A stretch of 64,000 nucleotides of DNA from Natrinema pallidum DSM 3751. Lineage in GTDB: Archaea > Halobacteriota > Halobacteria > Halobacteriales > Natrialbaceae. The notes under the pieces are model-generated. The model was not told the DNA's origin. It searched no databases and saw only the letters and a program-made list of their open reading frames with translations. Numbering within the stretch: position 1 is the first letter of the stretch; each line of letters begins with the position of its first letter. The stretch spans positions 7,945 to 71,944 of the forward strand of contig NZ_AOII01000044.1 of assembly GCF_000337615.1 (NCBI RefSeq), in the 5' to 3' direction. Made by a program: the position numbers and the translations under genes. This document shows positions 1-64,000 of this stretch, one piece after another.

Positions 1-150
1 CGTCCGCGGCGTTCGCGTCGGGCGCACCGGTTCCGTTCCCGTCGCTTCCACCGTCGCCGCCGTTGCCGCGGTTCTCGTCCGCGGCGTTCGCGTCGGGCGC
101 ACCGGTTCCGTTCCCGTCGCTTCCACCGTCGCCGCCGTTGCCGCGGTTCT
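1..150. repeat. Two identical 75-bp tandem repeats (25-residue units)
   Basis: Bases 1-75 and 76-150 are identical. Read on the minus strand in the frame of the DUF4382 lipoprotein they encode Gly/Asp/Asn-rich 25-residue units containing GNGGDGGSDGNGTGAPDANA. A related, degenerate start of another unit follows at 151. The array continues beyond the window edge, so the copy number is unknown. Perfect identity suggests recent unit duplication and likely length variation between strains. Confidence 0.9.
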
Positions 151-949
151 CGTCCGCGTCGTCCGCGTCGACGTCGCGGATCTCGACGTCGTCACCCGTT
201 CCGCTCTCGCTGATCACCGGTTTGAGGACGTACTTGCCGCTCTTGCCGGCCTTGTGGGGTGCGATGTCGTAGACGAAGTCGACCCGCTCGTCGGTAGCGA
301 CGGTGAAAGCCGTGTGTAACTGGAGCTTGTTGCTCGGCAGTTTCACCCTCGTCGTGCTCCCGTCCGTCAAGACGCCCTCGGTGTCGCTGACGTAGATGAA
401 AACCGTCTCGTAGTCGCCCGCCGGAAGCTCGAACTCGTCGATCAGCGACGCGTTCGCGCCTTTCAGTTCGGTGAGATCGATCGTCCGGTCGTCGACATCG
501 TGCTCGATCCAGCGTTCGTCGGTCGCGCCGTCATCGTCTTTCCCGTCCGTCTCGTTCCCTTCGCCCGTTTCGTTCTCCGCCTCGCCGTCGGACACGGTCC
601 CCTCGGTGCCGTCGGCATCGCCATCTTCGTCTGTCGTCTCGTCAGTCGTTTCGTTCGACGACTCGTTCTCGGCGTCCCCGTCGGTCCCGTCGGAGTCACC
701 GTCGCTTCCGTTGCCGGTCTTCTTGAAGCCGACCTTCGTGATCGTCACGTTGAGGTGTTCGAAGTCGTCGATCACGTTTGGCTCGTCACTGACGTAGAAC
801 GCGGCCGTTCCCGTGTCCCCGTCGGCGTCGATCGTGGACGAATCGTCGGTCGTCGCGTCGTTCTGCGGTTCCCCACCCATTCCACCGGCACAGCCGGCGA
901 CGGCGACGAGGGCTGCCACGAGTACCAGTTGGACTGTCCGTCTGTTCAT
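1..949 (-). CDS. DUF4382-type lipoprotein, C-terminus cut by window edge
   Basis: The N-terminus reads MNRRTVQLVLVAALVAVAGC, a hydrophobic signal ending in a lipobox with Cys20, so it is probably an externally anchored lipoprotein. After a short Thr/Asp-rich stretch comes AAFYVSDEPNVIDDFEHLNV and later DRTIDLTELKGANASLIDEF and TVFIYVSD, the pattern of the DUF4382 beta-sandwich family. A long Glu/Asn/Asp/Thr-rich insert lies between the first and second halves of that domain. The C-terminal part becomes a glycine/aspartate repeat built of identical 25-residue units and runs off the window. The ATG at 949 has a T-rich TATA-like stretch about 25-30 nt upstream, fitting a leaderless transcript. 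No function is known for the family; a surface role is inference. Confidence 0.8.
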   Translation of the reverse strand, partial: MNRRTVQLVLVAALVAVAGCAGGMGGEPQNDATTDDSSTIDADGDTGTAAFYVSDEPNVIDDFEHLNVTITKVGFKKTGNGSDGDSDGTDGDAENESSNETTDETTDEDGDADGTEGTVSDGEAENETGEGNETDGKDDDGATDERWIEHDVDDRTIDLTELKGANASLIDEFELPAGDYETVFIYVSDTEGVLTDGSTTRVKLPSNKLQLHTAFTVATDERVDFVYDIAPHKAGKSGKYVLKPVISESGTGDDVEIRDVDADDADENRGNGGDGGSDGNGTGAPDANAADENRGNGGDGGSDGNGTGAPDANAAD

Positions 950-1064
950 ATCCGCTGACAGTCATCCGGGAGGGAAAAAGGGGTCCGACGCTTGGGTCCG
1001 TTTACGATCGTTCATCCGTGGCTGAACTGGCCGAAACGGTACGCTTGCGCCGGCGGAGTGTCGG

Positions 1065-1736
1065 TCAGACGGTCGCCCCTATTCCGTCAAGCCGCTCGGC
1101 GAAGAGAGTCTCGAGGAGGACGGGCGTGACGAAGGCCTCGACGAGGGCGGCCACGACCAGTAGCAGCCAGCCGGCGAGGACGAGGAGTCCGGTCCGGTAG
1201 AGGTAGGGTTTCGGAAAGATCGCGTCGCGGGTGCCGCGAACCCGCTGGCCGATCCGATAGAGGAGTCGGAAGCCGATGCCGGCGGCGATAAACAGCGCCG
1301 GAAGTTCGAAGATTCCGTGGGGAAGCAGCCCCACGAGGATGTAATCGAGACCGACATCCCTGGTGACGTATGCACCGACGTTCCCGATGATGATCCCGTT
1401 GAACAGCATCGCCCAGGCCGTCACGAGGCCGAGGCTCAACGCGCCGACGATCGAGAGCAGGAACGCGCGGCTGTTGTTCACGAGTAAAAAGCGTGCCAGA
1501 TCGAACCCACCGCCGTCGATGTCCGGAAACAGCGGTTCCCCGACCAGTTCCTGGATGATCTCGAGCAGGTTGTAGCCCGCGAGCATGAGGAGGACGCCGA
1601 TGACGATCCCGACCGCGAACAGGCCGGCGGCGAACCCGACGTATCGGCGGTGCTCGTTCCAGGCGTCCGTGAGCGCCTCGCTCGGCGGATACCCGCCGGT
1701 GGGGCGCGTGCCGTCGCGCTGCGATCCTGATTCCAT
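1065..1736 (-). CDS. SpoIIM (DUF95) family membrane protein
   Basis: A 223-residue protein with about five hydrophobic segments, beginning after a charged N-terminus: FAAGLFAVGIVIGVLLMLAG, a segment around FLLSIVGALSLGLVTAWAML, then LPHGIFELPALFIAAGIGF and a C-terminal helix LLVLAGWLLLVVAALVEAFV. The HGIFELPA motif between helices is characteristic of the stage II sporulation protein M family, which in archaea has no link to sporulation; its role there is unknown. The ATG at 1736 has a TTTATG box about 28 nt upstream, so the transcript is probably leaderless. It is transcribed divergently from the deaminase gene at 1838, with about 100 bp between them holding both promoters. Confidence 0.82.
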   Translation of the reverse strand: MESGSQRDGTRPTGGYPPSEALTDAWNEHRRYVGFAAGLFAVGIVIGVLLMLAGYNLLEIIQELVGEPLFPDIDGGGFDLARFLLVNNSRAFLLSIVGALSLGLVTAWAMLFNGIIIGNVGAYVTRDVGLDYILVGLLPHGIFELPALFIAAGIGFRLLYRIGQRVRGTRDAIFPKPYLYRTGLLVLAGWLLLVVAALVEAFVTPVLLETLFAERLDGIGATV

Positions 1737-1805
1737 ATCGACACGTCTTCGAAAGAAGCCATAAACCCGGCGACTCGTCTCGGGACGCCCGTCGGCGTAT
1801 CGACA

Positions 1806-1811
1806 GTATAA
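1806..1811 (+). promoter_or_regulatory. TATA box of the mtaD gene
   Basis: GTATAA lies 27-32 nt before the ATG at 1838, the distance expected for a leaderless haloarchaeal transcript, and supports that start codon. Confidence 0.55.
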
Positions 1812-1837
1812 GGCGGCCCGAGGAGAACTCCGAGCTA

Positions 1838-3136
1838 ATGACGACGCTTGCGATCACCGATGGGCGTGTGCTCCGGCCCGACCTGACGGTGACGGCCGCG
1901 GACGTACTGATCGATCAGGACAGCGGCGAAATCCGCGAGATCGGTCCCGATCTCGCGAGCGAGGCCGACGACACGCTCGACGCCGCGAACTCGCTCGTCA
2001 CGCCGGGGTTCGTCAACGGCCACTGTCACGTCGCCATGACGCTCCTGCGCGGGTACGCCGACGACAAGCCCCTCGAGACGTGGCTCCGTGAGGATATCTG
2101 GCCCGCCGAGGGGGAGCTGACGGCTGCGGACATCCGCGCCGGTGCCGAGTTGGGCCTGCTCGAACTGATCAAATCGGGCGTCACTGGGTTCGCTGACATG
2201 TACTTCCAGGTCCCCGAAGTCGCCGCTGCGGTCGAAACTGCCGGGCTCCGGGCCCGGCTCGGACACGGTATCGTCACCGTCGGCAAGGACGGCGAGACCG
2301 CTCGTGAGGACGCAGCGACGGGCCTCGAGATCGCCCGCGAGTACGACGGCGCGGCCGACGGGCGGATTTCGACGGCGTTTATGCCCCACTCGCTGACGAC
2401 CGTCGGCAGCGAGTACCTGACGGAATTCGTTCCCAAAGCGCGGGAGGCGGGCGTTCCGATCCACTACCACGCCAACGAGACCGCGGACGAGGTCGCGCCG
2501 ATCGTCGACGAGCACGGGGTCCGGCCGCTCGAGTACGCCGCCGATCGCGGCCTCCTCGAGCCCGATGACTTCGTCGCACACGGCGTTCACGTCGACGAGA
2601 CCGAGATCGAACTCCTCGCCGAGGTCGGTACCGGCGTGATTCACTGTCCGGCCTCGAACATGAAACTCGCCAGCGGGATGGCACCGGTCGAGCGGCTGCG
2701 CGAGGCGGGCGTCACCGTCGGACTCGGTACCGACGGCGCGGCCTCGAACAACGATCTCTCCATGCTCGACGAGGCTCGCGACGCGGCCATGCTGGGCAAA
2801 CTCGCCGCCGACGACGCCAGCGCAGTGCCCGCGGAGGCGGTCGTCGAGATGATGACGCGGGGCAGCGCCGACGCCATCGGCTTCGAGTCCGGACGGCTCG
2901 AGGTGGGTGCGCCGGCCGATCTCGCGGTGATCGACCTCGAGCAACCCCACTTGACGCCGCCACACGACCTCGTGAGTCACCTCGCCTATGCGGTCGCGGC
3001 GGCCGACGTTCGCCACACCGTTTGCGACGGCCGCGTGCTCATGCGCGACCGCGAGGTCCTGACGCTCGAGGCCACGGCGGTCCGAGAGCGGGCGCTCGAG
3101 GCGGCGGAAGCGGTGGTCGAGCGGGCCGACGCGTAG
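1838..3136 (+). CDS. mtaD: 5'-methylthioadenosine/S-adenosylhomocysteine deaminase (amidohydrolase)
   Basis: A 432-residue amidohydrolase-superfamily enzyme. Metal and catalytic features are visible in order: GFVNGHCHVAMT (His62 and His64), HYHANE near residues 209-214, VAHGVHVDE, then GLGTDGAASNNDLSML with Asp299. This set matches the MtaD/DadD subgroup, which deaminates methylthioadenosine, S-adenosylhomocysteine or 5'-deoxyadenosine to the inosine forms. The substrate cannot be chosen from sequence alone. It lies 1.2 kb upstream of an SAH-hydrolase homologue on the same strand with one gene between, which favours a role in SAM by-product recycling. Length is normal for the family, and the start is supported by the TATA box at 1806. 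Confidence 0.88.
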   Translation: MTTLAITDGRVLRPDLTVTAADVLIDQDSGEIREIGPDLASEADDTLDAANSLVTPGFVNGHCHVAMTLLRGYADDKPLETWLREDIWPAEGELTAADIRAGAELGLLELIKSGVTGFADMYFQVPEVAAAVETAGLRARLGHGIVTVGKDGETAREDAATGLEIAREYDGAADGRISTAFMPHSLTTVGSEYLTEFVPKAREAGVPIHYHANETADEVAPIVDEHGVRPLEYAADRGLLEPDDFVAHGVHVDETEIELLAEVGTGVIHCPASNMKLASGMAPVERLREAGVTVGLGTDGAASNNDLSMLDEARDAAMLGKLAADDASAVPAEAVVEMMTRGSADAIGFESGRLEVGAPADLAVIDLEQPHLTPPHDLVSHLAYAVAAADVRHTVCDGRVLMRDREVLTLEATAVRERALEAAEAVVERADA

Positions 3137-3174
3137 TCGATCCGGCCGGTTCGACGAGCGAGACGATTGCTGAG

Positions 3175-3205
3175 ATAAACACTCAGATCAGTTTATAAAC
3201 ACTCA
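3175..3205 (+). promoter_or_regulatory. Twin ATAAACACTCA repeats at a TATA box
   Basis: The 11-mer ATAAACACTCA occurs at 3175-3185 and again at 3195-3205, a 20-bp period. The second copy overlaps the TATA-like TTTATAAA at 3192-3199, upstream of the secreted repeat protein. Two same-face copies spaced by about two helical turns could be a regulator site; no regulator is identified. Confidence 0.45.
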
Positions 3206-3292
3206 AAACGATTTTCGAAGCGTTGTTTCGGTGTGCAAACGACGAGAACGTCCGTGGGGGTTTATTCAGGAATCAGGGAATGTTCCGCTCGG

Positions 3293-4111
3293 ATGAAGCA
3301 CCACCGACTACTCACGATGGCACTGGTCGCCATGATGGCCCTGTCCGTGATCGCACCGCTGGGAACGGCGGCAGCGCAGACGGGCGATGGCGTCCCCGAG
3401 ATGGACGGCGATGGCGAGCACCTCCTCGTTACGGCCGACGCGAACGAAACGGACGATACTCTCGACGACAACGAGACCGAGGGCGACCTCGACGACAACG
3501 AGACCGAGGACGACCTCGACGACAACGAGACCGAGGACGACCTCGACGACAACGAGACCGAGGACGACCTCGACGACAACGAGACTGAGGGCAACGAAAC
3601 CGATGTCTCGAACTTCGGTTCGCTCGTCTCGGAGTTCGCCGAGAACGCCGACAACGAGTCCGACGGCCCGAACGGTCTCTCCGTCGCGAGCTTCGTCGTT
3701 GCGAACAACCCGGGTAACGCGCCCGACCACGCTGGTCCGCCGGCCCATGCCGGTCCGCCAAGCGATGATGACGGCGACGACGAAGCCGAGGACGACGATG
3801 ACGAACGAGGACCGCCCGAACATGCCGGCCCATCGAGCGATGACGAACGGGGTCCACCCGAGCATGCTGGACAGTCCGGCGACGACGCGGACGATACCGA
3901 CGACAGCGACGCTGATGCCGACGATGCCGACGACAGCGACGCTGATGCCGACGATGCCGACGACAGCGATGACGATGCCGACGATGCCGACGACAGCGAT
4001 GACGATGCCGATGACAGCGACGACGACACGGATGATTCCGACGATGACGATGATGGCGACGACACTAGCGGAAACGGCGGCGGCCCGCCGTCTCACGCCG
4101 GACCGAAGTAA
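3293..4111 (+). CDS. Secreted, highly acidic repeat protein with PPxHAGP modules
   Basis: The 272-residue product starts MKHHRLLTMALVAMMALSVI and has a Sec-type signal peptide ending near GTAAAQ. The mature part is nearly all low complexity: five 9-residue LDDNETExD units, a short ordinary segment (around SNFGSLVSEFAENADNESDG), five copies of a PPxHAGP-like motif separated by acidic linkers, a DDSDADADDA repeat array, and a final GGGPPSHAGPK. No catalytic domain or membrane anchor is seen. An in-frame GTG lies upstream at 3233, but only the ATG at 3293 begins with the signal peptide. The protein is presumably extracellular; regularly spaced His and Asp residues could bind divalent cations, but that is inference. 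I do not recognise a named family. Confidence 0.72.
   Translation: MKHHRLLTMALVAMMALSVIAPLGTAAAQTGDGVPEMDGDGEHLLVTADANETDDTLDDNETEGDLDDNETEDDLDDNETEDDLDDNETEDDLDDNETEGNETDVSNFGSLVSEFAENADNESDGPNGLSVASFVVANNPGNAPDHAGPPAHAGPPSDDDGDDEAEDDDDERGPPEHAGPSSDDERGPPEHAGQSGDDADDTDDSDADADDADDSDADADDADDSDDDADDADDSDDDADDSDDDTDDSDDDDDGDDTSGNGGGPPSHAGPK
3461..3595 (+). repeat. Five 27-bp tandem repeats coding LDDNETExD
   Basis: Five consecutive 27-bp units (3461-3487 through 3569-3595) are nearly identical and encode LDDNETEGD or LDDNETEDD, with the last ending GN. They sit in frame in the secreted acidic protein. Confidence 0.9.
3901..4020 (+). repeat. Four 30-bp tandem repeats coding DDSD(A/D)ADDADD
   Basis: Units 3901-3930 and 3931-3960 are identical; 3961-3990 and 3991-4020 differ by a few substitutions. 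They encode an Asp/Ser/Ala repeat near the C-terminus of the secreted acidic protein. Confidence 0.88.
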
Positions 4112-4364
4112 CGGCGACCGCACCTGATCCGGACCGACCGGATTCGATCCGCGTCCGAGAGACGCCGCTCGACGATACTGGGTTGTCAGAGGCACGATCT
4201 TCGGCGGCGTCGGAACACGGTCGCGCGCGGTGGTCGGTGAGCCGACCGATGCCCGTACCAGCGACCGGCGCGGATTCGACTCTTCTCCAGTTGCCCCACT
4301 TTCGCTCTCGCCGTGACGAGAACGCTTCGGTAGCGTTTTTGCCCCGCTCGCACTCAGTCAACCC

Positions 4365-5654
4365 ATGACCGAGACCGAGTACCCACCGATCAGCGAGCAA
4401 CTGGACGACCTCGAGTCCGCTCGCGAGGAGGGACGCCGGAAGATGGACTGGGCCGCTCAACATATGCCGATCCTCGAGCACGTTCGCGAGGAGTTCGTCG
4501 CGGAGCAGCCCTTCGAGGGCGAGCGGATCGGCATGGCGATGCACGTCGAGGCCAAGACGGCGATGCTCGTCGAGACGCTGGCGGAGGGCGGTGCGGAGGT
4601 CGCCGTCACCGGCTGTAACCCGCTCTCGACCCACGACGACGTATCGGCGGCGCTCGACACCCACGAGAATATCACCAGCTACGCCAAACGCGGCGTCGAC
4701 GACGACGAGTACTACGCCGCGATCGAGGCCGTCATCGCCCACGAACCGACGATCACCGTCGACGACGGGATGGACCTCGTCGCCGCCATCCACGAGGACT
4801 ACCCCGAACTGATCGACGGCATCATCGGCGGCGCGGAGGAGACCACGACGGGCGTCCACCGCCTCCGTGCGATGGACGACGACGGCGCGCTCGAGTATCC
4901 CGTCTTCGCGGTCAACGACACCCCGATGAAGCGGCTGTTCGATAACGTCCACGGCACCGGCGAGTCCTCGCTGGCGTCGATCGCCATGACCACGAACCTC
5001 TCGTGGGCCGGCAAGAACGTCGTCGTCTCGGGCTACGGCTACTGCGGCAAAGGTGTCGCGAAGAAAGCCGCCGGACAGAACGCCAACGTCATCGTCACCG
5101 AGGTCGAGCCTCGTCGCGCCCTCGAGGCCCACATGGAGGGCTACGAGGTCATGCCGATGGCCGAGGCCGCCGAGGTCGGCGACGTCTTCCTGACGACGAC
5201 CGGCAACCGCGACGTCATCGTCGAGGAACACTTCGAGAAGATGGGAGACGGCGTCCTGCTGGCCAACGCCGGCCACTTCGACATCGAAATCGACCTCGAC
5301 GCGCTCGACGACCTCGCGGTCGACCGCTACGAGGCCCGCGACGGCGTCGAGGCCTACGAACTGGACGACGGTCGCACGCTGAACGTGATCGCCGAGGGCC
5401 GCCTGGTCAACCTCGCCGCGCCCGTCTCGCTGGGCCACCCCGTCGAGGTCATGGACCAGTCGTTCGGTATCCAGGCCGTCTGTGTGCGCGAGATGCTCGA
5501 GAACGGCGAGGAGTACGACGCCGGCGTCTACGACGTCCCCGACGACCTCGACAGGGAGATCGCCGAGATCAAACTCGAGGCCGAGGGCGTCGACTTCGAT
5601 TCGCTGACCGACACGCAGCGCGAGTACATGGACGCCTGGGACCACGGCACGTAA
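4365..5654 (+). CDS. ahcY: S-adenosylhomocysteine hydrolase homologue (possibly S-inosylhomocysteine hydrolase)
   Basis: A 429-residue protein of the SAH hydrolase family, which cleaves SAH reversibly to adenosine and homocysteine with bound NAD. Family signatures visible are EGERIGMAMHVEAKTAMLVE (residues 51-70), GCNPLSTHDDV, the substrate-binding stretch MKRLFDNVHGTGESSLASI, the Rossmann motif VVVSGYGYCGKGVAKKAAG and ANAGHFDIEID. At the positions of the human adenine-recognition residues Thr57 and Glu59 it has Glu62 and Lys64. This archaeal-type HxEAKTA motif is the kind seen in the Methanocaldococcus enzyme shown to use S-inosylhomocysteine. With a deaminase gene nearby, that substrate is plausible here but unproven. 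The start follows a T-rich box by about 25 nt. Confidence 0.9.
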   Translation: MTETEYPPISEQLDDLESAREEGRRKMDWAAQHMPILEHVREEFVAEQPFEGERIGMAMHVEAKTAMLVETLAEGGAEVAVTGCNPLSTHDDVSAALDTHENITSYAKRGVDDDEYYAAIEAVIAHEPTITVDDGMDLVAAIHEDYPELIDGIIGGAEETTTGVHRLRAMDDDGALEYPVFAVNDTPMKRLFDNVHGTGESSLASIAMTTNLSWAGKNVVVSGYGYCGKGVAKKAAGQNANVIVTEVEPRRALEAHMEGYEVMPMAEAAEVGDVFLTTTGNRDVIVEEHFEKMGDGVLLANAGHFDIEIDLDALDDLAVDRYEARDGVEAYELDDGRTLNVIAEGRLVNLAAPVSLGHPVEVMDQSFGIQAVCVREMLENGEEYDAGVYDVPDDLDREIAEIKLEAEGVDFDSLTDTQREYMDAWDHGT

Positions 5655-5697
5655 GCGCTCACGCCGGTCGTCCCGTCGAATCGCTCCCGGAACTGGT

Positions 5698-6516
5698 TCA
5701 CTTCCCGGAGCCGTCGCTCCCGTCGGCTTCCTCGATCACGAACACGAGGCTCCCGTCCTCGAGTCCGCCGAGGCGAACCCGTACCGCGAACGTCGTTCCT
5801 GTTTTTCGCCGGCCGGCACAGCTGCCGGTCCACCGCCATCCCTCCGCAACGGTCGGAATCGCGGTCGATTCGAGATGGCAGACGGCGTCGTCGGTGAACA
5901 GGGCCTGCCAGGAGGTGCCAGGGATGGCGTCGTGCTCGTAGCCGAACTGCATGGCGAAGGCGCGGCTCGCGAACTGGATCTCGCCGGCGTCGACGATGGC
6001 GATGGCGTCCCCGGCGAACTCGATGCTCGCAAGCGACCGTCGCGAGAGGGTGGTCAGTCGATGGCGCTCGAGGAGGTCGTGGACGCGGTCGGCGAGCCGC
6101 GTGCACGTCTCGTCCCGTTCGATCACGGCGGTCCAGTCGTACGACCGGACCGTCTCCGCGAGGGCAGGCGTCCGCTCGGCCGCGAGGACGACGATCGGGA
6201 GGTCCGGCGTAGCGGACCTGACCGTCTCGAGGTGGGTATCCAGCGTTTCGGTGGCTGTCTCGGCCTCCCCTGCTGCGTCCGCACTCGCCGCCGCTCGTGG
6301 CAGTGAGACGACGAGGCAGTCGATGCCGTCGGTCTCGAGTTCCGTGATGGCGTCCGCGAGCGTGGCGGCTGTTTCGACGATGGTTTCGGTCCCCTCGTCG
6401 GTGAACGCCCGTTCGACGCGGTCCCGGACCGTCTCCCCGCCGACGACCAGGACGGTCACCCGCGTCGGTCGCGTTCGAACGGTCGGCTCCGCTGGGATTG
6501 TGGTTGGAACTACCAT
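5698..6516 (-). CDS. Receiver-like plus PAS signalling protein
   Basis: A 272-residue soluble protein. Residues about 15-140 form a receiver-like fold (VTVLVVGGETVRDRVERAF, then GIDCLVVSLP and LPIVVLAAER), but the usual acidic pocket and phosphoacceptor Asp are not convincingly present, so it is probably a degenerate receiver. Residues about 155-265 form a PAS domain (FAGDAIAIVDAGEIQFASRA, later FGYEHDAIPGTSWQALFTDD). There is no kinase or output domain, so it probably signals through partners. ATG 6516 is preferred over the GTG at 6525. It is followed upstream by the HalOD1 gene at 6611 on the same strand, and both may form one regulatory unit with the large PAS protein transcribed the other way. 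Confidence 0.78.
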   Translation of the reverse strand: MVVPTTIPAEPTVRTRPTRVTVLVVGGETVRDRVERAFTDEGTETIVETAATLADAITELETDGIDCLVVSLPRAAASADAAGEAETATETLDTHLETVRSATPDLPIVVLAAERTPALAETVRSYDWTAVIERDETCTRLADRVHDLLERHRLTTLSRRSLASIEFAGDAIAIVDAGEIQFASRAFAMQFGYEHDAIPGTSWQALFTDDAVCHLESTAIPTVAEGWRWTGSCAGRRKTGTTFAVRVRLGGLEDGSLVFVIEEADGSDGSGK

Positions 6517-6610
6517 GGAGACCACCGTCGATCGGTCTCCGATCGGGCGTCCCGTCGCCGCTCGTCCCGACGTGAGCGGACGAACGGTCGTCGCTCGTCG
6601 CTCTCAGTGG

Positions 6611-6889
6611 TCATCGTGACGGGCTGATGTCGCTGCCACTGTCGTAGGTCCTCCCATCGATCGTGACGGTCCCGTCGCTTCGAACCGCAACAAGTACGCC
6701 GTGGTACTCGAACTCGACGCTGACATCCGCGGTCGAGCCGGACTGGAAGAGTTGATCGAGCGCCTCGGGATCGACGACGTTGTACAGCGGCTCGAGTTCG
6801 TGTGCATCTGTGTTGGTCGCGTCCGCGAGCGCCTCGACGACGCGCAGGCTGATCGAATCACTGTGGTAATCGAGTGTAGTACCGGTCAT
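6611..6889 (-). CDS. HalOD1 output-domain protein
   Basis: A 92-residue single-domain protein. It shows the HalOD1 pattern: SISLRVVEALADATNTDAHE, a PLYNVVDPEALDQLFQ core, and a C-terminal beta hairpin VSVEFEYHGVLVAVRSDGTV. HalOD1 is a haloarchaea-specific domain proposed as an output module in two-component or PAS signalling networks; its biochemical activity is unknown. It sits between a receiver/PAS gene and a divergent multi-PAS regulator, which fits such a role. The ATG at 6889 has a TATA-like ACGTGTATAACGG segment (reading the minus strand) about 45 nt upstream, and a long perfect inverted repeat lies just beyond that. Confidence 0.82.
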   Translation of the reverse strand: MTGTTLDYHSDSISLRVVEALADATNTDAHELEPLYNVVDPEALDQLFQSGSTADVSVEFEYHGVLVAVRSDGTVTIDGRTYDSGSDISPSR

Positions 6890-6955
6890 CTTGGTCGAAG
6901 GAACGTCAGCGACCGGTATCGGCTTGCCCGTTATACACGTTATTTCGCGTCGAGG

Positions 6956-6979
6956 GCGACACTACGTGTATAGTGTCGC
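6956..6979. promoter_or_regulatory. Perfect 9-bp inverted repeat in a divergent promoter region
   Basis: GCGACACTA (6956-6964), a six-base loop CGTGTA, and TAGTGTCGC (6971-6979) form a perfect inverted repeat between the HalOD1 gene (minus) and the multi-PAS Bat-type regulator (plus). Placement just upstream of the HalOD1 TATA-like box suggests an operator; a transcript hairpin is the alternative. Confidence 0.5.
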
Positions 6980-7160
6980 GATCCGCCACGGGGATCGAAC
7001 TGTCCAGACCCCGTCCTCACGGGTTGAGCGGGCCGAATTCGATCGTGGTGAGCGACTCGGTCCGGCGGCCGGCCGCCCGCGGTGAACCGTTCTAGAAAGA
7101 CGAATATCGCGGGATGGAATCAACCGCGCGTATCATTGTCAGTCGTCCCATAGGCGGGGT

Positions 7161-10100
7161 ATGGTCGTCGCCGCGGTTCACACTGGAACGCTCGACGGCG
7201 CTACACGGAAGCCGGTCGCACTGCTACTCGGGGCAGTCGTCGTGCTGGGCGCTGTCAGCATCGGCGTGGTAATCTTCGACAGCACGACCCTCGGACTCGG
7301 ATTGGGGCCGGAGCCCGGGCTGGTCGTCTTCGGGCTCGCCGCGCGCAGCGGTCCCGATCGATCGACCGATATCGAACGACTAACCGACGATCTCCGTCGA
7401 TTCGTCTCACGTCTCGACGGCGACGCAGCCGCGTCGGCCGGCAACGATACCGATGCTGAGGACGCGACCATCGACGAGCCGATCGAGTTCACGATCGACC
7501 GGGACGACGAGATCGGCCGGCTCTCGGAAGCCGTCGACGACCTCGCGACCGTGGCCCGCACCCGCGACCGTCGTCTCGAGCAGGTCCGTGCGTTCACCGA
7601 TGATATGCTCGATGCCGTCACCGACATCGTCTACCTGCTCGACGAGGACGGGCAGGTACAGCGCTGGAACGAGGCGCTGGGCGCGGCATCGGGCTACTCG
7701 GACGCCGAAATCGGCGAGATGCACGCGCTTGACTTCTTCGACGAAGCGGATCACGAACTTGTCACGACCGCGATCGAGGACGTACTCGAGACGGGCGGTA
7801 CACGCGTCGAAGTGGCGTTACGAACGAAATCCGGCGAATCGATACCGTACGAGTTCGTCGCCTCGCCGCTCGACGATCCGGCCGGCAACGCGGTCATCGC
7901 CGGCATCGGCCGCGACATCAGCGACCGCAGGGCGAAAGAACAGCGCCTCGAGCGCCACGAGGCGTTCATGAACGATATCATCGACGCGTTAGACGACGTG
8001 TTCTACATCCTCGACGAGGACGGGAACCTCCGGCGCTGGAACGAGACGCTGGTCGAGGTATCGGGCTATTCGGACGCCGAGATCAGGGAGAGACACGCCC
8101 TGGATTTCTTCGACGAGGCGAACCAGGCAGTGATCCGGGACTCGATCGAGGATGCCTTCGAGACGGGCGATACGCACGTCGAAGCGGCGTTGCAAACGAA
8201 ATCCGGCGAATCGATACCGTACGAGTTCGTCGCCTCGGTGCTCGAGGACCCCGACGGCAACGCGGTCGAAGTCGGGATCGGCCGGGACATCACCGATCGC
8301 AAGGCAACGGAGCGGCGGCTTCGCGAGCGCGAAACGAGCCTCGAGCGGACCATGCACATGCTCGAGCAGTCCCAGCGGCTGGCCAACGTCGGGGCCTGGG
8401 AACTCGACGTCACCGCGGAGTCGCTCGAACCCCGGTGGACCGACGAGGTCAACCGAATCCACGGCCTGCCGCCCGACGCGGAGATCGGTCTGGATCGGGC
8501 CCTCGAGTTCTATCATCCGGCGGACCGGCCGCTGATCGAGGGGGCGATCGAGCGCGCGATCGAGGACGGCGAGCCGTACGATCTCGAAGTTCGTCTGGTC
8601 ACGGATGACGGGGAGCAGCGGTGGGTTCGGACGATCGGTGAACCCATCCGAGACGGCGAAGAGACCCCGCACCCCGACGACCGTCGGTCGGGGTCCGACG
8701 ACGGCGAAATCGTCAAGCTTCGGGGCTCGTTTCAGGATATCACCGAGCGCAAGGAGCGCGAACGGGAACTCGAGCGGTCCGAGACGATCATTCAGGCGCT
8801 GGACGAACTGGTGTACACGATCGACGAGACGGGGCACTTTACCTTCCTGAACGACGCTCTCACGTCGATCACCGGCTACGATCCCGAGGACCTGATCGGC
8901 GAGCACGTCTCGACCGTGATGGACGAGGACGACCTCGAGACGGCTCGCGACCGGGTCCGTGACCTGCTGCGTGCCGGGGACCCCTCTCGGACGTTCGAGA
9001 TGGAACTCGAGACCGTCGACGGCGACGTGATCGATACGGAGAACCACATGGCGCTGTTGCCGATGGCCGACGGCGAGTTCGCCGGAACCGCGGGCGTCAT
9101 CCGTGACATTACCGAGCGCAAGGAGCGCGAACGTGACCTCGAGCGCTTCGAGACGATCGTTCAGGCGCTGGACGAACTGGTGTATACGCTCGACGCCACG
9201 GGACGGTTCACCTTCCTGAACGACGCCGCCAAGCCGATACTCGGCTACGACCCCGAGGAGCTGATCGGTGAACACGCTGCAGCGATCATTCCATCGGACG
9301 ACATCGAACGGGCCCGGGACATGATTCGGGAACTGCTGCGGTTCGACGAGCCCTCTCGAACCGTCGAGATCATCCTCGAGACGGCCGATGACGAACGGAT
9401 CGATGCCGAAAACCACATCGCGCTGTTGCCGAGTTCCGAGGACGGGTTCGCCGGAACAGCGGGCGTCGTCCGGGACATCACCGATCGCAAGGAACGCGAA
9501 CGCGAACTCGAGCGAACGACGGAATTGCTCAAACAGGCCGAACGCCTCGCCGGCATCGGCGGCTGGGAACTCGACATCAGCGGGGACTCGCGGGAGGTGA
9601 CCTTCACCGACGGGCTGCGTCGCCTGTACGAACTCCCGTCCGACGTGACGCTCGATTCGGACCTGGCATCCTCGTTCCCCCATCCGGAGGATCGACCTGC
9701 CGTCCTCGAGATCGTCGACGCGGCGCTCGAGGACGGCGAGAGCTACGAGATCGAACACCGCATGCAGACGGTCGCGGGGAACGAGCGGTGGGTTCAGTCG
9801 ATCGGCGAGCCCGTCCGAGCGGACGGCCGCCGATCCGGCGGCCAGTCCGACGACATCGTCGGCGTCCGCGGGACGATTCAGGACATCACCGCGCACAAGG
9901 AACGCGAACTGGCACTCGAGTCGCTCCACAGCGCCGCCCGCGATCTGCTCGGAACCGAGACCGATACGGAGATCGCTGAGCTGGTCGTCGACACCGCCGC
10001 GGAGATCCTCGATGCCGCTGGCGTGGCCGTCTACCGGCTCGATTCCGACGTGAACCGGTTCGAGCCGGTCGTCTACACGGACGGGTTCGAGACGCTCTCT

Positions 10101-11624
10101 GACGGTCCGCCGTCGGTCGCCGTCGGCGACGACGATTCCGTCCTCTGGAACGCCTACGTAACGGGAACGGGGACCGTGGTCGACGATCCGATGTCGTTCG
10201 ATCAGTCGCGGGTCTTCGGCTCGGCGGTCGAGAGCGGAGCCGTCGTCCCGATCGGCGATCACGGCGTTTTCGCGGTCGCGTCGGGCGAGACCCCGATCGA
10301 CGCCGACGCCCGGCGACTGATCGAGACGCTCGTCGCCACGACCGAGGCCGCGTTCGACCGCCTCGAGAGCGAGGCCAGCCTCCGCGAGCGGGAAGCGGAG
10401 CTCGAGGAACGAAACCGGCGGCTCAACCGCCAGATCGAGAGCACGGAACTCATCAGGCGGATCGATCAGTTACTCATCGGGGCCGACAGCAGGGCCGAAA
10501 TCGAGCGCACCGTTCCCGACCGCCTGCTCGAGGCTGGCAACGTCGCGTTCGCGTGGATCGGGACCCTCGACGCCAGCGGCACGCGGCTCGAGCCCCGCGC
10601 CTGGGCCGGGCAGCGACAGACGTATTTGGACGACGTGTCCCTCGAGTACGACGCGTCGATGGAACCCGCCGTCCGAACCGCACGAACCGAAACCACGTCG
10701 GTCGTCTCGAACGCCGTCGAGGGGCTGCAGGGCGAGGGGTGGCGGCGACATGCCCTGGATTGTGGGTTCCAGTCGGTCATCAGCGTCCCGCTGTCCTACG
10801 CGGAGTACACCTACGGCGTGCTCACGGTGTACGCCGACGAGCCCGACGCGTTCGGGGACCTCGAGCGGACGGTGCTGACGGAACTCGGAGCGGGGATCGC
10901 GAACGCGATTACGGCGGTGAAAACGCGGGAGGCGCTCCACGCCGAGCGGTTGCTCGAACTCACGCTCCGGATCGGCGGCGCGGACGATCTGCTCTCTCGC
11001 ATCGCGACGGCCACGGGAGCCCGCGTCGAGTACGAGGGGCTCGGCTCACACTCGACCGACGAGACGCTGTTGTTCTTCGAAACGAGCGGCGTCCCGGCCG
11101 ACGACGTGCGGTCGGTACTCGACGACCTCGTCTCGGTCACCGACTATCGGCTGCTCACCGAGGCCGACGACGAGTGTCGCTTCGAGGCGACCGTCGCCGG
11201 CGATGTCGTCGCCTCGCGGCTGGTCCGCCACGGTGCCAGCCCGCGCTCGATGCACGCGACCGACGACGGCATCGAGGTGACCGTCGATGTCCCGACGGGA
11301 ACCGATGTCCGCGAGTTCGTCGAGACGCTTCGGGATCAGTACGCGACCGTCGAACTGCAGGCTCGCCACCACGTCGAGCGCTCGATGGGAACGGGGAGCG
11401 AACTCGTGACTTCCCTGTTCGACGCCCTCACGGATCGGCAACTCGAGGTGTTGCGGACGGCCTACTTTGCCGGCTTCTTCGACTGGCCTCGAGAGAGCAC
11501 CGGCGAGGAGATCGCTGCGATGCTCGACGTGACGCAGCCGACGGTCAACCGACACCTGCGGATCGGCCAGCAGCGGGTGTTGGCACGGTTGTTCGAGGAC
11601 GAACTGCTGACGACTGGGGAATGA
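7161..11624 (+). CDS. Multi-PAS/GAF Bat-type transcriptional regulator (HTH_10)
   Basis: A 1487-residue regulator. In order: a hydrophobic segment (about 17-39) that may anchor it in the membrane, a linker with a HAMP-like DEIGRLSEAVDDL, six PAS/PAC modules (about 143-262, 265-385, 395-532, 537-655, 659-777, 785-915, each ending in a DIT(D/E)RK-like coil), two GAF-like domains (about 920-1070 and 1090-1255), a Bat-type domain, and a C-terminal HTH_10 (about 1420-1475, LTDRQLEVLRTAYFAGFFDW and TGEEIAAMLDVTQPTVNRHL). There is no histidine kinase core. It resembles bacterio-opsin activator (Bat) proteins, which sense redox or light cues and bind promoters. The targets are unknown; none is obvious nearby. 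PAS modules 1/2, 4/5 and 3/6 are close pairs, so internal duplication built this gene. Confidence 0.88.
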   Translation: MVVAAVHTGTLDGATRKPVALLLGAVVVLGAVSIGVVIFDSTTLGLGLGPEPGLVVFGLAARSGPDRSTDIERLTDDLRRFVSRLDGDAAASAGNDTDAEDATIDEPIEFTIDRDDEIGRLSEAVDDLATVARTRDRRLEQVRAFTDDMLDAVTDIVYLLDEDGQVQRWNEALGAASGYSDAEIGEMHALDFFDEADHELVTTAIEDVLETGGTRVEVALRTKSGESIPYEFVASPLDDPAGNAVIAGIGRDISDRRAKEQRLERHEAFMNDIIDALDDVFYILDEDGNLRRWNETLVEVSGYSDAEIRERHALDFFDEANQAVIRDSIEDAFETGDTHVEAALQTKSGESIPYEFVASVLEDPDGNAVEVGIGRDITDRKATERRLRERETSLERTMHMLEQSQRLANVGAWELDVTAESLEPRWTDEVNRIHGLPPDAEIGLDRALEFYHPADRPLIEGAIERAIEDGEPYDLEVRLVTDDGEQRWVRTIGEPIRDGEETPHPDDRRSGSDDGEIVKLRGSFQDITERKERERELERSETIIQALDELVYTIDETGHFTFLNDALTSITGYDPEDLIGEHVSTVMDEDDLETARDRVRDLLRAGDPSRTFEMELETVDGDVIDTENHMALLPMADGEFAGTAGVIRDITERKERERDLERFETIVQALDELVYTLDATGRFTFLNDAAKPILGYDPEELIGEHAAAIIPSDDIERARDMIRELLRFDEPSRTVEIILETADDERIDAENHIALLPSSEDGFAGTAGVVRDITDRKERERELERTTELLKQAERLAGIGGWELDISGDSREVTFTDGLRRLYELPSDVTLDSDLASSFPHPEDRPAVLEIVDAALEDGESYEIEHRMQTVAGNERWVQSIGEPVRADGRRSGGQSDDIVGVRGTIQDITAHKERELALESLHSAARDLLGTETDTEIAELVVDTAAEILDAAGVAVYRLDSDVNRFEPVVYTDGFETLSDGPPSVAVGDDDSVLWNAYVTGTGTVVDDPMSFDQSRVFGSAVESGAVVPIGDHGVFAVASGETPIDADARRLIETLVATTEAAFDRLESEASLREREAELEERNRRLNRQIESTELIRRIDQLLIGADSRAEIERTVPDRLLEAGNVAFAWIGTLDASGTRLEPRAWAGQRQTYLDDVSLEYDASMEPAVRTARTETTSVVSNAVEGLQGEGWRRHALDCGFQSVISVPLSYAEYTYGVLTVYADEPDAFGDLERTVLTELGAGIANAITAVKTREALHAERLLELTLRIGGADDLLSRIATATGARVEYEGLGSHSTDETLLFFETSGVPADDVRSVLDDLVSVTDYRLLTEADDECRFEATVAGDVVASRLVRHGASPRSMHATDDGIEVTVDVPTGTDVREFVETLRDQYATVELQARHHVERSMGTGSELVTSLFDALTDRQLEVLRTAYFAGFFDWPRESTGEEIAAMLDVTQPTVNRHLRIGQQRVLARLFEDELLTTGE
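7823..8237 (+). repeat. Duplicated PAS modules with a 43-nt exact repeat
   Basis: The segments 7823-7865 and 8195-8237 are identical over 43 nt at a spacing of 372 nt (124 codons), and flanking sequence is also similar (GYSDAEIxExHALDFFDEA in both). This marks a relatively recent duplication, or gene conversion, of the first two PAS modules. Confidence 0.85.
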
Positions 11625-11698
11625 CCGTCCGGACGGCCCCCGGCCGACCCGTTTCCGAGAGAGGAACGCCCAAGGGGCCGGTGGTCGTAGCCGCGCCC

Positions 11699-12511
11699 AT
11701 GGAACCATCCGACCGGCAGCGCCAGGACGGGCCGCTCCGATCGACACTCATCGCCGTCGGACTGACGGCGTTCGGCCTTCTCGCCGCGAATCTGGCCACG
11801 CTTCCGGCCATCGCGCTCGATCCGTTGCTGATCGAGTCGCCGGCGGAGGCGTCGATCACCGCCCGAACGGTATTCATGATCCTGAACTTCCTTGGATTCG
11901 CCCTTGCCGGCGGGCTCTATCTCGCCGTGACCGACCGCGGCTGGTCGTACGTCGACCTGCGGGCCCCGACGAGGCGGGGGTGGCTGTACGTCGTCGGCGG
12001 TATCGTCGGCATCATCGCGTTCTACGTCCTCGTCAACGCCGCCGTCCAGTTGCTTTCCCTGCCGTCGGCCGACAACCAGGTCATGTCGCTCATCGATAAC
12101 GATCCGCAGATGGTGCTGATCATGATCGGCATCGTCTTCTTCTTCAACGCGCCGGCCGAGGAGTTCCTCTTCCGGAACGTCGTGCAAAAGCGCCTCTACG
12201 ACGCCTTTAGCCGGACGAACGCGATCGTCATCGCCAGCGCGATCTTCGCGCTCGTCCACCTGCTGTCGTACGCCCTGCTGTCCGAGTCGCGGCTCGCGAC
12301 CGTGGTCCCCATCGTCGTCGTCTTCGGCGGCGCGCTCATCTTCGGCTTCCTCTATGCCAAAACGGACAACCTCTTCGTTCCGATCGCCGCCCACGCCGTG
12401 TTCAACGCCCTCCAGTTCGGCCTGCTCTACATCGCACTGCAGTACGATCTCGAGGAACCGGAGGCCGCCACGTCGCTGCTCGTCGCGGTCGTCGCGACCG
12501 CCCTCCCGTAA
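11699..12511 (+). CDS. CPBP-family intramembrane metalloprotease
   Basis: A 270-residue membrane protein with about seven or eight helices. It carries the CPBP (Abi/CAAX-protease-like) motifs: FNAPAEEFLFRNVVQKRLYD with the Glu-Glu-x3-Arg signature, FALVHLLSYALL supplying a His, and PIAAHAVFNALQF supplying a His and Asn. Members cleave prenylated or other membrane substrates, or act in peptide immunity; the substrate here is unknown. The ATG at 11699 (MEPSDRQ) is chosen because the frame upstream of it reads through the preceding gene in an alternative frame and is not protein-like. It lies about 75 bp after the Bat-type gene and may be cotranscribed. Confidence 0.85.
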   Translation: MEPSDRQRQDGPLRSTLIAVGLTAFGLLAANLATLPAIALDPLLIESPAEASITARTVFMILNFLGFALAGGLYLAVTDRGWSYVDLRAPTRRGWLYVVGGIVGIIAFYVLVNAAVQLLSLPSADNQVMSLIDNDPQMVLIMIGIVFFFNAPAEEFLFRNVVQKRLYDAFSRTNAIVIASAIFALVHLLSYALLSESRLATVVPIVVVFGGALIFGFLYAKTDNLFVPIAAHAVFNALQFGLLYIALQYDLEEPEAATSLLVAVVATALP

Positions 12512-12566
12512 TCGCCCCCCGGATCGGGTCCGATTCTTTAATATCGCCGGACGGTGAGAGGGTGGT

Positions 12567-13085
12567 ATGTCCCAGGCGAAGGGTGACCGTCGCGAGCGGG
12601 AACTCGTCAACGAACTCGACGAGGCCGGCTTCGCGGTGATGCGCGCGCCCGCGAGCGGCTCCGCGACCGACCGCGACCTCCCCGACGTGCTCGCCGGCGA
12701 CGGCGAGCAGTTCTACGCGATCGAGGCGAAATCGAGTTCGGGCGATCCGATCTATCTCACCGGCGAGGAAGTCGAAGCGCTGACGTTCTTCGCCCGGAAC
12801 TTCGGCGCGAAACCCCGCATCGGCGTCCGCTTCGACCGCGAGGACTGGTACTTCTTCCACCCCGGGGACCTCTACGTCACCGACGGCGGCAACTACCGCG
12901 TCAAGAAGGAGACCGCACTGGCCGAGGGCACCGACTTCCCCGAGTTTACCGGCCGGTCGGAGAAGGTCACGCTCGAGGAGGTCGGCGACGGCGACGACGG
13001 CCCGGACGAGGAGATCGTCCGCGTCCTGAACGCGGTCGAACAGGGCGTCATGGATGTCGACGAGGCCGCGGGTCTGCTCGAGTAA
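12567..13085 (+). CDS. hjc: Holliday junction resolvase Hjc
   Basis: A 172-residue protein with the archaeal Hjc nuclease core in the first 110 residues: [20 protein letters not shown] with the catalytic Glu, [12 protein letters not shown] with the Asp, and [16 protein letters not shown] with the E-x-K. It resolves four-way DNA junctions during recombination and fork repair. The C-terminal 60 residues are an acidic extension common in haloarchaeal versions. The TATA-like TTTAATA lies about 27 nt before the ATG, so the transcript is leaderless or nearly so. It stands alone, convergent with the SWIM zinc finger gene. Confidence 0.93.
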
Positions 13086-13211
13086 GCCACGCGGCGAGTG
13101 CGAGCCGTCTGTGGCCCGCCTTGGCCGCGCTCGGTGCGCCGATTACGACTCGAACTGTACGCTGATCGCCCTACTCCGGCGCGGAAGCGATCGCGCTGGA
13201 TGGCCCGACTC

Positions 13212-13844
13212 TCACGCCGAGTCGGTGACTCGTCGCAGCCGCGTCCGCGGGAAGACGTAGACCTTCAGCGATGCGGGGACGACGCCGTTGCTGGCGACTG
13301 TGGCGTGGTGGTAGACCGCGCCGACGACGGGAACGTCCGGCTCGTAGGCCTCGTTCGTCCCGTACTCGGCGACGGTACAGCCGGCCGCCTCGAGTTCGAC
13401 GGCATCGGCTCGCAGTTCCGAGACGTCGACGACGGTGAGACGGTCGCCCGTCTCGCGGTCGACGACGACATCGCCCGGGGCGATCGCGTGTTCGGTACAG
13501 TAATACGGGCCGGACGCGTCCTCGTCGACGACTATCGGCTCGTCGCAGTCGTGACACGCGACGGCGATCTCGCCCGGTGGCGGGGTACGCCCGCCCGTGA
13601 TCTCGATCGCGACCCGGCGCACGTGCTTGCAACGGACCCCGCGGAAGACGTGATCCGGACAGGTGCACCGCCCCGCCTCGAGATCGACGAGATAGGTGTG
13701 GTCGCTCGCGGACTCGACCTCGTAGAGGCCGTCGCCGAGCGGGCGCACCGACATCGGCTCGGTGCGCGCGCGGCGCGATCGCTCCGTGAGGTGGTCCGGA
13801 GACGGGACTGGCAGCGGTGCTTTCGGTGACGCTGTTGTTTTCAT
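13212..13844 (-). CDS. SWIM zinc finger protein
   Basis: A 210-residue protein. Residues about 32-80 hold a SWIM motif, LEAGRCTCPDHVFRGVRCKH (CxCx11CxH), the zinc-binding form found in proteins that contact DNA or other proteins. A second zinc-ribbon-like cluster follows (VACHDCDEPIVVDEDASGPY then YCTEH), and the C-terminal half has a beta-rich domain with no recognised family. ATG 13844 (MKTTASPKAPLPVPSPDH) is chosen as the first plausible start; an in-frame ATG further upstream extends only into non-coding-like sequence. No partner gene is adjacent, and the role is unknown. Confidence 0.78.
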   Translation of the reverse strand: MKTTASPKAPLPVPSPDHLTERSRRARTEPMSVRPLGDGLYEVESASDHTYLVDLEAGRCTCPDHVFRGVRCKHVRRVAIEITGGRTPPPGEIAVACHDCDEPIVVDEDASGPYYCTEHAIAPGDVVVDRETGDRLTVVDVSELRADAVELEAAGCTVAEYGTNEAYEPDVPVVGAVYHHATVASNGVVPASLKVYVFPRTRLRRVTDSA

Positions 13845-14028
13845 GGATGCGTCGAAGGGGAACCTCGCTGGTCGGCTGGCTATTCGGTGTCGGTAGGGGC
13901 TCGGGAATCTTAACCGCCCCGCCTGCGATCGCAAGGGCGGCGTTTATGCGGGTGATCGTTTCGGATCAGTCGCCGCTCGAGGCCCCCTTCGAAGCGCTTT
14001 TCACCGGGCCGGAGAAAGCGATTAGCCA

Positions 14029-14298
14029 ATGGTCGAACGCGAACAGGTCATCGAAATCGGCGTGGCCGTCGCTGCCGTCGCCGTGATGCTGGCAGCCATG
14101 CTCACCATCGGGTCCGCCTACGGAGCCGAGAACAGTACGCTCTCACCCACGGGTGGGCAGATGCTCGTCGGCGTGATCATCGGCTTCATCTTCCTGATGA
14201 CCGCGGTCGGCGTCGGACTGGCCTACACGCTGAACGATCCCGAGGACGATCTCGACGCGAGCGATGACGAGAACGGCGACGCGCAGGGAACGGCCTGA
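14029..14298 (+). CDS. Small two-helix membrane protein
   Basis: An 89-residue protein with two predicted transmembrane helices (about 10-32 and 44-68: MLVGVIIGFIFLMTAVGVGL) and an acidic cytoplasmic tail. It is of the kind found as a small conserved hypothetical next to the primase large-subunit gene in haloarchaea, here convergent with priL. I do not know its function. The codon use and acidic tail agree with a real gene. Confidence 0.72.
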   Translation: MVEREQVIEIGVAVAAVAVMLAAMLTIGSAYGAENSTLSPTGGQMLVGVIIGFIFLMTAVGVGLAYTLNDPEDDLDASDDENGDAQGTA

Positions 14299-14370
14299 GA
14301 CCGTCGAGATGCTTTCGTTCGTTGCCCGACCGTCGCCGCCCCCGACCGCCGCTCCGACTTCGAAACGCCG

Positions 14371-15459
14371 TCAGTCCCCGCTCGCGGACTGGCCGTCGGT
14401 CTCGTTTTCCCGCCAGTCCTCGAGTTCCTCGTCGTCGGCGTCGTCGATCCGCTGTTCGTAGTACGCCATCGGGTGGGGAATGCGCTCACAGAGATCGTCC
14501 TTGTTGACGCAGTCGCCGTAGGACTGCATGGTCGCACAGGAGGGCGCGGAGTACTCCGTCGGCGAACTGTCCCCGCGGATGTGGTCGGTCTGATAGCGGG
14601 TCATCTCCTCGCCGAACGACGAGTTGACTCGGTAGAGGTCGACGATCTCGTCGGTCGTCATGCCGATACTCGTCAGGAAGGCGGTGATCGCAAAGCGGGA
14701 GTGATGGGAGAGGTGTTCGCCCTTCTGAATCTGATCGAGCAGTGCCTTCATACAGGGCGGGAACAGGTCCGGCACGACGGTGTCGATATCCTGGGTGAGA
14801 TCGAGGTCCGCCAACACCTCTCGGATCTCGGCGGCGTCGTCCTCGAGGCCGGTCCCGATCGTCTCGGGGACGTCGAATGGAAGCCCGTCCTCGATACGGC
14901 TCCGGATCGCCTCCCGCAGAAGCGTCAGGAGGGCGTCCTCGTCGACGGGCACGTCGCCCGCGTTCAGCGGCTGATTGACGAGTCGCCACTCGTCGTCCCA
15001 CAGGTCCGCCGCCAGCGGCAGATAGGTGCCGACGTCGATCCGGTAGCCGTCGTCGCCGCCCGACTCGCGGACGGCGTCCTGCAGGTCGAACTCAGCGAGC
15101 AGGTCCTCGAGCGCGAGCCCCGTCGACTCGACGCTTTTCAGTTCGGTGGTGTCGGCCATGTCGGTGGTGAACCGCTCGTAGGCCGTCGCGGCCTCGGCGC
15201 GGGCGTACTTGCGGACGAGCACGCGTTCGCCGACCATCGAAACGAGCACCCGTGCGACCGGGTAGGAGAGCAACTCGATGCGGGCGTCGCGGTGTGGGTC
15301 CCCGGTCGACCCCGCCTCGAGCGCGGTAATAACGCGTTGGCGCGCGCGGTCGACGACCGCCCGGTCCTGCTCGACGACGGTTGCAAGATCGACCGCCTCC
15401 GTCGCGACGGACTCGCGGGCCGCCTCGAGAAACGGGTACCGGGCGTGGAGTCGCTGCAT
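14371..15459 (-). CDS. priL: DNA primase large subunit PriL
   Basis: A 362-residue archaeal primase regulatory subunit. It pairs with the catalytic small subunit PriS to make primers for replication; the C-terminal half binds an iron-sulfur cluster. That half contains the expected cysteines: LFPPCMKALLDQIQKGEHLS, then SAPSCATMQSYGDCVNKDDL with a following Cys, and it ends in an acidic tail. The N-terminal helical region starts MQRLHARYPFLEAARESV. The ATG at 15459 has a GTTTATC box about 28 nt upstream. priS is not in the window. Confidence 0.92.
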   Translation of the reverse strand: MQRLHARYPFLEAARESVATEAVDLATVVEQDRAVVDRARQRVITALEAGSTGDPHRDARIELLSYPVARVLVSMVGERVLVRKYARAEAATAYERFTTDMADTTELKSVESTGLALEDLLAEFDLQDAVRESGGDDGYRIDVGTYLPLAADLWDDEWRLVNQPLNAGDVPVDEDALLTLLREAIRSRIEDGLPFDVPETIGTGLEDDAAEIREVLADLDLTQDIDTVVPDLFPPCMKALLDQIQKGEHLSHHSRFAITAFLTSIGMTTDEIVDLYRVNSSFGEEMTRYQTDHIRGDSSPTEYSAPSCATMQSYGDCVNKDDLCERIPHPMAYYEQRIDDADDEELEDWRENETDGQSASGD

Positions 15460-15677
15460 CGGTAAGACGATTTTACTCCGACGGGATAAACGCGCTGATT
15501 ATCCTAATCACGTGTTATCAGCGACGCTGGGGTCGCCGGCTCGCTATCGGGCCCGGTCGTCGCCGGTACTGTCGGAGTCCGCCCGTCACGGCGGGGCAAA
15601 CCGAAGTCCCCGGCCAGTGACGTCGAGCCGACCGTCGGAGGATCGATTTCAAGGGCGTTCGACACGTCGGGTCGGAC

Positions 15678-16547
15678 ATGCCACAGGCGACGAGAGACGG
15701 CGTGTCGATCTATTACGAGTACGAGCGGAGCGACGGTGAGGGCAGGTCGCCGGTCGTCTTCGTACAGGGGCTCGGGTTCGGACGGTGGATGTGGCGCTGG
15801 CAGCGTGAGGCCGTCGCCGACGAATACGACGTGGTCGCCCCCGACAACCGGGGGACCGGCCGCTCGGCTGTCGGCCTCCCGCCGCTCGTTGCGCGCCTCC
15901 CCAGGACGCTTCGAGGGCTCGTGTTGCTCAAGTTGGCCGGCTACTCGATCGGCGGGCTGGCGGCCGATCTCGAGGCCGTCCTCGACGACGCGGGGATCTA
16001 CGACGCCCACGTCGTCGGCACGAGCATGGGCGGGATGATCGCCCAGCAATACGCCCTCGAGTACTCCCGGGCGAAGTCGCTGACGCTGTGCTGTACGAGC
16101 CACGGCGGCCCCGATGCCGCTCCGGTCCCCGACGAGACACAGGCACACATGTTCGACACCCCCGACGGAGCCAGCCAGCGGGAGACGCTCCGCCACCGGA
16201 TGCGACCCGCGTTCAACGAGCGGTTCACGAACCGGAACCCCCACCTCATCGATCGGCTCCTCGAGTGGCGACTCGAACAGGACGCCGACGACCCGGCTCG
16301 CGAGGCCCAGGCCGCCGCAGTCCAGAACTTCGACGTCAGCGGCCGTCTCGACGGGCTTCGCGTGCCGACGCTGATCCTCCACGGGACGGCCGATCGGGTC
16401 GTCCCCGTCGAGAACGCGCGGCTCCTCGAAGAGCAAATCGCGGACAGCCGCCTCGAACTCGTCGAGGGCGGCTCACACCTGTTCTTCATCGAAGACGCCG
16501 ACGAAGTCACCGAGACGGTGCTGTCGTTCATCGACGCACAGGACTGA
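15678..16547 (+). CDS. Alpha/beta-fold hydrolase
   Basis: A 289-residue soluble hydrolase of the alpha/beta superfamily. The oxyanion-side loop VVFVQGLGFGRWMW, the nucleophile elbow VVGTSMGGMIAQQYAL (Ser), the acid loop LILHGTADRVVPVEN (Asp) and the base GGSHLFFIED (His) complete a catalytic triad. A cap of about 80 residues lies between elbow and acid. The family includes esterases, haloperoxidase-like and epoxide-hydrolase-like enzymes, and the substrate cannot be named. It is a single-gene unit, convergent with the large subtilase gene, with only 26 bp between stop codons. Confidence 0.85.
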   Translation: MPQATRDGVSIYYEYERSDGEGRSPVVFVQGLGFGRWMWRWQREAVADEYDVVAPDNRGTGRSAVGLPPLVARLPRTLRGLVLLKLAGYSIGGLAADLEAVLDDAGIYDAHVVGTSMGGMIAQQYALEYSRAKSLTLCCTSHGGPDAAPVPDETQAHMFDTPDGASQRETLRHRMRPAFNERFTNRNPHLIDRLLEWRLEQDADDPAREAQAAAVQNFDVSGRLDGLRVPTLILHGTADRVVPVENARLLEEQIADSRLELVEGGSHLFFIEDADEVTETVLSFIDAQD

Positions 16548-16573
16548 CCGCCGGACTCGAGCGGGGACGGGGA

Positions 16574-19500
16574 TTACGCGGCGCTCGGTGTCGGCGAGAC
16601 AGGTTGTTCGCTCGGTGGGGCCACGAGCTCGCTCCCACCGTCGGTCTCATCGTTGACCGTGACGGTTCGGAGCACGCGGTCGTCCGCGGTGAAGACGCCG
16701 ATCCGACTGGTTCCGGTGGCCTGTTCGTCGAGTACTTCGGACTCGATCTCGAGCGTCGTCGTCTCGCCGGCTTCGAGATCGACGACCGTACTATTGATCG
16801 AGACGATATCGTCGGCCAGCCGTGCCCGCTTCCCGTCTTCGAGACCCGGACCGAACTCGACGTCGACGATCTGTGACGCCCGTTCGGTGCCCCGGTTCTC
16901 GAGTTCGTACGTGACCGTGTACTCGTCGCCGATGTCGAGATCCGTCTCGTTCACGGAGACAGCCGTGATATCGAAGAACGCGTTCGACTCGAGTGCGATA
17001 GTTTCGCTCTCGTCCAGACGAACGGTCTTCTGTTCGAAGTCCTCGGCGGTGACGGTCACCTCCTGTTCGATGTCGGTCGGGAGTGCCGGGAGCGTGAAGG
17101 TCCCGTCGGCTCCGGTCGTCGCCGAGACGGTGGTGTTGGTCACGTGAACGGTTGCCCCTGCGACGGGCGCACCGTCGGCGCGCCGCTGGACGGTCCCCGT
17201 CCGTCGTTCGGCGTCGATCTCGAGGTCTTCGTAGGCCGCGTCGAGCGTCGTTCCCTCGGCGACGGTGGGCTCGAGTTGGCCGTCCTTCGTCGCGAACACG
17301 AGGTAGCCGGAGAACGGACTAACTGCGTTGGTGGTCTCGTCGAAGAGCTCGATACCGTCGAACTCGCTCTCGGGAACCATCTTCGAGTCGGGGGCCCGCT
17401 GAACCCGGGTCACGCTCCGGATGGCGTCCGAATCGTGATCGAACGCCGCCTCGGGGTCGTCGTAGACGGGCGGCGCGACGAAGTTCCAGCCCCGCTCGAT
17501 GTCGCGCGGTTCGGTCACTCCGTCGCCGGTACCGGGTGTCCCGGCTATTTCGACGGTCATCGTCGTGTCTTCGACCGGACGAACGAGGAGCGCGTCGAGC
17601 GGCTCGACTTCGTCGTCCCGGCTCGGTTGCTCCCAGCCCTTCGTCGTTTCATTGTACATCAAGACCATGGCGTTGGTCCCGTTCGGAACCACGTCACCGA
17701 CAGTGCCGCCCTCGACCGGGCCCGGCAGCCCGACGGAGTAGACCCTCCCGCCCTCCATCGAGAGTTCGAACGTCGGATCGCTGCCGACCGTGAGATTCCG
17801 TTCGATCGGGTCGAGGTCCTCGTTGAACCGGGCCGTCGTGCTCGTCGGTCCGTAGCTAGTCGCGTTCGCAGTGACCGTCCACTCGCCGGGCGCGTCGACG
17901 ATGACGGCGTACTCGCCGGCGCTATCGGTGACGGCACTGACCCGTCTGTCGCCGTTCGTCGCCGTGATCTCGATGCCGGGCAGTGGGTTGCCCGTGTCCG
18001 CGTCGGTCACCGTGCCGGCGAGTTCGCCGCCGACGATTTCGGTGGTGAACTGCTCCTCCTGGATCGGTGCCAGCGTGCCGTCGAGGAGCACGAACCGGTG
18101 GTCGACGGTCTCGCCGGTGTCGGCGATGTACGACCACGGCGTCGGCGTGCCGTCACCGTACGAGAGGGTTCGATTGTACGTCGTGGTTTCGCCCGGCTCG
18201 AGTTCGAACTCCTCGGAAGCGAAGTCCCCGATCGGCGTCTTCCAGACCACGGTGCCGTTCTGGGTGACTTCATCGTCCGTATTCTTGACGACGACTTCAC
18301 CCGGTGCGATCTGCTCGCTGGCCAGCGCCTCCTCGACGATGTCCGTCTCGACGATCCGAAGGGGGTCGGCCTCGGTGACCTCGGTGACGACGGTCGTCGG
18401 CCCGGTCGTGACCGTCTCGGTCGTCCCGTCGCTCCCGACGAACGTGTGTTCGAGCACGATCGTTTCGCCCGCGGTGTCCGCTCCGTCGACTGTCACCTCG
18501 AGCGTCGCGGGCGTCGCGGTCATCGGTTCGTCGAACGTAACGGTGTCGCCCAGCACGTCGGATTCGATGCCGGCGAGGTCGACGGTCACGTTCGCCTCGT
18601 CGACCGTCGATTCGTTACTCAGTTCGACGGTGAGTGCCTCTGCGTGGGCGACATTGACCGCAACGTCGGCCGTCTGTCCCGCTTCGAGTTCGCTGGGTTG
18701 TCCTTGCCCGACCTCGAGAGCGAACTGCTCGTCGAGGACGATATCCCGTTCGACCGATCCGCTCGCATCGACCGTGGCCGTCGCATTCTCGTAGCCGAAC
18801 GCGCCGGCGGCGGTTACGTTGTATCGGCCCTCGGTCACGTCGAACGCGAAGGTTCCGTCGGCGGCGTACTGTGTCCGATCCGCGTCGTGGATCGTAACTG
18901 ACGGGCCGCTCCCGTCGGGCACGTCCTCCGAGCGATCCGTGATCGGGGTCCCGTCGCCGTCGACTACGGTTCCCTCGATCCGGCCGTCGTCCGCCAGCGC
19001 TGCGGACGCTGCGTACGCATCGATGATGCCGTACCCGTACCGGACGTCGCGTTCGGTATCGGTGTACAGGGTCTCGTACTGCGCGTCGCTCACCGCCTTC
19101 GCGTCCGCGGCGACCTGCTTACTGATCCGATCGGGAGCGGGCTTCGTCGCCGTCTCCTCGAGGAGCGTTTTGATCTCGGCTGGATCGTCGGCACCCTGAG
19201 CGGCCAGGAGCGCGGCCACCCCGCTGGTATGTGGCGCGGCCATACTGGTGCCGGACAGTTCCGCGTAGGCGTCGTCGCCGCCGGTGTCGGAACTCCGGAC
19301 GTCCACGCCGGGGGCGGAGACGTCCGGCGTCACGTACGTCTCGGGCCAGTCGTCCGGCGCGACCGGGCCCCAGTCCTCGTCGGTGGCCACCGTCCCACCG
19401 GTCGAGAAGTCGGCAATCTGCTCGTTCGCGTCCGTCGCACCGATCGCCAGCGCGTCGTAGACGTTCGCCGGCGTTCCTTCGGACGCCGGGCCGTCGTTGC

Positions 19501-20509
19501 CGGCGGAACTGACGACGAGCGTCCCCGCCATCTGCGCGTTTCGGATCACGTCGACGTAGATCGCCGCGAACCCGCTCCCGCCGAGGCTGAAGTTTGCCAC
19601 GTCGGCGTCCTGCTCGACCGCTTCCTGTAGTCCGGCGACGATCGCCGCGAGCGTTGTCGACTCCCGATCGGGCATCCCCGGGAAGACGCCGATCGGGATC
19701 AGTTCCGCGTCGGGTGCGACGCCGATCCGCTGGCCGTCGGCGTCACCGCCCAGGATCGTCCCGGCGACGTGGGTACCGTGCCCGTTCCGATCGTAGGGCT
19801 CGCTCTCGATTTCGCTGCCGTCGAAGTCGAACTCCGCCCAGTTGTCCGCGACGTCCTTCCGGTCCGCGAACTGCTCGTGGGACGCCGTTAGTCCGGTGTC
19901 GACGACGGCGACCGAGACGCCCTCACCGGTCGCGTCGAACTCCTCCCACACCGCGGGCGCGTTCACCTGATCGAGGCCGTAGGTGACCTCGCCGTCGGCG
20001 GGCGACCCGTTGGTCACGGTCGGTTCGCCGAGTTCGACCTCGTAGTTCGGGTGGAGTTCGGTCACTCCGTCGACCCGCGCGAGGTCCGTGAGATCGACCC
20101 GCGTCGTGTCGATTTCGACGAGGGCCGCGTTCGTGAGCCAGAACTCGGTGACGATTTCGACGCCAGCGACGCCGTCGGCATACGTCTCGAGGGGCCGCTG
20201 TGTCGCGGCTGCCTCCCGCTTGAGCGCGGTCGCGCTCGCGGCGTCAGTTGCGGTTGCGAACTCCGATACCTCGGCGTCCATGCGTACGAACACCTCGACG
20301 GTGTCCGCCGCGGCCGCTGACTGCTCGAGTTCGGACTCGATCCGAACGTCCGTTCCTGACTGTGTCTGTACATCCGAAACCGTGAGCGCGTCTTCGTCCG
20401 TCCCGGTACTCGCATCCGTGAGGCTTCCCGTTGCCGCGACGACTGGTGACGTCACCAGCAACAGCGTCATCAGCGCCACGAATACGGTCGGTCGACTGGG
20501 GCCGTTCAT
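16574..20509 (-). CDS. Large secreted subtilisin-like serine protease (S8)
   Basis: A 1311-residue exported protease. The N-terminus MNGPSRPTVFVALMTLLLVT starts a Sec-type signal. A propeptide-like region (about 70-165) precedes the S8 domain, with catalytic Asp204 in VAVVDTGL, His244 in NGHGTHVAGT, oxyanion Asn338 in SSAGNDGP and Ser422 in SGTSMAAPHTSG. About 800 further residues contain carboxypeptidase-regulatory-like and CARDB-like beta domains (GTVTDADTGNPLPGIEITAT; TVQRRADGAPVAGATVHVTN; SVNETDLDIGDEYTVTYELE). There is no C-terminal hydrophobic anchor or PGF-CTERM motif, so it is probably released. ATG 20509 is taken over an in-frame start five codons upstream because it begins the signal peptide. 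An AT-rich promoter lies 30-60 nt upstream. Confidence 0.9.
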   Translation of the reverse strand: MNGPSRPTVFVALMTLLLVTSPVVAATGSLTDASTGTDEDALTVSDVQTQSGTDVRIESELEQSAAAADTVEVFVRMDAEVSEFATATDAASATALKREAAATQRPLETYADGVAGVEIVTEFWLTNAALVEIDTTRVDLTDLARVDGVTELHPNYEVELGEPTVTNGSPADGEVTYGLDQVNAPAVWEEFDATGEGVSVAVVDTGLTASHEQFADRKDVADNWAEFDFDGSEIESEPYDRNGHGTHVAGTILGGDADGQRIGVAPDAELIPIGVFPGMPDRESTTLAAIVAGLQEAVEQDADVANFSLGGSGFAAIYVDVIRNAQMAGTLVVSSAGNDGPASEGTPANVYDALAIGATDANEQIADFSTGGTVATDEDWGPVAPDDWPETYVTPDVSAPGVDVRSSDTGGDDAYAELSGTSMAAPHTSGVAALLAAQGADDPAEIKTLLEETATKPAPDRISKQVAADAKAVSDAQYETLYTDTERDVRYGYGIIDAYAASAALADDGRIEGTVVDGDGTPITDRSEDVPDGSGPSVTIHDADRTQYAADGTFAFDVTEGRYNVTAAGAFGYENATATVDASGSVERDIVLDEQFALEVGQGQPSELEAGQTADVAVNVAHAEALTVELSNESTVDEANVTVDLAGIESDVLGDTVTFDEPMTATPATLEVTVDGADTAGETIVLEHTFVGSDGTTETVTTGPTTVVTEVTEADPLRIVETDIVEEALASEQIAPGEVVVKNTDDEVTQNGTVVWKTPIGDFASEEFELEPGETTTYNRTLSYGDGTPTPWSYIADTGETVDHRFVLLDGTLAPIQEEQFTTEIVGGELAGTVTDADTGNPLPGIEITATNGDRRVSAVTDSAGEYAVIVDAPGEWTVTANATSYGPTSTTARFNEDLDPIERNLTVGSDPTFELSMEGGRVYSVGLPGPVEGGTVGDVVPNGTNAMVLMYNETTKGWEQPSRDDEVEPLDALLVRPVEDTTMTVEIAGTPGTGDGVTEPRDIERGWNFVAPPVYDDPEAAFDHDSDAIRSVTRVQRAPDSKMVPESEFDGIELFDETTNAVSPFSGYLVFATKDGQLEPTVAEGTTLDAAYEDLEIDAERRTGTVQRRADGAPVAGATVHVTNTTVSATTGADGTFTLPALPTDIEQEVTVTAEDFEQKTVRLDESETIALESNAFFDITAVSVNETDLDIGDEYTVTYELENRGTERASQIVDVEFGPGLEDGKRARLADDIVSINSTVVDLEAGETTTLEIESEVLDEQATGTSRIGVFTADDRVLRTVTVNDETDGGSELVAPPSEQPVSPTPSAA

Positions 20510-20889
20510 CGTTACGGTTGGCAACCGACATTACTAAAAGCAATAAAAGTATGCAATCCGGAATTATAAGATTCTAATTCAATCAGCTACAGAAGTGTAT
20601 ACTATCCGCTTTGGCGAATCCCGGTGGTGGCCGATACGGGCACGCTTACCCGCGCCTATCGGAGCGGCCCCGTCCAAGCGACAGTCGCCGCGTCACCGAG
20701 AGGCCGGATCGCCACCCGGGACACACAGGCTTCCCTCGAGCGGTGTCGAGCGCCGACACGCCGGGCATCACATCCGCTCTCGAACGGCCGGGACGGGCGG
20801 CCTGGAGAAGACCGACGCACTCGGTCGCTACCGCTCGAGACATCGGTTCTCACGGGAAAATCGGCGCTACTGCTCGAACGGTGCGTTCG
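20510..20889. other. 380-bp intergenic region between protease and pcn
   Basis: The first 80 bp beside the protease start are AT-rich and hold its promoter (a TTTTATT box near 20543-20550 on the minus strand). The remaining 300 bp are GC-rich, have only short frames without protein-like composition, and show no RNA gene that I recognise. Confidence 0.5.
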
Positions 20890-21633
20890 TCAGTCGCTCT
20901 GGATTCGCGGTGCGAGCATGTACGTGACCTGTCCCTGCCCCTCCCCGAACCCGAAGTAGATCTTGACGGGGAACTCCTCGCCGAGGTCAAGCGTGACCTC
21001 GGTGTCCCTTGGAATCGCCTTGTTCATGTCTTTGAGATAGTCCAGCGAGAACAGCGAGTGTGCGGGGCCGATCTGCAGGTCGATCAGATCGTCCTGGGTG
21101 AGTTCGAGGTGTACGTCGTCGGTATCGCCCTCCGCATCGACGTAAAAGTACTCCTCGGTCTCGTCGACGCCGAGCGCGATGTGATCGGAGACCATGTCGG
21201 CGGCGGTCACCGAGCGGTTGACATCGTTGCCCTCGAGGACGACCTCCGCGGGTAGATCGAGGTCCGGAATGTCCGGCTCCTGGCGGATCGAATCGGGATC
21301 GATGAGCGCAAGCGTGTACTCGAGCCCGTCGATCTGGATGTGGAGTTTGCGGGTCTCCTCGTCGAGTTCGAGCTGGATGAGTTGGCCGGAATCGGCCATG
21401 CCAGCGATATCCTCGAGCCGCGAGAGGTCGACACCGATCAGCCCGCCGTCCGCTTCGTAGGACTCGAACGCAGCCGCATCGAGCGAGAGGTCGACCATCC
21501 CGACGTTCGCCGGATCGACGGCCCGGATCTCCAGCCCGTCTTCCTCGAGGTGAATCTTGCACTCGTCGACCAACACGCTCACCGAATCGAGCGCGCTGGT
21601 GAGCGTTTCGGCGCTCACGATGGCCTTGAACAT
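20890..21633 (-). CDS. pcn: DNA polymerase sliding clamp PCNA
   Basis: The 247-residue sliding clamp starts [20 protein letters not shown] and shows the PCNA pattern throughout ([37 protein letters not shown], the interdomain loop around [19 protein letters not shown], and the C-terminal [25 protein letters not shown]). The trimer encircles DNA and tethers polymerases, ligase and nucleases. A TATA-like CTTTTTATG at 21658-21666 is about 29 nt upstream, so the transcript begins at or just before 21633; this decides against an in-frame ATG nine codons upstream. It appears monocistronic. Confidence 0.95.
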
Positions 21634-21657
21634 ATAGGTCGGCGTACGGACGGTCGA

Positions 21658-21666
21658 CATAAAAAG
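21658..21666 (-). promoter_or_regulatory. TATA box of pcn
   Basis: CTTTTTATG on the minus strand, centred about 29 nt before the ATG at 21633, fits a leaderless transcript and fixes the pcn start. Confidence 0.55.
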
Positions 21667-21920
21667 CCACCCTTTACGCGCGGCCCTGCTCGAGGTCGCT
21701 CTCGACTCGTGATCGGCGGCGGACCGACAGCCCGCACCGCCTCGAGTCGCGGCCCGTCCGGACGGGCCGCGAGACGATCGGAACCACCGACACGGTTTCG
21801 ACACGACCCCCAACCTCGTCGTGCGAGTCGGTGTGGCTCGGCTATCAGTGGCTCCTATACGACGGTGCCCCGCCGCCGGAGACCACGGTGTTTTCCCGCT
21901 CACGACCCAATCCACGTCAC

Positions 21921-22922
21921 ATGATCGGTCCGCGTTGGCTCCGGCGACACCAGATCGCCCTTTACGCGATCGCCGTCCTCCTCGCGCTCGGGGTCGGACT
22001 CGGGGCACCCGCCACCGCGTCGTTCTTCGAGCGGCTCATCACGCCCGTGCTGGCGGTTCTCCTGTACGTGACCTTCCTCGAGGTTCCGTTTGTCCGGTTC
22101 AGTCGCGCTTTCACGAACGGCCGGTTTATGGCCGCCGCCCTCGGGATGAACTTCGTCGTCGTGCCGGCGGTCGTCTACGGGCTGACTCGCGTCCTCCCGC
22201 ACGAACCCGTCCTCCTCGTCGGCGCGTTCATGGTGTTGCTGACGCCGTGTATCGACTACGTCATCGCGTTTACCGACCTCGCGGACGGCGACGCCGAGCA
22301 GATCACCGCCGCGACGCCGGCGCTGTTGATCGTTCAATTGCTCCTGTTACCGGCGTATCTCTGGCTGTTCATGGGCGGTCAAATCGCCGACATCGTCGAT
22401 CCCGGGCCGTTCGTGGAGGCCTTCGCGACGCTCATCGTGCTGCCGTTGACGCTGGCGTGGCTGACCGAGGCGTGGGCAGCCCGCGCCGATCCGGGGCGTC
22501 GCTTCCAGTCGGCGATGGGTTGGCTGCCCGTCCCGATGATGGCGGCGACGCTGCTGGTCGTCATCGCCTCGCAACTGCCCCGCGTGCAGGACTCCATCGA
22601 CCGCATCGCATCGGTCGTCCCCGTTTACGTCGCGTTTCTCGTCGTGATGCCGTTGCTCGGCCGGTTCGCGGCCGACCGCCTGGGAATGGCGACCGGCGAG
22701 GCCCGCGCGCTCGTGTTCACGGCGACGACGCGGAACTCGCTCGTCGTGTTGCCCCTCGCGCTCGCGTTGCCGGCGGGCTACGAACTCGCGCCCGCGGTCG
22801 TCGTGACCCAGACGCTCGTCGAACTAGCCGGGATGGTCGTCCTCACGCGTGCGGTGCCGGCGTGGCTCGTCCCCGAGGAACCGAGCGACGCGTTCGGACG
22901 GTCCGTTCTGCGCAACGACTGA
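21921..22922 (+). CDS. ACR3-like arsenite/bile-acid-symporter-fold permease
   Basis: A 333-residue membrane protein with about ten helices. The motif [19 protein letters not shown] corresponds to the conserved Cys segment of ACR3 arsenite exporters (PC-x-x-x-V-x-x-x-x-LxxGD), and the late segment [20 protein letters not shown] matches the second family signature. These transporters expel arsenite or antimonite using the proton gradient; other members of the superfamily carry bile acids or pantoate, so the substrate is provisional. ATG 21921 begins directly before a positively charged N-terminus ([11 protein letters not shown]). No arsR, arsC or arsM lies nearby. Confidence 0.78.
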
Positions 22923-23097
22923 AACCGCGGTCGGGCCGCTGACCCCGTCGGCGCGCTCGCTCCCCGGCCGCGCACGCGAGTTGCGTCAGCCCTTTCACCG
23001 CACGACGCATTTCTCAGGGTATGATTGACGCGCACTCTCGTACGACGAGACGGACGACGAGGAGACCGAAAACGCCACGAACGCCGGGAGGGATGCC

Positions 23098-23871
23098 ATG
23101 ACGCGCGATCACTACTACAACAAGGCGAAACAGGAAGGTTACCGGTCACGGGCAGCCTACAAGCTCAAACAGCTCGACGCCCTCGAGAACGTCATCGACC
23201 GCGGCGACACCGTTGTCGACCTCGGGGCCGCACCCGGCGGGTGGCTCGAGGTGGCCGCCGAGGAAGTCGGCCCCGAGGGGAACGTCATCGGCGTCGACTT
23301 CCAGCGGATCGACGACTTCGCTGACCACGACACCGTCGAGACGCTCCGCGGGGACATGACCGAGGACAAGACCCGCAAGCGGGTCGTCGACGCCGCCGGC
23401 GGACCCGTCGACGTAGTCGTGTCGGACATGGCACCTAACATGTCCGGCGAGTACTCGCTGGACCAGGCCCGTTCGCTGCACCTCGCGCGGCAGGCCTTCC
23501 AGACCGCCCTCGAACTCCTCGACAGCGGCGGCGACTTCGTCGTGAAGGTCTTCGAAGGGCCGGACGTCGACGACTTCCGGGCCGATGTCGAAGCGGAGTT
23601 CCAGTACGTTCGCGCGACCTCGCCGAAAGCCAGCCGCGACGAGTCCTCCGAAATCTACTTCATCGGGAAGGGCCGGCTCACTGCCCCGGTACGGTCGGGC
23701 GACGAACTCGAGGTCGAGATCGAAAGCGTCGGGGACGAGGGCGACGGCATCGCGTCCGTCGACGGCTACCGGCTGTTCGTGTCCGGGGCCGACGAAGGGG
23801 AGACGGTCGAGGTGCGCGTCGAAGACGTCAAGCCGAACTTCGGGTTCGCCCAGCGACTCGATCAGGATTGA
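23098..23871 (+). CDS. rlmE: 23S rRNA 2'-O-ribose methyltransferase RlmE (FtsJ) with TRAM domain
   Basis: A 257-residue FtsJ-family enzyme that methylates the ribose of a uridine in 23S rRNA using SAM. The SAM motif VVDLGAAPGGWLEVAAEEVG and the catalytic K-D-K-E tetrad are visible: Lys in RSRAAYKLKQLD, Asp in VVSDMAPNMSGEYSLD, Lys in DFVVKVFEG and Glu in DESSEIYFIGKG. Residues about 195-257 add a TRAM RNA-binding domain (LEVEIESVGDEGDGIASVDG), normal for haloarchaeal members but absent from E. coli RlmE. The N-terminal MTRDHYYNKAKQEGYRSRAA matches the family, which fixes the start. Confidence 0.93.
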   Translation: MTRDHYYNKAKQEGYRSRAAYKLKQLDALENVIDRGDTVVDLGAAPGGWLEVAAEEVGPEGNVIGVDFQRIDDFADHDTVETLRGDMTEDKTRKRVVDAAGGPVDVVVSDMAPNMSGEYSLDQARSLHLARQAFQTALELLDSGGDFVVKVFEGPDVDDFRADVEAEFQYVRATSPKASRDESSEIYFIGKGRLTAPVRSGDELEVEIESVGDEGDGIASVDGYRLFVSGADEGETVEVRVEDVKPNFGFAQRLDQD

Positions 23872-23933
23872 AGCCGTGCCCCGCCGGTCGTCCCGCTCGT
23901 GCCGCGTGCTCCCGTTTCGGCCGCTGACGACCG

Positions 23934-24110
23934 CTATTCTTGCTCCCCGAGGCGGTCGTGTCGTTTGTCGATCTCGTCTAGGATATCCAGATTCTTCCTG
24001 ATCGAGGATCGAATCGCGTCGCTGCGGTTGACGAACTTGCCGTCGTCGCCGACGTGATCGTCCAGATCGTCGAGGAGTTCCTGTGGGATTTCGACGCTGA
24101 TCTTGGGCAT
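23934..24110 (-). CDS. Ribbon-helix-helix (CopG-type) protein
   Basis: A 58-residue protein beginning MPKISVEIPQELLDDLDDHV, the DNA-binding beta strand and first helix of a ribbon-helix-helix domain, followed by FVNRSDAIRSSIRKNLDILD for the second helix. Such proteins bind DNA as dimers, usually as small repressors. The ATG at 24110 is chosen because the frame upstream lacks RHH sequence. No toxin partner is adjacent (its neighbours are rlmE and tatC), so an antitoxin role is not supported. Confidence 0.85.
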   Translation of the reverse strand: MPKISVEIPQELLDDLDDHVGDDGKFVNRSDAIRSSIRKNLDILDEIDKRHDRLGEQE

Positions 24111-24294
24111 CAGTCTGGCTGGGCGTTCGCAAGTCGCCGACTTAACAGTAGTCACTCGCACGGGTTCGGCAGCCGGCTTCGCCGTCGGGCGACCGCTCAC
24201 TGCACCGGCGGCCGCCTGGGCTCCACATCACACCGAACGGGACTCCCAACTGGCACGTATCTCGAGCCGACCGTCACAGAAGGCGTGGGAGCCG

Positions 24295-26631
24295 TTACTC
24301 CGTGGCAGCGACGCCGGTGTCCTCGGCATCGGGCTCGGCTGCCGATCCGCCACCGCCGCCGAACAGCCGTCCGCCGGCGGTCAACACGTAGAGGATGGCG
24401 AGCCCGAGCAGGTAGGTGAGCGAGATCGGAATGGCGAACAGCAACATCATGAGGATTCCCTTCGGGCTGAAGAAGGCGGCGACGACGAAGATGCCGACCA
24501 CAACCGGCCGCCAGCGCTCGAGCATCGAGCGGTAGCTGACGATGCCGCCGACGTGGAACAGGGCCATCGTGACGATGATGTTCAACAGGAAGCCGATGCC
24601 GACGGTGGTGAAGAGCACGAGCCAGAAGAAGCTCTTGATCCGGTAGGAGATGACCATCTGGTTACGGAGCCCATCCGAAACGAGATACGAAATGATCGAT
24701 GGTGCGACCCAGAAGAATCCGAGATAGGTCCCGACGGCGAAGCCGGCCAGCAGACCGCCGCCCCAGATGATGAACGTGCGACGGTCGCCGTAGACCAGGC
24801 CGCGCTCCTTGGCCGGCTCCCAGGCATAAAACAGGATCACGGGCAACGCGGCGACGAGGCCAGCGAGGGCGCTCACCTTCGCCTCGAAAATGAGCACCTC
24901 GACCGGATGCAAGGCGACGACGATATCTAACTGCTCGATGAGGCTCTGCAGGTACTCGCCATCGGGGATCGCGGTCGGATCAAAGTCTTTGCCAGCGACT
25001 TCATTGAGCACGTCTCGAGGTACTTGAGCGAGGAAGAGTTTGAATATCTCCTTGATGCCGCCCGAGTACAGCCAGAAGAAGGTCCCTCCCATGACGACCA
25101 TGAAGAGCCCGACGATGCGGAACACCTTCGAGGTGAGGCTGTTGAAGATGAAGGCGATGTCGTAGGCGTAGCCGCCGATGTCGTCCTCGGTCGTCTCGTC
25201 CTCGGTGAACGGATCGAGCATGCCGGCGGCGGTGCTCGCGACGAAGCCACCCTCGTCCTCCTGGCTCCCCGCCGCTCCCGTCGCGGCCGCGCCTCCCGCT
25301 GCTGCCGCCGACTCGTCGTCCATCTCCTCGATCGTGTCGAACCGGTCGAGGATCGCCTCGGCTTTCGCCCGGTCGTCGTCGTACATGGCCTGCCGGGAGT
25401 ATTCGAGGGCCTGATCCTCGCTCATCGTCCGGAAGACCTGCGTCGACACGTCCTCGATGTCCTCGACCGCGAGCGTCTCGAAGTCGACGTCTTCGTGGGA
25501 GTCGGCCCGTCGAATGTCGTCCTGTCGCGGGTAAACGGGCTGTTGGAGCACGTGAATCGTGTAGCCGAGCAGGACGACGAAACCGACGCCGGCGGCGACG
25601 ACCAGGCCGACCCCGATCTCGCCGAGGAGACCGTGTTCGATCACCATCGTCTCGAGGCCGGTCGTCCCGCTGGGTCGCAGCCACGATGGGAACGTGGGGT
25701 AGACCGACTCGCGGAGGTAGCCGAAGCCGCCTTGGCTGACCGCGGCGGTGGTCCCGAGAGCGACGACGGCGAGGACGCCGCCGAACTGGAGGAGACGGCG
25801 CTTCACGTGGGCCGTCCCCGTGCCGGGGGATTTCGCCGCGCCGCGCCGGCGGACGTTGGTGACTACCTTGGCCAGCCCGAGGCTGAACACGTAGAGGACG
25901 ACCATCGGCATCGCCCACATGACCTGCGTAAACGGGTCCGGCGGCGAGAATAGAGCCCCGAAGACGACGATTCCGACGACGGCGTGTCGCCACTTGTCGC
26001 GGAAGGTCTCGTAGGGAACGATCTCGGTGTAGGACAACACGCCCATCAACAGCGGCAGCTGGGCGGCGAGGCCGAACGACAGCGTCAGCAGCGCCATGAA
26101 CTCGGTGAACTCGGTAATGCCGTAGCTGGGTTTGATGCCAGCGCTGACGGCGTTTTTCGCGAGGAACCCGAAGGCGTACGGGAAGAAGATATTGTAGGCG
26201 TAGACGACGCCCGCGATGAACAACGACAGCGCCATCAGGATGAAGCCGGCGATGTAACCCTTCGAAATCGGGATGGCGCTGGTGTAGCCACGGCGGCGGA
26301 GCGCTTTCCGAGAGAAAAAGAGTAAGGCCGGAATCGCGACGATGACCCCTGTCACCATACCGATCTTCGCCTGGAGCAGGATCACTTCGAACGGCGTCCG
26401 GGTGATGACGTCGGTCGAGCCGGCGACAGTCTGGCCCATCTTGGCCGTCGCGGTCGCCTTGAGGAAGTCCCAGACGACCACGCGCAGCGCGTAGAAGGAG
26501 CCGACGAAGCCAACAAGAAAGACGATAAACACCTTCTGAAGGTGCTGTTGGGCACCCGAGAGTAGTGCGCCGATCGTCTCCCGGCCGTTGTTGAGGGCCT
26601 TGGCAGTGTCTTCGTCGACGGCAGAACTCAT
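24295..26631 (-). CDS. Double twin-arginine translocase TatC (TatCt type)
   Basis: A 778-residue protein made of two TatC units. The N-terminal unit (about 1-290) contains LKATATAKMGQTVAGSTDVI, the FLAKNAVSAGIKPSYGITEF region and LSYTEIVPYETFRDKWRHAV; a soluble, charged linker of about 200 residues with extra hydrophobic segments follows (ADSHEDVDFETLAVEDIEDV; a Gly/Ala-rich run); then a second TatC unit (about 510-770) with LIEQLDIVVALHPVEVLIFE and VAAFFSPKGILMMLLFAIPI. TatC recognises twin-arginine signal peptides; haloarchaea export most secreted proteins this way, and the fused 14-helix version is specific to them. ATG 26631 (MSSAVDEDTAKALNNG) is preferred to one seven codons upstream. 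It is divergent from the single tatC. Confidence 0.92.
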   Translation of the reverse strand: MSSAVDEDTAKALNNGRETIGALLSGAQQHLQKVFIVFLVGFVGSFYALRVVVWDFLKATATAKMGQTVAGSTDVITRTPFEVILLQAKIGMVTGVIVAIPALLFFSRKALRRRGYTSAIPISKGYIAGFILMALSLFIAGVVYAYNIFFPYAFGFLAKNAVSAGIKPSYGITEFTEFMALLTLSFGLAAQLPLLMGVLSYTEIVPYETFRDKWRHAVVGIVVFGALFSPPDPFTQVMWAMPMVVLYVFSLGLAKVVTNVRRRGAAKSPGTGTAHVKRRLLQFGGVLAVVALGTTAAVSQGGFGYLRESVYPTFPSWLRPSGTTGLETMVIEHGLLGEIGVGLVVAAGVGFVVLLGYTIHVLQQPVYPRQDDIRRADSHEDVDFETLAVEDIEDVSTQVFRTMSEDQALEYSRQAMYDDDRAKAEAILDRFDTIEEMDDESAAAAGGAAATGAAGSQEDEGGFVASTAAGMLDPFTEDETTEDDIGGYAYDIAFIFNSLTSKVFRIVGLFMVVMGGTFFWLYSGGIKEIFKLFLAQVPRDVLNEVAGKDFDPTAIPDGEYLQSLIEQLDIVVALHPVEVLIFEAKVSALAGLVAALPVILFYAWEPAKERGLVYGDRRTFIIWGGGLLAGFAVGTYLGFFWVAPSIISYLVSDGLRNQMVISYRIKSFFWLVLFTTVGIGFLLNIIVTMALFHVGGIVSYRSMLERWRPVVVGIFVVAAFFSPKGILMMLLFAIPISLTYLLGLAILYVLTAGGRLFGGGGGSAAEPDAEDTGVAATE

Positions 26632-26772
26632 TGGATACACGGTAACTGACATCCAGTTATCAACCTTTCGAGTGGGTACCCGGTTCGAGGGCCGCTCGAA
26701 CGACCTTCTCGCTTTTCGATGGGGGTCCGTAAGAAAAAGGCCTATAACCAGCGGCCTATCAATATCCTGTAG

Positions 26773-27741
26773 ATGTCGGACGAACCGGACGATCGCGATG
26801 CCGAGGGCCCCCGAGAGCCGGGTGATGACCCTGACGAGCGACGGTCAGTCGCGTCCGGCTCCGATTCCGACCCCACCGATTCCGGAGACGGGCTGACTAA
26901 GATCGACGACGCGGACGGCCCCAGTCTCGAGACCGACGGCGAAGGCGTCGTCAGCGATCGGCACAACCCCGAGCCGACCTATCCCGAGCGCGACGACGAT
27001 ATCGGCGGAATCTCGACGCCGCCGGACGACGAGGAGATGCCGCTAGCGGACCACATCGAGGAGATGGTTCTCCGACTGGCGGTCGTCCTCCTGTTCGGTG
27101 CCGGCGGGACGGCGATCGGCCTGCTGTGGGCCTCCGATGCCATCGAATTCGTCTGGTTCACCGTCTTTCCACAGGGTGGTGACGCCCCGCCGCCACACCT
27201 CTACAACCCGCTCGAGTTGTGGTTGACGCGGATCAAGATCTCCTCGCTGTTGGGGATCATGATCGCGTTGCCGGCGTTCGTCTACGAGTGTTACCTGTTC
27301 ATGCGGCCGGGACTCTACCCCAACGAGCGCAAGTACTATCTCGCGGCCGTGCCGACGAGCGTCGTGTTGGCGGCGGGCGGGATGGTGTTCTCGTACGTGC
27401 TGGTGTTGCCGCTGCTCTTCGAGTACTTCACGTACTACGCGGAGGGGAGCGCGGAGATCGCGTACGCGCTCGGTGATACGTTCAATCTGATCATCACGTT
27501 GACCGGCTTTCTCGCCATCGTCTTCCAGATCCCGCTGTTCATCATGCTGGCGATCATGATGGGCGTGACGACCCGTCGCTGGCTGGCCCAGAAGCGACTA
27601 TACTTCTGGGCGGCCTTCGCCGGCCTCTCGTTTATGTTCACGATCGATCCGACGATGATGGCTCCCATCCTCGTCGCCGTCACGATGATCCTGCTGTTCG
27701 AGGGAACGTTGCTGATCCTCAAGTGGGTCGGACAGGAGTAA
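26773..27741 (+). CDS. tatC: Twin-arginine translocase TatC (TatCo type)
   Basis: A 322-residue TatC with an acidic N-terminal extension of about 90 residues before the first helix. The core starts at MPLADHIEEMVLRLAVVLLF and includes NPLELWLTRIKISSLLGIMI, ALPAFVYECYLFMRPGLYPN with the conserved periplasmic Glu/Pro region, and six helices. It binds Tat signal peptides together with TatA. TATA-like CCTATAACC near 26741-26748 is about 27 nt upstream, giving a leaderless transcript. It shares a 141-bp divergent promoter region with the double TatC gene, suggesting coordinated expression. Confidence 0.93.
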   Translation: MSDEPDDRDAEGPREPGDDPDERRSVASGSDSDPTDSGDGLTKIDDADGPSLETDGEGVVSDRHNPEPTYPERDDDIGGISTPPDDEEMPLADHIEEMVLRLAVVLLFGAGGTAIGLLWASDAIEFVWFTVFPQGGDAPPPHLYNPLELWLTRIKISSLLGIMIALPAFVYECYLFMRPGLYPNERKYYLAAVPTSVVLAAGGMVFSYVLVLPLLFEYFTYYAEGSAEIAYALGDTFNLIITLTGFLAIVFQIPLFIMLAIMMGVTTRRWLAQKRLYFWAAFAGLSFMFTIDPTMMAPILVAVTMILLFEGTLLILKWVGQE

Positions 27742-27925
27742 TCGCGCGCCAGTCCCGTCCCGTTTTGCCGATGTGCGTCCCCGTACCGAGCAGCCACACC
27801 GGCAGCGATGGGGTGACCGTTCGGTCGCCGATCGGGCCGTCTCCGTCGTATAATGGCCTTATATTCCCCTTATCCGTTCGCATATCGCGGACTCCACCGC
27901 CCTCGGACTGCAAAATTCGTTATCC

Positions 27926-27947
27926 GTAAACGATTATGGTTTAGTAG
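27926..27947 (+). promoter_or_regulatory. nasA promoter with a 16-bp element shared with nirA
   Basis: GTAAACGATTATGGTT (27926-27941) runs straight into a TATA-like TTTAGTAG. The identical 16-mer, again adjoining a TATA box, precedes nirA at 30534. It occupies the BRE/activator position, 114 nt before the nasA GTG. A binding site for a nitrate-assimilation regulator is inferred. The other part of the 313-bp gap after tatC (27742-27925) shows no gene. Confidence 0.7.
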
Positions 27948-28054
27948 TTGTGTCCGTTCTCCTATCCCGTGAATCAGTGAATGATAGTCAGCCGTCTTCC
28001 CTCATTCGGGTGTGGTTGTAACTCACGCATCCTCGTTCGATCCGATACGGCGGG

Positions 28055-30204
28055 GTGGCCGCCGTGACCGATCTCGTGCCGACCACCTGTATGCGGTGTG
28101 CGGTCGGCTGCGGGCACGTCCAGCAGGTCCCGACCGGGGGTACGGGCTCGAGAGCGTCCGCGGCGATCCCGGACACCCGGTCAATCAAGGGCTTGCGTGT
28201 CAGCGCGGCGTCAGCGAAACGGCCAGCCCGGATGGCGAGTGGCTGACCCGGCCGCTCGTTCGCGAGGATGGCGGACTCGTGCCGACGACCTGGGAAGCGG
28301 CGCTTCAGCATGCGGCCGACGGGCTCGGCACCGCGCTCGCCGACGGCGGCGACAGCGTCGCCGTGCTGGGCAGCGGGCAGCAGACGAACGAAGCCGCCTA
28401 CGCCCTGGGCAAGCTCGCCCGCGGCGGCTTCGGTACGCGGTACTACGACGCCAATACGACGCTGTGTATGGCGTCGGCCGTCACAGCGTACTACGATGCG
28501 TTCGGGAGCGACGCGCCGCCGCCGACCTACGACGACATCCCCGAGGCCCAGCGCCACGTCGTCTGGGGTGCGAACCCCGCGGCCGCTCATCCGGTCATGT
28601 TCCGCTGGATCCGTCAATCGGCCCAGCGGGACGACTCCGAACTGATCGTGGTCGATCCCGTCCACAGCGAGACCGCCGCGGCCGCCGACCACCACGTCCC
28701 CCTCGAGCCCGGCGGCGACCTCGCGCTCGCCCGCGCCGTTCTCGCTCGCGTGATCGAGACGGACGGCGTCGCCGAGGACTTCGTCGCCGAGGCGACGGTC
28801 GGCTTCGACGGACTCCGCGCGGACCTCCTCGACGCGGCCGTCGCCGCCGAGATGGCGGGCGTCTCGATGGACGACGTCGACCGCCTCGCGGCGGCGCTCG
28901 AGGAGCCGACACTGCTCTACTGGGGGATGGGAATCAACCAGAGCGTCAACGGGACCGCGGCCGCGGGCGCGCTGATCGATCTGTGCCTCGCGACCGGCAA
29001 CCTCCAGCCGGGTTCGGGACCGTTTTCGCTGACCGGACAGGCCAACTCGATGGGGACCCGCGTCTGCGCTTCGAAGGGAACCTGGCCGGGCCACCGGCCG
29101 TTTACGGAGGGGGACCACCGCCGGGAGGTCGCCGAGGCGTGGGACGTGCCGGTCTCGCGGTTGCCGGACGAGCCGGGCCCGGGGCCGGTCGGCATCGTCG
29201 ACGCGATCGGCGACGACGTCGCGGCCGTCTACGCGGTTGCGACCAATCCCGTCGCGGGCATGCCCGATGCCGCGCGCGTCCGCGAGACGTTCGCTGACGC
29301 GTTCCTCGTCGTTCAGGACGCGTTCCACAGCGAGACGGTCGACTACGCCGATGTCGTCCTGCCCGCGGCGACGTGGGGAGAGTCCGAGGGGACGACGATC
29401 AACATGGAACGGACCGTCTCCCGGGTGCGAGCCGCGACGGAGACACCCAGCGGAGTGCGGTCGGATCTCACGCTGATCGGCCAACTCGCCGATCGCCTCG
29501 TTCCCGGGCTGTCCGACCGCCGGCCGGACCCCGAAACGGTTTTCGACGAGTTCACCGCGCTGACCGCGGGCACCCCGGCCGATTGTTCGGGGATCAGTTA
29601 CGACCGTCTCGAGGCCGAGACGGCGGTCCGCTGGCCGGCACCGGATGCCGGCGCGTCGGGCGGCTACCGGTACTACGAGGCCAACGGGAACGCACCGGAC
29701 GACGTCGCATCGGAATCGGTCGATCCAAGCTGGTCGTTCGACACGCAGTCGGGCCATGCGCGGTTCTCGACCGGTGAGGCCCGCCCGCTTCCAGAACCGA
29801 CGGACGAGACGTACCCGTTCACGCTGACGACCGCCCGCCGCCCGGACGCGTACAACACCGGCGTTCGGACCCGCGAGGACGGACCGCCGACGGCGCGGAT
29901 CAGCCCGGCGACGGCAGCAGCAGTCGCGGCTGAACTCGAGGCCAGAACTGACCGCGAGACCGGCGACACCGAGCGGTACGCTCGCGTCGTCTCTCGGCGG
30001 GCGTCGGTCACTGCCAGACTCGAGGCCGACGAGGCGATTCCTGACGGGGTCGTCTGGCTGCCGATCCACCACCCCGAGGTGAACGATCTCACGCTGTCCG
30101 ATGTCGACCCGCGCTCAAACGAACCCAATTTCAAGCAGTGTGCAGTGCGCCTCGAGCCGCCGCGGGAACGGGACGTCAGGGCGGTCGCGGAAGCGAGCGC
30201 CTGA
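28055..30204 (+). CDS. nasA: Assimilatory nitrate reductase NasA, with apparent frameshift
   Basis: A molybdopterin oxidoreductase of the assimilatory NasA type, reducing nitrate to nitrite in the cytoplasm. The N-terminal 4Fe-4S motif VPTTCMRCAVGCGHVQQ is encoded in the frame starting with GTG 28055, but from TAC 28141 onward the protein (GYGLESVRGDPGHPVNQGLA, with a fourth Cys just after) continues in the next frame. A run of five G at 28136-28140 would restore a single 716-codon frame if it were six. The remainder is intact: NTTLCMASAVTAYYDAFGSD, MDDVDRLAAALEEPTLLYWG, NSMGTRVCASKGTWPGHRP and a C-terminal molybdopterin-dinucleotide domain ending near NFKQCAVRLEPP. Either a sequencing error or a recent mutation removed one base. 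nirA follows; no nitrate transporter lies between them. Confidence 0.85.
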
Positions 30205-30533
30205 ACGCCGATGACGTGATCGACCCCCGAATCAGCGTCAGACCTTTGAGTTCAGGCTTGTCCGACGATCGACTCCGCCGCTGTTTTGCGTGCCGGGTTC
30301 CGGTTTGCCCGCCTGTCGGTTCGAACCCGCTGGTGGACGCGTCCCTCGCGCGCGGCCGCCAACTCCGACCGGAACACTGCACCGACCTGCCACACGGGCG
30401 GACGAACCACGCCGGCAGCGCTTGAAATACCCAATTCCGAGCCCGTTCGACTCGCGATGTACGTCCTTATACAGACCATATCCCATTGGAGATGACACGT
30501 CCGCCCCTGAACCCGGCACAAAAACAAATATAT
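30205..30533. other. Intergenic region between nasA and nirA
   Basis: About 330 bp with no convincing reading frame. GC-rich at first, then AT-richer from 30440. A T-arm-like GGTTCGAACCC at 30321 does not belong to a tRNA: the stem beside it does not pair and no acceptor partner is seen. The nirA promoter lies at its right end. Confidence 0.5.
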
Positions 30534-30555
30534 GTAAACGATTATGGTTATATAG
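30534..30555 (+). promoter_or_regulatory. nirA promoter with the shared 16-bp element
   Basis: GTAAACGATTATGGTT (30534-30549) is identical to the element at 27926 and is followed by a TATA box TTATATAG (30548-30555). It lies 102 nt before the ATG at 30651. The sequence further upstream (AAAACAAATATAT) is AT-rich in both promoters. Confidence 0.75.
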
Positions 30556-30566
30556 TTTAAGAACAT

Positions 30567-30622
30567 GGGTTTGAAACGTGTATTACGGCATGTTTGGAAG
30601 CCAAACCCGGCGTTTCAACCCC
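30567..30622 (+). promoter_or_regulatory. Nested inverted repeats in the nirA leader
   Basis: Outer arms GGGTTTGAAACG (30567-30578) and CGTTTCAACCCC (30611-30622) pair over TTGAAACG/CGTTTCAA, with a one-base bulge before the CCC. Inside, GTTTGG (30592-30597), AAG, CCAAAC (30601-30606) forms a perfect hairpin. The block spans the predicted transcription start, so it could be an operator, or, if transcribed, a leader structure. Confidence 0.5.
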
Positions 30623-30650
30623 GATCGTACGGTCGACGAGGTGGGTCCCG

Positions 30651-32558
30651 ATGGCGCATAACAAAGAAGCGCTCAAGGAGGGCTGTTACGGCGACGACGT
30701 TCGCGAGCACATCCTCGAGTTCGCGGCGAACGGCGGCTACGAGGCCATCCCAGAGGACGAACGCGACACGTGGTTCACCCGATTCAAGTTCTGGGGGCTG
30801 TTCCACCAGCGCGACGGGCAGGAATCGTACTTCATGATGCGGCTGACTAACGCCAGCGGCGTTCTGGAGCCCGGCCAGCTCCGGGCGATCGGCGAGGTCG
30901 CCCGCGAGTACGCCAACGGCCCCGTCGCGAACCCCGAGTTCGGCAACGGCTGGATCGACCTGACGACGCGCCAGTCGGTACAACTCCACTGGCTCGAACT
31001 CGAGGGCGTCCCCGAAATCTGGGAGGAACTCGAGTCGGTCGGCGTCCACTCTCGCTCGGCGGGCGGGGACACGATGCGCAACATCTCGGGCTGTCCGCTC
31101 CACGGGAAAGCCGAAGAGTTCGTCGCGGCGGGTCCCCTGCTCGAGCGCTTCGAGGAGGAACTTCGCACGGACGACGCGCTGGCGAACATGCCCCGGAAGT
31201 TCAACATCAGCGTGTCGGGCTGTACGGTCGGCTGCGCACAGGACTCGCTCAACGACATCGGGTTCGAGCCGGCGACCAAGGAGATCGGGGTCTCCGGCGA
31301 AGCCGGAGGCTCGTCGGACTCGTCCGACGGTGGCGAGGAAGTCCGCGGGTTCAACGTCCGGATCGGCGGCGGACTCGGCGGTCGCCAGCCCCGCGCCGCG
31401 ACGCCGCTCGACGTCTTTGTCCGCCCGGAGAACGCCTACGAGGTCGGCCGTGGCTTCGTCGAGTTGTATCACGACTACGGCGACCGCCAGAACCGCTCGA
31501 AGAACCGGGCGCGGTTCTTCGCCGAGGACTGGGGGATGGCAAAGATCCGCGAGACGCTCCAGGCGGAGTACGTCGACTTCGAGATGCACACCGCGGGCGA
31601 GGACGTCCGCGAGGAGTACACCTACAACGCCGGGAAACCGGTCGAGGCGGGCCAGCATGACCACGTCGGCGTCGGCGACCAGAAAGACGGGGGAAACTAC
31701 GTCGGCCTGAGCGTACCCGTCGGCCGGCTCCCGGCCGAAGACGCCATCGAACTGGCCGATCTCGCCGACGAGTACGGCTCCGGCGAGGTCCGGCTCACCC
31801 GGCGTCAGAACCCCGTCATCGTCGATGTCGCGGCCGACGATCTCGAGGCCCTACTCGCGGAACCGCTGCTCGAGACGTACCCCGCCGAACCGAGCCCCTT
31901 CGAGCGCGGCGCGATGGCCTGTACGGGAACGGAATTCTGCTCGATCGCACTGACCGAGACGAAAGCGCGGATGGCCCGCATGCTGCGCTGGTTCAACGAG
32001 AACGTCGAGTTGCCCGACGACGTCGGCACGATCAAGATGCACTACTCCGGCTGTACCGCGGACTGCGGGCAGGCGATGACCGCCGATATCGGCCTACAGG
32101 GGATGCGCGCCCGCAAGGACGGCGAGATGGTCGAGGCCTTCGACATCGGCGTCGGCGGCGGCGTCGGCGAGAACCCCTCCTTCATCGACTGGGTGCAACA
32201 GCGCGTGCCGGCCGATGAAGCGCCCGGTGCGATCCGGAACCTGCTCGAGGCCTACGCGGCCCACCGGGCGTGCGAGACTCCGGAGGAGTCTCGGGAGGAC
32301 GGCGACAGCGAGGCGCGAAGCGCCTCGAGCCGTGCGAGCGGGCAGGGCCCGCGAGCAGAAGCCGTCCGGGGCCAGTCGTTCCGCGAGTGGGTCGATGCCA
32401 CCGCCGAGGAGCAACTCGTCGAGTTCTGTGTGCCCGAGGAGACGGACTTCGAAGCGCCCTACATGGCCGACGCCAAGCAGTCGTGGTACCCCTTCGCCGA
32501 GGGTGACTCCGCCGCGGCCCCAGCGGCCGACGACTCCGCGGCCCCATCGGACGACTGA
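30651..32558 (+). CDS. nirA: Ferredoxin-dependent assimilatory nitrite reductase NirA
   Basis: A 635-residue siroheme/4Fe-4S reductase that turns nitrite into ammonium with ferredoxin as donor. Cluster and siroheme ligands are in place: Cys424 and Cys430 in ACTGTEFCS, and Cys468 and Cys472 in SGCTADCGQ. Half-domain signatures include TTRQSVQLHWLELEGVPEIW and FNISVSGCTVGCAQDSLNDI. ATG 30651 (MAHNKEALKEG) is preferred; an in-frame start 19 codons upstream falls within the leader repeats. Two stretches look inserted against the family: SGEAGGSSDSSDGG after the first half-domain, and a 35-residue RACETPEESREDGDSEARSA-type low-complexity segment near the C-terminus; both coincide with clusters of DNA hairpins. 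Works downstream of NasA in nitrate assimilation. Confidence 0.92.
   Translation: MAHNKEALKEGCYGDDVREHILEFAANGGYEAIPEDERDTWFTRFKFWGLFHQRDGQESYFMMRLTNASGVLEPGQLRAIGEVAREYANGPVANPEFGNGWIDLTTRQSVQLHWLELEGVPEIWEELESVGVHSRSAGGDTMRNISGCPLHGKAEEFVAAGPLLERFEEELRTDDALANMPRKFNISVSGCTVGCAQDSLNDIGFEPATKEIGVSGEAGGSSDSSDGGEEVRGFNVRIGGGLGGRQPRAATPLDVFVRPENAYEVGRGFVELYHDYGDRQNRSKNRARFFAEDWGMAKIRETLQAEYVDFEMHTAGEDVREEYTYNAGKPVEAGQHDHVGVGDQKDGGNYVGLSVPVGRLPAEDAIELADLADEYGSGEVRLTRRQNPVIVDVAADDLEALLAEPLLETYPAEPSPFERGAMACTGTEFCSIALTETKARMARMLRWFNENVELPDDVGTIKMHYSGCTADCGQAMTADIGLQGMRARKDGEMVEAFDIGVGGGVGENPSFIDWVQQRVPADEAPGAIRNLLEAYAAHRACETPEESREDGDSEARSASSRASGQGPRAEAVRGQSFREWVDATAEEQLVEFCVPEETDFEAPYMADAKQSWYPFAEGDSAAAPAADDSAAPSDD
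31292..31329 (+). repeat. Two adjacent perfect hairpins inside nirA (first insert)
   Basis: CTCCGGC-GAA-GCCGGAG (31292-31308, 7-bp stem) is followed by CGTCGGAC-TC-GTCCGACG (31312-31329, 8-bp stem). They encode the extra SGEAGGSSDSSDGG segment of NirA. Confidence 0.75.
32273..32352 (+). repeat. Three successive perfect hairpins inside nirA (second insert)
   Basis: CGAGACTCC-GGA-GGAGTCTCG (32273-32293, 9-bp stem), GAGGCGC-GAA-GCGCCTC (32310-32326, 7-bp stem) and GCGGGC-AGG-GCCCGC (32338-32352, 6-bp stem) stand within 80 bp. They encode the low-complexity segment near the NirA C-terminus. All three have three-base, purine-only loops. Confidence 0.8.
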
Positions 32559-32641
32559 GACGCCGACGGCTCCGCGCTCCCGCGAAACTCGGCCCGATTC
32601 TCGAGCGTGTCTTTATCTGTTCCTAGATCGTACTGTCTCCG

Positions 32642-32926
32642 ATGCCCGAAGACGTACTCTTCAAATCGGAAACCGATCGGAGCCGAGCCGAAATCGCGTC
32701 GCTGCTCCGTCGCGTCGCGGACAACTTGGAGGACGGCGAGTCGATCACGCTCACAGCGGGGACCGACTCCGTGACGCTCGAGCCGCCCGCCCGGCCCACC
32801 TTCGAGGTCAAAGCCGAACGGGAGGGGCCGGCCGACGGCCCGGGCGAGTTGAGCGTCGAGTTCGAACTCGAGTGGGACGAAACCGACGGGACGGACGACG
32901 GCGGCGACGCGCTCGAAATCGAGTGA
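32642..32926 (+). CDS. Amphi-Trp domain protein
   Basis: A 94-residue acidic protein matching the small amphi-Trp family: MPEDVLFKSETDRSRAEIAS, then LEDGESITLTAGTDSVTLEP, RPTFEVKAEREG and VEFELEWDE with the conserved Trp. These are short beta-rich proteins common in haloarchaea and some bacteria; their function is not known. It follows nirA by 83 bp on the same strand with its own AT-richer upstream sequence, so cotranscription is uncertain. Confidence 0.82.
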   Translation: MPEDVLFKSETDRSRAEIASLLRRVADNLEDGESITLTAGTDSVTLEPPARPTFEVKAEREGPADGPGELSVEFELEWDETDGTDDGGDALEIE

Positions 32927-32990
32927 GGCGTCTTCGAGTCGTGTTCCGAGGTTGGGGCACGGAAACTTGCGACCGCGCTCGAGCCGGCGG

Positions 32991-33347
32991 TCACCGATGC
33001 TTGCGGGTCCGCTCGTAGGCGTAGTCAAGCGCGTCCTCGAGCGAGCCGGGGCCGTCGTAGCTGGCCGAGAACAGGTCCATGAAATGGCCGGCGATCCGGG
33101 TACACCGGTCGAACATCAGGACGGTTCTAACCCGGACCGTCTCGGAGAGATCGAGCCCCGGATAGCTCGTCGCCGTCAGCGCGTAGCCGGGATGATCCTC
33201 GCCATCGAGCGAGGCGGGCGCGACCTTCAGCCGCAGATCCCCTGACTCGTGGAGATACGTCCGATACTGCAGTTCCCGATCCGTGTCGGCCGGCGTGTAC
33301 GTCCGGCACGTTTCGGTCGTCCACTCGGGCGGCACGTCGGTTTCCAT
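32991..33347 (-). CDS. Conserved haloarchaeal hypothetical protein
   Basis: A 118-residue protein, METDVPPEWTTETCRTYTPA at the N-terminus and ending in a basic YAYERTRKHR. Predicted mixed alpha/beta, with no membrane segment, signal peptide or metal motif. The amino-acid composition and codon use agree with a real gene and the ATG lies close behind an inverted repeat (33370-33385). I do not recognise the family. Confidence 0.65.
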   Translation of the reverse strand: METDVPPEWTTETCRTYTPADTDRELQYRTYLHESGDLRLKVAPASLDGEDHPGYALTATSYPGLDLSETVRVRTVLMFDRCTRIAGHFMDLFSASYDGPGSLEDALDYAYERTRKHR

Positions 33348-33369
33348 CGATCACTGATACCGACCCTAT

Positions 33370-33385
33370 CGATACGTTCGTATCG
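33370..33385. promoter_or_regulatory. Palindrome CGATACG-TT-CGTATCG
   Basis: Perfect 7-bp arms with a two-base centre, 23 bp before the ATG of the minus-strand gene at 33347, with an AT-rich stretch (AATATTG) just upstream. It is placed where an operator over the transcription start would lie. Confidence 0.4.
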
Positions 33386-33823
33386 CAACGAGCAATATTA
33401 TCGAACGAAGGTCCACACACTCTACCAATGGTGGGTTCTCCGTGCGAAACACGGTTATATTTTGGCTGCCCGTTTCTATTCGCGGCTATAATCCGACCGA
33501 TCGGCGAATCCACACGCGCTCCGACAGTCCGTTCCGCCGACGGTTCCGCCATCTCCGGGAGCGCCCTCGAGTTTCGCCTCGACCGCCGTCACGAACTCGG
33601 GTCGAGTCCGACGGGCAAAAGCGCGTTGTCGTCGGCACGGTCCCGCCCTCCGGCTGTCTACCCGTGGCGCTGTCCGCGGTCGCTCGAGCCGTCGACGGCT
33701 GTTCCGATCGTCCCAGCCCCACCCGCCTCCGGCGGTCCGTTCACGGCCATGACGGGGCCACCAGTAAACAGCGTGCCGGACGGTTAAGACGGCGTCCGTG
33801 GTAGAAGTGCCATCCGGACTACT
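33386..33823. other. 438-bp intergenic region without a recognised gene
   Basis: The frames here (for example 33428-33787 plus) have Ser/Pro/Arg-rich, non-halophilic compositions and look like chance frames. No RNA gene or repeat was recognised. The first 100 bp are AT-richer and probably hold promoter sequence for the 33347 gene. Confidence 0.45.
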
Positions 33824-34393
33824 ATGGCTGTCTCAGATCGATTGGGGCGACTGCGTTCGATCACTGACACGGAGGGACACACCAGCGATGTCGACGACGA
33901 CTCCCGCGAGGTACACCTCGCCGACGCGGTTGCCCGCGGGATTCAGGGCGGGTTCGTTGCGACGCTGATGATGACTGCGTTCCGACTCCCGCTTCTCCGA
34001 TCGCTGCCGCCGTCGGCGAACTTCTGGTCGCAGTACATCGCCGATGGCGAGCCGGACGACCACCCGGTCGCCGGTCTCGTCCTCCATCTGCTCTACGGCG
34101 TCGGCTCGGGCGCGCTCTTCGGCGGACTGTTCTCCCTGTATACCGCCGGCCGGTCCATCGAACCCGAAGGGCGCGGGCTCGTCTGGGGCTCGATCTACGG
34201 GATGGTCCTGTCCGCGTTCGGCGTACAGGTCATGCTGCACGCACTGCTCGATATCCGTCTCGAGGCCGACGAACTCGCGTTGTTTCACGCCGGCCACCTC
34301 GTATACGGGCTCTCGCTCGGTGCCTGGGTCGGGTCCCGCACCGAGGGTGTCGAGAACCCCGACCGGGAGTACGAGTACGACGACGGCAACTAA
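33824..34393 (+). CDS. Polytopic membrane protein of unknown function
   Basis: A 189-residue protein with a 35-residue charged N-terminus, then about four hydrophobic segments: GIQGGFVATLMMTAFRLPLL, VAGLVLHLLYGVGSGALFGG, GSIYGMVLSAFGVQVMLHAL and HLVYGLSLGAWVG. Paired His residues (LHLLYG, LFHAGHLVYG) recur in small haloarchaeal membrane proteins of this type, but I assign no function. The start MAVSDRLGRL is taken as the first ATG; upstream sequence is intergenic. Confidence 0.72.
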   Translation: MAVSDRLGRLRSITDTEGHTSDVDDDSREVHLADAVARGIQGGFVATLMMTAFRLPLLRSLPPSANFWSQYIADGEPDDHPVAGLVLHLLYGVGSGALFGGLFSLYTAGRSIEPEGRGLVWGSIYGMVLSAFGVQVMLHALLDIRLEADELALFHAGHLVYGLSLGAWVGSRTEGVENPDREYEYDDGN

Positions 34394-34454
34394 CCGTCCG
34401 CCTCGCTCGGCTCGTCGTCGAGGACGGCTTCACGGTGAGTGTCACCGCGACGCT

Positions 34455-35155
34455 TCAGACGAGTGCCAACAGGAGCCAGATGCCAAGCGGCACGCCGACG
34501 GCCGTCGCCGCGGCCGCGCGAGAGAGGGCCGCCGCTCGTTCGAGCCCGCCGGTGAGGAGACACCACTGCCAGAGCACGGTAAGGACGGTCGCGGCCGCCA
34601 CGAACGGCTCGATCGGAACGAGCGCCGACTCGAGGACCGCCACGCCCCGCTGGGGATCGGTGATGGTCACGTCCGCGATGGCGAGGCGTAACGCGAGGAG
34701 TCCGACGCCCAGCCGGCCAGCGCGACCGTCCCGCGGATGGACGGCGCGCCGCCCGCGAGTCGCGCGGCACCGAACAGGACGACGCTCCCGAGTGCCCAGA
34801 GGACGAACGGTACGATCACCGCGAATCCGAGGTAGTCAGTTACCGCCTCGGAGACGAGCATCCCGGCGTCGCGGTCGATCGTGGCGGGTTCGTCGCAATT
34901 GTCGACCGGCAGGCCGGACCCGTGTTGTTCGCAGGCCCACTCTGGGGGCCGGTCGGGGTTGTCCATCGTTACCGTCGCGTCCATCGACCCGGCGAGCATC
35001 GACCCCACCGCGACGGTCGAGAGCCCGAGGGCGACGGCCAGACCGACCACGAGAATCAGGGCGATCGGGAGCGTCGTCGCGGGGTCGTGCTCGTCGAAGA
35101 ACGCAGCCGGATCGCGGAGGAACAGGGGGAACGATTGCAGGGCGGATCGAACCAT
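34455..35155 (-). pseudogene. Yip1-like membrane protein split by a one-base frameshift
   Basis: From ATG 35155 the frame encodes MVRSALQSFPLFLRDPAAFF and several helices up to RGTVALAGW, then falls into a nonsense tail and stops at 34667. Shifting by one base after the Trp codon gives GVGLLALRLAIADVTITDPQ and continues without a stop through VLTVLWQWCLLTGGLERAAA to the end at 34455. One missing G in the GGG at 34708-34710 (CCC on the plus strand) explains it: 701 nt plus one equals 234 codons. The reconstructed protein looks like a five- or six-helix Yip1-domain membrane protein, with four or so helices and a Cys-containing loop. Sequencing error and true mutation cannot be separated here. 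Confidence 0.7.
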
Positions 35156-35287
35156 CGATCCCAGCTACTAACATCGCATCAATAATGCTACTGGTCGGTC
35201 GACGGGGAGCCGACGGCGGCCCGGGCCGACCGAGACGCCGTTCGGGGTGATCCGGTCGGCGCGCCTCGAGCCGGGGCCGATCGCGTT

Positions 35288-35515
35288 GTGACTGCAGGGG
35301 CCGCGTCGATCCCCGCCGGAGCACTTCACGGACCTGCAACTCCTCGTGTCGATCCGGACGGCAAACGCAACAAGAACGCCCTGCGGACGGCGAAAAGCGG
35401 CGGCCACGGCGTCGGCGTGGTCGCGGACCTCGATGACGACAAGCGAGCGGCTATCGAGGCACTGATCGACGACCTCGCGAACGAACGCTTCGAATCGGTC
35501 GCGTTCGGCGACTAA
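35288..35515 (+). CDS. Possible small hypothetical protein or gene fragment
   Basis: A 75-residue frame. The last 55 residues (DPDGKRNKNALRTAKSGGHG, then VGVVADLDDDKRAAIEALID and a C-terminal ERFESVAFGD) have the acidic, Asp/Glu-rich composition and codon pattern of a halophilic protein, while the first 20 do not. It may be a short real gene starting later, or the tail of a decayed one. I do not recognise it. The rest of the 397-bp interval between the Yip1-like and DUF368 genes holds nothing clear. Confidence 0.35.
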   Translation: MTAGAASIPAGALHGPATPRVDPDGKRNKNALRTAKSGGHGVGVVADLDDDKRAAIEALIDDLANERFESVAFGD

Positions 35516-35552
35516 GCCCGGAACTCGCTGGCAAGTCCGGGGCGAGACCCGC

Positions 35553-36512
35553 TTATTCCGGCTCGAACCCGCCGACCAGGTGCTCGAGGGCGAACAGGGC
35601 GATCGCGCCGAGTGCGGCCCACGCGGCCGTCAGCGCGATCGTCTCCGTGGTCCAGGCGTGCATGTCCCCGATGTTGTGCAGGGGAGCGGGGACCGAGCCG
35701 GCGATGAGACTCACCAGAAAGACGAGGGTCAGCCCGCGGTTGCGGGCCAGCGCGGTGCGGACGACGCGGGCGATCGTAACGAGGCCGACGGCACCGCCGA
35801 CGACGAACAGGGCGACGGTCGTTCCCGGATCGATCACGGCCGCGACCGAGCCGCCACTGAGTAGGTCGCTGATCGCGTGGACGAACGCGCTCAACTCGCT
35901 CGAGAGGAAGACGTACTGGCCAAACAGGATCAAGAGCAGCGAGCCGGACACGCCGGGCAGAATCATCGCGCTGACCGCGATCGCGCCGGCGATGACGATG
36001 ACGATGGGTCCGCTGCCGGGGAGGTGGACGACATCGGCGGCGACCAACAATGCGAGCGTCGTCCCTACGATTGCGGCACCGATACGGGTCGGCGAGTCGA
36101 ACGCGAGGCTCCGGCCGAGCGTGATCGCCGAGGCGGCGATCAACCCGGTGAAGAAGCCGAACATCGCGATCGGGTTCGATTCCGCGAGCGATGAGACGAG
36201 TTCGGCGATGAGGACGACCGAGGTGATCACGCCGACGCCCAGCGGGAGCAGAAACTGCAGGTCCATTTCGAGGAGCGCTTTCCGTGCTCGTGGCCGGTTC
36301 TCGCGCCGGTAGCCACGGAGCACGGCGATCGCTCGGCGGGGCGTGAGCGCGGTGACCGCGGCGATCAGTCGGCCGTAGAAGCCAAGCAGGAGCGCGACGG
36401 TCCCGCCAGAAACGCCCGGGAGGGCGTCCGCGGCACCCATACAGAGCCCGTAGCCGTAGGTTCGCAGTAGTTCGAGGCGATCGACCGCGATGTCGGATCG
36501 CTCATACTCCAT
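35553..36512 (-). CDS. DUF368 (PopT-like) polyprenyl-phosphate transporter
   Basis: A 319-residue protein with about nine helices. The signature GLCMGAADALPGVSGGTVALLLGFYGRL near the N-terminus and its inverted counterpart VSAMILPGVSGSLLLILFGQY in the second half (PGVSG in both) define DUF368. Bacterial members, PopT, recycle undecaprenyl phosphate across the membrane. In archaea the equivalent carrier is dolichyl phosphate for S-layer glycosylation, so a dolichyl-phosphate flippase is a fair inference. ATG 36512 (MEYERSDIAVDRLELL) is chosen; the frame upstream is not protein-like. It is divergent from the MutS-like gene. Confidence 0.85.
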   Translation of the reverse strand: MEYERSDIAVDRLELLRTYGYGLCMGAADALPGVSGGTVALLLGFYGRLIAAVTALTPRRAIAVLRGYRRENRPRARKALLEMDLQFLLPLGVGVITSVVLIAELVSSLAESNPIAMFGFFTGLIAASAITLGRSLAFDSPTRIGAAIVGTTLALLVAADVVHLPGSGPIVIVIAGAIAVSAMILPGVSGSLLLILFGQYVFLSSELSAFVHAISDLLSGGSVAAVIDPGTTVALFVVGGAVGLVTIARVVRTALARNRGLTLVFLVSLIAGSVPAPLHNIGDMHAWTTETIALTAAWAALGAIALFALEHLVGGFEPE

Positions 36513-36833
36513 GCGTTCGCTCCTGGCATAGCTGCCTCGAGTCGCGGACGGGTCGCACTCGACGCCGCCGGGTCGCGCCCACCGGACGGGGCTGTCGTTT
36601 CGGCTGCATGCTCGAATGGGCGACGTGGGGGCGTATAAAAGTGCGACAACGCCGTCAGCGCGCGTTGCTCGTCGACCATGCTCGCGTTCCAGGCGGGTCG
36701 TCTTGGCGATCGCCGACAGCGCCGGCCGCTGTGGCGGTCGCCTCCGGGAATCATGTGCCGAGCTATCACATCGGTCACGAACCGCCGGGGCGGGAGGTTT
36801 TTCTCGCTTCGGTTTGATACGCACCTCGAGACC
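36513..36833. other. 321-bp divergent intergenic region
   Basis: Between the DUF368 gene and the MutS-like gene. A TATA-like GTATAAAAG at 36632-36640 points rightward but lies about 200 nt from the ATG at 36834, so either the transcript has a long leader or a small unrecognised gene sits here. The frames in the gap have no convincing composition. Confidence 0.4.
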
Positions 36834-38840
36834 ATGGACCTCGAGTCGATTCCGGGCGTCGGCGAGAAGACGGCCCGAGCGCTGTCCGAACTCGACGATC
36901 CCGAGCGCGCGCTGCGGACGGGCGACGTGGCGACGATCGCGACCGCGCCGGGGATTTCCCAGGGCCGGGCCGCCCGGATCGCCCGCGGCGCGATCCGACT
37001 CGAGCACGACGATCCCGGCGGCTTCCTCGCGACCGACCGCGCCCGCGAGGTCTACCGGACGGTTCGCTCGCTGCTCGAGGCGCGGACGGTCACCGACTAC
37101 GCCGCCCAGCGACTCGCGACCATCTATCCGAGTCCCTGCCGGTCACGCATCGCGGAAGTGCAGGCGTTCGCCCGCGAAGCCCTCGAGCGCGATCCCGACC
37201 CCGACGTGCTCGCGGCGCTCGAGGGGGTAGCGCCGCTTCGGGAGCCGGGCGACGTGCGGGTTCGCGAGCGATGTCTGGCGACGACCGACGCCGAGCGCTA
37301 CAGCGAGGCCCGGGAGATGATTCCGGAACTCTCCGTCGAGGTCGTCGAGGACGCGCAGGGGTTGGCCGAACTCGCGCGGGGGTACTCGACGGTGATCGCC
37401 CTCGACGAGTCCTTCGCCGGCGTCACCCTCGATGGGGACGTGCAGGTCCGGCCCGATGCCCTCGAGACCCCGGCCGAGGTGGTCCCCGAGCGGCCGCTCG
37501 CGTTCTTCGCGCGCAACCGCGACCGACTGCAGGCCGCCATCGCGGTCCACCGGGCCGCCGATCTCGAGGCACCCTGCGATCTCGCAGCGCTCGAGGACGG
37601 TCTCTCGCGGCTGACGGAAGACGGGACGGTCGCGGGCGACGACGAACTCGACCGGTTGACGACGGCGATCGACGACCTCGACGCGGCGGCGAGTGCGGCC
37701 GAGGGCGTCGCCAACGATCAGCTTCGGGCGGCGATCCGCGAGCAGGACGTGACGATCGAGGGGTCGGACCTGCTGTCGCTGGTCGAGCGCGGGGCCGGCG
37801 TCGACTCGCTGCTGTCCCGCGAACTCGCCGACGAGTACGCTCGCGCGGTCGCGGCGGCCCGCGACCACCTCGTCGACGCGCTCGATCTCGACCAGGGGGA
37901 AAGCGAGATCGCTCGCCGCGCGTTCAGCGACGAGCCGACGTTTCCGGTCGAGCGCGACGAGGACGTGATCGGCCGACTGCGCGAGGAGTTGACGGCGGCC
38001 AAGGAACGGCGCGCGGGCAGGCTCAAACGCGACCTCGCGGCGGACCTCGCCGACCGGCGCGAGGGGGCTCGCCGACTCGTCCGTGACGCCCTCGAACTGG
38101 ATGTCGAACTCGCGATCGCCCGCTTCGCCGACGACTTCGCGTGTACGATGCCGACGGTCGTCGAACCGGCCGCTGTCGAAGACGAGACCGCCGCGGGCGT
38201 CGGCTTCGCGATCGAGGGCGGTCGCTCGCCCGTACTCGACGAACCGCTCGAGCGAATCGATCCCGTCGACTACGAGGTGTCGGGCGTCGCCCTGCTCTCG
38301 GGGGTCAACAGCGGCGGCAAGACCGCCACGCTCGATCTGGTCGCGAGCGTGGTCGTACTGGCACATATGGGATTGCCCGTCCCCGCCGAACGCGTCCGAC
38401 TGCGGCGGTTCGACGATCTGCACTACCACGCGAAGACCCAGGGTACCCTGGATGCGGGAGCGTTCGAGTCGACCGTCCGGGCGTTCGCCGATCTCGCACA
38501 GGGCGGCGAGGGCTCGCTCGTCCTGGTCGACGAACTCGAGAGCATCACCGAACCCGGCGCGTCGGCGAGGATCATCGCGGGCATCCTCGAAGCGCTCTCC
38601 GAAAACGGGGCGACGGCGGTGTTCGTCTCACATCTGGCCGACGAGATCCGCGAGATGGCCGACTTCGACGTGACCGTCGACGGGATCGAAGCCGTCGGAC
38701 TCGTGGATGGGGAACTCGAGGTGAATCGCTCGCCGGTCAAAGACCACCTCGCGCGGTCGACGCCGGAGTTGATCGTCGAGAAACTGGCTGGCGAACACGA
38801 CAGCGCGTTCTACGGGGCCCTGCTGGAGAAGTTCGAGTAG
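36834..38840 (+). CDS. HhH-MutS family ATPase (archaeal MutS-related)
   Basis: A 668-residue protein. The first 50 residues are a helix-hairpin-helix DNA-binding module (MDLESIPGVGEKTARALSEL, then APGISQGRAARIARG). The middle is a long, acidic helical region matching a MutS-like clamp/lever. The C-terminal ATPase has Walker A LLSGVNSGGKTATLDL (about 491-506), a YHAKTQGTLDAGAFESTVRA region and Walker B SLVLVDELESITEPG (about 562-567), then VFVSHLADEI. It lacks the mismatch-recognition N-terminal domain of MutS1 and the Smr nuclease of MutS2. Haloarchaeal proteins of this layout probably act on branched or recombination DNA, but the function is unproven. ATG 36834 follows a non-coding-like frame. 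Confidence 0.82.
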   Translation: MDLESIPGVGEKTARALSELDDPERALRTGDVATIATAPGISQGRAARIARGAIRLEHDDPGGFLATDRAREVYRTVRSLLEARTVTDYAAQRLATIYPSPCRSRIAEVQAFAREALERDPDPDVLAALEGVAPLREPGDVRVRERCLATTDAERYSEAREMIPELSVEVVEDAQGLAELARGYSTVIALDESFAGVTLDGDVQVRPDALETPAEVVPERPLAFFARNRDRLQAAIAVHRAADLEAPCDLAALEDGLSRLTEDGTVAGDDELDRLTTAIDDLDAAASAAEGVANDQLRAAIREQDVTIEGSDLLSLVERGAGVDSLLSRELADEYARAVAAARDHLVDALDLDQGESEIARRAFSDEPTFPVERDEDVIGRLREELTAAKERRAGRLKRDLAADLADRREGARRLVRDALELDVELAIARFADDFACTMPTVVEPAAVEDETAAGVGFAIEGGRSPVLDEPLERIDPVDYEVSGVALLSGVNSGGKTATLDLVASVVVLAHMGLPVPAERVRLRRFDDLHYHAKTQGTLDAGAFESTVRAFADLAQGGEGSLVLVDELESITEPGASARIIAGILEALSENGATAVFVSHLADEIREMADFDVTVDGIEAVGLVDGELEVNRSPVKDHLARSTPELIVEKLAGEHDSAFYGALLEKFE

Positions 38841-38863
38841 CGGTCGCGTCTCGGCCCGGCCGA

Positions 38864-39115
38864 CTACGGAGCCGCCGACGGATGGGGGCTCTCGCCGATC
38901 ACGTCGAGCGCCCGCTCGAAGGCGGCCTCGGCGTCCTCGAACTCGCCTTCGTGCGTCCACTCCCCGTCCGGAGTGGCGGTGTAGACGTCGAACCCGCCGC
39001 CGCGGTACTCGTGGCTTTCGACGTACAGTTCCGCTTCGACCGTCCCGTCGTCGACGAGGAGCCAGATACCCAGTTCCTTGCCGCCCTCGAGATCGCGTCG
39101 CCGGGACCAGTGCAT
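38864..39115 (-). CDS. Conserved haloarchaeal hypothetical protein
   Basis: An 83-residue acidic protein, MHWSRRRDLEGGKELGIWLL, then VDDGTVEAELYVESHEYRGG and ATPDGEWTHEGEFEDAEAAF. A predicted four-stranded sheet followed by a helix. The composition is halophilic. ATG 39115 is preferred, because residues upstream in the same frame are not halophile-like. Unknown function; not part of the operon that starts 66 bp further on, although on the same strand. Confidence 0.62.
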   Translation of the reverse strand: MHWSRRRDLEGGKELGIWLLVDDGTVEAELYVESHEYRGGGFDVYTATPDGEWTHEGEFEDAEAAFERALDVIGESPHPSAAP

Positions 39116-39180
39116 GGCTCGAGCTACGAGGCCGAACGCCGTATAACCGGGGCGGGGCCGCCGCTGGCGCGGATCGCCCG

Positions 39181-40104
39181 CTACGCTGTTTCCGGCCACT
39201 TGGCGAGGACGTCTAGCTGGTGGGCGAGGTAGACGAGGGCTTCCGCGTCGACCTGTTCGTGACGAGCCGCCGCCCACGCACCGACTCGCTCGGCGGCTAT
39301 TGCTCCGTCCGCCACGAGCGCGGATTCGATGGTGTCGACGATGTGATGGAGGAAGTACGCTTCGTCGCCCTCGTAGCCGCCCTCGGTCGGCCGGACCACC
39401 CAGTCGGAGCCGCCGGCCGCGACGATCCGGCCACCGGTCGCCGGGACCGCCGTGAGGAGGTGGCGGCCGGCGGTGCTGTCACCAGTCTCGCCGCCGACCT
39501 TCTCGGTCGTGTCCATCCGGCGGTGAAACCGCCGTTCGATGCGGTCCTCGAGATCGGCGTCGACCGGAGGTAACAGCGATGTCACACCATCGAACGTGAT
39601 CGGGAAGTAGGCGATTCCGCCCGGGCAAAGCCCGTCGGCGATCGTTTCCAGCGCCGTCCGTACGGCCGTCAGATCGAGGAAGGCCTGGGCGACGACGACA
39701 TCGTAGGCCCCCGCGTGAGCCGCGAGGTGGGCGAGTGCGTCTTCCACGCGGAACTCGACTTCGAACGCCGCTCCGTCACGGTCGATGCGGACCGGCTCGC
39801 CCGAGCGGTCGGGTTCGCGGTTCCGATCCGCCGCGCGGTCGGCGATGCGGTCAGTCGCGGCGTCGACGAGGGTCGGGTCGGCGTCGATGGCCGTATACCG
39901 AACCTCGGTGTCGGGCGTCCACTCGAGGACCGTTTCGATCATCGTCCCCGTCCCGGCACCGATCTCGCAGAGTTCGACGGGCTCGTCGATCGCCGCGAGC
40001 GAACGGCGGAACGCCGCCGCGACACGCCGATTCCGGGCGCGACGGTCGACGGTCCGTTTGGCGTCGAGGTAGCGCCGAAACGAGTAGCGGTCGGGCTCGG
40101 TCAC
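39181..40104 (-). CDS. Class I SAM-dependent methyltransferase
   Basis: A 307-residue methyltransferase with motif I CEIGAGTGTMIETVLEW (residues 46-62), an acidic loop VRYTAIDADPTLVDAA, and DVVVAQAFLDLTAVRTALET / CPGGIAYFPITFDGVTSLL for later motifs. The C-terminal 100 residues form a substrate domain with FHRRMDTTEKVGGETGDST. It is the last gene of a five-gene block (arfA, MDR dehydrogenase, PTPS-like, GT4, methyltransferase), 40 nt after the glycosyltransferase. Its acceptor is unknown; from context it may be the product of the upstream enzymes. MTEPDRYSFRRYLDAKRTVD gives a plausible start. Confidence 0.8.
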   Translation of the reverse strand: MTEPDRYSFRRYLDAKRTVDRRARNRRVAAAFRRSLAAIDEPVELCEIGAGTGTMIETVLEWTPDTEVRYTAIDADPTLVDAATDRIADRAADRNREPDRSGEPVRIDRDGAAFEVEFRVEDALAHLAAHAGAYDVVVAQAFLDLTAVRTALETIADGLCPGGIAYFPITFDGVTSLLPPVDADLEDRIERRFHRRMDTTEKVGGETGDSTAGRHLLTAVPATGGRIVAAGGSDWVVRPTEGGYEGDEAYFLHHIVDTIESALVADGAIAAERVGAWAAARHEQVDAEALVYLAHQLDVLAKWPETA

Positions 40105-40144
40105 GTCTTTCCCTCCTCGGGTCGCGGCGTCGTAACCTCGGGCG

Positions 40145-41233
40145 TCATGGGGGCACCCTCGCGCCGTCGCGGAGTCGAGTCGTCAACGATGCGACGCGGT
40201 CGACGGTCTCGCCCCAGGTCGGATGAGCGTCGTAGGCGTCCCGGGCGGTACGTCCCATCTCCGCGAGGCGATCGCGATCCGTCGCGAGCGACCGTATCGC
40301 GTCCGTCACGGCCCGCGGCTCGCCCGGTGGAACCAGTATCCCCGTCTTTCCGTCGGTCACGACCTCGCTCGCGCCGCCCGCGGCTGCGGCGATCGCCGGC
40401 AGTCCGAACCCCATCCCCTCGAGGTAGACGATGCCGAACCCCTCGTAGCCGGAGGGGACGGCGAGGACGTGGCTCTCACGCAGCGTCGACGCCAGCGCCG
40501 CGTCGGGCTGTCGGCCTGCGACCGTCACCGACTCCGCGACGCCCAGCGCGTCGATCAGCCGGCCGATGCGCCGGGCGTACTCCGGATCGACCGTCGGGTC
40601 GCCGACGACGGTCAGGGTCCACTCGTCGGCCGGGCGAGCGGCCAGTCCTCGGAGCAGCGTGTGGAGCCCCTTCCGCTCGACGAGCGTCCCCACGAAGACG
40701 AGTCGCAACGGGCCGGAATCGTGAGCGCGCGTCCGGATTCCCGCCCGCGTGATATCCGGCTCGACGTGGTCTCTGCCGGGGTACGCGACGACGCCCTGCG
40801 TCGGTCCGACGAGCGCCTCGACTGTTTCCCGGGTGGTCTCGCTGTTGTACACGAACGCGTCGACGGTCTCGAGATAGCGCCGCTCGATCGCCCTGTAGCA
40901 CGCGTTTCGCCACGCTGCCCGGGGCTCCCGACACCGGAGGTGGTGGACGACCGAGACTATCGGCGTGGCGTCGTCGCGCCGGCGGTTGTGTCCGACGAGC
41001 GACGGGTGACAGAGTTCGTCTTGCAACAGCACGTCGACCTCGAGCGCAGCCAGTTCGGCGGCGATGTCCCTGGAGACGTTATCGACCAGGTTCGCCCCGT
41101 AGCGCCCTCTCGGGATCGTGACGACCGTGACCTCGTGGCCCCGGTCGCGAAGTCCCGCCACGAGCCGTCGATCGTAGCGATAGCCGCCGGACGTTTCCTC
41201 GAGTCCGTCGTAGACGATCACTCCCAGCCGCAT
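40145..41233 (-). CDS. GT4-family glycosyltransferase
   Basis: A 362-residue GT-B glycosyltransferase of family 4. N-terminal acceptor domain (MRLGVIVYDGLEETSGGYRY), then donor domain with VGTLVERKGLHTLLRGLA (Arg187, Lys188) and the EGFGIVYLEGMGFGLP element with the two Glu (264 and 272) of retaining GT4 enzymes. It probably transfers a sugar from a nucleotide donor. The gene starts 4 nt after the PTPS-like gene, so the two are translationally linked. That is unusual: the acceptor may be a pterin or pyrimidine-type molecule rather than a lipid or protein, because the operon holds no other glycan genes. Confidence 0.85.
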   Translation of the reverse strand: MRLGVIVYDGLEETSGGYRYDRRLVAGLRDRGHEVTVVTIPRGRYGANLVDNVSRDIAAELAALEVDVLLQDELCHPSLVGHNRRRDDATPIVSVVHHLRCREPRAAWRNACYRAIERRYLETVDAFVYNSETTRETVEALVGPTQGVVAYPGRDHVEPDITRAGIRTRAHDSGPLRLVFVGTLVERKGLHTLLRGLAARPADEWTLTVVGDPTVDPEYARRIGRLIDALGVAESVTVAGRQPDAALASTLRESHVLAVPSGYEGFGIVYLEGMGFGLPAIAAAAGGASEVVTDGKTGILVPPGEPRAVTDAIRSLATDRDRLAEMGRTARDAYDAHPTWGETVDRVASLTTRLRDGARVPP

Positions 41234-41237
41234 CGAA

Positions 41238-41615
41238 TCAGACGCTCGCAGCGTAGGAGGCGGCCGCCGCGTCCTCTTCCCACGTCGTCACCGCGACGGC
41301 GTCGAGACGGTCGGTCTCGATCCCGTCGGCGACCCGCTCGGCGAAGCACCGCGAGAAGTGCTCTACGCTCGGGTTGCGCCCCTCGAACTCCGGGAGGTCG
41401 TTGAGCGTCGCGTCCCGGTAGCGGTCGACCAGCGCGTCGACGACCGCTTTGAGGTCGTCGATATCGACGAGGTAGCCGTACTCGCCGAGCTGGTCGCCCT
41501 CGACCTCGACTTCCACCGTCAGGTGATGGGAGTGGAGGGCTCCCTCGGGACCGGGATCGGGGACCGTGAGCCAGTGTTGGGCGACGAACTCTCGGGTGAC
41601 TGTCACCGTATACAT
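41238..41615 (-). CDS. 6-pyruvoyltetrahydropterin synthase (COG0720) family protein
   Basis: A 125-residue PTPS/QueD-fold protein. Zinc ligands are His14 in FVAQHWL and His28 and His30 in LHSHHLTVEVEVEG. The catalytic Cys normally a few residues before H-x-H is absent: that stretch is PDPGPEGALHSHH, with Glu24 four residues before His28. The usual alternative (PTPS-III) also uses Glu. Substrate could be dihydroneopterin or its triphosphate, or a ring-opened relative. Downstream half: EYGYLVDIDDLKAVVDALVD and LPEFEGRNPSVEHFSRCFAE match the family. ATG 41615 chosen over one eight codons upstream. Gap of 98 nt after the dehydrogenase. Confidence 0.85.
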   Translation of the reverse strand: MYTVTVTREFVAQHWLTVPDPGPEGALHSHHLTVEVEVEGDQLGEYGYLVDIDDLKAVVDALVDRYRDATLNDLPEFEGRNPSVEHFSRCFAERVADGIETDRLDAVAVTTWEEDAAAASYAASV

Positions 41616-41713
41616 ACCCCGTCGGACCACGTATGGCAACTAAAACCTGGGGTGGGACGAGGCAGCACGGCTCGACCCGCGCCGACGGCGCACAGTCGAT
41701 CGGGTCGTGGGGA

Positions 41714-42778
41714 TCAGTACGTCAACAACACCTGCACGGTCTCGTCCGGACGCTCGTCCAGCAGTTCGTAGGCCTTCGGGGCGTCCGCGATCGGGACGCG
41801 GTGGGTGACCAGCCGGTCGGTCTCGAGGCCCTCGAGCCGTCGCCACGCGGTCGCCAGCCGGCGCGCCACGGTCCAGCGCCCGCGCCGCTCCGGGGCGATG
41901 GTACTTACCTGGCTGCTGATCAGCCGGATGCGGCTCCGGTGGAACCGCCCGTCGAGCGAGAGTTCGGCCGTCTTGGTCCCGTACCACGACCCGACGACGA
42001 CGCGGCCTCCGTATCCGGTCGCATCGACGGCGGCGTCGAGTGCCGCGGGGTTGCCCGAGAGTTCGTAGGTCAGGTCCGCCCGGCGCGGGGGCTGGTCCCC
42101 GTCGGTCCGCCCGGATGGCGACCCCGGTCGGGCGGGCGCTGTCGGCCGTTCGTGGAGCGCCGCGATCGGGTCCGTTCCGTCGGGCTCGAGACTCCGGTCC
42201 GCCCCGAACGCCGCCGAGAGCCGTCGTCGCTCCTCGTAGCAGTCCACGGTCACGAGCGACGAGAGCGGCGTTTCGGCCAGCAGTGCCGTCGTCAACAGCC
42301 CCACGACGCCCTGGCCGAACACGACCGCCCGCTCGCCGATGCGCGGCCCGCCGTCGAGAACCAGGTTGACCGCCGTCTCGACGTTCGGGAGAAACGCCGC
42401 CGCCGCGGGCGGCACGTCGGCCGGCACGACGCTGACCTCGTCGACTCCGACGACGAACTCGCTGGCGTGGGGATGGAAGGCGAGCACCGTCTCGCCGCGC
42501 CACGCTGGGTCCACGGCCGCGCCGACGGCGGTCACCGTCCCGACGACCGCGTAGCCGTACGGAAACGGGTAGGAGAACGACCCCGACAACGCCTCGAGCG
42601 TCTCGTCCGCGGCGATCTCCGGGTCCATCTCCCCGCGGTAGAGTAACAGCTCCGTCCCGGGGCTGATGGCCGATACCGTCGCCGTCACCTCGAGTTCGTC
42701 CGGGCCGGGGTCGGGGACCGCCGTCTCCCGAACGTCGACCTCACGGGGACCCGTGAAGTACACCGACTGGGCCGCCAT
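41714..42778 (-). CDS. BchC-like MDR dehydrogenase lacking zinc ligands
   Basis: A 354-residue medium-chain dehydrogenase/reductase. The N-terminal catalytic domain has TATVSAISPGTELLLYRGEM where zinc enzymes have a Cys, and FPYGYAVVGTVTAVG where they have G-H-E; both ligands are therefore missing, as in the bacteriochlorophyllide dehydrogenase BchC-like branch. The Rossmann part has AVVFGQGVVGLLTTALL and SSLVTVDCYEERRRLSAAFG, so it likely binds NAD(P). A Pro/Arg-rich insert (ARPGSPSGRTDGDQPPR) precedes ADLTYELSGNPAALDAAVDA. Starts 4 nt after arfA, so is translationally linked. Substrate unknown. Confidence 0.8.
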   Translation of the reverse strand: MAAQSVYFTGPREVDVRETAVPDPGPDELEVTATVSAISPGTELLLYRGEMDPEIAADETLEALSGSFSYPFPYGYAVVGTVTAVGAAVDPAWRGETVLAFHPHASEFVVGVDEVSVVPADVPPAAAAFLPNVETAVNLVLDGGPRIGERAVVFGQGVVGLLTTALLAETPLSSLVTVDCYEERRRLSAAFGADRSLEPDGTDPIAALHERPTAPARPGSPSGRTDGDQPPRRADLTYELSGNPAALDAAVDATGYGGRVVVGSWYGTKTAELSLDGRFHRSRIRLISSQVSTIAPERRGRWTVARRLATAWRRLEGLETDRLVTHRVPIADAPKAYELLDERPDETVQVLLTY

Positions 42779-42782
42779 CGGA

Positions 42783-43559
42783 TTACGCCCTCCCCGCGCT
42801 CTCACCGGTGCCGATTTCGACGCGAGTCCCCCGGTTCCGGCAGCGCTCGAGCGCCTCCTTGGCCGCCATTCCGGCGTCGCCGGCCGTGCGATCGCGGCCG
42901 ACGCCGACTTTGAGTTCGATCCCCGCCGCCTCATCGACGTGCTCGATCGTCTCGACGAACGCCGCCCGGTCGAGACCAGGGGTTACCGAGATGACGTTGT
43001 CACCGCCGATGAAAAACGACAGCGAGTCGTGGGCGTCGTACATGTACTCGAGCAGCGCCGAATACCCGCGGTCGATGTGCCGGAACACGTCGAACGCGTT
43101 GAGTTCGTCGGTGTACCGGCTCGTCGCGTCGTTGACGTCGAAGTGGGCGATCTGGACGGACCCGTCCTCGCACAGCGGCTCGCCGCGCAGGATTTCGGTC
43201 CGGTCGCTGTCCTGGGCGCTCCCGGCCGCCTGGAGCGTCGCCGTCGCCTCGCCGACCGCCTCCCGCGGCGAGGACCCCGTGGCGACACCGAGGCTCACCG
43301 TCACGGGATAGCGGTTGCGGACGGCAGCCTGAATGCGTCGGTGACCCGCCAGGTCGATCCCGTTGGTGACGGCGATCATGTTATCGAATCGCGTGGAAAA
43401 CACGTAGCCGTCGTAATGGGCGACGAGTTGTGAGAGGTCCGCGTACAGCCGGGACTGGAGCGTCTGCAGGTCCGGTTCCCGTCTCGGCGATGGCGACACC
43501 GTCCACGGCCCGTAGTTGTCGATCTGGATCAACGTTACCTGCGTTTCGGTCACGGTCAC
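42783..43559 (-). CDS. arfA: GTP cyclohydrolase III (ArfA)
   Basis: A 258-residue archaeal GTP cyclohydrolase III/IIa, which opens GTP to the formylaminopyrimidine FAPy, the first step of archaeal riboflavin and F420 synthesis. Family hallmarks are VTLIQIDNYGPWTVSPSPRR, DGYVFSTRFDNMIAVTNGID, VTVSLGVATG and the metal-binding FFIGGDNVISV near residue 185. The start is a GTG at 43559: a TATA box at 43581-43590 puts the transcript start at about 43560, so ATG codons at 43574 and 43580 lie upstream of the transcript. GTG 43553, behind a GGGGGGA run, is the alternative. It leads the five-gene block, unlike a stand-alone riboflavin gene. Confidence 0.88.
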   Translation of the reverse strand: MTVTETQVTLIQIDNYGPWTVSPSPRREPDLQTLQSRLYADLSQLVAHYDGYVFSTRFDNMIAVTNGIDLAGHRRIQAAVRNRYPVTVSLGVATGSSPREAVGEATATLQAAGSAQDSDRTEILRGEPLCEDGSVQIAHFDVNDATSRYTDELNAFDVFRHIDRGYSALLEYMYDAHDSLSFFIGGDNVISVTPGLDRAAFVETIEHVDEAAGIELKVGVGRDRTAGDAGMAAKEALERCRNRGTRVEIGTGESAGRA

Positions 43560-43580
43560 TCCCCCCCGTACCATGTCCAT

Positions 43581-43590
43581 CGGTATAATG
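43581..43590 (-). promoter_or_regulatory. TATA box of the arfA operon
   Basis: CATTATACCG on the minus strand, centred about 26 nt before the GTG at 43559. It is the only promoter-like element seen for the five-gene block, apart from the 98-nt gap before the PTPS-like gene. Confidence 0.55.
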
Positions 43591-43770
43591 TATGGGCGCT
43601 GTCGTCTCGACTGCGGTGGCTGCCCACCCGCTCGCACGACGGGTGTGCGATCAGTGCGCGACTCGGTTCAGTCGCGCCGCTAGCTGACTCCCCGTCCCCG
43701 TGCCGTGTCCGTTCGGCCCCGGCCCCAGCTATATGCCGCGCACCATCGTAGGGATCGTCCGGAACGGCTC

Positions 43771-44466
43771 GTGTCTCGCATAGACGCCTCGAGCGACAGT
43801 CCCATTTCGGAGTCGCCGCCACTGGAACGCCGACTGCCCGTCCGGGTCCCCGAGGAGCGCGTACTCCGGGACTGGCTCGCACGGGAGATCGAACGCAACG
43901 CTGGTGTCGTCGATTCGGGGACGGTCCCAACGAACGCGACGGCGCTGCTCGACGCGCTCCTCTCGGCGAAGCCGGGAGCGGCTGCGTTCCTCTGGCGCGA
44001 GCAACCGATCCGGTGGTACCGACTCGTCCTCGATCGGGACCGCTTCGTCGCTCTTCGTCCGGTAGACGGGCCGGACGACCTCCTGTGGCGGGACGTCTCT
44101 ACGGACGGCACCCTCTTCGGCGTGGCCGAGCGGGTCCACACCGAGGGGATCGATCCGCTCGACGCAGCGGGTATCGACGCCGAGGCGATCCGAACCTACC
44201 GCGACGAGCTGGCCGCCGGAACGCGGTTCGACCCGCTGATCGTCCGGACCAGACGCGGCGCAACCCCGTGGTTCGTCGCCGACGGGAACCATCGGGCGAC
44301 GGCGGCGGCGCTCCATGCCCTCGAAACCGGCCGATACGACCCCATGCCGGCGTACGTCGCCGTCACCGCGAACCCGGTTCTCGAGCCGATAGTCGACCGT
44401 GCCCGGGGCCTGCTCCAGCGACTGGCCGGTCGCTCCATCGGCCGGTGCGGTCGCCGAGGGCCCTGA
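43771..44466 (+). CDS. ParB/sulfiredoxin-fold domain protein
   Basis: A 231-residue soluble protein. The first two-thirds (ERRLPVRVPEERVLRDWLAR to HTEGIDPLDAAGIDAEAIRT) have no assigned family. Residues about 145-180, TRFDPLIVRTRRGATPWFVA followed by DGNHRATAAALHALE, match the core of the ParB/Srx nucleotide-binding fold (a G-N-H-R motif). Such domains act as CTPases, nucleases or in modification systems; the partner is unknown. The GTG at 43771 is favoured because a TATA-like CTATATG at 43730-43736 puts the transcript start near 43760. It stands alone, with no ParA. Confidence 0.65.
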   Translation: MSRIDASSDSPISESPPLERRLPVRVPEERVLRDWLAREIERNAGVVDSGTVPTNATALLDALLSAKPGAAAFLWREQPIRWYRLVLDRDRFVALRPVDGPDDLLWRDVSTDGTLFGVAERVHTEGIDPLDAAGIDAEAIRTYRDELAAGTRFDPLIVRTRRGATPWFVADGNHRATAAALHALETGRYDPMPAYVAVTANPVLEPIVDRARGLLQRLAGRSIGRCGRRGP

Positions 44467-44620
44467 CTCTGCGCGCCGGGTAGCCGGCGGGAAACGACCG
44501 TGTGATGCTCCGTTTACCTCGGCGACGATCGGCCCGGCGTGGCGGCCCGTGCGTCTCGATCTGCTCGACCTGACATCCCCCGACCGGCGTCGCTTCGTCC
44601 GCGTTCGTGGCCCACCGTCG

Positions 44621-44941
44621 TTACTCGTGCCACTGTAGAATCCGTCGGTGTCCCCACGACTCGTCGCCGCCACTCGCGTTGGCGACGGTCCCTCTGAGCG
44701 AGTCGGCATCCCGTGCCTCCAAGAACGCGGCGAGTTCGTCGGCGTAGTCCGCGACCGCCGCCACCGTGTCGTCGTCCTGTAGGACGAACGCTTCCTTTAT
44801 TTTATCAGGCATCTCGTCGGGCGCGAGGTACGTCTCCTCTCGCGCGTAGTCCGCGGTGCCCCGCAGGGTTTCCGGAGAGAGATCGTCGAACTGTTCGATC
44901 AGGAAGTCCGGGATCGCATCCGGTGGGGTCGGTGATGCCAT
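44621..44941 (-). CDS. Haloarchaeal hypothetical protein
   Basis: A 106-residue acidic, mostly helical protein, starting MASPTPPDAIPDFLIEQFDD and with two related helical stretches (SPETLRGTADYAREE and ADSLRGTVANASGGD), perhaps a small internal repeat. No motif gives a function. Divergent from the orc gene, sharing an AT-rich 128-bp interval in which two short inverted repeats are seen. Confidence 0.65.
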   Translation of the reverse strand: MASPTPPDAIPDFLIEQFDDLSPETLRGTADYAREETYLAPDEMPDKIKEAFVLQDDDTVAAVADYADELAAFLEARDADSLRGTVANASGGDESWGHRRILQWHE

Positions 44942-44960
44942 GCTGCTACCGAAATGAATA

Positions 44961-45005
44961 TACTGCACAGTAAGTATTGTGGCTCTGTAAAAACATAACA
45001 TACAG
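44961..45005. promoter_or_regulatory. Two short inverted repeats upstream of orc
   Basis: TACTG-CA-CAGTA (44961-44972) and CTGTA-(11 nt)-TACAG (44985-45005) lie in the AT-rich interval between the divergent 44941 gene and the orc gene. No haloarchaeal ORB-type origin repeat was recognised, so a promoter-control role is more likely than an origin. Confidence 0.35.
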
Positions 45006-45069
45006 CACAGGTGCTCGACGTTGTGGGTCCACCGAAGGGTTAAGACGCTGCGGAAGCAGGGTGAAAGTG

Positions 45070-46200
45070 ATGGGAGACGACCCCGATGAGGGGATGTTGT
45101 CGTGGGACGAATCCGTGTTCAGAAACGAGCACGTCTTCGAAATCGACTACGTTCCCGAGACGTTCAAGCACCGCGAGGGCCAGACCCAGAGTCTGACGTA
45201 CGCGCTGCGCCCGGCGGTGCGGGGGTCGCGGCCGTTGAACGTCGTCGTTCGTGGCCCGCCCGGAACCGGGAAGACGACGGCGATCCAGAAACTGTTCGAC
45301 GAGGTCGGTGCCCAGACGAGCGAGGTTCGGACGATCCGGGTCAACTGTCAGGTCAACGCCACCCGCTACTCGGTGTTCTCCCGGCTGTTCGAGGGGACGT
45401 TCGACTACGAGCCCCCCTCCTCGGGGATCTCGTTCAAGAAGCTGTTCGGCCAGATCGCCGAGAAACTCGTCGAGGAGGACAAGGTACTGGTCGTCGCCTT
45501 GGACGACATCAACTATCTCTTCTACGAGAACGAGGCCTCGGACACGCTCTACTCGCTTCTGCGCGCCCACGAAGAGTACCCCGGTGCGAAAATCGGCGTC
45601 GTCGTGGTCTCCTCCGACCCCGCACTCGACGTGATCGACGACCTCGACTCCCGGGTCCAGAGCGTCTTCCGCCCGGAGGACGTCTACTTCCCGGTCTACG
45701 ACCAGCCCGAAATCGTCGACATCCTCGCCGAGCGCGTCAAGCGCGGCTTCAACGACGGCGTCATCGATCGGGACACGCTCGAGTACGTCGCCGAACTCAC
45801 CGCCGAGAGCGGCGATCTCCGTGTCGGTATCGACCTGTTGCGCCGCGCCGGGCTGAACGCGGAGATGCGGGCCAGTCGCACCGTCGAGCACCAGGACGTC
45901 GAAGACGCCTACGAGAAGTCCAAGTACATCAACCTCTCGCGGAGCCTTTCGGGGCTCACCGACACCGAGCGGACGCTGCTCGAGGTCATCGCCGAACACG
46001 ACGGCGAACAGGCCGGCGAGGTCTACGACGCCTTCCACGATCGGACCGAGCTGGGCTACACCCGCTACTCCGAGATCGTCAACAAACTCGACCAGCTCGG
46101 ACTCATCGACGCCGACTACGCGGACGTCGAGGGACGGGGTCGCTCGCGGTCGCTCACGTTGTCCTACGAAAAAGCGGCAGTGCTGGAGCGGCTCGAGTGA
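45070..46200 (+). CDS. Orc1/Cdc6 family replication initiation protein
   Basis: A 376-residue AAA+ protein with Walker A RGPPGTGKTT (61-70), Walker B VLVVALDDINYLF (about 139-151) and a C-terminal winged helix (FHDRTELGYTRYSEIVNKLD, QLGLIDADYADVEGRGRSRS). The usual Walker B D-E is D-D here, which may weaken ATP hydrolysis. Orc1/Cdc6 proteins bind origins and load MCM. Haloarchaea have many paralogues, and only some sit beside active origins. I see no ORB-like repeats beside this one, so it may be an accessory paralogue. ATG 45070 (MGDDPDEGMLSWDESVF) is taken, with GTG 45061 as an alternative. Confidence 0.88.
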   Translation: MGDDPDEGMLSWDESVFRNEHVFEIDYVPETFKHREGQTQSLTYALRPAVRGSRPLNVVVRGPPGTGKTTAIQKLFDEVGAQTSEVRTIRVNCQVNATRYSVFSRLFEGTFDYEPPSSGISFKKLFGQIAEKLVEEDKVLVVALDDINYLFYENEASDTLYSLLRAHEEYPGAKIGVVVVSSDPALDVIDDLDSRVQSVFRPEDVYFPVYDQPEIVDILAERVKRGFNDGVIDRDTLEYVAELTAESGDLRVGIDLLRRAGLNAEMRASRTVEHQDVEDAYEKSKYINLSRSLSGLTDTERTLLEVIAEHDGEQAGEVYDAFHDRTELGYTRYSEIVNKLDQLGLIDADYADVEGRGRSRSLTLSYEKAAVLERLE

Positions 46201-46232
46201 TCTTCGGCCGAAGGCGGTTCGGGACGATCTCC

Positions 46233-48272
46233 TCAGACGCCCCAGATGTAGGCGATTCCGACTGTCGTCACGATCGCGAGCAGTAACTGGAGCGGCCCGC
46301 CGACTTTCAGGAAGTCGGTGAATTTGTACCCGCCGGGACCGTAGACCATCAGATTCGTCTGGTACCCCACCGGCGTCATGAAGGAGGTCGCGGAGGCGAA
46401 CATCACTGCGAGGAGGAAGGAAAACGGTGCTGCGCCCAGACTCCCCGCAGCGTCGACCGCGACGGGGATCATCAGGACCACCGTCGCGACCGGCGTGATG
46501 ACGTTCGCGAGCAGCCCGGTCACAATGGTAAACAGTAACAGGACTGCGACGAGCGGGAGAACGTCCGCAGTGGCGACCAGTCCACCGGCGATGACCTCCG
46601 AGCCGCCGGTCGCCTCGAGGGCGACACCGAGGGGGATCACGCCCGCCAGCAGGAACACGATGTTCCACGAGACGGCATCGTACGCCTCGCTCGTCGACAG
46701 ACAGCCGGTCACGATCATAAGGAAGACTCCGGCGAACGCCGCGATAACGATGGAGATGAGACCGAGCGCGGCGGTACCGACCACGCCGGCCATGATGGCG
46801 AGCGCGACCGGCGTCTTCGGCGACAGCGGCGCGATTTCCTCGACCTCCTCCTCGAGCAGTCGGTCGTAGGCATCGTCTTCGACCACGACGAGATCGCCGG
46901 TTTCGGTCACGTACTCGAGCGTGCTGGGAAGCGTCTGGACCAGGAGGAGATCGCCTGTCTCGAGCGTCCGCTCCTCGAGATCGGTCCGGAGCAGTTCGCC
47001 GTCGCGACGGATCGCGAGCACAGTCAACTGGTAGAACTGCCGCAGGTGCGTCTCCGAGAGCGTCTTCCCGACGAACGGCGAATCGATCGGGACGATCGTC
47101 TTTGCGAGTTGCTCCTCGCCTGTGGATTCGTCGAACGTCTCCTCGGTGACGGATTCACGATGGAGTTGCCGCAGGTTCTGGCGCTCGACGAATCGATTGA
47201 CTGCCTGCAGCGTGCCGTGTACCGTGAGTACGTCACCCTCACGGATCCGCCGGCCCGACTCGAGCACTGCGGTCGGTTCGCCCTCCCGGACACGCTGCTG
47301 GCCCGCTGCGTTCACGTCGCGTCGTGATTCGACGGCTCTCTCGCCGTGGGGCTGCGTCTCACGCTCCGCCCCGTCGACGCCGGCCTCCGAAGCGGCGTCG
47401 CTGTTCGACTCGAGTTCGTCGTCGCCATCGTACTCGAACACACGCTCGTTTTCCGCAGGGCTGGCTTCGTGGCTCCCGTCCCGACGGTGCTGGAGCACGC
47501 GCACGTCCGTCCCAATCCGCTCCTCGAATTCCGCGACCGTGAGGCCGACCGGCGTCGAATCGGCGTCGACGCGGACCTGCGTGAGGTGGTCCTCGAGATC
47601 GAACTCCTCGACGAGGTCCGCGTCGACCGGGATACGTGCGGGCGTCAGCCACCGGCCGACGGTCATGAGGTATGCCAAGCCGACGACCAGGATCATGAGT
47701 CCGAGCCCCGAGAACTCGAACATGCTGATCGGCCCCCGATCGAGCAGGCTGGCGGCGAACTCGCTCGCCAGCAGGTTCGTCGAGGTGCCGACGAGCGTCA
47801 GTGTGCCGCCGAGGATCGCCGCGTACGAGAGTGGCAAGAGCAGTTTCGACGGCGAGATGCCGGTCTTCTTGGCGAGATCGGAGATCATCGGAATGAAGAT
47901 CGCGACGACCGGCGTGTTGTTGATAAAGCCCGCGATCGGCCCCGTCGTGGCGATCGTCGCCGCCAGCGCCCGGGTTTCGTCGCCGTCCGTGAACGCAGCG
48001 AGCGAGAGACCGAGCCGCTGGACAACGCCCGTCCGTTGGATACCCGCGCTGAGCATGTACATTGCGATGATCGTCACCGTCGCGGTGTTGGCGAACCCCG
48101 AAATCGCCGCCCGGTGGCCCACGCCGGTCAGCGGCTCGAGTGCCGCCAGCGAGACGATGATCCCGATCGCCGTCACGTCGTTGGGAATGAGTTCGGAAAC
48201 GAACAGGACGAGGGCGACGGCGATGAGTCCGAACACCACCAGCACGCCCCCCGATAGCTCCGCGCTGATCAT
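46233..48272 (-). CDS. SLC13-type anion permease with TrkA-C domains
   Basis: A 679-residue transporter. N-terminal helices include LGLSLAAFTDGDETRALAAT and the DASS-type signature TTGPIAGFINNTPVVAIFIP; the second half has SWNIVFLLAGVIPLGVALEA and ASATSFMTPVGYQTNLMVYG. Between the two membrane halves (about residues 225-450) are two TrkA-C-like domains (VGLTVAEFEERIGTDVRVLQ and SPFVGKTLSETHLRQFYQLT) split by an 80-residue Glu/Ser/Arg-rich insert that lacks domain features. Such carriers move sulfate, dicarboxylates or similar anions with Na+ or H+; TrkA-C may sense a ligand. Convergent with orc. MISAELSGGVLVVFG supplies the start. Confidence 0.85.
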   Translation of the reverse strand: MISAELSGGVLVVFGLIAVALVLFVSELIPNDVTAIGIIVSLAALEPLTGVGHRAAISGFANTATVTIIAMYMLSAGIQRTGVVQRLGLSLAAFTDGDETRALAATIATTGPIAGFINNTPVVAIFIPMISDLAKKTGISPSKLLLPLSYAAILGGTLTLVGTSTNLLASEFAASLLDRGPISMFEFSGLGLMILVVGLAYLMTVGRWLTPARIPVDADLVEEFDLEDHLTQVRVDADSTPVGLTVAEFEERIGTDVRVLQHRRDGSHEASPAENERVFEYDGDDELESNSDAASEAGVDGAERETQPHGERAVESRRDVNAAGQQRVREGEPTAVLESGRRIREGDVLTVHGTLQAVNRFVERQNLRQLHRESVTEETFDESTGEEQLAKTIVPIDSPFVGKTLSETHLRQFYQLTVLAIRRDGELLRTDLEERTLETGDLLLVQTLPSTLEYVTETGDLVVVEDDAYDRLLEEEVEEIAPLSPKTPVALAIMAGVVGTAALGLISIVIAAFAGVFLMIVTGCLSTSEAYDAVSWNIVFLLAGVIPLGVALEATGGSEVIAGGLVATADVLPLVAVLLLFTIVTGLLANVITPVATVVLMIPVAVDAAGSLGAAPFSFLLAVMFASATSFMTPVGYQTNLMVYGPGGYKFTDFLKVGGPLQLLLAIVTTVGIAYIWGV

Positions 48273-48335
48273 CGTGTACCGTCCGGTGGACCGTCACCAG
48301 TCATACCCTCGTGTCTGTGAGCTATTGATAAATCT

Positions 48336-48587
48336 ATGTTTCGAGAGGAAGTCGACGCGAGCGAACGCGGGGCAGTCGTCGATCAGGATCGCTTCGACGA
48401 GTTGCTCGCGGAGACGACTGCCGATGTCGACGGTGTGGGTCGTTCGCAAGACGGGGACTGGCCCGTGGGTGCCGTCATTACGCTTGATCGACGGTTTCGC
48501 GATAGTCTTCGACCGTTTCGATCGCCGATTCCACCTTGTCCGCGGTGTCACCGTCCGCCCGTTCGCGGACCTGCCGGAGCGTGTTGA
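48336..48587 (+). CDS. Possible small hypothetical protein (low confidence)
   Basis: The first 50 codons (MFREEVDASERGAVVDQDRF, then DELLAETTADVDGVGRSQDG and AVITLD) have halophilic composition; the last 33 are antisense to the gene at 48478-48747 and look like chance sequence. It could be a real gene that has lost its own stop, or a remnant. No family is recognised. Confidence 0.3.
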   Translation: MFREEVDASERGAVVDQDRFDELLAETTADVDGVGRSQDGDWPVGAVITLDRRFRDSLRPFRSPIPPCPRCHRPPVRGPAGAC

Positions 48588-48747
48588 GTCGCTCGTCGAG
48601 GATCGCGTGATCCGGTGTGGTGTCGCCCATCGCGTAGTCGGCGAACGCGTCCGTCGTTTCGTGAATGTCTTCCCGAACGTCGTCGCTGTCGGCCGACTTC
48701 GCCGCTTCCTCGAGGTCGTCGCGGGCCCGCTGGAGTTGCTCCGTCAT
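48478..48747 (-). CDS. Small acidic helical protein, haloarchaeal
   Basis: An 89-residue, all-helical acidic protein: MTEQLQRARDDLEEAAKSAD, then DVREDIHETTDAFADYAMGD and LRQVRERADGDTADKVESAI. It resembles small coiled-coil-like conserved hypotheticals of haloarchaea, with no known function. ATG 48747 is chosen; GAGGTGAT lies 6 nt before it as a ribosome binding site, whereas the next ATG upstream is within that site. Confidence 0.72.
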   Translation of the reverse strand: MTEQLQRARDDLEEAAKSADSDDVREDIHETTDAFADYAMGDTTPDHAILDERLNTLRQVRERADGDTADKVESAIETVEDYRETVDQA

Positions 48748-49001
48748 AGGCATCACCTCTCCGACCCGATGCATAACGATTGGGCGAGCAATGGCCACGT
48801 CCGGTCGGTCCCGAAACGACGGGGAGGCGGAGGTCCAATCGGCGGCTGTAGGTTCCATCAGACCGTTGCCGCGTCGCGATACGCGCGTCCTTCCGGCAAC
48901 AGGGAACGTATACGCGACCGTCACGGATCGGAAACGTCAGCACTACTCGTGAGACGAACTCTCGGCTTTTTTCGACCGTAGTCCCCCGATTCGGGTGCAT
49001 C

Positions 49002-49748
49002 ATGCCAGTAACACGACGAACTGCCCTGAAAACGATGGGGATCGCGGGTGGACTGACTGCAGCGGGTGGAACCGTTCTGGCCGCCGGTGAACACGAACAC
49101 GACGAACGGTCGACCGCCGACGAGAAACCGACCGATGACATGGCTCCGGGCGCGGCCGTCCGGATCGCGCACTTCTCACCGGATGCACCGAACGTCGACG
49201 TCTACATCGACGACGATCGCGTGCTCGCGGACGTCGCCTACGGCGACGTCTCGCCGTACCTCGAGATCGAGCCGGGAACGTACACGGTGACGATTACGGC
49301 CGCCGGCGATCGGGAGACGGTCGCGTTCGAGGGCGAGGTGACGTTCGGCGCTGCGTTCTACACCGTCGCCGCGATCGGCGAGTTCGGTGCCGATACCTTC
49401 CAGCCGGCGGTGTTGGTAGACGCCGGATCGGTACTCGTCCGTCTCGTCCACGCCTCGCCCGACGCACCCGCTGTCGACGTCTACGCCGACGACACCCTGC
49501 TCTTCGAAGACGTCTCGTTTACCGACTCGACCGATTACGTTCCGGTTCCCGCCGGCCAGAACACCCTCTCGGTCAGGCCGACAGGCGGGACGGAGGCCGT
49601 GGCTTCGTTCGACGTGACGCTCGAGCGGGGCATCGCCTACACCGGGTACGCGATCGGCTACCTCGAGCCGCCAACGGACGTGGCGGATCGCGAGCTCACC
49701 GTCGAAGTGACTGTCGACGGCCCGATGGCCGACGACGGCGGCACATAA
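49002..49748 (+). CDS. Tat-exported DUF4397 protein
   Basis: A 248-residue secreted protein. The N-terminus MPVTRRTALKTMGIAGGLTA has a twin-Arg motif (TRRTALK) before a hydrophobic stretch ending at VLAAGEHE, so it is likely exported folded by Tat. The mature part holds DUF4397 beta domains, VRIAHFSPDAPNVDVYIDDD and, related, LVRLVHASPDAPAVDVYADD, each about 85 residues. The family is extracellular, with unknown function. A T-rich promoter box lies about 35 nt upstream. Confidence 0.88.
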   Translation: MPVTRRTALKTMGIAGGLTAAGGTVLAAGEHEHDERSTADEKPTDDMAPGAAVRIAHFSPDAPNVDVYIDDDRVLADVAYGDVSPYLEIEPGTYTVTITAAGDRETVAFEGEVTFGAAFYTVAAIGEFGADTFQPAVLVDAGSVLVRLVHASPDAPAVDVYADDTLLFEDVSFTDSTDYVPVPAGQNTLSVRPTGGTEAVASFDVTLERGIAYTGYAIGYLEPPTDVADRELTVEVTVDGPMADDGGT

Positions 49749-49874
49749 GGACTGCCGGCCCGAGCGACGTCTCGATCGGAGTCGGTCGGACCGGACGGTC
49801 GCGGTCCGTCTGACGCCTCACAGTCGCGGTCCGTATGCGAGCGCGTAAAGTGGCTCGAACCCCTGACTCCGATA

Positions 49875-51932
<2,058 letters not shown>

Positions 51933-52001
51933 GCGGGGATCGGGCGTGATAGGCCGTGTCCGAGTGATACACGGCTCAATCGCCACTCCAGTAATACGTT
52001 C

Positions 52002-52217
52002 ATGACCAACGAAACGCCGTTCAAGCTTGCAGATCGCGGAGAGTACGACGCCGCAGCAACAGCATACGCTCGCGATGGCTTCGAGAAGTGCCTCGAGTCC
52101 CACGTCCGAATGAATGGGTACCGAAAACTACCACGGATTTCTCGAGGCCTGCTGCCCGTCGACGGCAGAGCGCATCCGGCGAGTCCGACGATACGCCGAG
52201 TCCGGAAGCGTGGCTGA
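52002..52217 (+). CDS. Probable gene remnant or short hypothetical
   Basis: The first 40 residues, MTNETPFKLADRGEYDAAAT then AYARDGFEKCLESHVRMNGY, look like the start of a helical repeat protein (an A-D-x-G-E-Y-x-x-A-A pattern), but the frame then turns Arg/Pro-rich and stops after 71 residues. No sensible continuation was found in the other frames. The 364-bp interval between uvrB and the flavoprotein gene otherwise holds nothing recognisable. Confidence 0.3.
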   Translation: MTNETPFKLADRGEYDAAATAYARDGFEKCLESHVRMNGYRKLPRISRGLLPVDGRAHPASPTIRRVRKRG

Positions 52218-52296
52218 ACCGGGGTTCGCGCTCACCGAACCAGCGCCCGCACGGAGCCGGTGATCGTTCACTACCGAAGCGAACGGCGCGTCTCAG

Positions 52297-53517
52297 TTAC
52301 GTTTCTCGCCAGTATTTCCAGAGCAGCGGCAGGTCACTGAGGGAAAACAACTTGCTGATCTCGCGTTTATTTCCGTCGTTGATCGCTGAGAGCGTGTCCC
52401 GGTCCGCCTCGTTTAGATCCCGCATGAGTTGATCGTATCGTTCGTTTGATGCGAGATACAGCAGCTTCGTCATCAGTAGGCGACGATCTTGACGGGACGC
52501 AACCCGCTCGTGCCAGCGGTCGTCGTAGACTGCCATCTCTCGAGCGGACGTATCGACCGGACCAGTGAGACAGCGGTCGGCGGTCATCGCGGCCGCACGC
52601 CCCGACTTCATACAGTTATCCACGCCCTCGCCCCAGACGGGATCGACCGATGGTACGGTATCACCGATCGCCATGAACGCCGCCGTACTTATTGCTCCCG
52701 GGGACTGAACGTGCGCAGAACCGCGGATTTCCGTCTCCGGCAGTCGGTCGGCGTTCTCGAAGCGTGGGTCGGTCTCGAGCCAGTGTTCGAGGTAGCCGTC
52801 TACGGTCAGATCTCGGGAGGCATGCTCCCGGTACCGTTCGTTTTGGATGAAACAAACGCCGACTTTCGCCGTGTCCGCGCCGGTGTGGAAGAGCCAGGAG
52901 TAGCCGCCGGGAGCGTACTCGTGATCCAGTCTCAGCATCATTGCGTCAGTGAGATCGGCATACCCACGACGATCGAGGGTGACGCCCTCGAACTGGTACT
53001 CGATGCCGATCGCGTGGTTTTTGCGCTCGAGATCGACGAGGCCGAGGGCGGTGGCCAACGTCGCAGCTGGGCCCGTCGCATCGATGACGATCTCGGCGCA
53101 AAGTTCCTCGTCGCCATTGTACCGGACACCGACGGTCTCCCCGTTCCTGACGATCGGTTCCCTCACGCGGGCGTCGAAACGGTACTCCGCCCCCTTCTTA
53201 CGACCGTCCCTGACGAGGAACTCTTTGAACGCATCGAATTCGAGAACGAACCCCGGTTGGTTCTGGATGAGAAAGTCGTTGGGTGACTCGAGAACGACGG
53301 AATCGGTCGTGTGCGCGACCACGTCATCTGGAATGCCGAAGAAGGTCATCATCGACGCGAACGTCCCGCCGGTGGACTTGTTGCTTCGTGCTGGGAACTC
53401 CTCCTCGGTCTCGGTTTCCAAAACTATCACCTCGTACCCACGGTCGGCGAGATCCCGCGCGCACTGCGCTCCCGCTGGGCCTGCACCGGCGATAGCCACA
53501 TCGTACCGTTCGGACAT
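52297..53517 (-). CDS. Geranylgeranyl-reductase-like FAD-dependent oxidoreductase
   Basis: A 406-residue flavoprotein. Rossmann motif DVAIAGAGPAGAQCARDLA (residues 6-24) and VIVLETE, the reductase-family segment TGGTFASMMTFFGIPDD, and the second FAD motif FMAIGDTVPSVDPVWGEGVD near residue 283. It belongs to the geranylgeranyl-reductase group, which in archaea saturates membrane-lipid isoprenoid chains, but this branch also includes halogenase-like or hydroxylase enzymes, so the substrate is open. Codons are less GC-biased at position three than in neighbours (many AAT, ATT, AAA). It is convergent with a SMR gene on the same strand, 90 nt upstream, and near a TrmB regulator. Confidence 0.82.
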   Translation of the reverse strand: MSERYDVAIAGAGPAGAQCARDLADRGYEVIVLETETEEEFPARSNKSTGGTFASMMTFFGIPDDVVAHTTDSVVLESPNDFLIQNQPGFVLEFDAFKEFLVRDGRKKGAEYRFDARVREPIVRNGETVGVRYNGDEELCAEIVIDATGPAATLATALGLVDLERKNHAIGIEYQFEGVTLDRRGYADLTDAMMLRLDHEYAPGGYSWLFHTGADTAKVGVCFIQNERYREHASRDLTVDGYLEHWLETDPRFENADRLPETEIRGSAHVQSPGAISTAAFMAIGDTVPSVDPVWGEGVDNCMKSGRAAAMTADRCLTGPVDTSAREMAVYDDRWHERVASRQDRRLLMTKLLYLASNERYDQLMRDLNEADRDTLSAINDGNKREISKLFSLSDLPLLWKYWRET

Positions 53518-53607
53518 GGCTCTTGGAGTCGAACGAGAGAAGGGTAAAGATAGTGAAATACACCACCACTTTCAGTTAGTTTCGACAACAATGGAATCCG
53601 TTTCCGG

Positions 53608-53940
53608 TTAGTGTGTGGACATCTGTGAAACGACGTTGATACAGTATACGCCACCGACGATTAACACGATACCAATAGTCCCGGCAAGATCTATTGACTC
53701 GTCGAATACGACGACACCAATAGCTGCGACGCCGACGATACCCAGTGCAGCCCACGTTCCGTAGACGACCCCGATCGGCAACTCCTTCAACGTCAGTGAG
53801 ACGAGATAGAACGCGAGGCCGTATCCTAGTACGACGCCGAGGGCGGGGATCGGCTGTGAGAATCCGTCCGAGAGTTTGAGGGCCGTCGTTCCGGCGAGTT
53901 CGGCGACTATCGCACCTGCTAGCAGTACGTACGGGTTCAT
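53608..53940 (-). CDS. Small multidrug resistance (SMR) transporter
   Basis: A 110-residue, four-helix protein. MNPYVLLAGAIVAELAGTTA has the essential Glu in the first helix (Glu14), followed by LKLSDGFSQPIPALGVVLGY and ELPIGVVYGTWAALGIVGVA with the conserved G-x-x-Y-x-x-W. It functions as a dimeric antiporter for cationic drugs, or for guanidinium in the Gdx branch; the branch cannot be assigned here. It probably is transcribed with, or next to, the flavoprotein gene, and lies opposite a TrmB regulator. Codon use is lower in GC than in the surroundings. Confidence 0.9.
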   Translation of the reverse strand: MNPYVLLAGAIVAELAGTTALKLSDGFSQPIPALGVVLGYGLAFYLVSLTLKELPIGVVYGTWAALGIVGVAAIGVVVFDESIDLAGTIGIVLIVGGVYCINVVSQMSTH

Positions 53941-54124
53941 GTCGACAGAACGCGGTGCCCGCTCCTATGCGCTTATTGAAATAACACGCCACTTCCGGTT
54001 CGTTTTTCTCCCGAAGACGGGTTTGCGTTCACTCGCCCCCCGTCGAACCGAGCCGGTATCTCCTCCGTCTTGTCCCGGTCACATACCGGCCATATATTTA
54101 CCATCAAGTGACCAACAGCTGTCC

Positions 54125-54913
54125 ATGACGGAGCTAGGCGAACTCGGTCTCTCGAGTTACGAGGAAAAGGCCTACCGAACACTACTCGTAACGGGAGCAG
54201 TCACCGCAACCGAACTATCCGATATCAGTGGTGTTCCGAAAGGCCGAATCTATGACGTACTCAACGGCCTCAGTGCCCGCAAACTGATTCGCTTGCAATC
54301 GACCAATCCACAACAGTACGTCGCTGAAGAACCCCAAACCGTCGTGGACCGACTCCTGGCCGAACGGGCGTACGAACTCACGCAGGAGTGGGACCGCTAT
54401 CGGCGGCTGGCCGAGACAGTCCGTTCTGACCTTTTTCCCTCACCACCGAGCGAGAGTAGCCTCTGGCTCGGCTCACTCGGGAGTGAAGAGATGGCGTTGG
54501 CGCTGCAACAACATATCGGCACCGCAGAGAGCGACGTCTACGCGACGCTCGGCAAACCCTACGATGACGCCTCCTGGGAGAGACTGCAACCGGAGTTCGA
54601 GGCGTTTTTCGAGGGCATTGCTCCCGATGTCTCCCTCTCCCTCATTTTGAGTGAACCAGTACTTACGACGCTCCCGGAAACCTTCCCGAAACTACTGGAG
54701 GACGAACCGATCGACGTCACCGTCAGGACGATTCCCGACCCTGTCTTGTCGTTCGACGTGATTGACAGCCTGGTGACGACGATCGACATTCCGCATCCAC
54801 TGTCCAGTGACGACAGGCTCGGCACAGTGGGAATCAAAGATTCGACGGTCGTGAACGAATTCGACCGACTCTTCCAGTCACAGTGGGAGATCGCGGAGCC
54901 GTTGCTTAATTGA
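54125..54913 (+). CDS. TrmB-family transcriptional regulator
   Basis: A 262-residue regulator. A winged-helix DNA-binding domain (about 8-70: LGLSSYEEKAYRTLLVTGAV, ATELSDISGVPKGRIYDVLN) is followed by a coiled segment (LLAERAYELTQEWDRYRRLA) and a C-terminal effector region of the TrmB type (SSLWLGSLGSEEMALALQQH). TrmB family members sense sugars or other small molecules. Its divergent placement against the SMR transporter and near the flavoprotein suggests control of those genes (inference). ATG 54125; upstream sequence with CATATATTTA about 35 nt away is a good promoter. Confidence 0.88.
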   Translation: MTELGELGLSSYEEKAYRTLLVTGAVTATELSDISGVPKGRIYDVLNGLSARKLIRLQSTNPQQYVAEEPQTVVDRLLAERAYELTQEWDRYRRLAETVRSDLFPSPPSESSLWLGSLGSEEMALALQQHIGTAESDVYATLGKPYDDASWERLQPEFEAFFEGIAPDVSLSLILSEPVLTTLPETFPKLLEDEPIDVTVRTIPDPVLSFDVIDSLVTTIDIPHPLSSDDRLGTVGIKDSTVVNEFDRLFQSQWEIAEPLLN

Positions 54914-55010
54914 ACGCCCCTTCATTAGCCGATCGAAGCGGCTGGTACTCTCCGTAGCGCCTCGATCGCGTACTCGTGTTCTCTCCCGAAGCGGCGCTTC
55001 TATGGCCGCG

Positions 55011-56237
55011 TCACAACACGCCGAACCCGAACTCCGCCATGCCGAAGACGGGACCCCACAGGAGGTGCAACGCGACGCCGACGACGACCGCGGGAAGGAA
55101 GTTATAAATCGTCGCGACGATCGCTGCCTTGGCGTCGACCGCGAGCAGCGGGAACAGGGCATCCCCGTCCTGACAGATCGCGTTCGCGGTCAACGCGGAG
55201 AACGGCAGTCCACCCTCGGCGTAGACGCTGGCCAGCAGGATCTGCGGGCCACAGCCCGGAATGATCCCGACGACCGCGCCGCCGATCGGGGCGAGGACGC
55301 CCGCCGTCGCCGCGAGGGTCGCGACGTTCACCCCGCTGAGGAGGACGACGTACTCGTAGACGAGGAAGGCCACGAGTACCCAGACGGTGACGAAACTCGT
55401 TTCCATCGCCGCGTGGGTAAGCGTATCGTAGGCCGACGCGAAGGAGTCTCGAGCCCGGGCGATTTCGCCCTCGCCGACGTAGTGGCGGCCGACCGCGTAG
55501 AGGTACAGCGACAGCACCGCGCCGGCGATGCCGGTGATCGTGAACAGTCCGTCGAAGCCGAGGTCGGCGGCCAGCGCGACCTCCGGTCCGCCGCGGAGCA
55601 GGTAGAGCGTTCCGAGGACGAGCCCCGCGACGGCGGTGAGCCACCACAGGACGTGTGCGAAATGGGAGAACGGGGTGAGCACTCGCGAGTGGCGATCCGG
55701 CCCCGTTTCGTGGGCGTGGGTCGGGGCCGGGCCGCCGTAGTCGTGCGTCGGGTTCGGCCTGATACCGCCGTCGACTGCGGTCCCGCCGTCGGGCGTCGCG
55801 GTGGGCGAGAGTTGTGCGACGGCGGCGTCAATGCGGGAGACGCCGAGTCCGACGGAGTCGACGAGGTAGCCGGTCGCGACCGAGGCCGCGAAGGCGATGG
55901 CGTAGGCGTACAGCGCGGCCTCGGGTGCGAGTGCGAGGATAACGAACGCCGAATCGCCCGCAGTCGCGCCGAGCGTCGCGACGACGGTCCCGAAGCTGAC
56001 CGTGCCGCGGATGTACAACGGCATCACGACGATCGCGCCGCCACAGCCGGGTGTCAGTCCGAGGAGCCCGCCGAACAGCACCTGTAACCGCTCGTTGCCC
56101 TCGATCGCGCCGATCACTGCGCCGTCGGTCCAGTACTGAAGCAGTCCGAACGCCAGCACCGTGACCGCAACGAACGCACTCACTTGAACATAGCCGTCCC
56201 GCAACGACTCGAGAAGAACTACGAGGAGGTCGTTCAT
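55011..56237 (-). CDS. Putative manganese/arsenic-type permease (PGCGG family)
   Basis: A 408-residue protein with about ten helices in two homologous halves. Each half has a Pro-Gly-Cys-Gly motif: LLGLTPGCGGAIVVMPLYIR early and AVVGIIPGCGPQILLASVYA late. A His-rich loop (PTHDYGGPAPTHAHETGPDR) separates the halves and may bind metal. Proteins of this group are annotated as putative manganese transporters or arsenic efflux proteins; neither is proved. It has a palindromic element over its TATA box (56274-56302), typical of a metal-responsive repressor. Confidence 0.75.
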   Translation of the reverse strand: MNDLLVVLLESLRDGYVQVSAFVAVTVLAFGLLQYWTDGAVIGAIEGNERLQVLFGGLLGLTPGCGGAIVVMPLYIRGTVSFGTVVATLGATAGDSAFVILALAPEAALYAYAIAFAASVATGYLVDSVGLGVSRIDAAVAQLSPTATPDGGTAVDGGIRPNPTHDYGGPAPTHAHETGPDRHSRVLTPFSHFAHVLWWLTAVAGLVLGTLYLLRGGPEVALAADLGFDGLFTITGIAGAVLSLYLYAVGRHYVGEGEIARARDSFASAYDTLTHAAMETSFVTVWVLVAFLVYEYVVLLSGVNVATLAATAGVLAPIGGAVVGIIPGCGPQILLASVYAEGGLPFSALTANAICQDGDALFPLLAVDAKAAIVATIYNFLPAVVVGVALHLLWGPVFGMAEFGFGVL

Positions 56238-56273
56238 TGGCCATCACCCGATGCTCGAGTCCGATCGAACCGA

Positions 56274-56302
56274 GGTTTAGACATCTCTAAAAATAGGTTT
56301 AG
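56274..56302. promoter_or_regulatory. Palindromic operator overlapping the TATA box of the metal permease
   Basis: TTTAGA-CATC-TCTAAA (56276-56291) is a perfect 6-4-6 palindrome. In addition, AGGTTTAG occurs at 56273-56280 and at 56295-56302, a 22-bp period. On the minus strand, the TATA-like TATTTTTAG (56287-56295) of the gene starting at 56237 overlaps the palindrome, so binding there would block TBP. Confidence 0.55.
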
Positions 56303-56486
56303 TAGCATAAGGTAAATAGTTGCTGATGACGACTGTCGCGGACGCATCCAACCGGAGCGATCGTCTAGCGGCTGAAAATGGCGAAGTCGGTTGGTGAACG
56401 GGGCTGTCGGGACGGACGGACCGTAGTGCTCGAGGGAGTGACCCGGACGATGTTTGCGATCCGCTCGAGTCGGAATCGGCCGGTCG

Positions 56487-57803
56487 CTACTCGTGCTCGT
56501 CGCGCAGGTGCTCGATCGCGTGGAGTTCGACCACCGGGACGACCTTGGACACGGTGAGGAAGAGGAGCGTCACCATGCCGATGGTTCCGATGATCGACAG
56601 GATCTCGATCAGACTCGGAACGTAGCTGCCGGGCGTCGCGGCGTAGATGTCGAAGGTAGGGTGAAGGAATCCCTCGACGACGAACAGTACTTTCTCCATG
56701 ATCGTCGCGGTGAGGACGGCGAACCCGGAGATGACGGCCCGCTTCTTGGTGAACAGGGACGGCCGGATCGACTGCGCGAAGATGTACGATAGCGTCAGGA
56801 AGACCAGCGCCATCGAGGTGAGATAGATCGGGTTGGTGGCTCGAGCGACGGCGGCGTGGGTCAGGTCCACGGGGGCCTGAAACAGGCCGGTGATGTTCTG
56901 CTGGAGTTGGAGCCACAGGAAGAGCAGACAGAAAAAGCCCAGCCACAGGAGCAATCCGCGGAAGATGTCGTCGGTGAAAATGTGATCCCAGTCGTAGGCG
57001 GCCCGGAACGAATAGGCGAGGATGATCACCCCGCTGATGGCCGAGGTGAGCGCGATGGTGAGGAACTGCGGCCCTTGGACGCCACCGAACCAGGTCGGCA
57101 TCGTCGGGAGCACCGAGAAGAGCCACGGAATAACTCCGCCGTGGAGCAACAGCGGGGCCATGATAATGATCGCCAGCGCGAGCCACCAGACCATCCGTTC
57201 GACGACGCGGTCTTCCGTCTCGGTGTAGCCGATCGTCAGGAGGCTGTACAGCGGCCCGAGACGGTCGGGGAGTTGCTCACGCAGTCGGCTGACGTCGTAG
57301 CGCAGCGTCAGCGACAGATAGGTCGCCGTCAACACGAAGTAGGCCGTGATGACGGTCACGTCCCACACCAGCGGGGAATTGTGAATCGTGATATGATAGT
57401 GGCCGATGACGCTCGTGACCATCCGGTCCGGCCGACCGAGGTGGACGATAATATAGAAGCCCGCCGCGGAGAGGCCGCCGATAGTCAGTAACTCCGCGAG
57501 TCGCGCCACGGGCATGTACCGGTCCATTCCCAGGAGCCTGACTGCCGCCGAGAGGATGATCCCGCCGTGGGCGATGCCGACCCACCAGATGAACGCGCCG
57601 ATGTACACCCCCCAGGTCACGCCGCCGCCGCTGCCCCAGTCGCCGAGAGCGGTGACGGCCAACCCCTGCTGGAGTTGGTAGGCCCACCCGATCAGGAACG
57701 CGACGAGCGCCAGCCCCGCGATCCCGACCATCGCGATGTACGTTTTCGACACTGCTCCGATCGGCCGCAAGATATCGGCCTCGCTCGGCGTTTTCGTCCC
57801 CAT
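56487..57803 (-). CDS. NrfD/PsrC-type membrane subunit
   Basis: A 438-residue integral membrane protein with about ten helices. It resembles the NrfD/PsrC quinol-interacting subunit of polysulfide-, DMSO- or nitrite-reductase complexes: FIWWVGIAHGGIILSAAVRL, HLGRPDRMVTSVIGHYHITI, HNSPLVWDVTVITAYFVLTA and the second four-helix half. It moves electrons between quinone and a partner iron-sulfur protein. No iron-sulfur or catalytic subunit is adjacent here, so its complex is unknown. MGTKTPSEADILRPIGAVSK from ATG 57803 is the chosen start. Confidence 0.85.
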   Translation of the reverse strand: MGTKTPSEADILRPIGAVSKTYIAMVGIAGLALVAFLIGWAYQLQQGLAVTALGDWGSGGGVTWGVYIGAFIWWVGIAHGGIILSAAVRLLGMDRYMPVARLAELLTIGGLSAAGFYIIVHLGRPDRMVTSVIGHYHITIHNSPLVWDVTVITAYFVLTATYLSLTLRYDVSRLREQLPDRLGPLYSLLTIGYTETEDRVVERMVWWLALAIIIMAPLLLHGGVIPWLFSVLPTMPTWFGGVQGPQFLTIALTSAISGVIILAYSFRAAYDWDHIFTDDIFRGLLLWLGFFCLLFLWLQLQQNITGLFQAPVDLTHAAVARATNPIYLTSMALVFLTLSYIFAQSIRPSLFTKKRAVISGFAVLTATIMEKVLFVVEGFLHPTFDIYAATPGSYVPSLIEILSIIGTIGMVTLLFLTVSKVVPVVELHAIEHLRDEHE

Positions 57804-58004
57804 CGTGCTACGGAGGAACACATCGGCCGCTCACTTGCGTCCGTGCACTGAATTTGCAAGGTCCAGGTCGCCGCCGACCGATCTCCCACTCGCGCCCGAG
57901 CGCGCCGCCCTCTCCGCCCCTGAACGACGTCTCCGAACCCGAACACCGGTTATCCAATCCCGTGCGACGGTGCCCGTCGAGCCGGTCCGCTCAGTACGAC
58001 GGGT

Positions 58005-58487
58005 TCACAACTCGAGCGTGTAGACCACTTCCCGCCGCTGCTCGCCGCCGATCTCGACCTCGTCCTCGTCCGTCGGCTCGAACCCGTGTGCCTCGTAGAA
58101 CTCCCGCCCCCCCTCGTTCGAGGCGAGGTCGATCGCCCGGATCCGCTCCATGTTGAAGTCCCGCAGGTCCTCGCGGAGCCGTTCGTACAGCGCCGTCCCG
58201 ATCCCTTCGCCCTGGTGGGCCGGATGCACGGACATGCGGAGGACGTCACCTTCGTCCACAGTGACGACGCCGTGGGTGAAGCCGACGACCTCCCCGTCAA
58301 CCTCGGCAACGAGGAAGGCAGTACCCGGCTTCGAGAGCGCCGTCTCGAGCGCCTCGTCGCCGTACCACTCGTCGATGGTCCGATCGATGGTCTCGCCGTC
58401 GAGTTCGTCGTAGGTCTCGTGCCACGTTTCGCGGGCGACGCTCCTGATCCGTTCGCGGTCGTCGCGGTTGGCCGGTCTGATTTCCAT
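58005..58487 (-). CDS. GNAT-family N-acetyltransferase (copy 1)
   Basis: A 160-residue GNAT acetyltransferase with the acetyl-CoA-binding loop RMSVHPAHQGEGIGTALYERL (Q-x-x-G-x-G/A) and SNEGGREFYEAHGFE in the fourth motif. N-terminus MEIRPANRDDRERIRSVARE. The acceptor could be a protein N-terminus, amine or antibiotic. It is paralogous to the gene at 58558, both starting with a helix containing T-W-H-x-T-Y-D-E-L and both ending in YTLE(L/I). ATG 58487 is chosen because it gives a standard GNAT N-terminus. Confidence 0.88.
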   Translation of the reverse strand: MEIRPANRDDRERIRSVARETWHETYDELDGETIDRTIDEWYGDEALETALSKPGTAFLVAEVDGEVVGFTHGVVTVDEGDVLRMSVHPAHQGEGIGTALYERLREDLRDFNMERIRAIDLASNEGGREFYEAHGFEPTDEDEVEIGGEQRREVVYTLEL

Positions 58488-58557
58488 ACGCCATGCTATG
58501 TCATTGGGTACCAAAGTAGTTCCACCGTCTCAGTTAGGTGCCGTCCGGCGGGGCCGG

Positions 58558-59037
58558 TCAGTCGATCTCGAGCGTGTAGACCGCCTCGGGGTAGTCCTCG
58601 CCGTCGATCTCGACGGTTCCCTCGTCGGTCCGCTCGAAGCCCAACCCCTCGTAGAAGGTGCGGCTCGTGTCGTTGAACGCGAAGTCGAACGCCCGAACCC
58701 GCTCGGCATCGGTCGTCTCGAGGGCCGCCATCAGTCGCTCGTGGAGTTCGCTCCCGATCCCCTCACCCTGGTACTCGGGATGGACGTACATCCGGAGGAT
58801 GTCGGCGGTCTCGCCCTGAGCGACCGCGTGGGTGAAGCCGACGAGGTCGCCCGCTCGTTCGGCGACGAATACGACCGTCGAGGAGGCCTCGAGCGGCATC
58901 GAGTCGTCGGTGTACCAGGTATCCACGGTCCGGTCGATCACGTCCGCCTCGAGTTCGTCGTAGGTATCGTGCCAGGTGGCACGAGCGACGGCCGTGATCC
59001 CCTCGAAGTCCTCGGCCGTCGCGGATCGAACGTTCAT
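58558..59037 (-). CDS. GNAT-family N-acetyltransferase (copy 2)
   Basis: A 159-residue paralogue of the downstream copy. The acetyl-CoA loop is RMYVHPEYQGEGIGSELHERL, and NDTSRTFYEGLGFERTDEG is its fourth motif. The two share sequence over their full length, so they arose by tandem duplication and have diverged, mostly in residues 50-75. Same strand, 70 nt apart, possibly one transcript. Substrate unknown. Confidence 0.88.
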   Translation of the reverse strand: MNVRSATAEDFEGITAVARATWHDTYDELEADVIDRTVDTWYTDDSMPLEASSTVVFVAERAGDLVGFTHAVAQGETADILRMYVHPEYQGEGIGSELHERLMAALETTDAERVRAFDFAFNDTSRTFYEGLGFERTDEGTVEIDGEDYPEAVYTLEID

Positions 59038-59155
59038 ACCTCATCATTGAACGTGAGACATAAATAACTCGCCGACACGGGCTCGTGGAATCGGACGGCG
59101 ATCGGGACTCGAGCGAGCGCCCTCGCGGTCGGATGGCGCGTCCGTCGACCACCGG

Positions 59156-59452
59156 TCACTCGCGAACGTCGAACCCTTGCTCGCGAAGGAGAGCAGGCAC
59201 CCGGTCTCGGTGATCGCCCTGTAGTTCGATCCGATCCTCGTCGACGGTCCCGCCCGTCCCCATGGACCGCTTGAGTTCGGACGCGATCGATTTGATCTCG
59301 TCCGGCCCGAGGTCAAACCCCTCGACGATCGTCACCGGCTTGTCGTACCGACGACTCTCCGTCCGGACCGACAGGACTTGCTGGGAGGTCTCGAGGTCGC
59401 CCTGGCTGTCGAGTTGGTCGAGCAGCTCGTCGAGTTCGTCATCATCTGCCAT
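59156..59452 (-). CDS. Translation initiation factor aIF1 (SUI1 family)
   Basis: A 98-residue SUI1-domain protein: RRYDKPVTIVEGFDLGPDEI, then LKRSMGTGGTVDEDRIELQG with the R-S/x-G-T-G-G-T motif, and DHRDRVPALLREQGFDVRE. aIF1 binds the small ribosomal subunit and promotes start-codon fidelity. The N-terminal 20 residues are an acidic extension (MADDDELDELLDQLDSQGD). ATG 59452 is preferred to starts in the longer frame upstream, which has non-halophilic sequence. It appears to be a single gene. Confidence 0.93.
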   Translation of the reverse strand: MADDDELDELLDQLDSQGDLETSQQVLSVRTESRRYDKPVTIVEGFDLGPDEIKSIASELKRSMGTGGTVDEDRIELQGDHRDRVPALLREQGFDVRE

Positions 59453-59534
59453 GCCGCGGCATAGGGTGGGCGGTCGGATAGCCCTCTCCTTGCGTTCGCA
59501 ACGGTCGGTGTGGCTGCTCCGCCGGCTGGACCGA

Positions 59535-60140
59535 TCACTCCCCGAGAGCGAACTCGAGGACATCCCCTTCGCTGACGCCGTGATCGCTCGTCCACTCGTA
59601 GGCGACCTCGAGTACGTACTGTCCCCGTCCGGGGTAGTGCTGGTCGTTCCCGTTCTCGTCCGGACCGGGTGCCGGCGCGTGATGGATACCGGTGATCGTC
59701 CCGTCCGCGTCGGCGTAGACGATGTCGATGCCGAAGTCCATCTCCCGCATGACGAAGGTCCGTTCCGCGACCGCTCCGTAGACGAACAGCATCCCCCGGT
59801 CGGGCGGCAGTTCGTCGGTGTCACTGAGTCCGAGATACCGGAGATCATCCGTGTCGGCGATCGCCGCCGTCACCTTCCCGAGTTCGTCGCCGTCGGCCTC
59901 CACGGCCCGGACCACGGTCGTCTCGTAGCCCTCGTGAACCGTTGCCGCGGTGCCGTCCGACTCGTTCGCAGTCGACTCAGTCGTCTCCGCGCCGTCGCCG
60001 CCCTCCTCATGCCCGGACATCTCGTCGCCCGTATCCCTCGAGTCGTCTGTTTCTCTCGAACCGTCCGTGTCGAGACAGCCGGCGACCGCGACCGCGCCGG
60101 CGGCACCGAGCAGGCGTCGCCGAGGCACATTGTCGTCCAT
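59535..60140 (-). CDS. Tat lipoprotein with DUF192 domain
   Basis: A 201-residue protein. The N-terminus MDDNVPRRRLLGAAGAVAVA then GCLD combines a Tat motif (RRRLLG) with a lipobox Cys, as in haloarchaeal Tat lipoproteins. A Glu/Thr/Ser/Asp-rich linker follows to about residue 75, then DUF192 (TVVRAVEADGDELGKVTAAI, LPPDRGMLFVYGAVAERTFV with MREMDFGIDIVYADADGTI, and GQYVLEVAYEWTSDHGVSEG). DUF192 is an extracellular domain of unknown role. Start fixed by the Tat motif. Confidence 0.88.
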   Translation of the reverse strand: MDDNVPRRRLLGAAGAVAVAGCLDTDGSRETDDSRDTGDEMSGHEEGGDGAETTESTANESDGTAATVHEGYETTVVRAVEADGDELGKVTAAIADTDDLRYLGLSDTDELPPDRGMLFVYGAVAERTFVMREMDFGIDIVYADADGTITGIHHAPAPGPDENGNDQHYPGRGQYVLEVAYEWTSDHGVSEGDVLEFALGE

Positions 60141-60243
60141 GTCGGTACCACCAACGGTGCGGACCAACCAATATTTTTCCGCACGTGCGCGTGATTGAGC
60201 GGCTGTGACCTCGGTCGCCGTCGGCGGCGTCCTCGACGGCCCG

Positions 60244-62007
60244 CTAGAGTCGGGACTTGATCGTTTCCGCCGTCTTTTCGCCGACCCCCTCGACGGTCCG
60301 GAGGTCGGCGACGCTCGCCTCGCGGACGTTCTCGACGCTGCCGAAGCGCCCCAACAGCCGTTTGCGCGTTTCGGGGCCGACCCCCTGTACGTCGTCTAAC
60401 ACGGTCGTGACTTCGTCGCGGACGGTCTGGTGGTACTGTACGGCGAACCGGTGGGCCTCGTCGCGAACGCGCTGGAGGAGATGCAGGTGCGGCGCGTCGC
60501 TGGGCCACGACACCGACCGCTCGGGCGTGACCACGCGCTCCTCGGCCTTCGCCAGCGCGACCGCCGGCACGTCCCAGCCGACCGCCTCGAGCGCGTCGCG
60601 GGCCGCCTCGAGCTGCCCCTCGCCGCCGTCGATCAGGAGCAAATCGGGGTCGGGTCGGTCGTCGCGCCCCTCGACGGCGCGGCTGGCGCGCCACTCGAGC
60701 AGTGCGCGCATGTTGTCGTAATCGTCGTTCTGATCGGGCAGCTTCTTCCGGCGGTAGTCGCTCTTTTCGGTGCCCCCGTCGACGAAGGTGACATCGCTGC
60801 CGACCGCTGCCTTCCCCTGCGCGTGGCTCACGTCGAACCCCTCGATCCGCCGGGCCGACTCGATCTCGAGGGCGTCCGCGAGCATGCCGCACTCGTCACG
60901 CCGACCGACGTTGCGGCGGGCGTTTTTCAACGCGAGTTCGACGAGTTTCGCCTCTCGACCCGCACCCGGGACCCGGACCGAGACGCCCTCTGTCGCGAGC
61001 CAGGTCGCGACCTCCTCGTCGCCGTGGCGTTCCGGCAGGAGCAGGGCATCCGGCAGTTCGCGCTCGGCGTAGTACTGCACGATGAAGGCGGCGAGCACGG
61101 CCGGCACGCCGTCCGTCCGGCCAGCCGCGTCGGCCCCCGTTCCGGCGGAGCCGGGTGCCTCGAGCGTGTGCCGATCCCGATCGACCAGCTTGCCGTTCTC
61201 GGCGCGCAGTCGGGCGACGGTCGCGTCCGCGCCCTCGATGGCGACGCCGAGGACATCGACGCCCCGCTCGTCGCCGATCGACTGGACCGCTTCGCCGCCC
61301 TCGCCGTGAAATGCGTCGACGGTCTCCAACCGATCCCGGCGGTTCGCCGCGCGCTCGAAGTTTCGGTCCTGCGCCGCGGCCTCCATCTCCCGGCGTAGCG
61401 GGTCCGCGAGCACCCCCGTTTCGCCCTCAAGAAACCGTTTGACGGCGGTCACGTCCTCCCCGTAACTTGCGAGGTCGATCTCGCGGGTGCAGGGCGCGGT
61501 GCACAGCCCCATCTCGTAGTCCAGACACGGCCGCTCACGACCAGCGTACTTGTGGTCCGAACAGCCACGGACCCCGTACGTTTCCCGCAGGGCCTTCACG
61601 ACGGTCTCGACCTGCGTCTTGCTGGTGTAGGGGCCGAAGACGGTCGCGGACTCGTCCGGGTCGCGGGTGATCTCGATCCGGGGCGCGTCGTGGTCTGTCA
61701 CCTGCACCATCGGATACGACTTGTCGTCCTTGAGCCGGACGTTGTAGCGGGGCTGGTGGCGCTTGATCAGGTTCGCCTCGAGCAACAGGGCCTGGGTCTC
61801 GGTGTCCGTGACGGCGATTTCCACGTCGTCGGCGCGGTCGACCATCCGGCGAATCCGCGCGCTGCGGGGATCGGCGTAGGATCGAACCCGATCGCGCAGA
61901 TCGACCGCCTTTCCGACGTAGAGGGTCGTCCCTTCGTCTCGGAACTGGTAGACCCCCGGCTCGCGGGGCAACGATCCGGCGCGCTCGCGAACCCCATCGG
62001 CGTTCAT
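60244..62007 (-). CDS. uvrC: Excinuclease ABC subunit UvrC
   Basis: A 587-residue UvrC, the dual-incision nuclease of nucleotide-excision repair. N-terminal GIY-YIG nuclease: [20 protein letters not shown] (residues 17-36); Cys cluster [20 protein letters not shown] with LCTAPC; UVR motif around [20 protein letters not shown]; RNase H-like nuclease with [20 protein letters not shown] and [20 protein letters not shown]; and a C-terminal (HhH)2 module [20 protein letters not shown] / [15 protein letters not shown] spacer of about 30 residues ([18 protein letters not shown]) before the RNase H part is extra. Start [18 protein letters not shown]. Confidence 0.96.
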
Positions 62008-62033
62008 CGGCGGGCCTACGGCGGCGGGAGGCT

Positions 62034-62756
62034 TCAGCCTGACTCATCGGCCTCGACCCCGCCACCGGTCGTCCGGTCGATATCGGAGCGCCGCTCCTCG
62101 CCCGCTCGATCACCGTCGCTCCGGCCCGCGCCCGCGAGTTCCGACGCCGAACCCGGCCGAATCGCCCGCTCGAGGTCGGCGACGGCTCCGTCGTCCAACT
62201 CGACGTTCGCGACCGGCAACACGAGGTCATCGCCGCCGCTCACCCGGAGTACGAGCCGTCGCGACCGAGAGCGCAGATAGGAGCCGACGAGGCCGACGGC
62301 GAGCGCGAGCGCGGCGACGCCGACCAGGAGCACGCTCCACTCGACCAGTACCAGGATCGTTTCGACGGCCGCGACCGCGCGCTCGGCGAGCCGCGTCAGC
62401 GCGTTCGGCCCCGGAACCGAAACGCCTTCGAGATCGATGGCCGGACCCGGCGTCGCGACGCTGCCGTTCGTCGCCACCCCGAGGACGCCGACCCCGACGA
62501 ACGCCGCGGCGAGTCCCGCACAGAGGTGGCGCAACCGCGCGCTGGTCTCGACGGTGACGGTCCCGACGTTCGGCCGGTCGACGTGGCGAAAGGCCCCGTC
62601 GCTCGAGTCGGCCGTCAACACCAGCACGCGCTGGTTCGTGACGGCGACGGTGGCGTCCGCGAGGTCCGTCCGGTGTTCGACGTGCTCCCCCTCGTGGCAG
62701 AGTTCGTCGACGTGATCGCGCCACTGCTCGACGCGCTCGCGTCGGGTTCGGGCCAT
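62034..62756 (-). CDS. Two-helix membrane protein, haloarchaeal hypothetical
   Basis: A 240-residue protein. The N-terminal 70 residues ([40 protein letters not shown]) look like a small beta domain of the PH or YdbT type. Two hydrophobic segments follow ([20 protein letters not shown] and [20 protein letters not shown]), then a second beta domain with [20 protein letters not shown] and a disordered acidic tail. No function is assigned. It lies 26 nt upstream of uvrC on the same strand, and may be cotranscribed. Confidence 0.68.
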
Positions 62757-62881
62757 CGGTGGTCGTCACCCCTCCGACGCCGATCGCCAAGTACGTCGGT
62801 ACCCGTTCGACCGAGTAAGCTCTGCCTTCGTGCGGAACCGACTCGGTACATTCTCGGTGCTCGACTGCCAACCCGCTGGGT

Positions 62882-63151
62882 ATGAGCGACTCGACGGTAC
62901 AGTGCTGGCTCGTCGAACGGGAACTGGGTGATCGGGACTTCGTGACGCTCGTCTACGCGACCCCGGACGGGTCGCGATTCCAGCAGCGCCAGCGGTCGTC
63001 GACGGCGCTGCGGACCGGGTCTGCGGTAACCGCGGCGACCGACATTCCGGAAGCCGAACTCGAGCCGGTGCCCGACGCGGAAACCCGGGAACGATACGCC
63101 GAGGAAGTCGATCGGACCGCACAGCGGTACGATCCGGACGATCCGATATAG
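62882..63151 (+). CDS. Haloarchaeal hypothetical protein
   Basis: An 89-residue acidic protein, MSDSTVQCWLVERELGDRDF then VTLVYATPDGSRFQQRQRSS, with a predicted beta hairpin core and helical tail. Composition and codon use suggest a real gene; no family is recognised. Divergent from the 62034 gene. Confidence 0.65.
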   Translation: MSDSTVQCWLVERELGDRDFVTLVYATPDGSRFQQRQRSSTALRTGSAVTAATDIPEAELEPVPDAETRERYAEEVDRTAQRYDPDDPI

Positions 63152-63276
63152 GGATTTTATCCGCGAATAGCACGGAGAAATAACGGCCCAGGGGCATCGA
63201 AATGGCCGATTTCGGGGCTCACTCCGTTAGTGGTGATGTCACAACCCTTTTCGGGCAACGCTGCGACCACACAGCT

Positions 63277-64000
63277 ATGCCCGCTATCACAGTCGACAAT
63301 CTGACCAAATCCTTCGGTCAGACCCTTGCACTCGACGATCTGTCCTTCCAGGTCGAAGAGGGCGAAGTGTTCGGTTTCCTCGGTCCCAACGGTGCCGGCA
63401 AGTCGACGACGATCAACATCGTTCTCGACTTCGCCCGCCCGACGACCGGCGATGTCAGCGTCCTCGGGATGGACGCCCGGCGACACAGCCGGGCGATCCG
63501 GCGCCGAACCGGCGTCCTCCCCGAAGGCGTCGACCTGTACGACCGCCTGACCGCCCGCCAACACCTCGAGTTCGTTATCGACTCGAAAAACGCGGCTGCC
63601 GACCCCGAACGGCTGCTCGAGCGCGTCGGCCTCGTCGACGCCATCGACAAGAAAGCCGGCGGCTACTCGAAGGGGATGGCCCAGCGGCTCATGCTCGCGA
63701 TGGCGCTGGTCGGCGACCCCGATCTGCTGATCCTCGACGAGCCCTCGACTGGCCTCGACCCCAACGGGGCCCGCGAGATGCGCCGGATCGTCCGCGAGGA
63801 GAACGAACGGGGCGCGACCGTCTTCTTCTCGAGTCACATCATGGAGCAGGTCGAGGCGGTCTGTGACCGCGTCGGCATTCTGCGCGACGGCGAGATGGTC
63901 GCCGTCGACTCCGTCGAGGGTCTGCGCGACTCCGTCGAGGGCGGCACGACGCTGCGCGTCACCGTCGACCGAATCGACGACGACGCCCTGCAGGCGGTCC
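63277..64000 (+). CDS. ABC transporter ATP-binding protein, C-terminus cut by window edge
   Basis: The first 241 residues of an ABC ATPase. Walker A is FGFLGPNGAGKSTTINIVLD (about residues 31-50), the signature GGYSKGMAQRLMLAMALVGD precedes Walker B LLILDEPSTGLDPNGAREMR, and FFSSHIMEQVEAVCDRVGIL is the H-loop. The layout is that of the drug/copper/multidrug exporters of the DrrA/CcmA/NosF branch, which work with a separate permease likely encoded after the window. Start MPAITVDNLTKSFGQTLAL at ATG 63277. The substrate is unknown. Confidence 0.9.
   Translation, partial: MPAITVDNLTKSFGQTLALDDLSFQVEEGEVFGFLGPNGAGKSTTINIVLDFARPTTGDVSVLGMDARRHSRAIRRRTGVLPEGVDLYDRLTARQHLEFVIDSKNAAADPERLLERVGLVDAIDKKAGGYSKGMAQRLMLAMALVGDPDLLILDEPSTGLDPNGAREMRRIVREENERGATVFFSSHIMEQVEAVCDRVGILRDGEMVAVDSVEGLRDSVEGGTTLRVTVDRIDDDALQAV

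Follow-up and report, generated by a model that had tools for sequence, protein, structure and literature searches.

A conserved dyad element at the nasA and nirA promoters of Natrinema pallidum and other haloarchaea as a probable operator of nitrate assimilation

The regulation of nitrate assimilation in haloarchaea has been described as unknown (PMC8143581). In Natrinema pallidum DSM 3751, the stretch of 64,000 nucleotides analyzed here (the window) contains nasA and nirA, and the same 16-bp element stands directly before the TATA box of each gene. In the initial annotation, this repetition was taken as a sign that the two genes are regulated together. Thus, the question raised by this locus is whether the element is a control site common to both genes and, if so, which kind of regulator it would serve. 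The elements, TATA boxes, and genes are located as follows.

27926..27941, + strand: element at nasA, GTAAACGATTATGGTT; its dyad, TAAACGATTATGGTTTA, covers 27927-27943 with the center at 27935
27940..27947, + strand: TATA box of nasA, TTTAGTAG, which shares bases with the dyad's right half and is aligned in relatives
28064..30204, + strand: nasA, assimilatory nitrate reductase, a molybdopterin oxidoreductase whose intact Natrinema altunense relative meets the haloarchaeal NasA model NF041323
30534..30549, + strand: element at nirA, GTAAACGATTATGGTT, with the dyad center at 30543
30548..30555, + strand: TATA box of nirA, TTATATAG, recognized from the sequence and aligned in relatives
30651..32558, + strand: nirA, ferredoxin-dependent assimilatory nitrite reductase (Pfam NIR_SIR and NIR_SIR_ferr; the best NCBIfam match, ferredoxin--nitrite reductase, is below the cut-off of that model)

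Both exact copies were found on the + strand at the positions given in the initial annotation, and each runs directly into its TATA-like sequence as described there. When up to three mismatches were allowed, the window still contained only these two matches, compared with 0.06 expected, and none of 100 shuffles reached two; the claim that the window holds no other copy is therefore correct even at this tolerance. In the whole 3.9-Mb genome, the nasA and nirA copies were the only matches at zero or one mismatch, and the third-best match, with two mismatches, was located in a locus without a nas gene (L003). The distances from element to gene had been given as 114 and 102 nt. The latter agreed with the nirA start at 30651, but the nasA start supported by homology was the GTG at 28064, 123 nt after the element. 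In addition, one C is missing from a C-run near 28117 compared with Natrinema altunense, a 1-nt frameshift that had escaped the initial annotation. It splits the N-terminal part with the Cys motif CMRCAVGC and the rest of NasA into different frames and reflects either an assembly error or a real pseudogene.

A set of 57 haloarchaeal nirA loci and one bacterial outlier was then retrieved, and the nirA and nasA promoters were read. Among the loci read, the element preceded nirA in practically every Natrialbaceae locus and nasA in nearly every Natrialbaceae locus with this gene, the consensus being TTTGTAAACGATTA-NN-GTT followed by ATA at nirA or TAG at nasA. A wider form, (C/A)AACGATTAGNGTTWTA or a sequence near it, occupied the same place in Haloferax, Halogranum, Halegenticoccus, and Halobium. 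Relative to the core promoter, the position of the element is constant among relatives. Halorubrum nirA, however, has a different sequence there and is without the element, so that not all haloarchaea have this system. The two bases before GTT (GTAAACGATTA-NN-GTT) were variable among relatives, and the conserved unit extended into the TATA box. Given these variable bases, the 16/16 identity of the two copies should count for less than it appears to.

The element was also specific to these two genes. A search for GTAAACGATTANNGTTWWR in 29 Natrinema genomes with at most one mismatch gave 30 matches, and 30/30 were at nasA or nirA, as assigned by homology search where the locus was in hand and by the 2.6-4 kb spacing to the partner site otherwise. 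All Natrinema loci without nas, nir, or tatC genes were two-mismatch matches. A nirA ortholog (at least 91% identity) was present in 18 of the 29 genomes, and in 17 of these 18 the element was located 114 or 117 nt before it. Among the 11 genomes without such an ortholog, none had a nirA-type site, and one (G179) had nasA with its element. The wider form had 16 matches in 99 Haloferacaceae genomes (roughly 340 Mb), and 14 of them were at these genes, ten before nasA and four before nirA. The same site thus recurs at several promoters of one pathway and is rare elsewhere. The initial annotation had made its proposal depend on conservation in relatives and on the motif not being scattered at unrelated sites, and the proposal withstood both comparisons; taken with its position at both promoters, the conservation and genome-wide specificity of the element make a strong case for co-regulation of nasA and nirA through it. 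Such specificity is that of a dedicated operator with two targets rather than of a generic promoter element or the site of a global regulator. We consider it quite probable that a dedicated, dimeric nas/nir regulator, whose gene lies elsewhere in the genome, uses the element as its operator, and it is very likely that a protein switching nitrate assimilation on and off would bind here.

The initial annotation had also named nitrate transporter genes as possible carriers of the element. However, narK could not be retained as a third target, as the NarK gene of the source genome (product 70% identical to Halogranum NarK) has no element upstream. This NarK-type nitrate transporter gene is located on the contig of the window, outside the window itself (locus L133, C44:103036-104223, minus strand). 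Its upstream region contains CCGAACATGTGGG, which resembles the denitrification/NarO semi-palindrome, as well as a stretch that recurs in L003 and looks like a mobile-element remnant. Similarly, a recurrent two-mismatch site, ATAAACGATTACGCTTTTG, found in five Natrinema genomes (loci L101 and L109 among them), was rejected as a target site because the locus contains neither nas nor nir genes. In L101, L109, and the three other genomes it stands upstream of a small ORF (MNDYTAP...), and it is possibly a separate dyad site.

The element has an internal symmetry that had been missed in the initial annotation. It forms an imperfect dyad, TAAACG-N5-CGTTTA, which is clearest at nasA; at Natrialbaceae nasA, the pairing score was 0.89 with the center at +9 from the first base, compared with a background mean of 0.26. 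The best center was at +9 to +9.5 in three of the four sets, that is, Natrialbaceae nasA, Natrialbaceae nirA, and other-family nasA, which share this center or its neighbor. At nirA outside Natrialbaceae, the score at that center was 0.43 and ranked only third, and this weakly symmetric form could be read as an asymmetric site. The half-site centers are approximately 11 bp apart, which corresponds to one helical turn. The dyad lies over the expected BRE position, its right half reaches into the TATA box, and its center is near -35 when counted from the transcription start expected at +43/44. An AAAA tract is conserved 11-14 nt upstream of the element.

As the element spans the BRE/TATA region, it might be merely an unusually conserved core promoter with no dedicated regulator. 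The haloarchaeal consensus is CGAAA for BRE and TTWT for TATA (PMC4983044), and CGATT with TTAT or TTTA fits it loosely. However, generic core elements are found before a great many genes, whereas the extended sequence occurs only twice per genome and before the same two genes across families. Moreover, the conserved sequence has dyad symmetry and continues beyond the left side of BRE into GTAAA. This explanation is considered very unlikely on its own, and part of the conservation may still reflect core-promoter function because the element and the core promoter overlap.

Under the preferred reading, a dimeric HTH protein would bind TAAACG-N5-CGTTTA near -35, where TFB would contact BRE, and in such a position it would have to act directly on TBP/TFB. 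The bound regulator would switch nasA and nirA jointly with nitrogen supply; an activator would turn the genes on when ammonium is absent, when nitrate is present, or when the cells are starved. The nasABC promoter of Hfx. mediterranei is inactive on ammonium and active with nitrate or during starvation (PMC8143581). In that promoter, a 5-nt change in 'region 2' (TAGAT to GGCCC) abolishes activity on nitrate (PMC8143581). Since Haloferax relatives read TAAACGATTAGGTCTTTATGG or TAAACGATTAGGGTTTTATGG at the element position, the published TAGAT could, as a guess, lie within the element; the nas locus of Hfx. mediterranei was not recognized among the Haloferax genomes compared.

The sign of control was considered separately. 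The initial annotation had favored an activator, which is plausible, although haloarchaeal activators and repressors can both act at the BRE position. Archaeal repressors classically act from sites that overlap BRE and TATA. Repression through the same operator, with TFB/TBP being blocked when ammonium is in excess, would accord with a dyad over BRE whose right half enters the TATA box and with the silence of nasABC on ammonium (PMC8143581). On the other hand, if the TAGAT mutation falls in the element, expression was lost rather than gained, which argues for an activator. The sequence at the BRE position also differs from CGAAA, as would be expected if the promoter depends on a factor. An activator is thus somewhat favored; the sequence does not settle the sign, and a repressor is regarded as a serious, if less probable, candidate.

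The search for the protein itself gave mainly exclusions. No regulator gene clustered with nas was found among the predicted neighbors in the loci read. One full HTH regulator was found in the window.

54059-54913: TrmB-family gene

Closer relatives of this gene (66-68% identity) were present in 6 of the 28 other genomes, both with and without nirA, and it was rejected as the regulator. As it does not track with nas in the 29 genomes, the initial annotation was right, within the limits of this test, in placing the regulator outside the window. NrpR, the nitrogen repressor of methanogens, also uses an archaeal dyad operator to control nitrogen genes. Its operator sequence differs from the element, and NrpR was rejected because PF01995 was absent from the source genome, while the same search found NrpR in M. 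jannaschii and M. acetivorans. Alternatively, the global regulator Lrp (HFX_0246 type) may bind the element, in line with the proposal made for nasABC of Hfx. mediterranei, where Lrp was pulled down with the nasABC promoter in a promoter-wide pull-down (PMC8143581). In Halorientalis marina, an Lrp gene (NF041396) and adjoining glnK- and amtB-like genes stand on the strand opposite to nirA, about 400-2700 bases downstream of it (L052 9201-11475). However, Lrp relatives were present in 29/29 Natrinema genomes, among them the 11 that have no nirA ortholog, so that the Lrp gene does not track the sites. More than two sites would be expected of a global regulator, and the ideal Lrp site, AGAATTTATTCT (PMC8143581), is unlike the element. 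Accordingly, Lrp is considered an improbable owner of this site.

Between the elements and the genes, the window contains further features, which had been missed in the initial annotation although they fill the long gaps.

27969..27980, + strand: expected transcription start region of nasA, GTG AAT CAG TGA, placed by TATA spacing
27981..28067, + strand: predicted nasA upstream ORF, MIVSRLPSFGCGCNSRILVRSDTAGWPP and stop, whose TGA overlaps the nasA GTG (GTGA)
30578..30661, + strand: predicted nirA upstream ORF, VYYGMFGSQTRRFNPDRTVDEVGPDGA and stop, whose TAA overlaps the nirA start

In most of these promoters, an ORF of 16-33 codons opens approximately 24 nt after the TATA box and ends with a stop codon that overlaps the nasA or nirA start or directly adjoins it. 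The nirA upstream ORF of the window begins with a GTG 44 nt after the element and is leaderless by position. At nasA, the GTG at 27969 is located 43 nt after the element, an offset conserved in relatives, and an in-frame TGA closes it in this strain; in Natrinema nasA, the upstream ORF usually starts from an ATG 12 nt later. A start codon 42-45 nt after the element, with a frame that runs to the main start, was found in 30 of the 42 nirA leaders (shuffle mean 1.2, maximum 5) and in 10 of the 30 nasA leaders (shuffle mean 0.6, maximum 3). In the 30 nirA leaders it is a GTG or ATG 43-44 nt from the first base of the element, approximately 24 nt past the TATA center, and its frame of 16-28 codons ends at or near the nirA start. 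Open frames that run for 20 codons or more up to the main start were present in 40/42 nirA and 30/30 nasA leaders, compared with shuffle maxima of 31 and 25. Stops were avoided in the upstream frame, with column-shuffle P values of 0.0005 for nasA and 0.05, 0.0045, and 0.0035 for three nirA groups; each of the other frames had 5-21 stops. Purifying selection on the peptides was not detected, as pN/pS was 0.8-1.0 in most groups, not distinguishable from that of column shuffles, and a functional leader peptide was rejected on this basis.

Since the frame is kept free of stops while the peptide is without detectable selection, the simplest reading points to a translational coupling device on an mRNA that is probably leaderless. 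Transcripts would begin approximately 24 nt downstream, at the start codon that opens the upstream ORF or close to it, and ribosomes would reach nasA and nirA by termination-reinitiation at the overlapping or abutting stop and start codons. In Hfx. volcanii, 72% of protein-coding transcripts are leaderless and uORFs of 15-31 aa are known (PMC4983044), and termination-reinitiation at overlapping genes has been demonstrated (PMC6728339). The present ORFs are alike in length and, like those termination-reinitiation pairs, have overlapping or abutting codons with an open upstream frame. Unlike them, they are very short ORFs, leaderless by position and conserved before the same two genes across families. 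Halorubrum nirA, which is without the element, still has a 21-codon ORF that begins 25 nt after a TATA box and overlaps the gene by TGATG or TAATG. Thus, the coupled ORF appears to be more widespread than the operator. In seven loci (L040, L041, L043, L044, L053, L056, and L065), the Halorubrum ORF reads M(T/A/D)H(H/Y/R)SAN...DR-stop, 65 nt before nirA.

A near-perfect palindrome, GTGTGATT-GTA-AATCACAC, was also observed in nasA leaders, namely at about 28011-28030 of the window, in L016, and in other Natrinema. It also encodes CDCKSH of the upstream ORF and forms a hairpin in L016 (z -1.64), but the window copy is degraded. The palindrome could represent a second operator, an RNA hairpin, or a peptide motif.

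The conservation of upstream ORFs at both genes, and their retention at Halorubrum nirA without the element, would also suit control that is mainly translational, with the element setting promoter strength only. However, the pN/pS values give no significant sign of purifying selection on the peptides, folding of the window's two leaders was no better than that of shuffles, and published reporter work reported transcriptional control. Control of this kind is therefore held to be quite unlikely.

Among known systems, region 2 and Lrp HFX_0246 of Hfx. mediterranei nasABC (PMC8143581) are the closest, with the same pathway and promoter and a short site needed on nitrate. That study covered one promoter in one strain, whereas a defined dyad common to nasA and nirA in many genera is described here; the two sites could be identical. 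The denitrification semi-palindrome CGAAYATDKTYG of NarO (PMC10062603) is alike in being short and common to the promoters of one nitrogen pathway in haloarchaea. It differs in sequence, stands at varying distances, and serves anaerobic respiration, and by direct reading GTAAACGATTATGGTT does not fit its consensus. The GvpE UAS, a haloarchaeal activator site adjacent to BRE (PMC4390858), is likewise a two-part element beside BRE/TATA with fixed spacing and probably bound by a dimer, and the present element resembles such GvpE/Bat-type sites in being bipartite and at a fixed distance beside TATA/BRE. In the UAS, however, two 8-nt parts are 4 nt apart and next to BRE rather than over it, the genes are those of gas vesicles, and the activator is known. 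No earlier description of the element or of the upstream ORFs was found in a literature search, which was itself incomplete.

For studies of haloarchaeal nitrogen metabolism, the element offers a narrow target, consisting of one dyad at two promoters in many genera. Where a leader of 100 nt is taken as untranslated in annotations or reporter fusions, the coupled upstream ORF has probably been missed. It is also conceivable, though rather improbable, that both parts form a two-layer unit conserved across families, in which a dedicated operator over the BRE position, bound by a novel pathway-specific regulator, is combined with a leaderless uORF gating the enzyme gene by reinitiation. If this is true, nitrogen state would be read at transcription and then again at translation.
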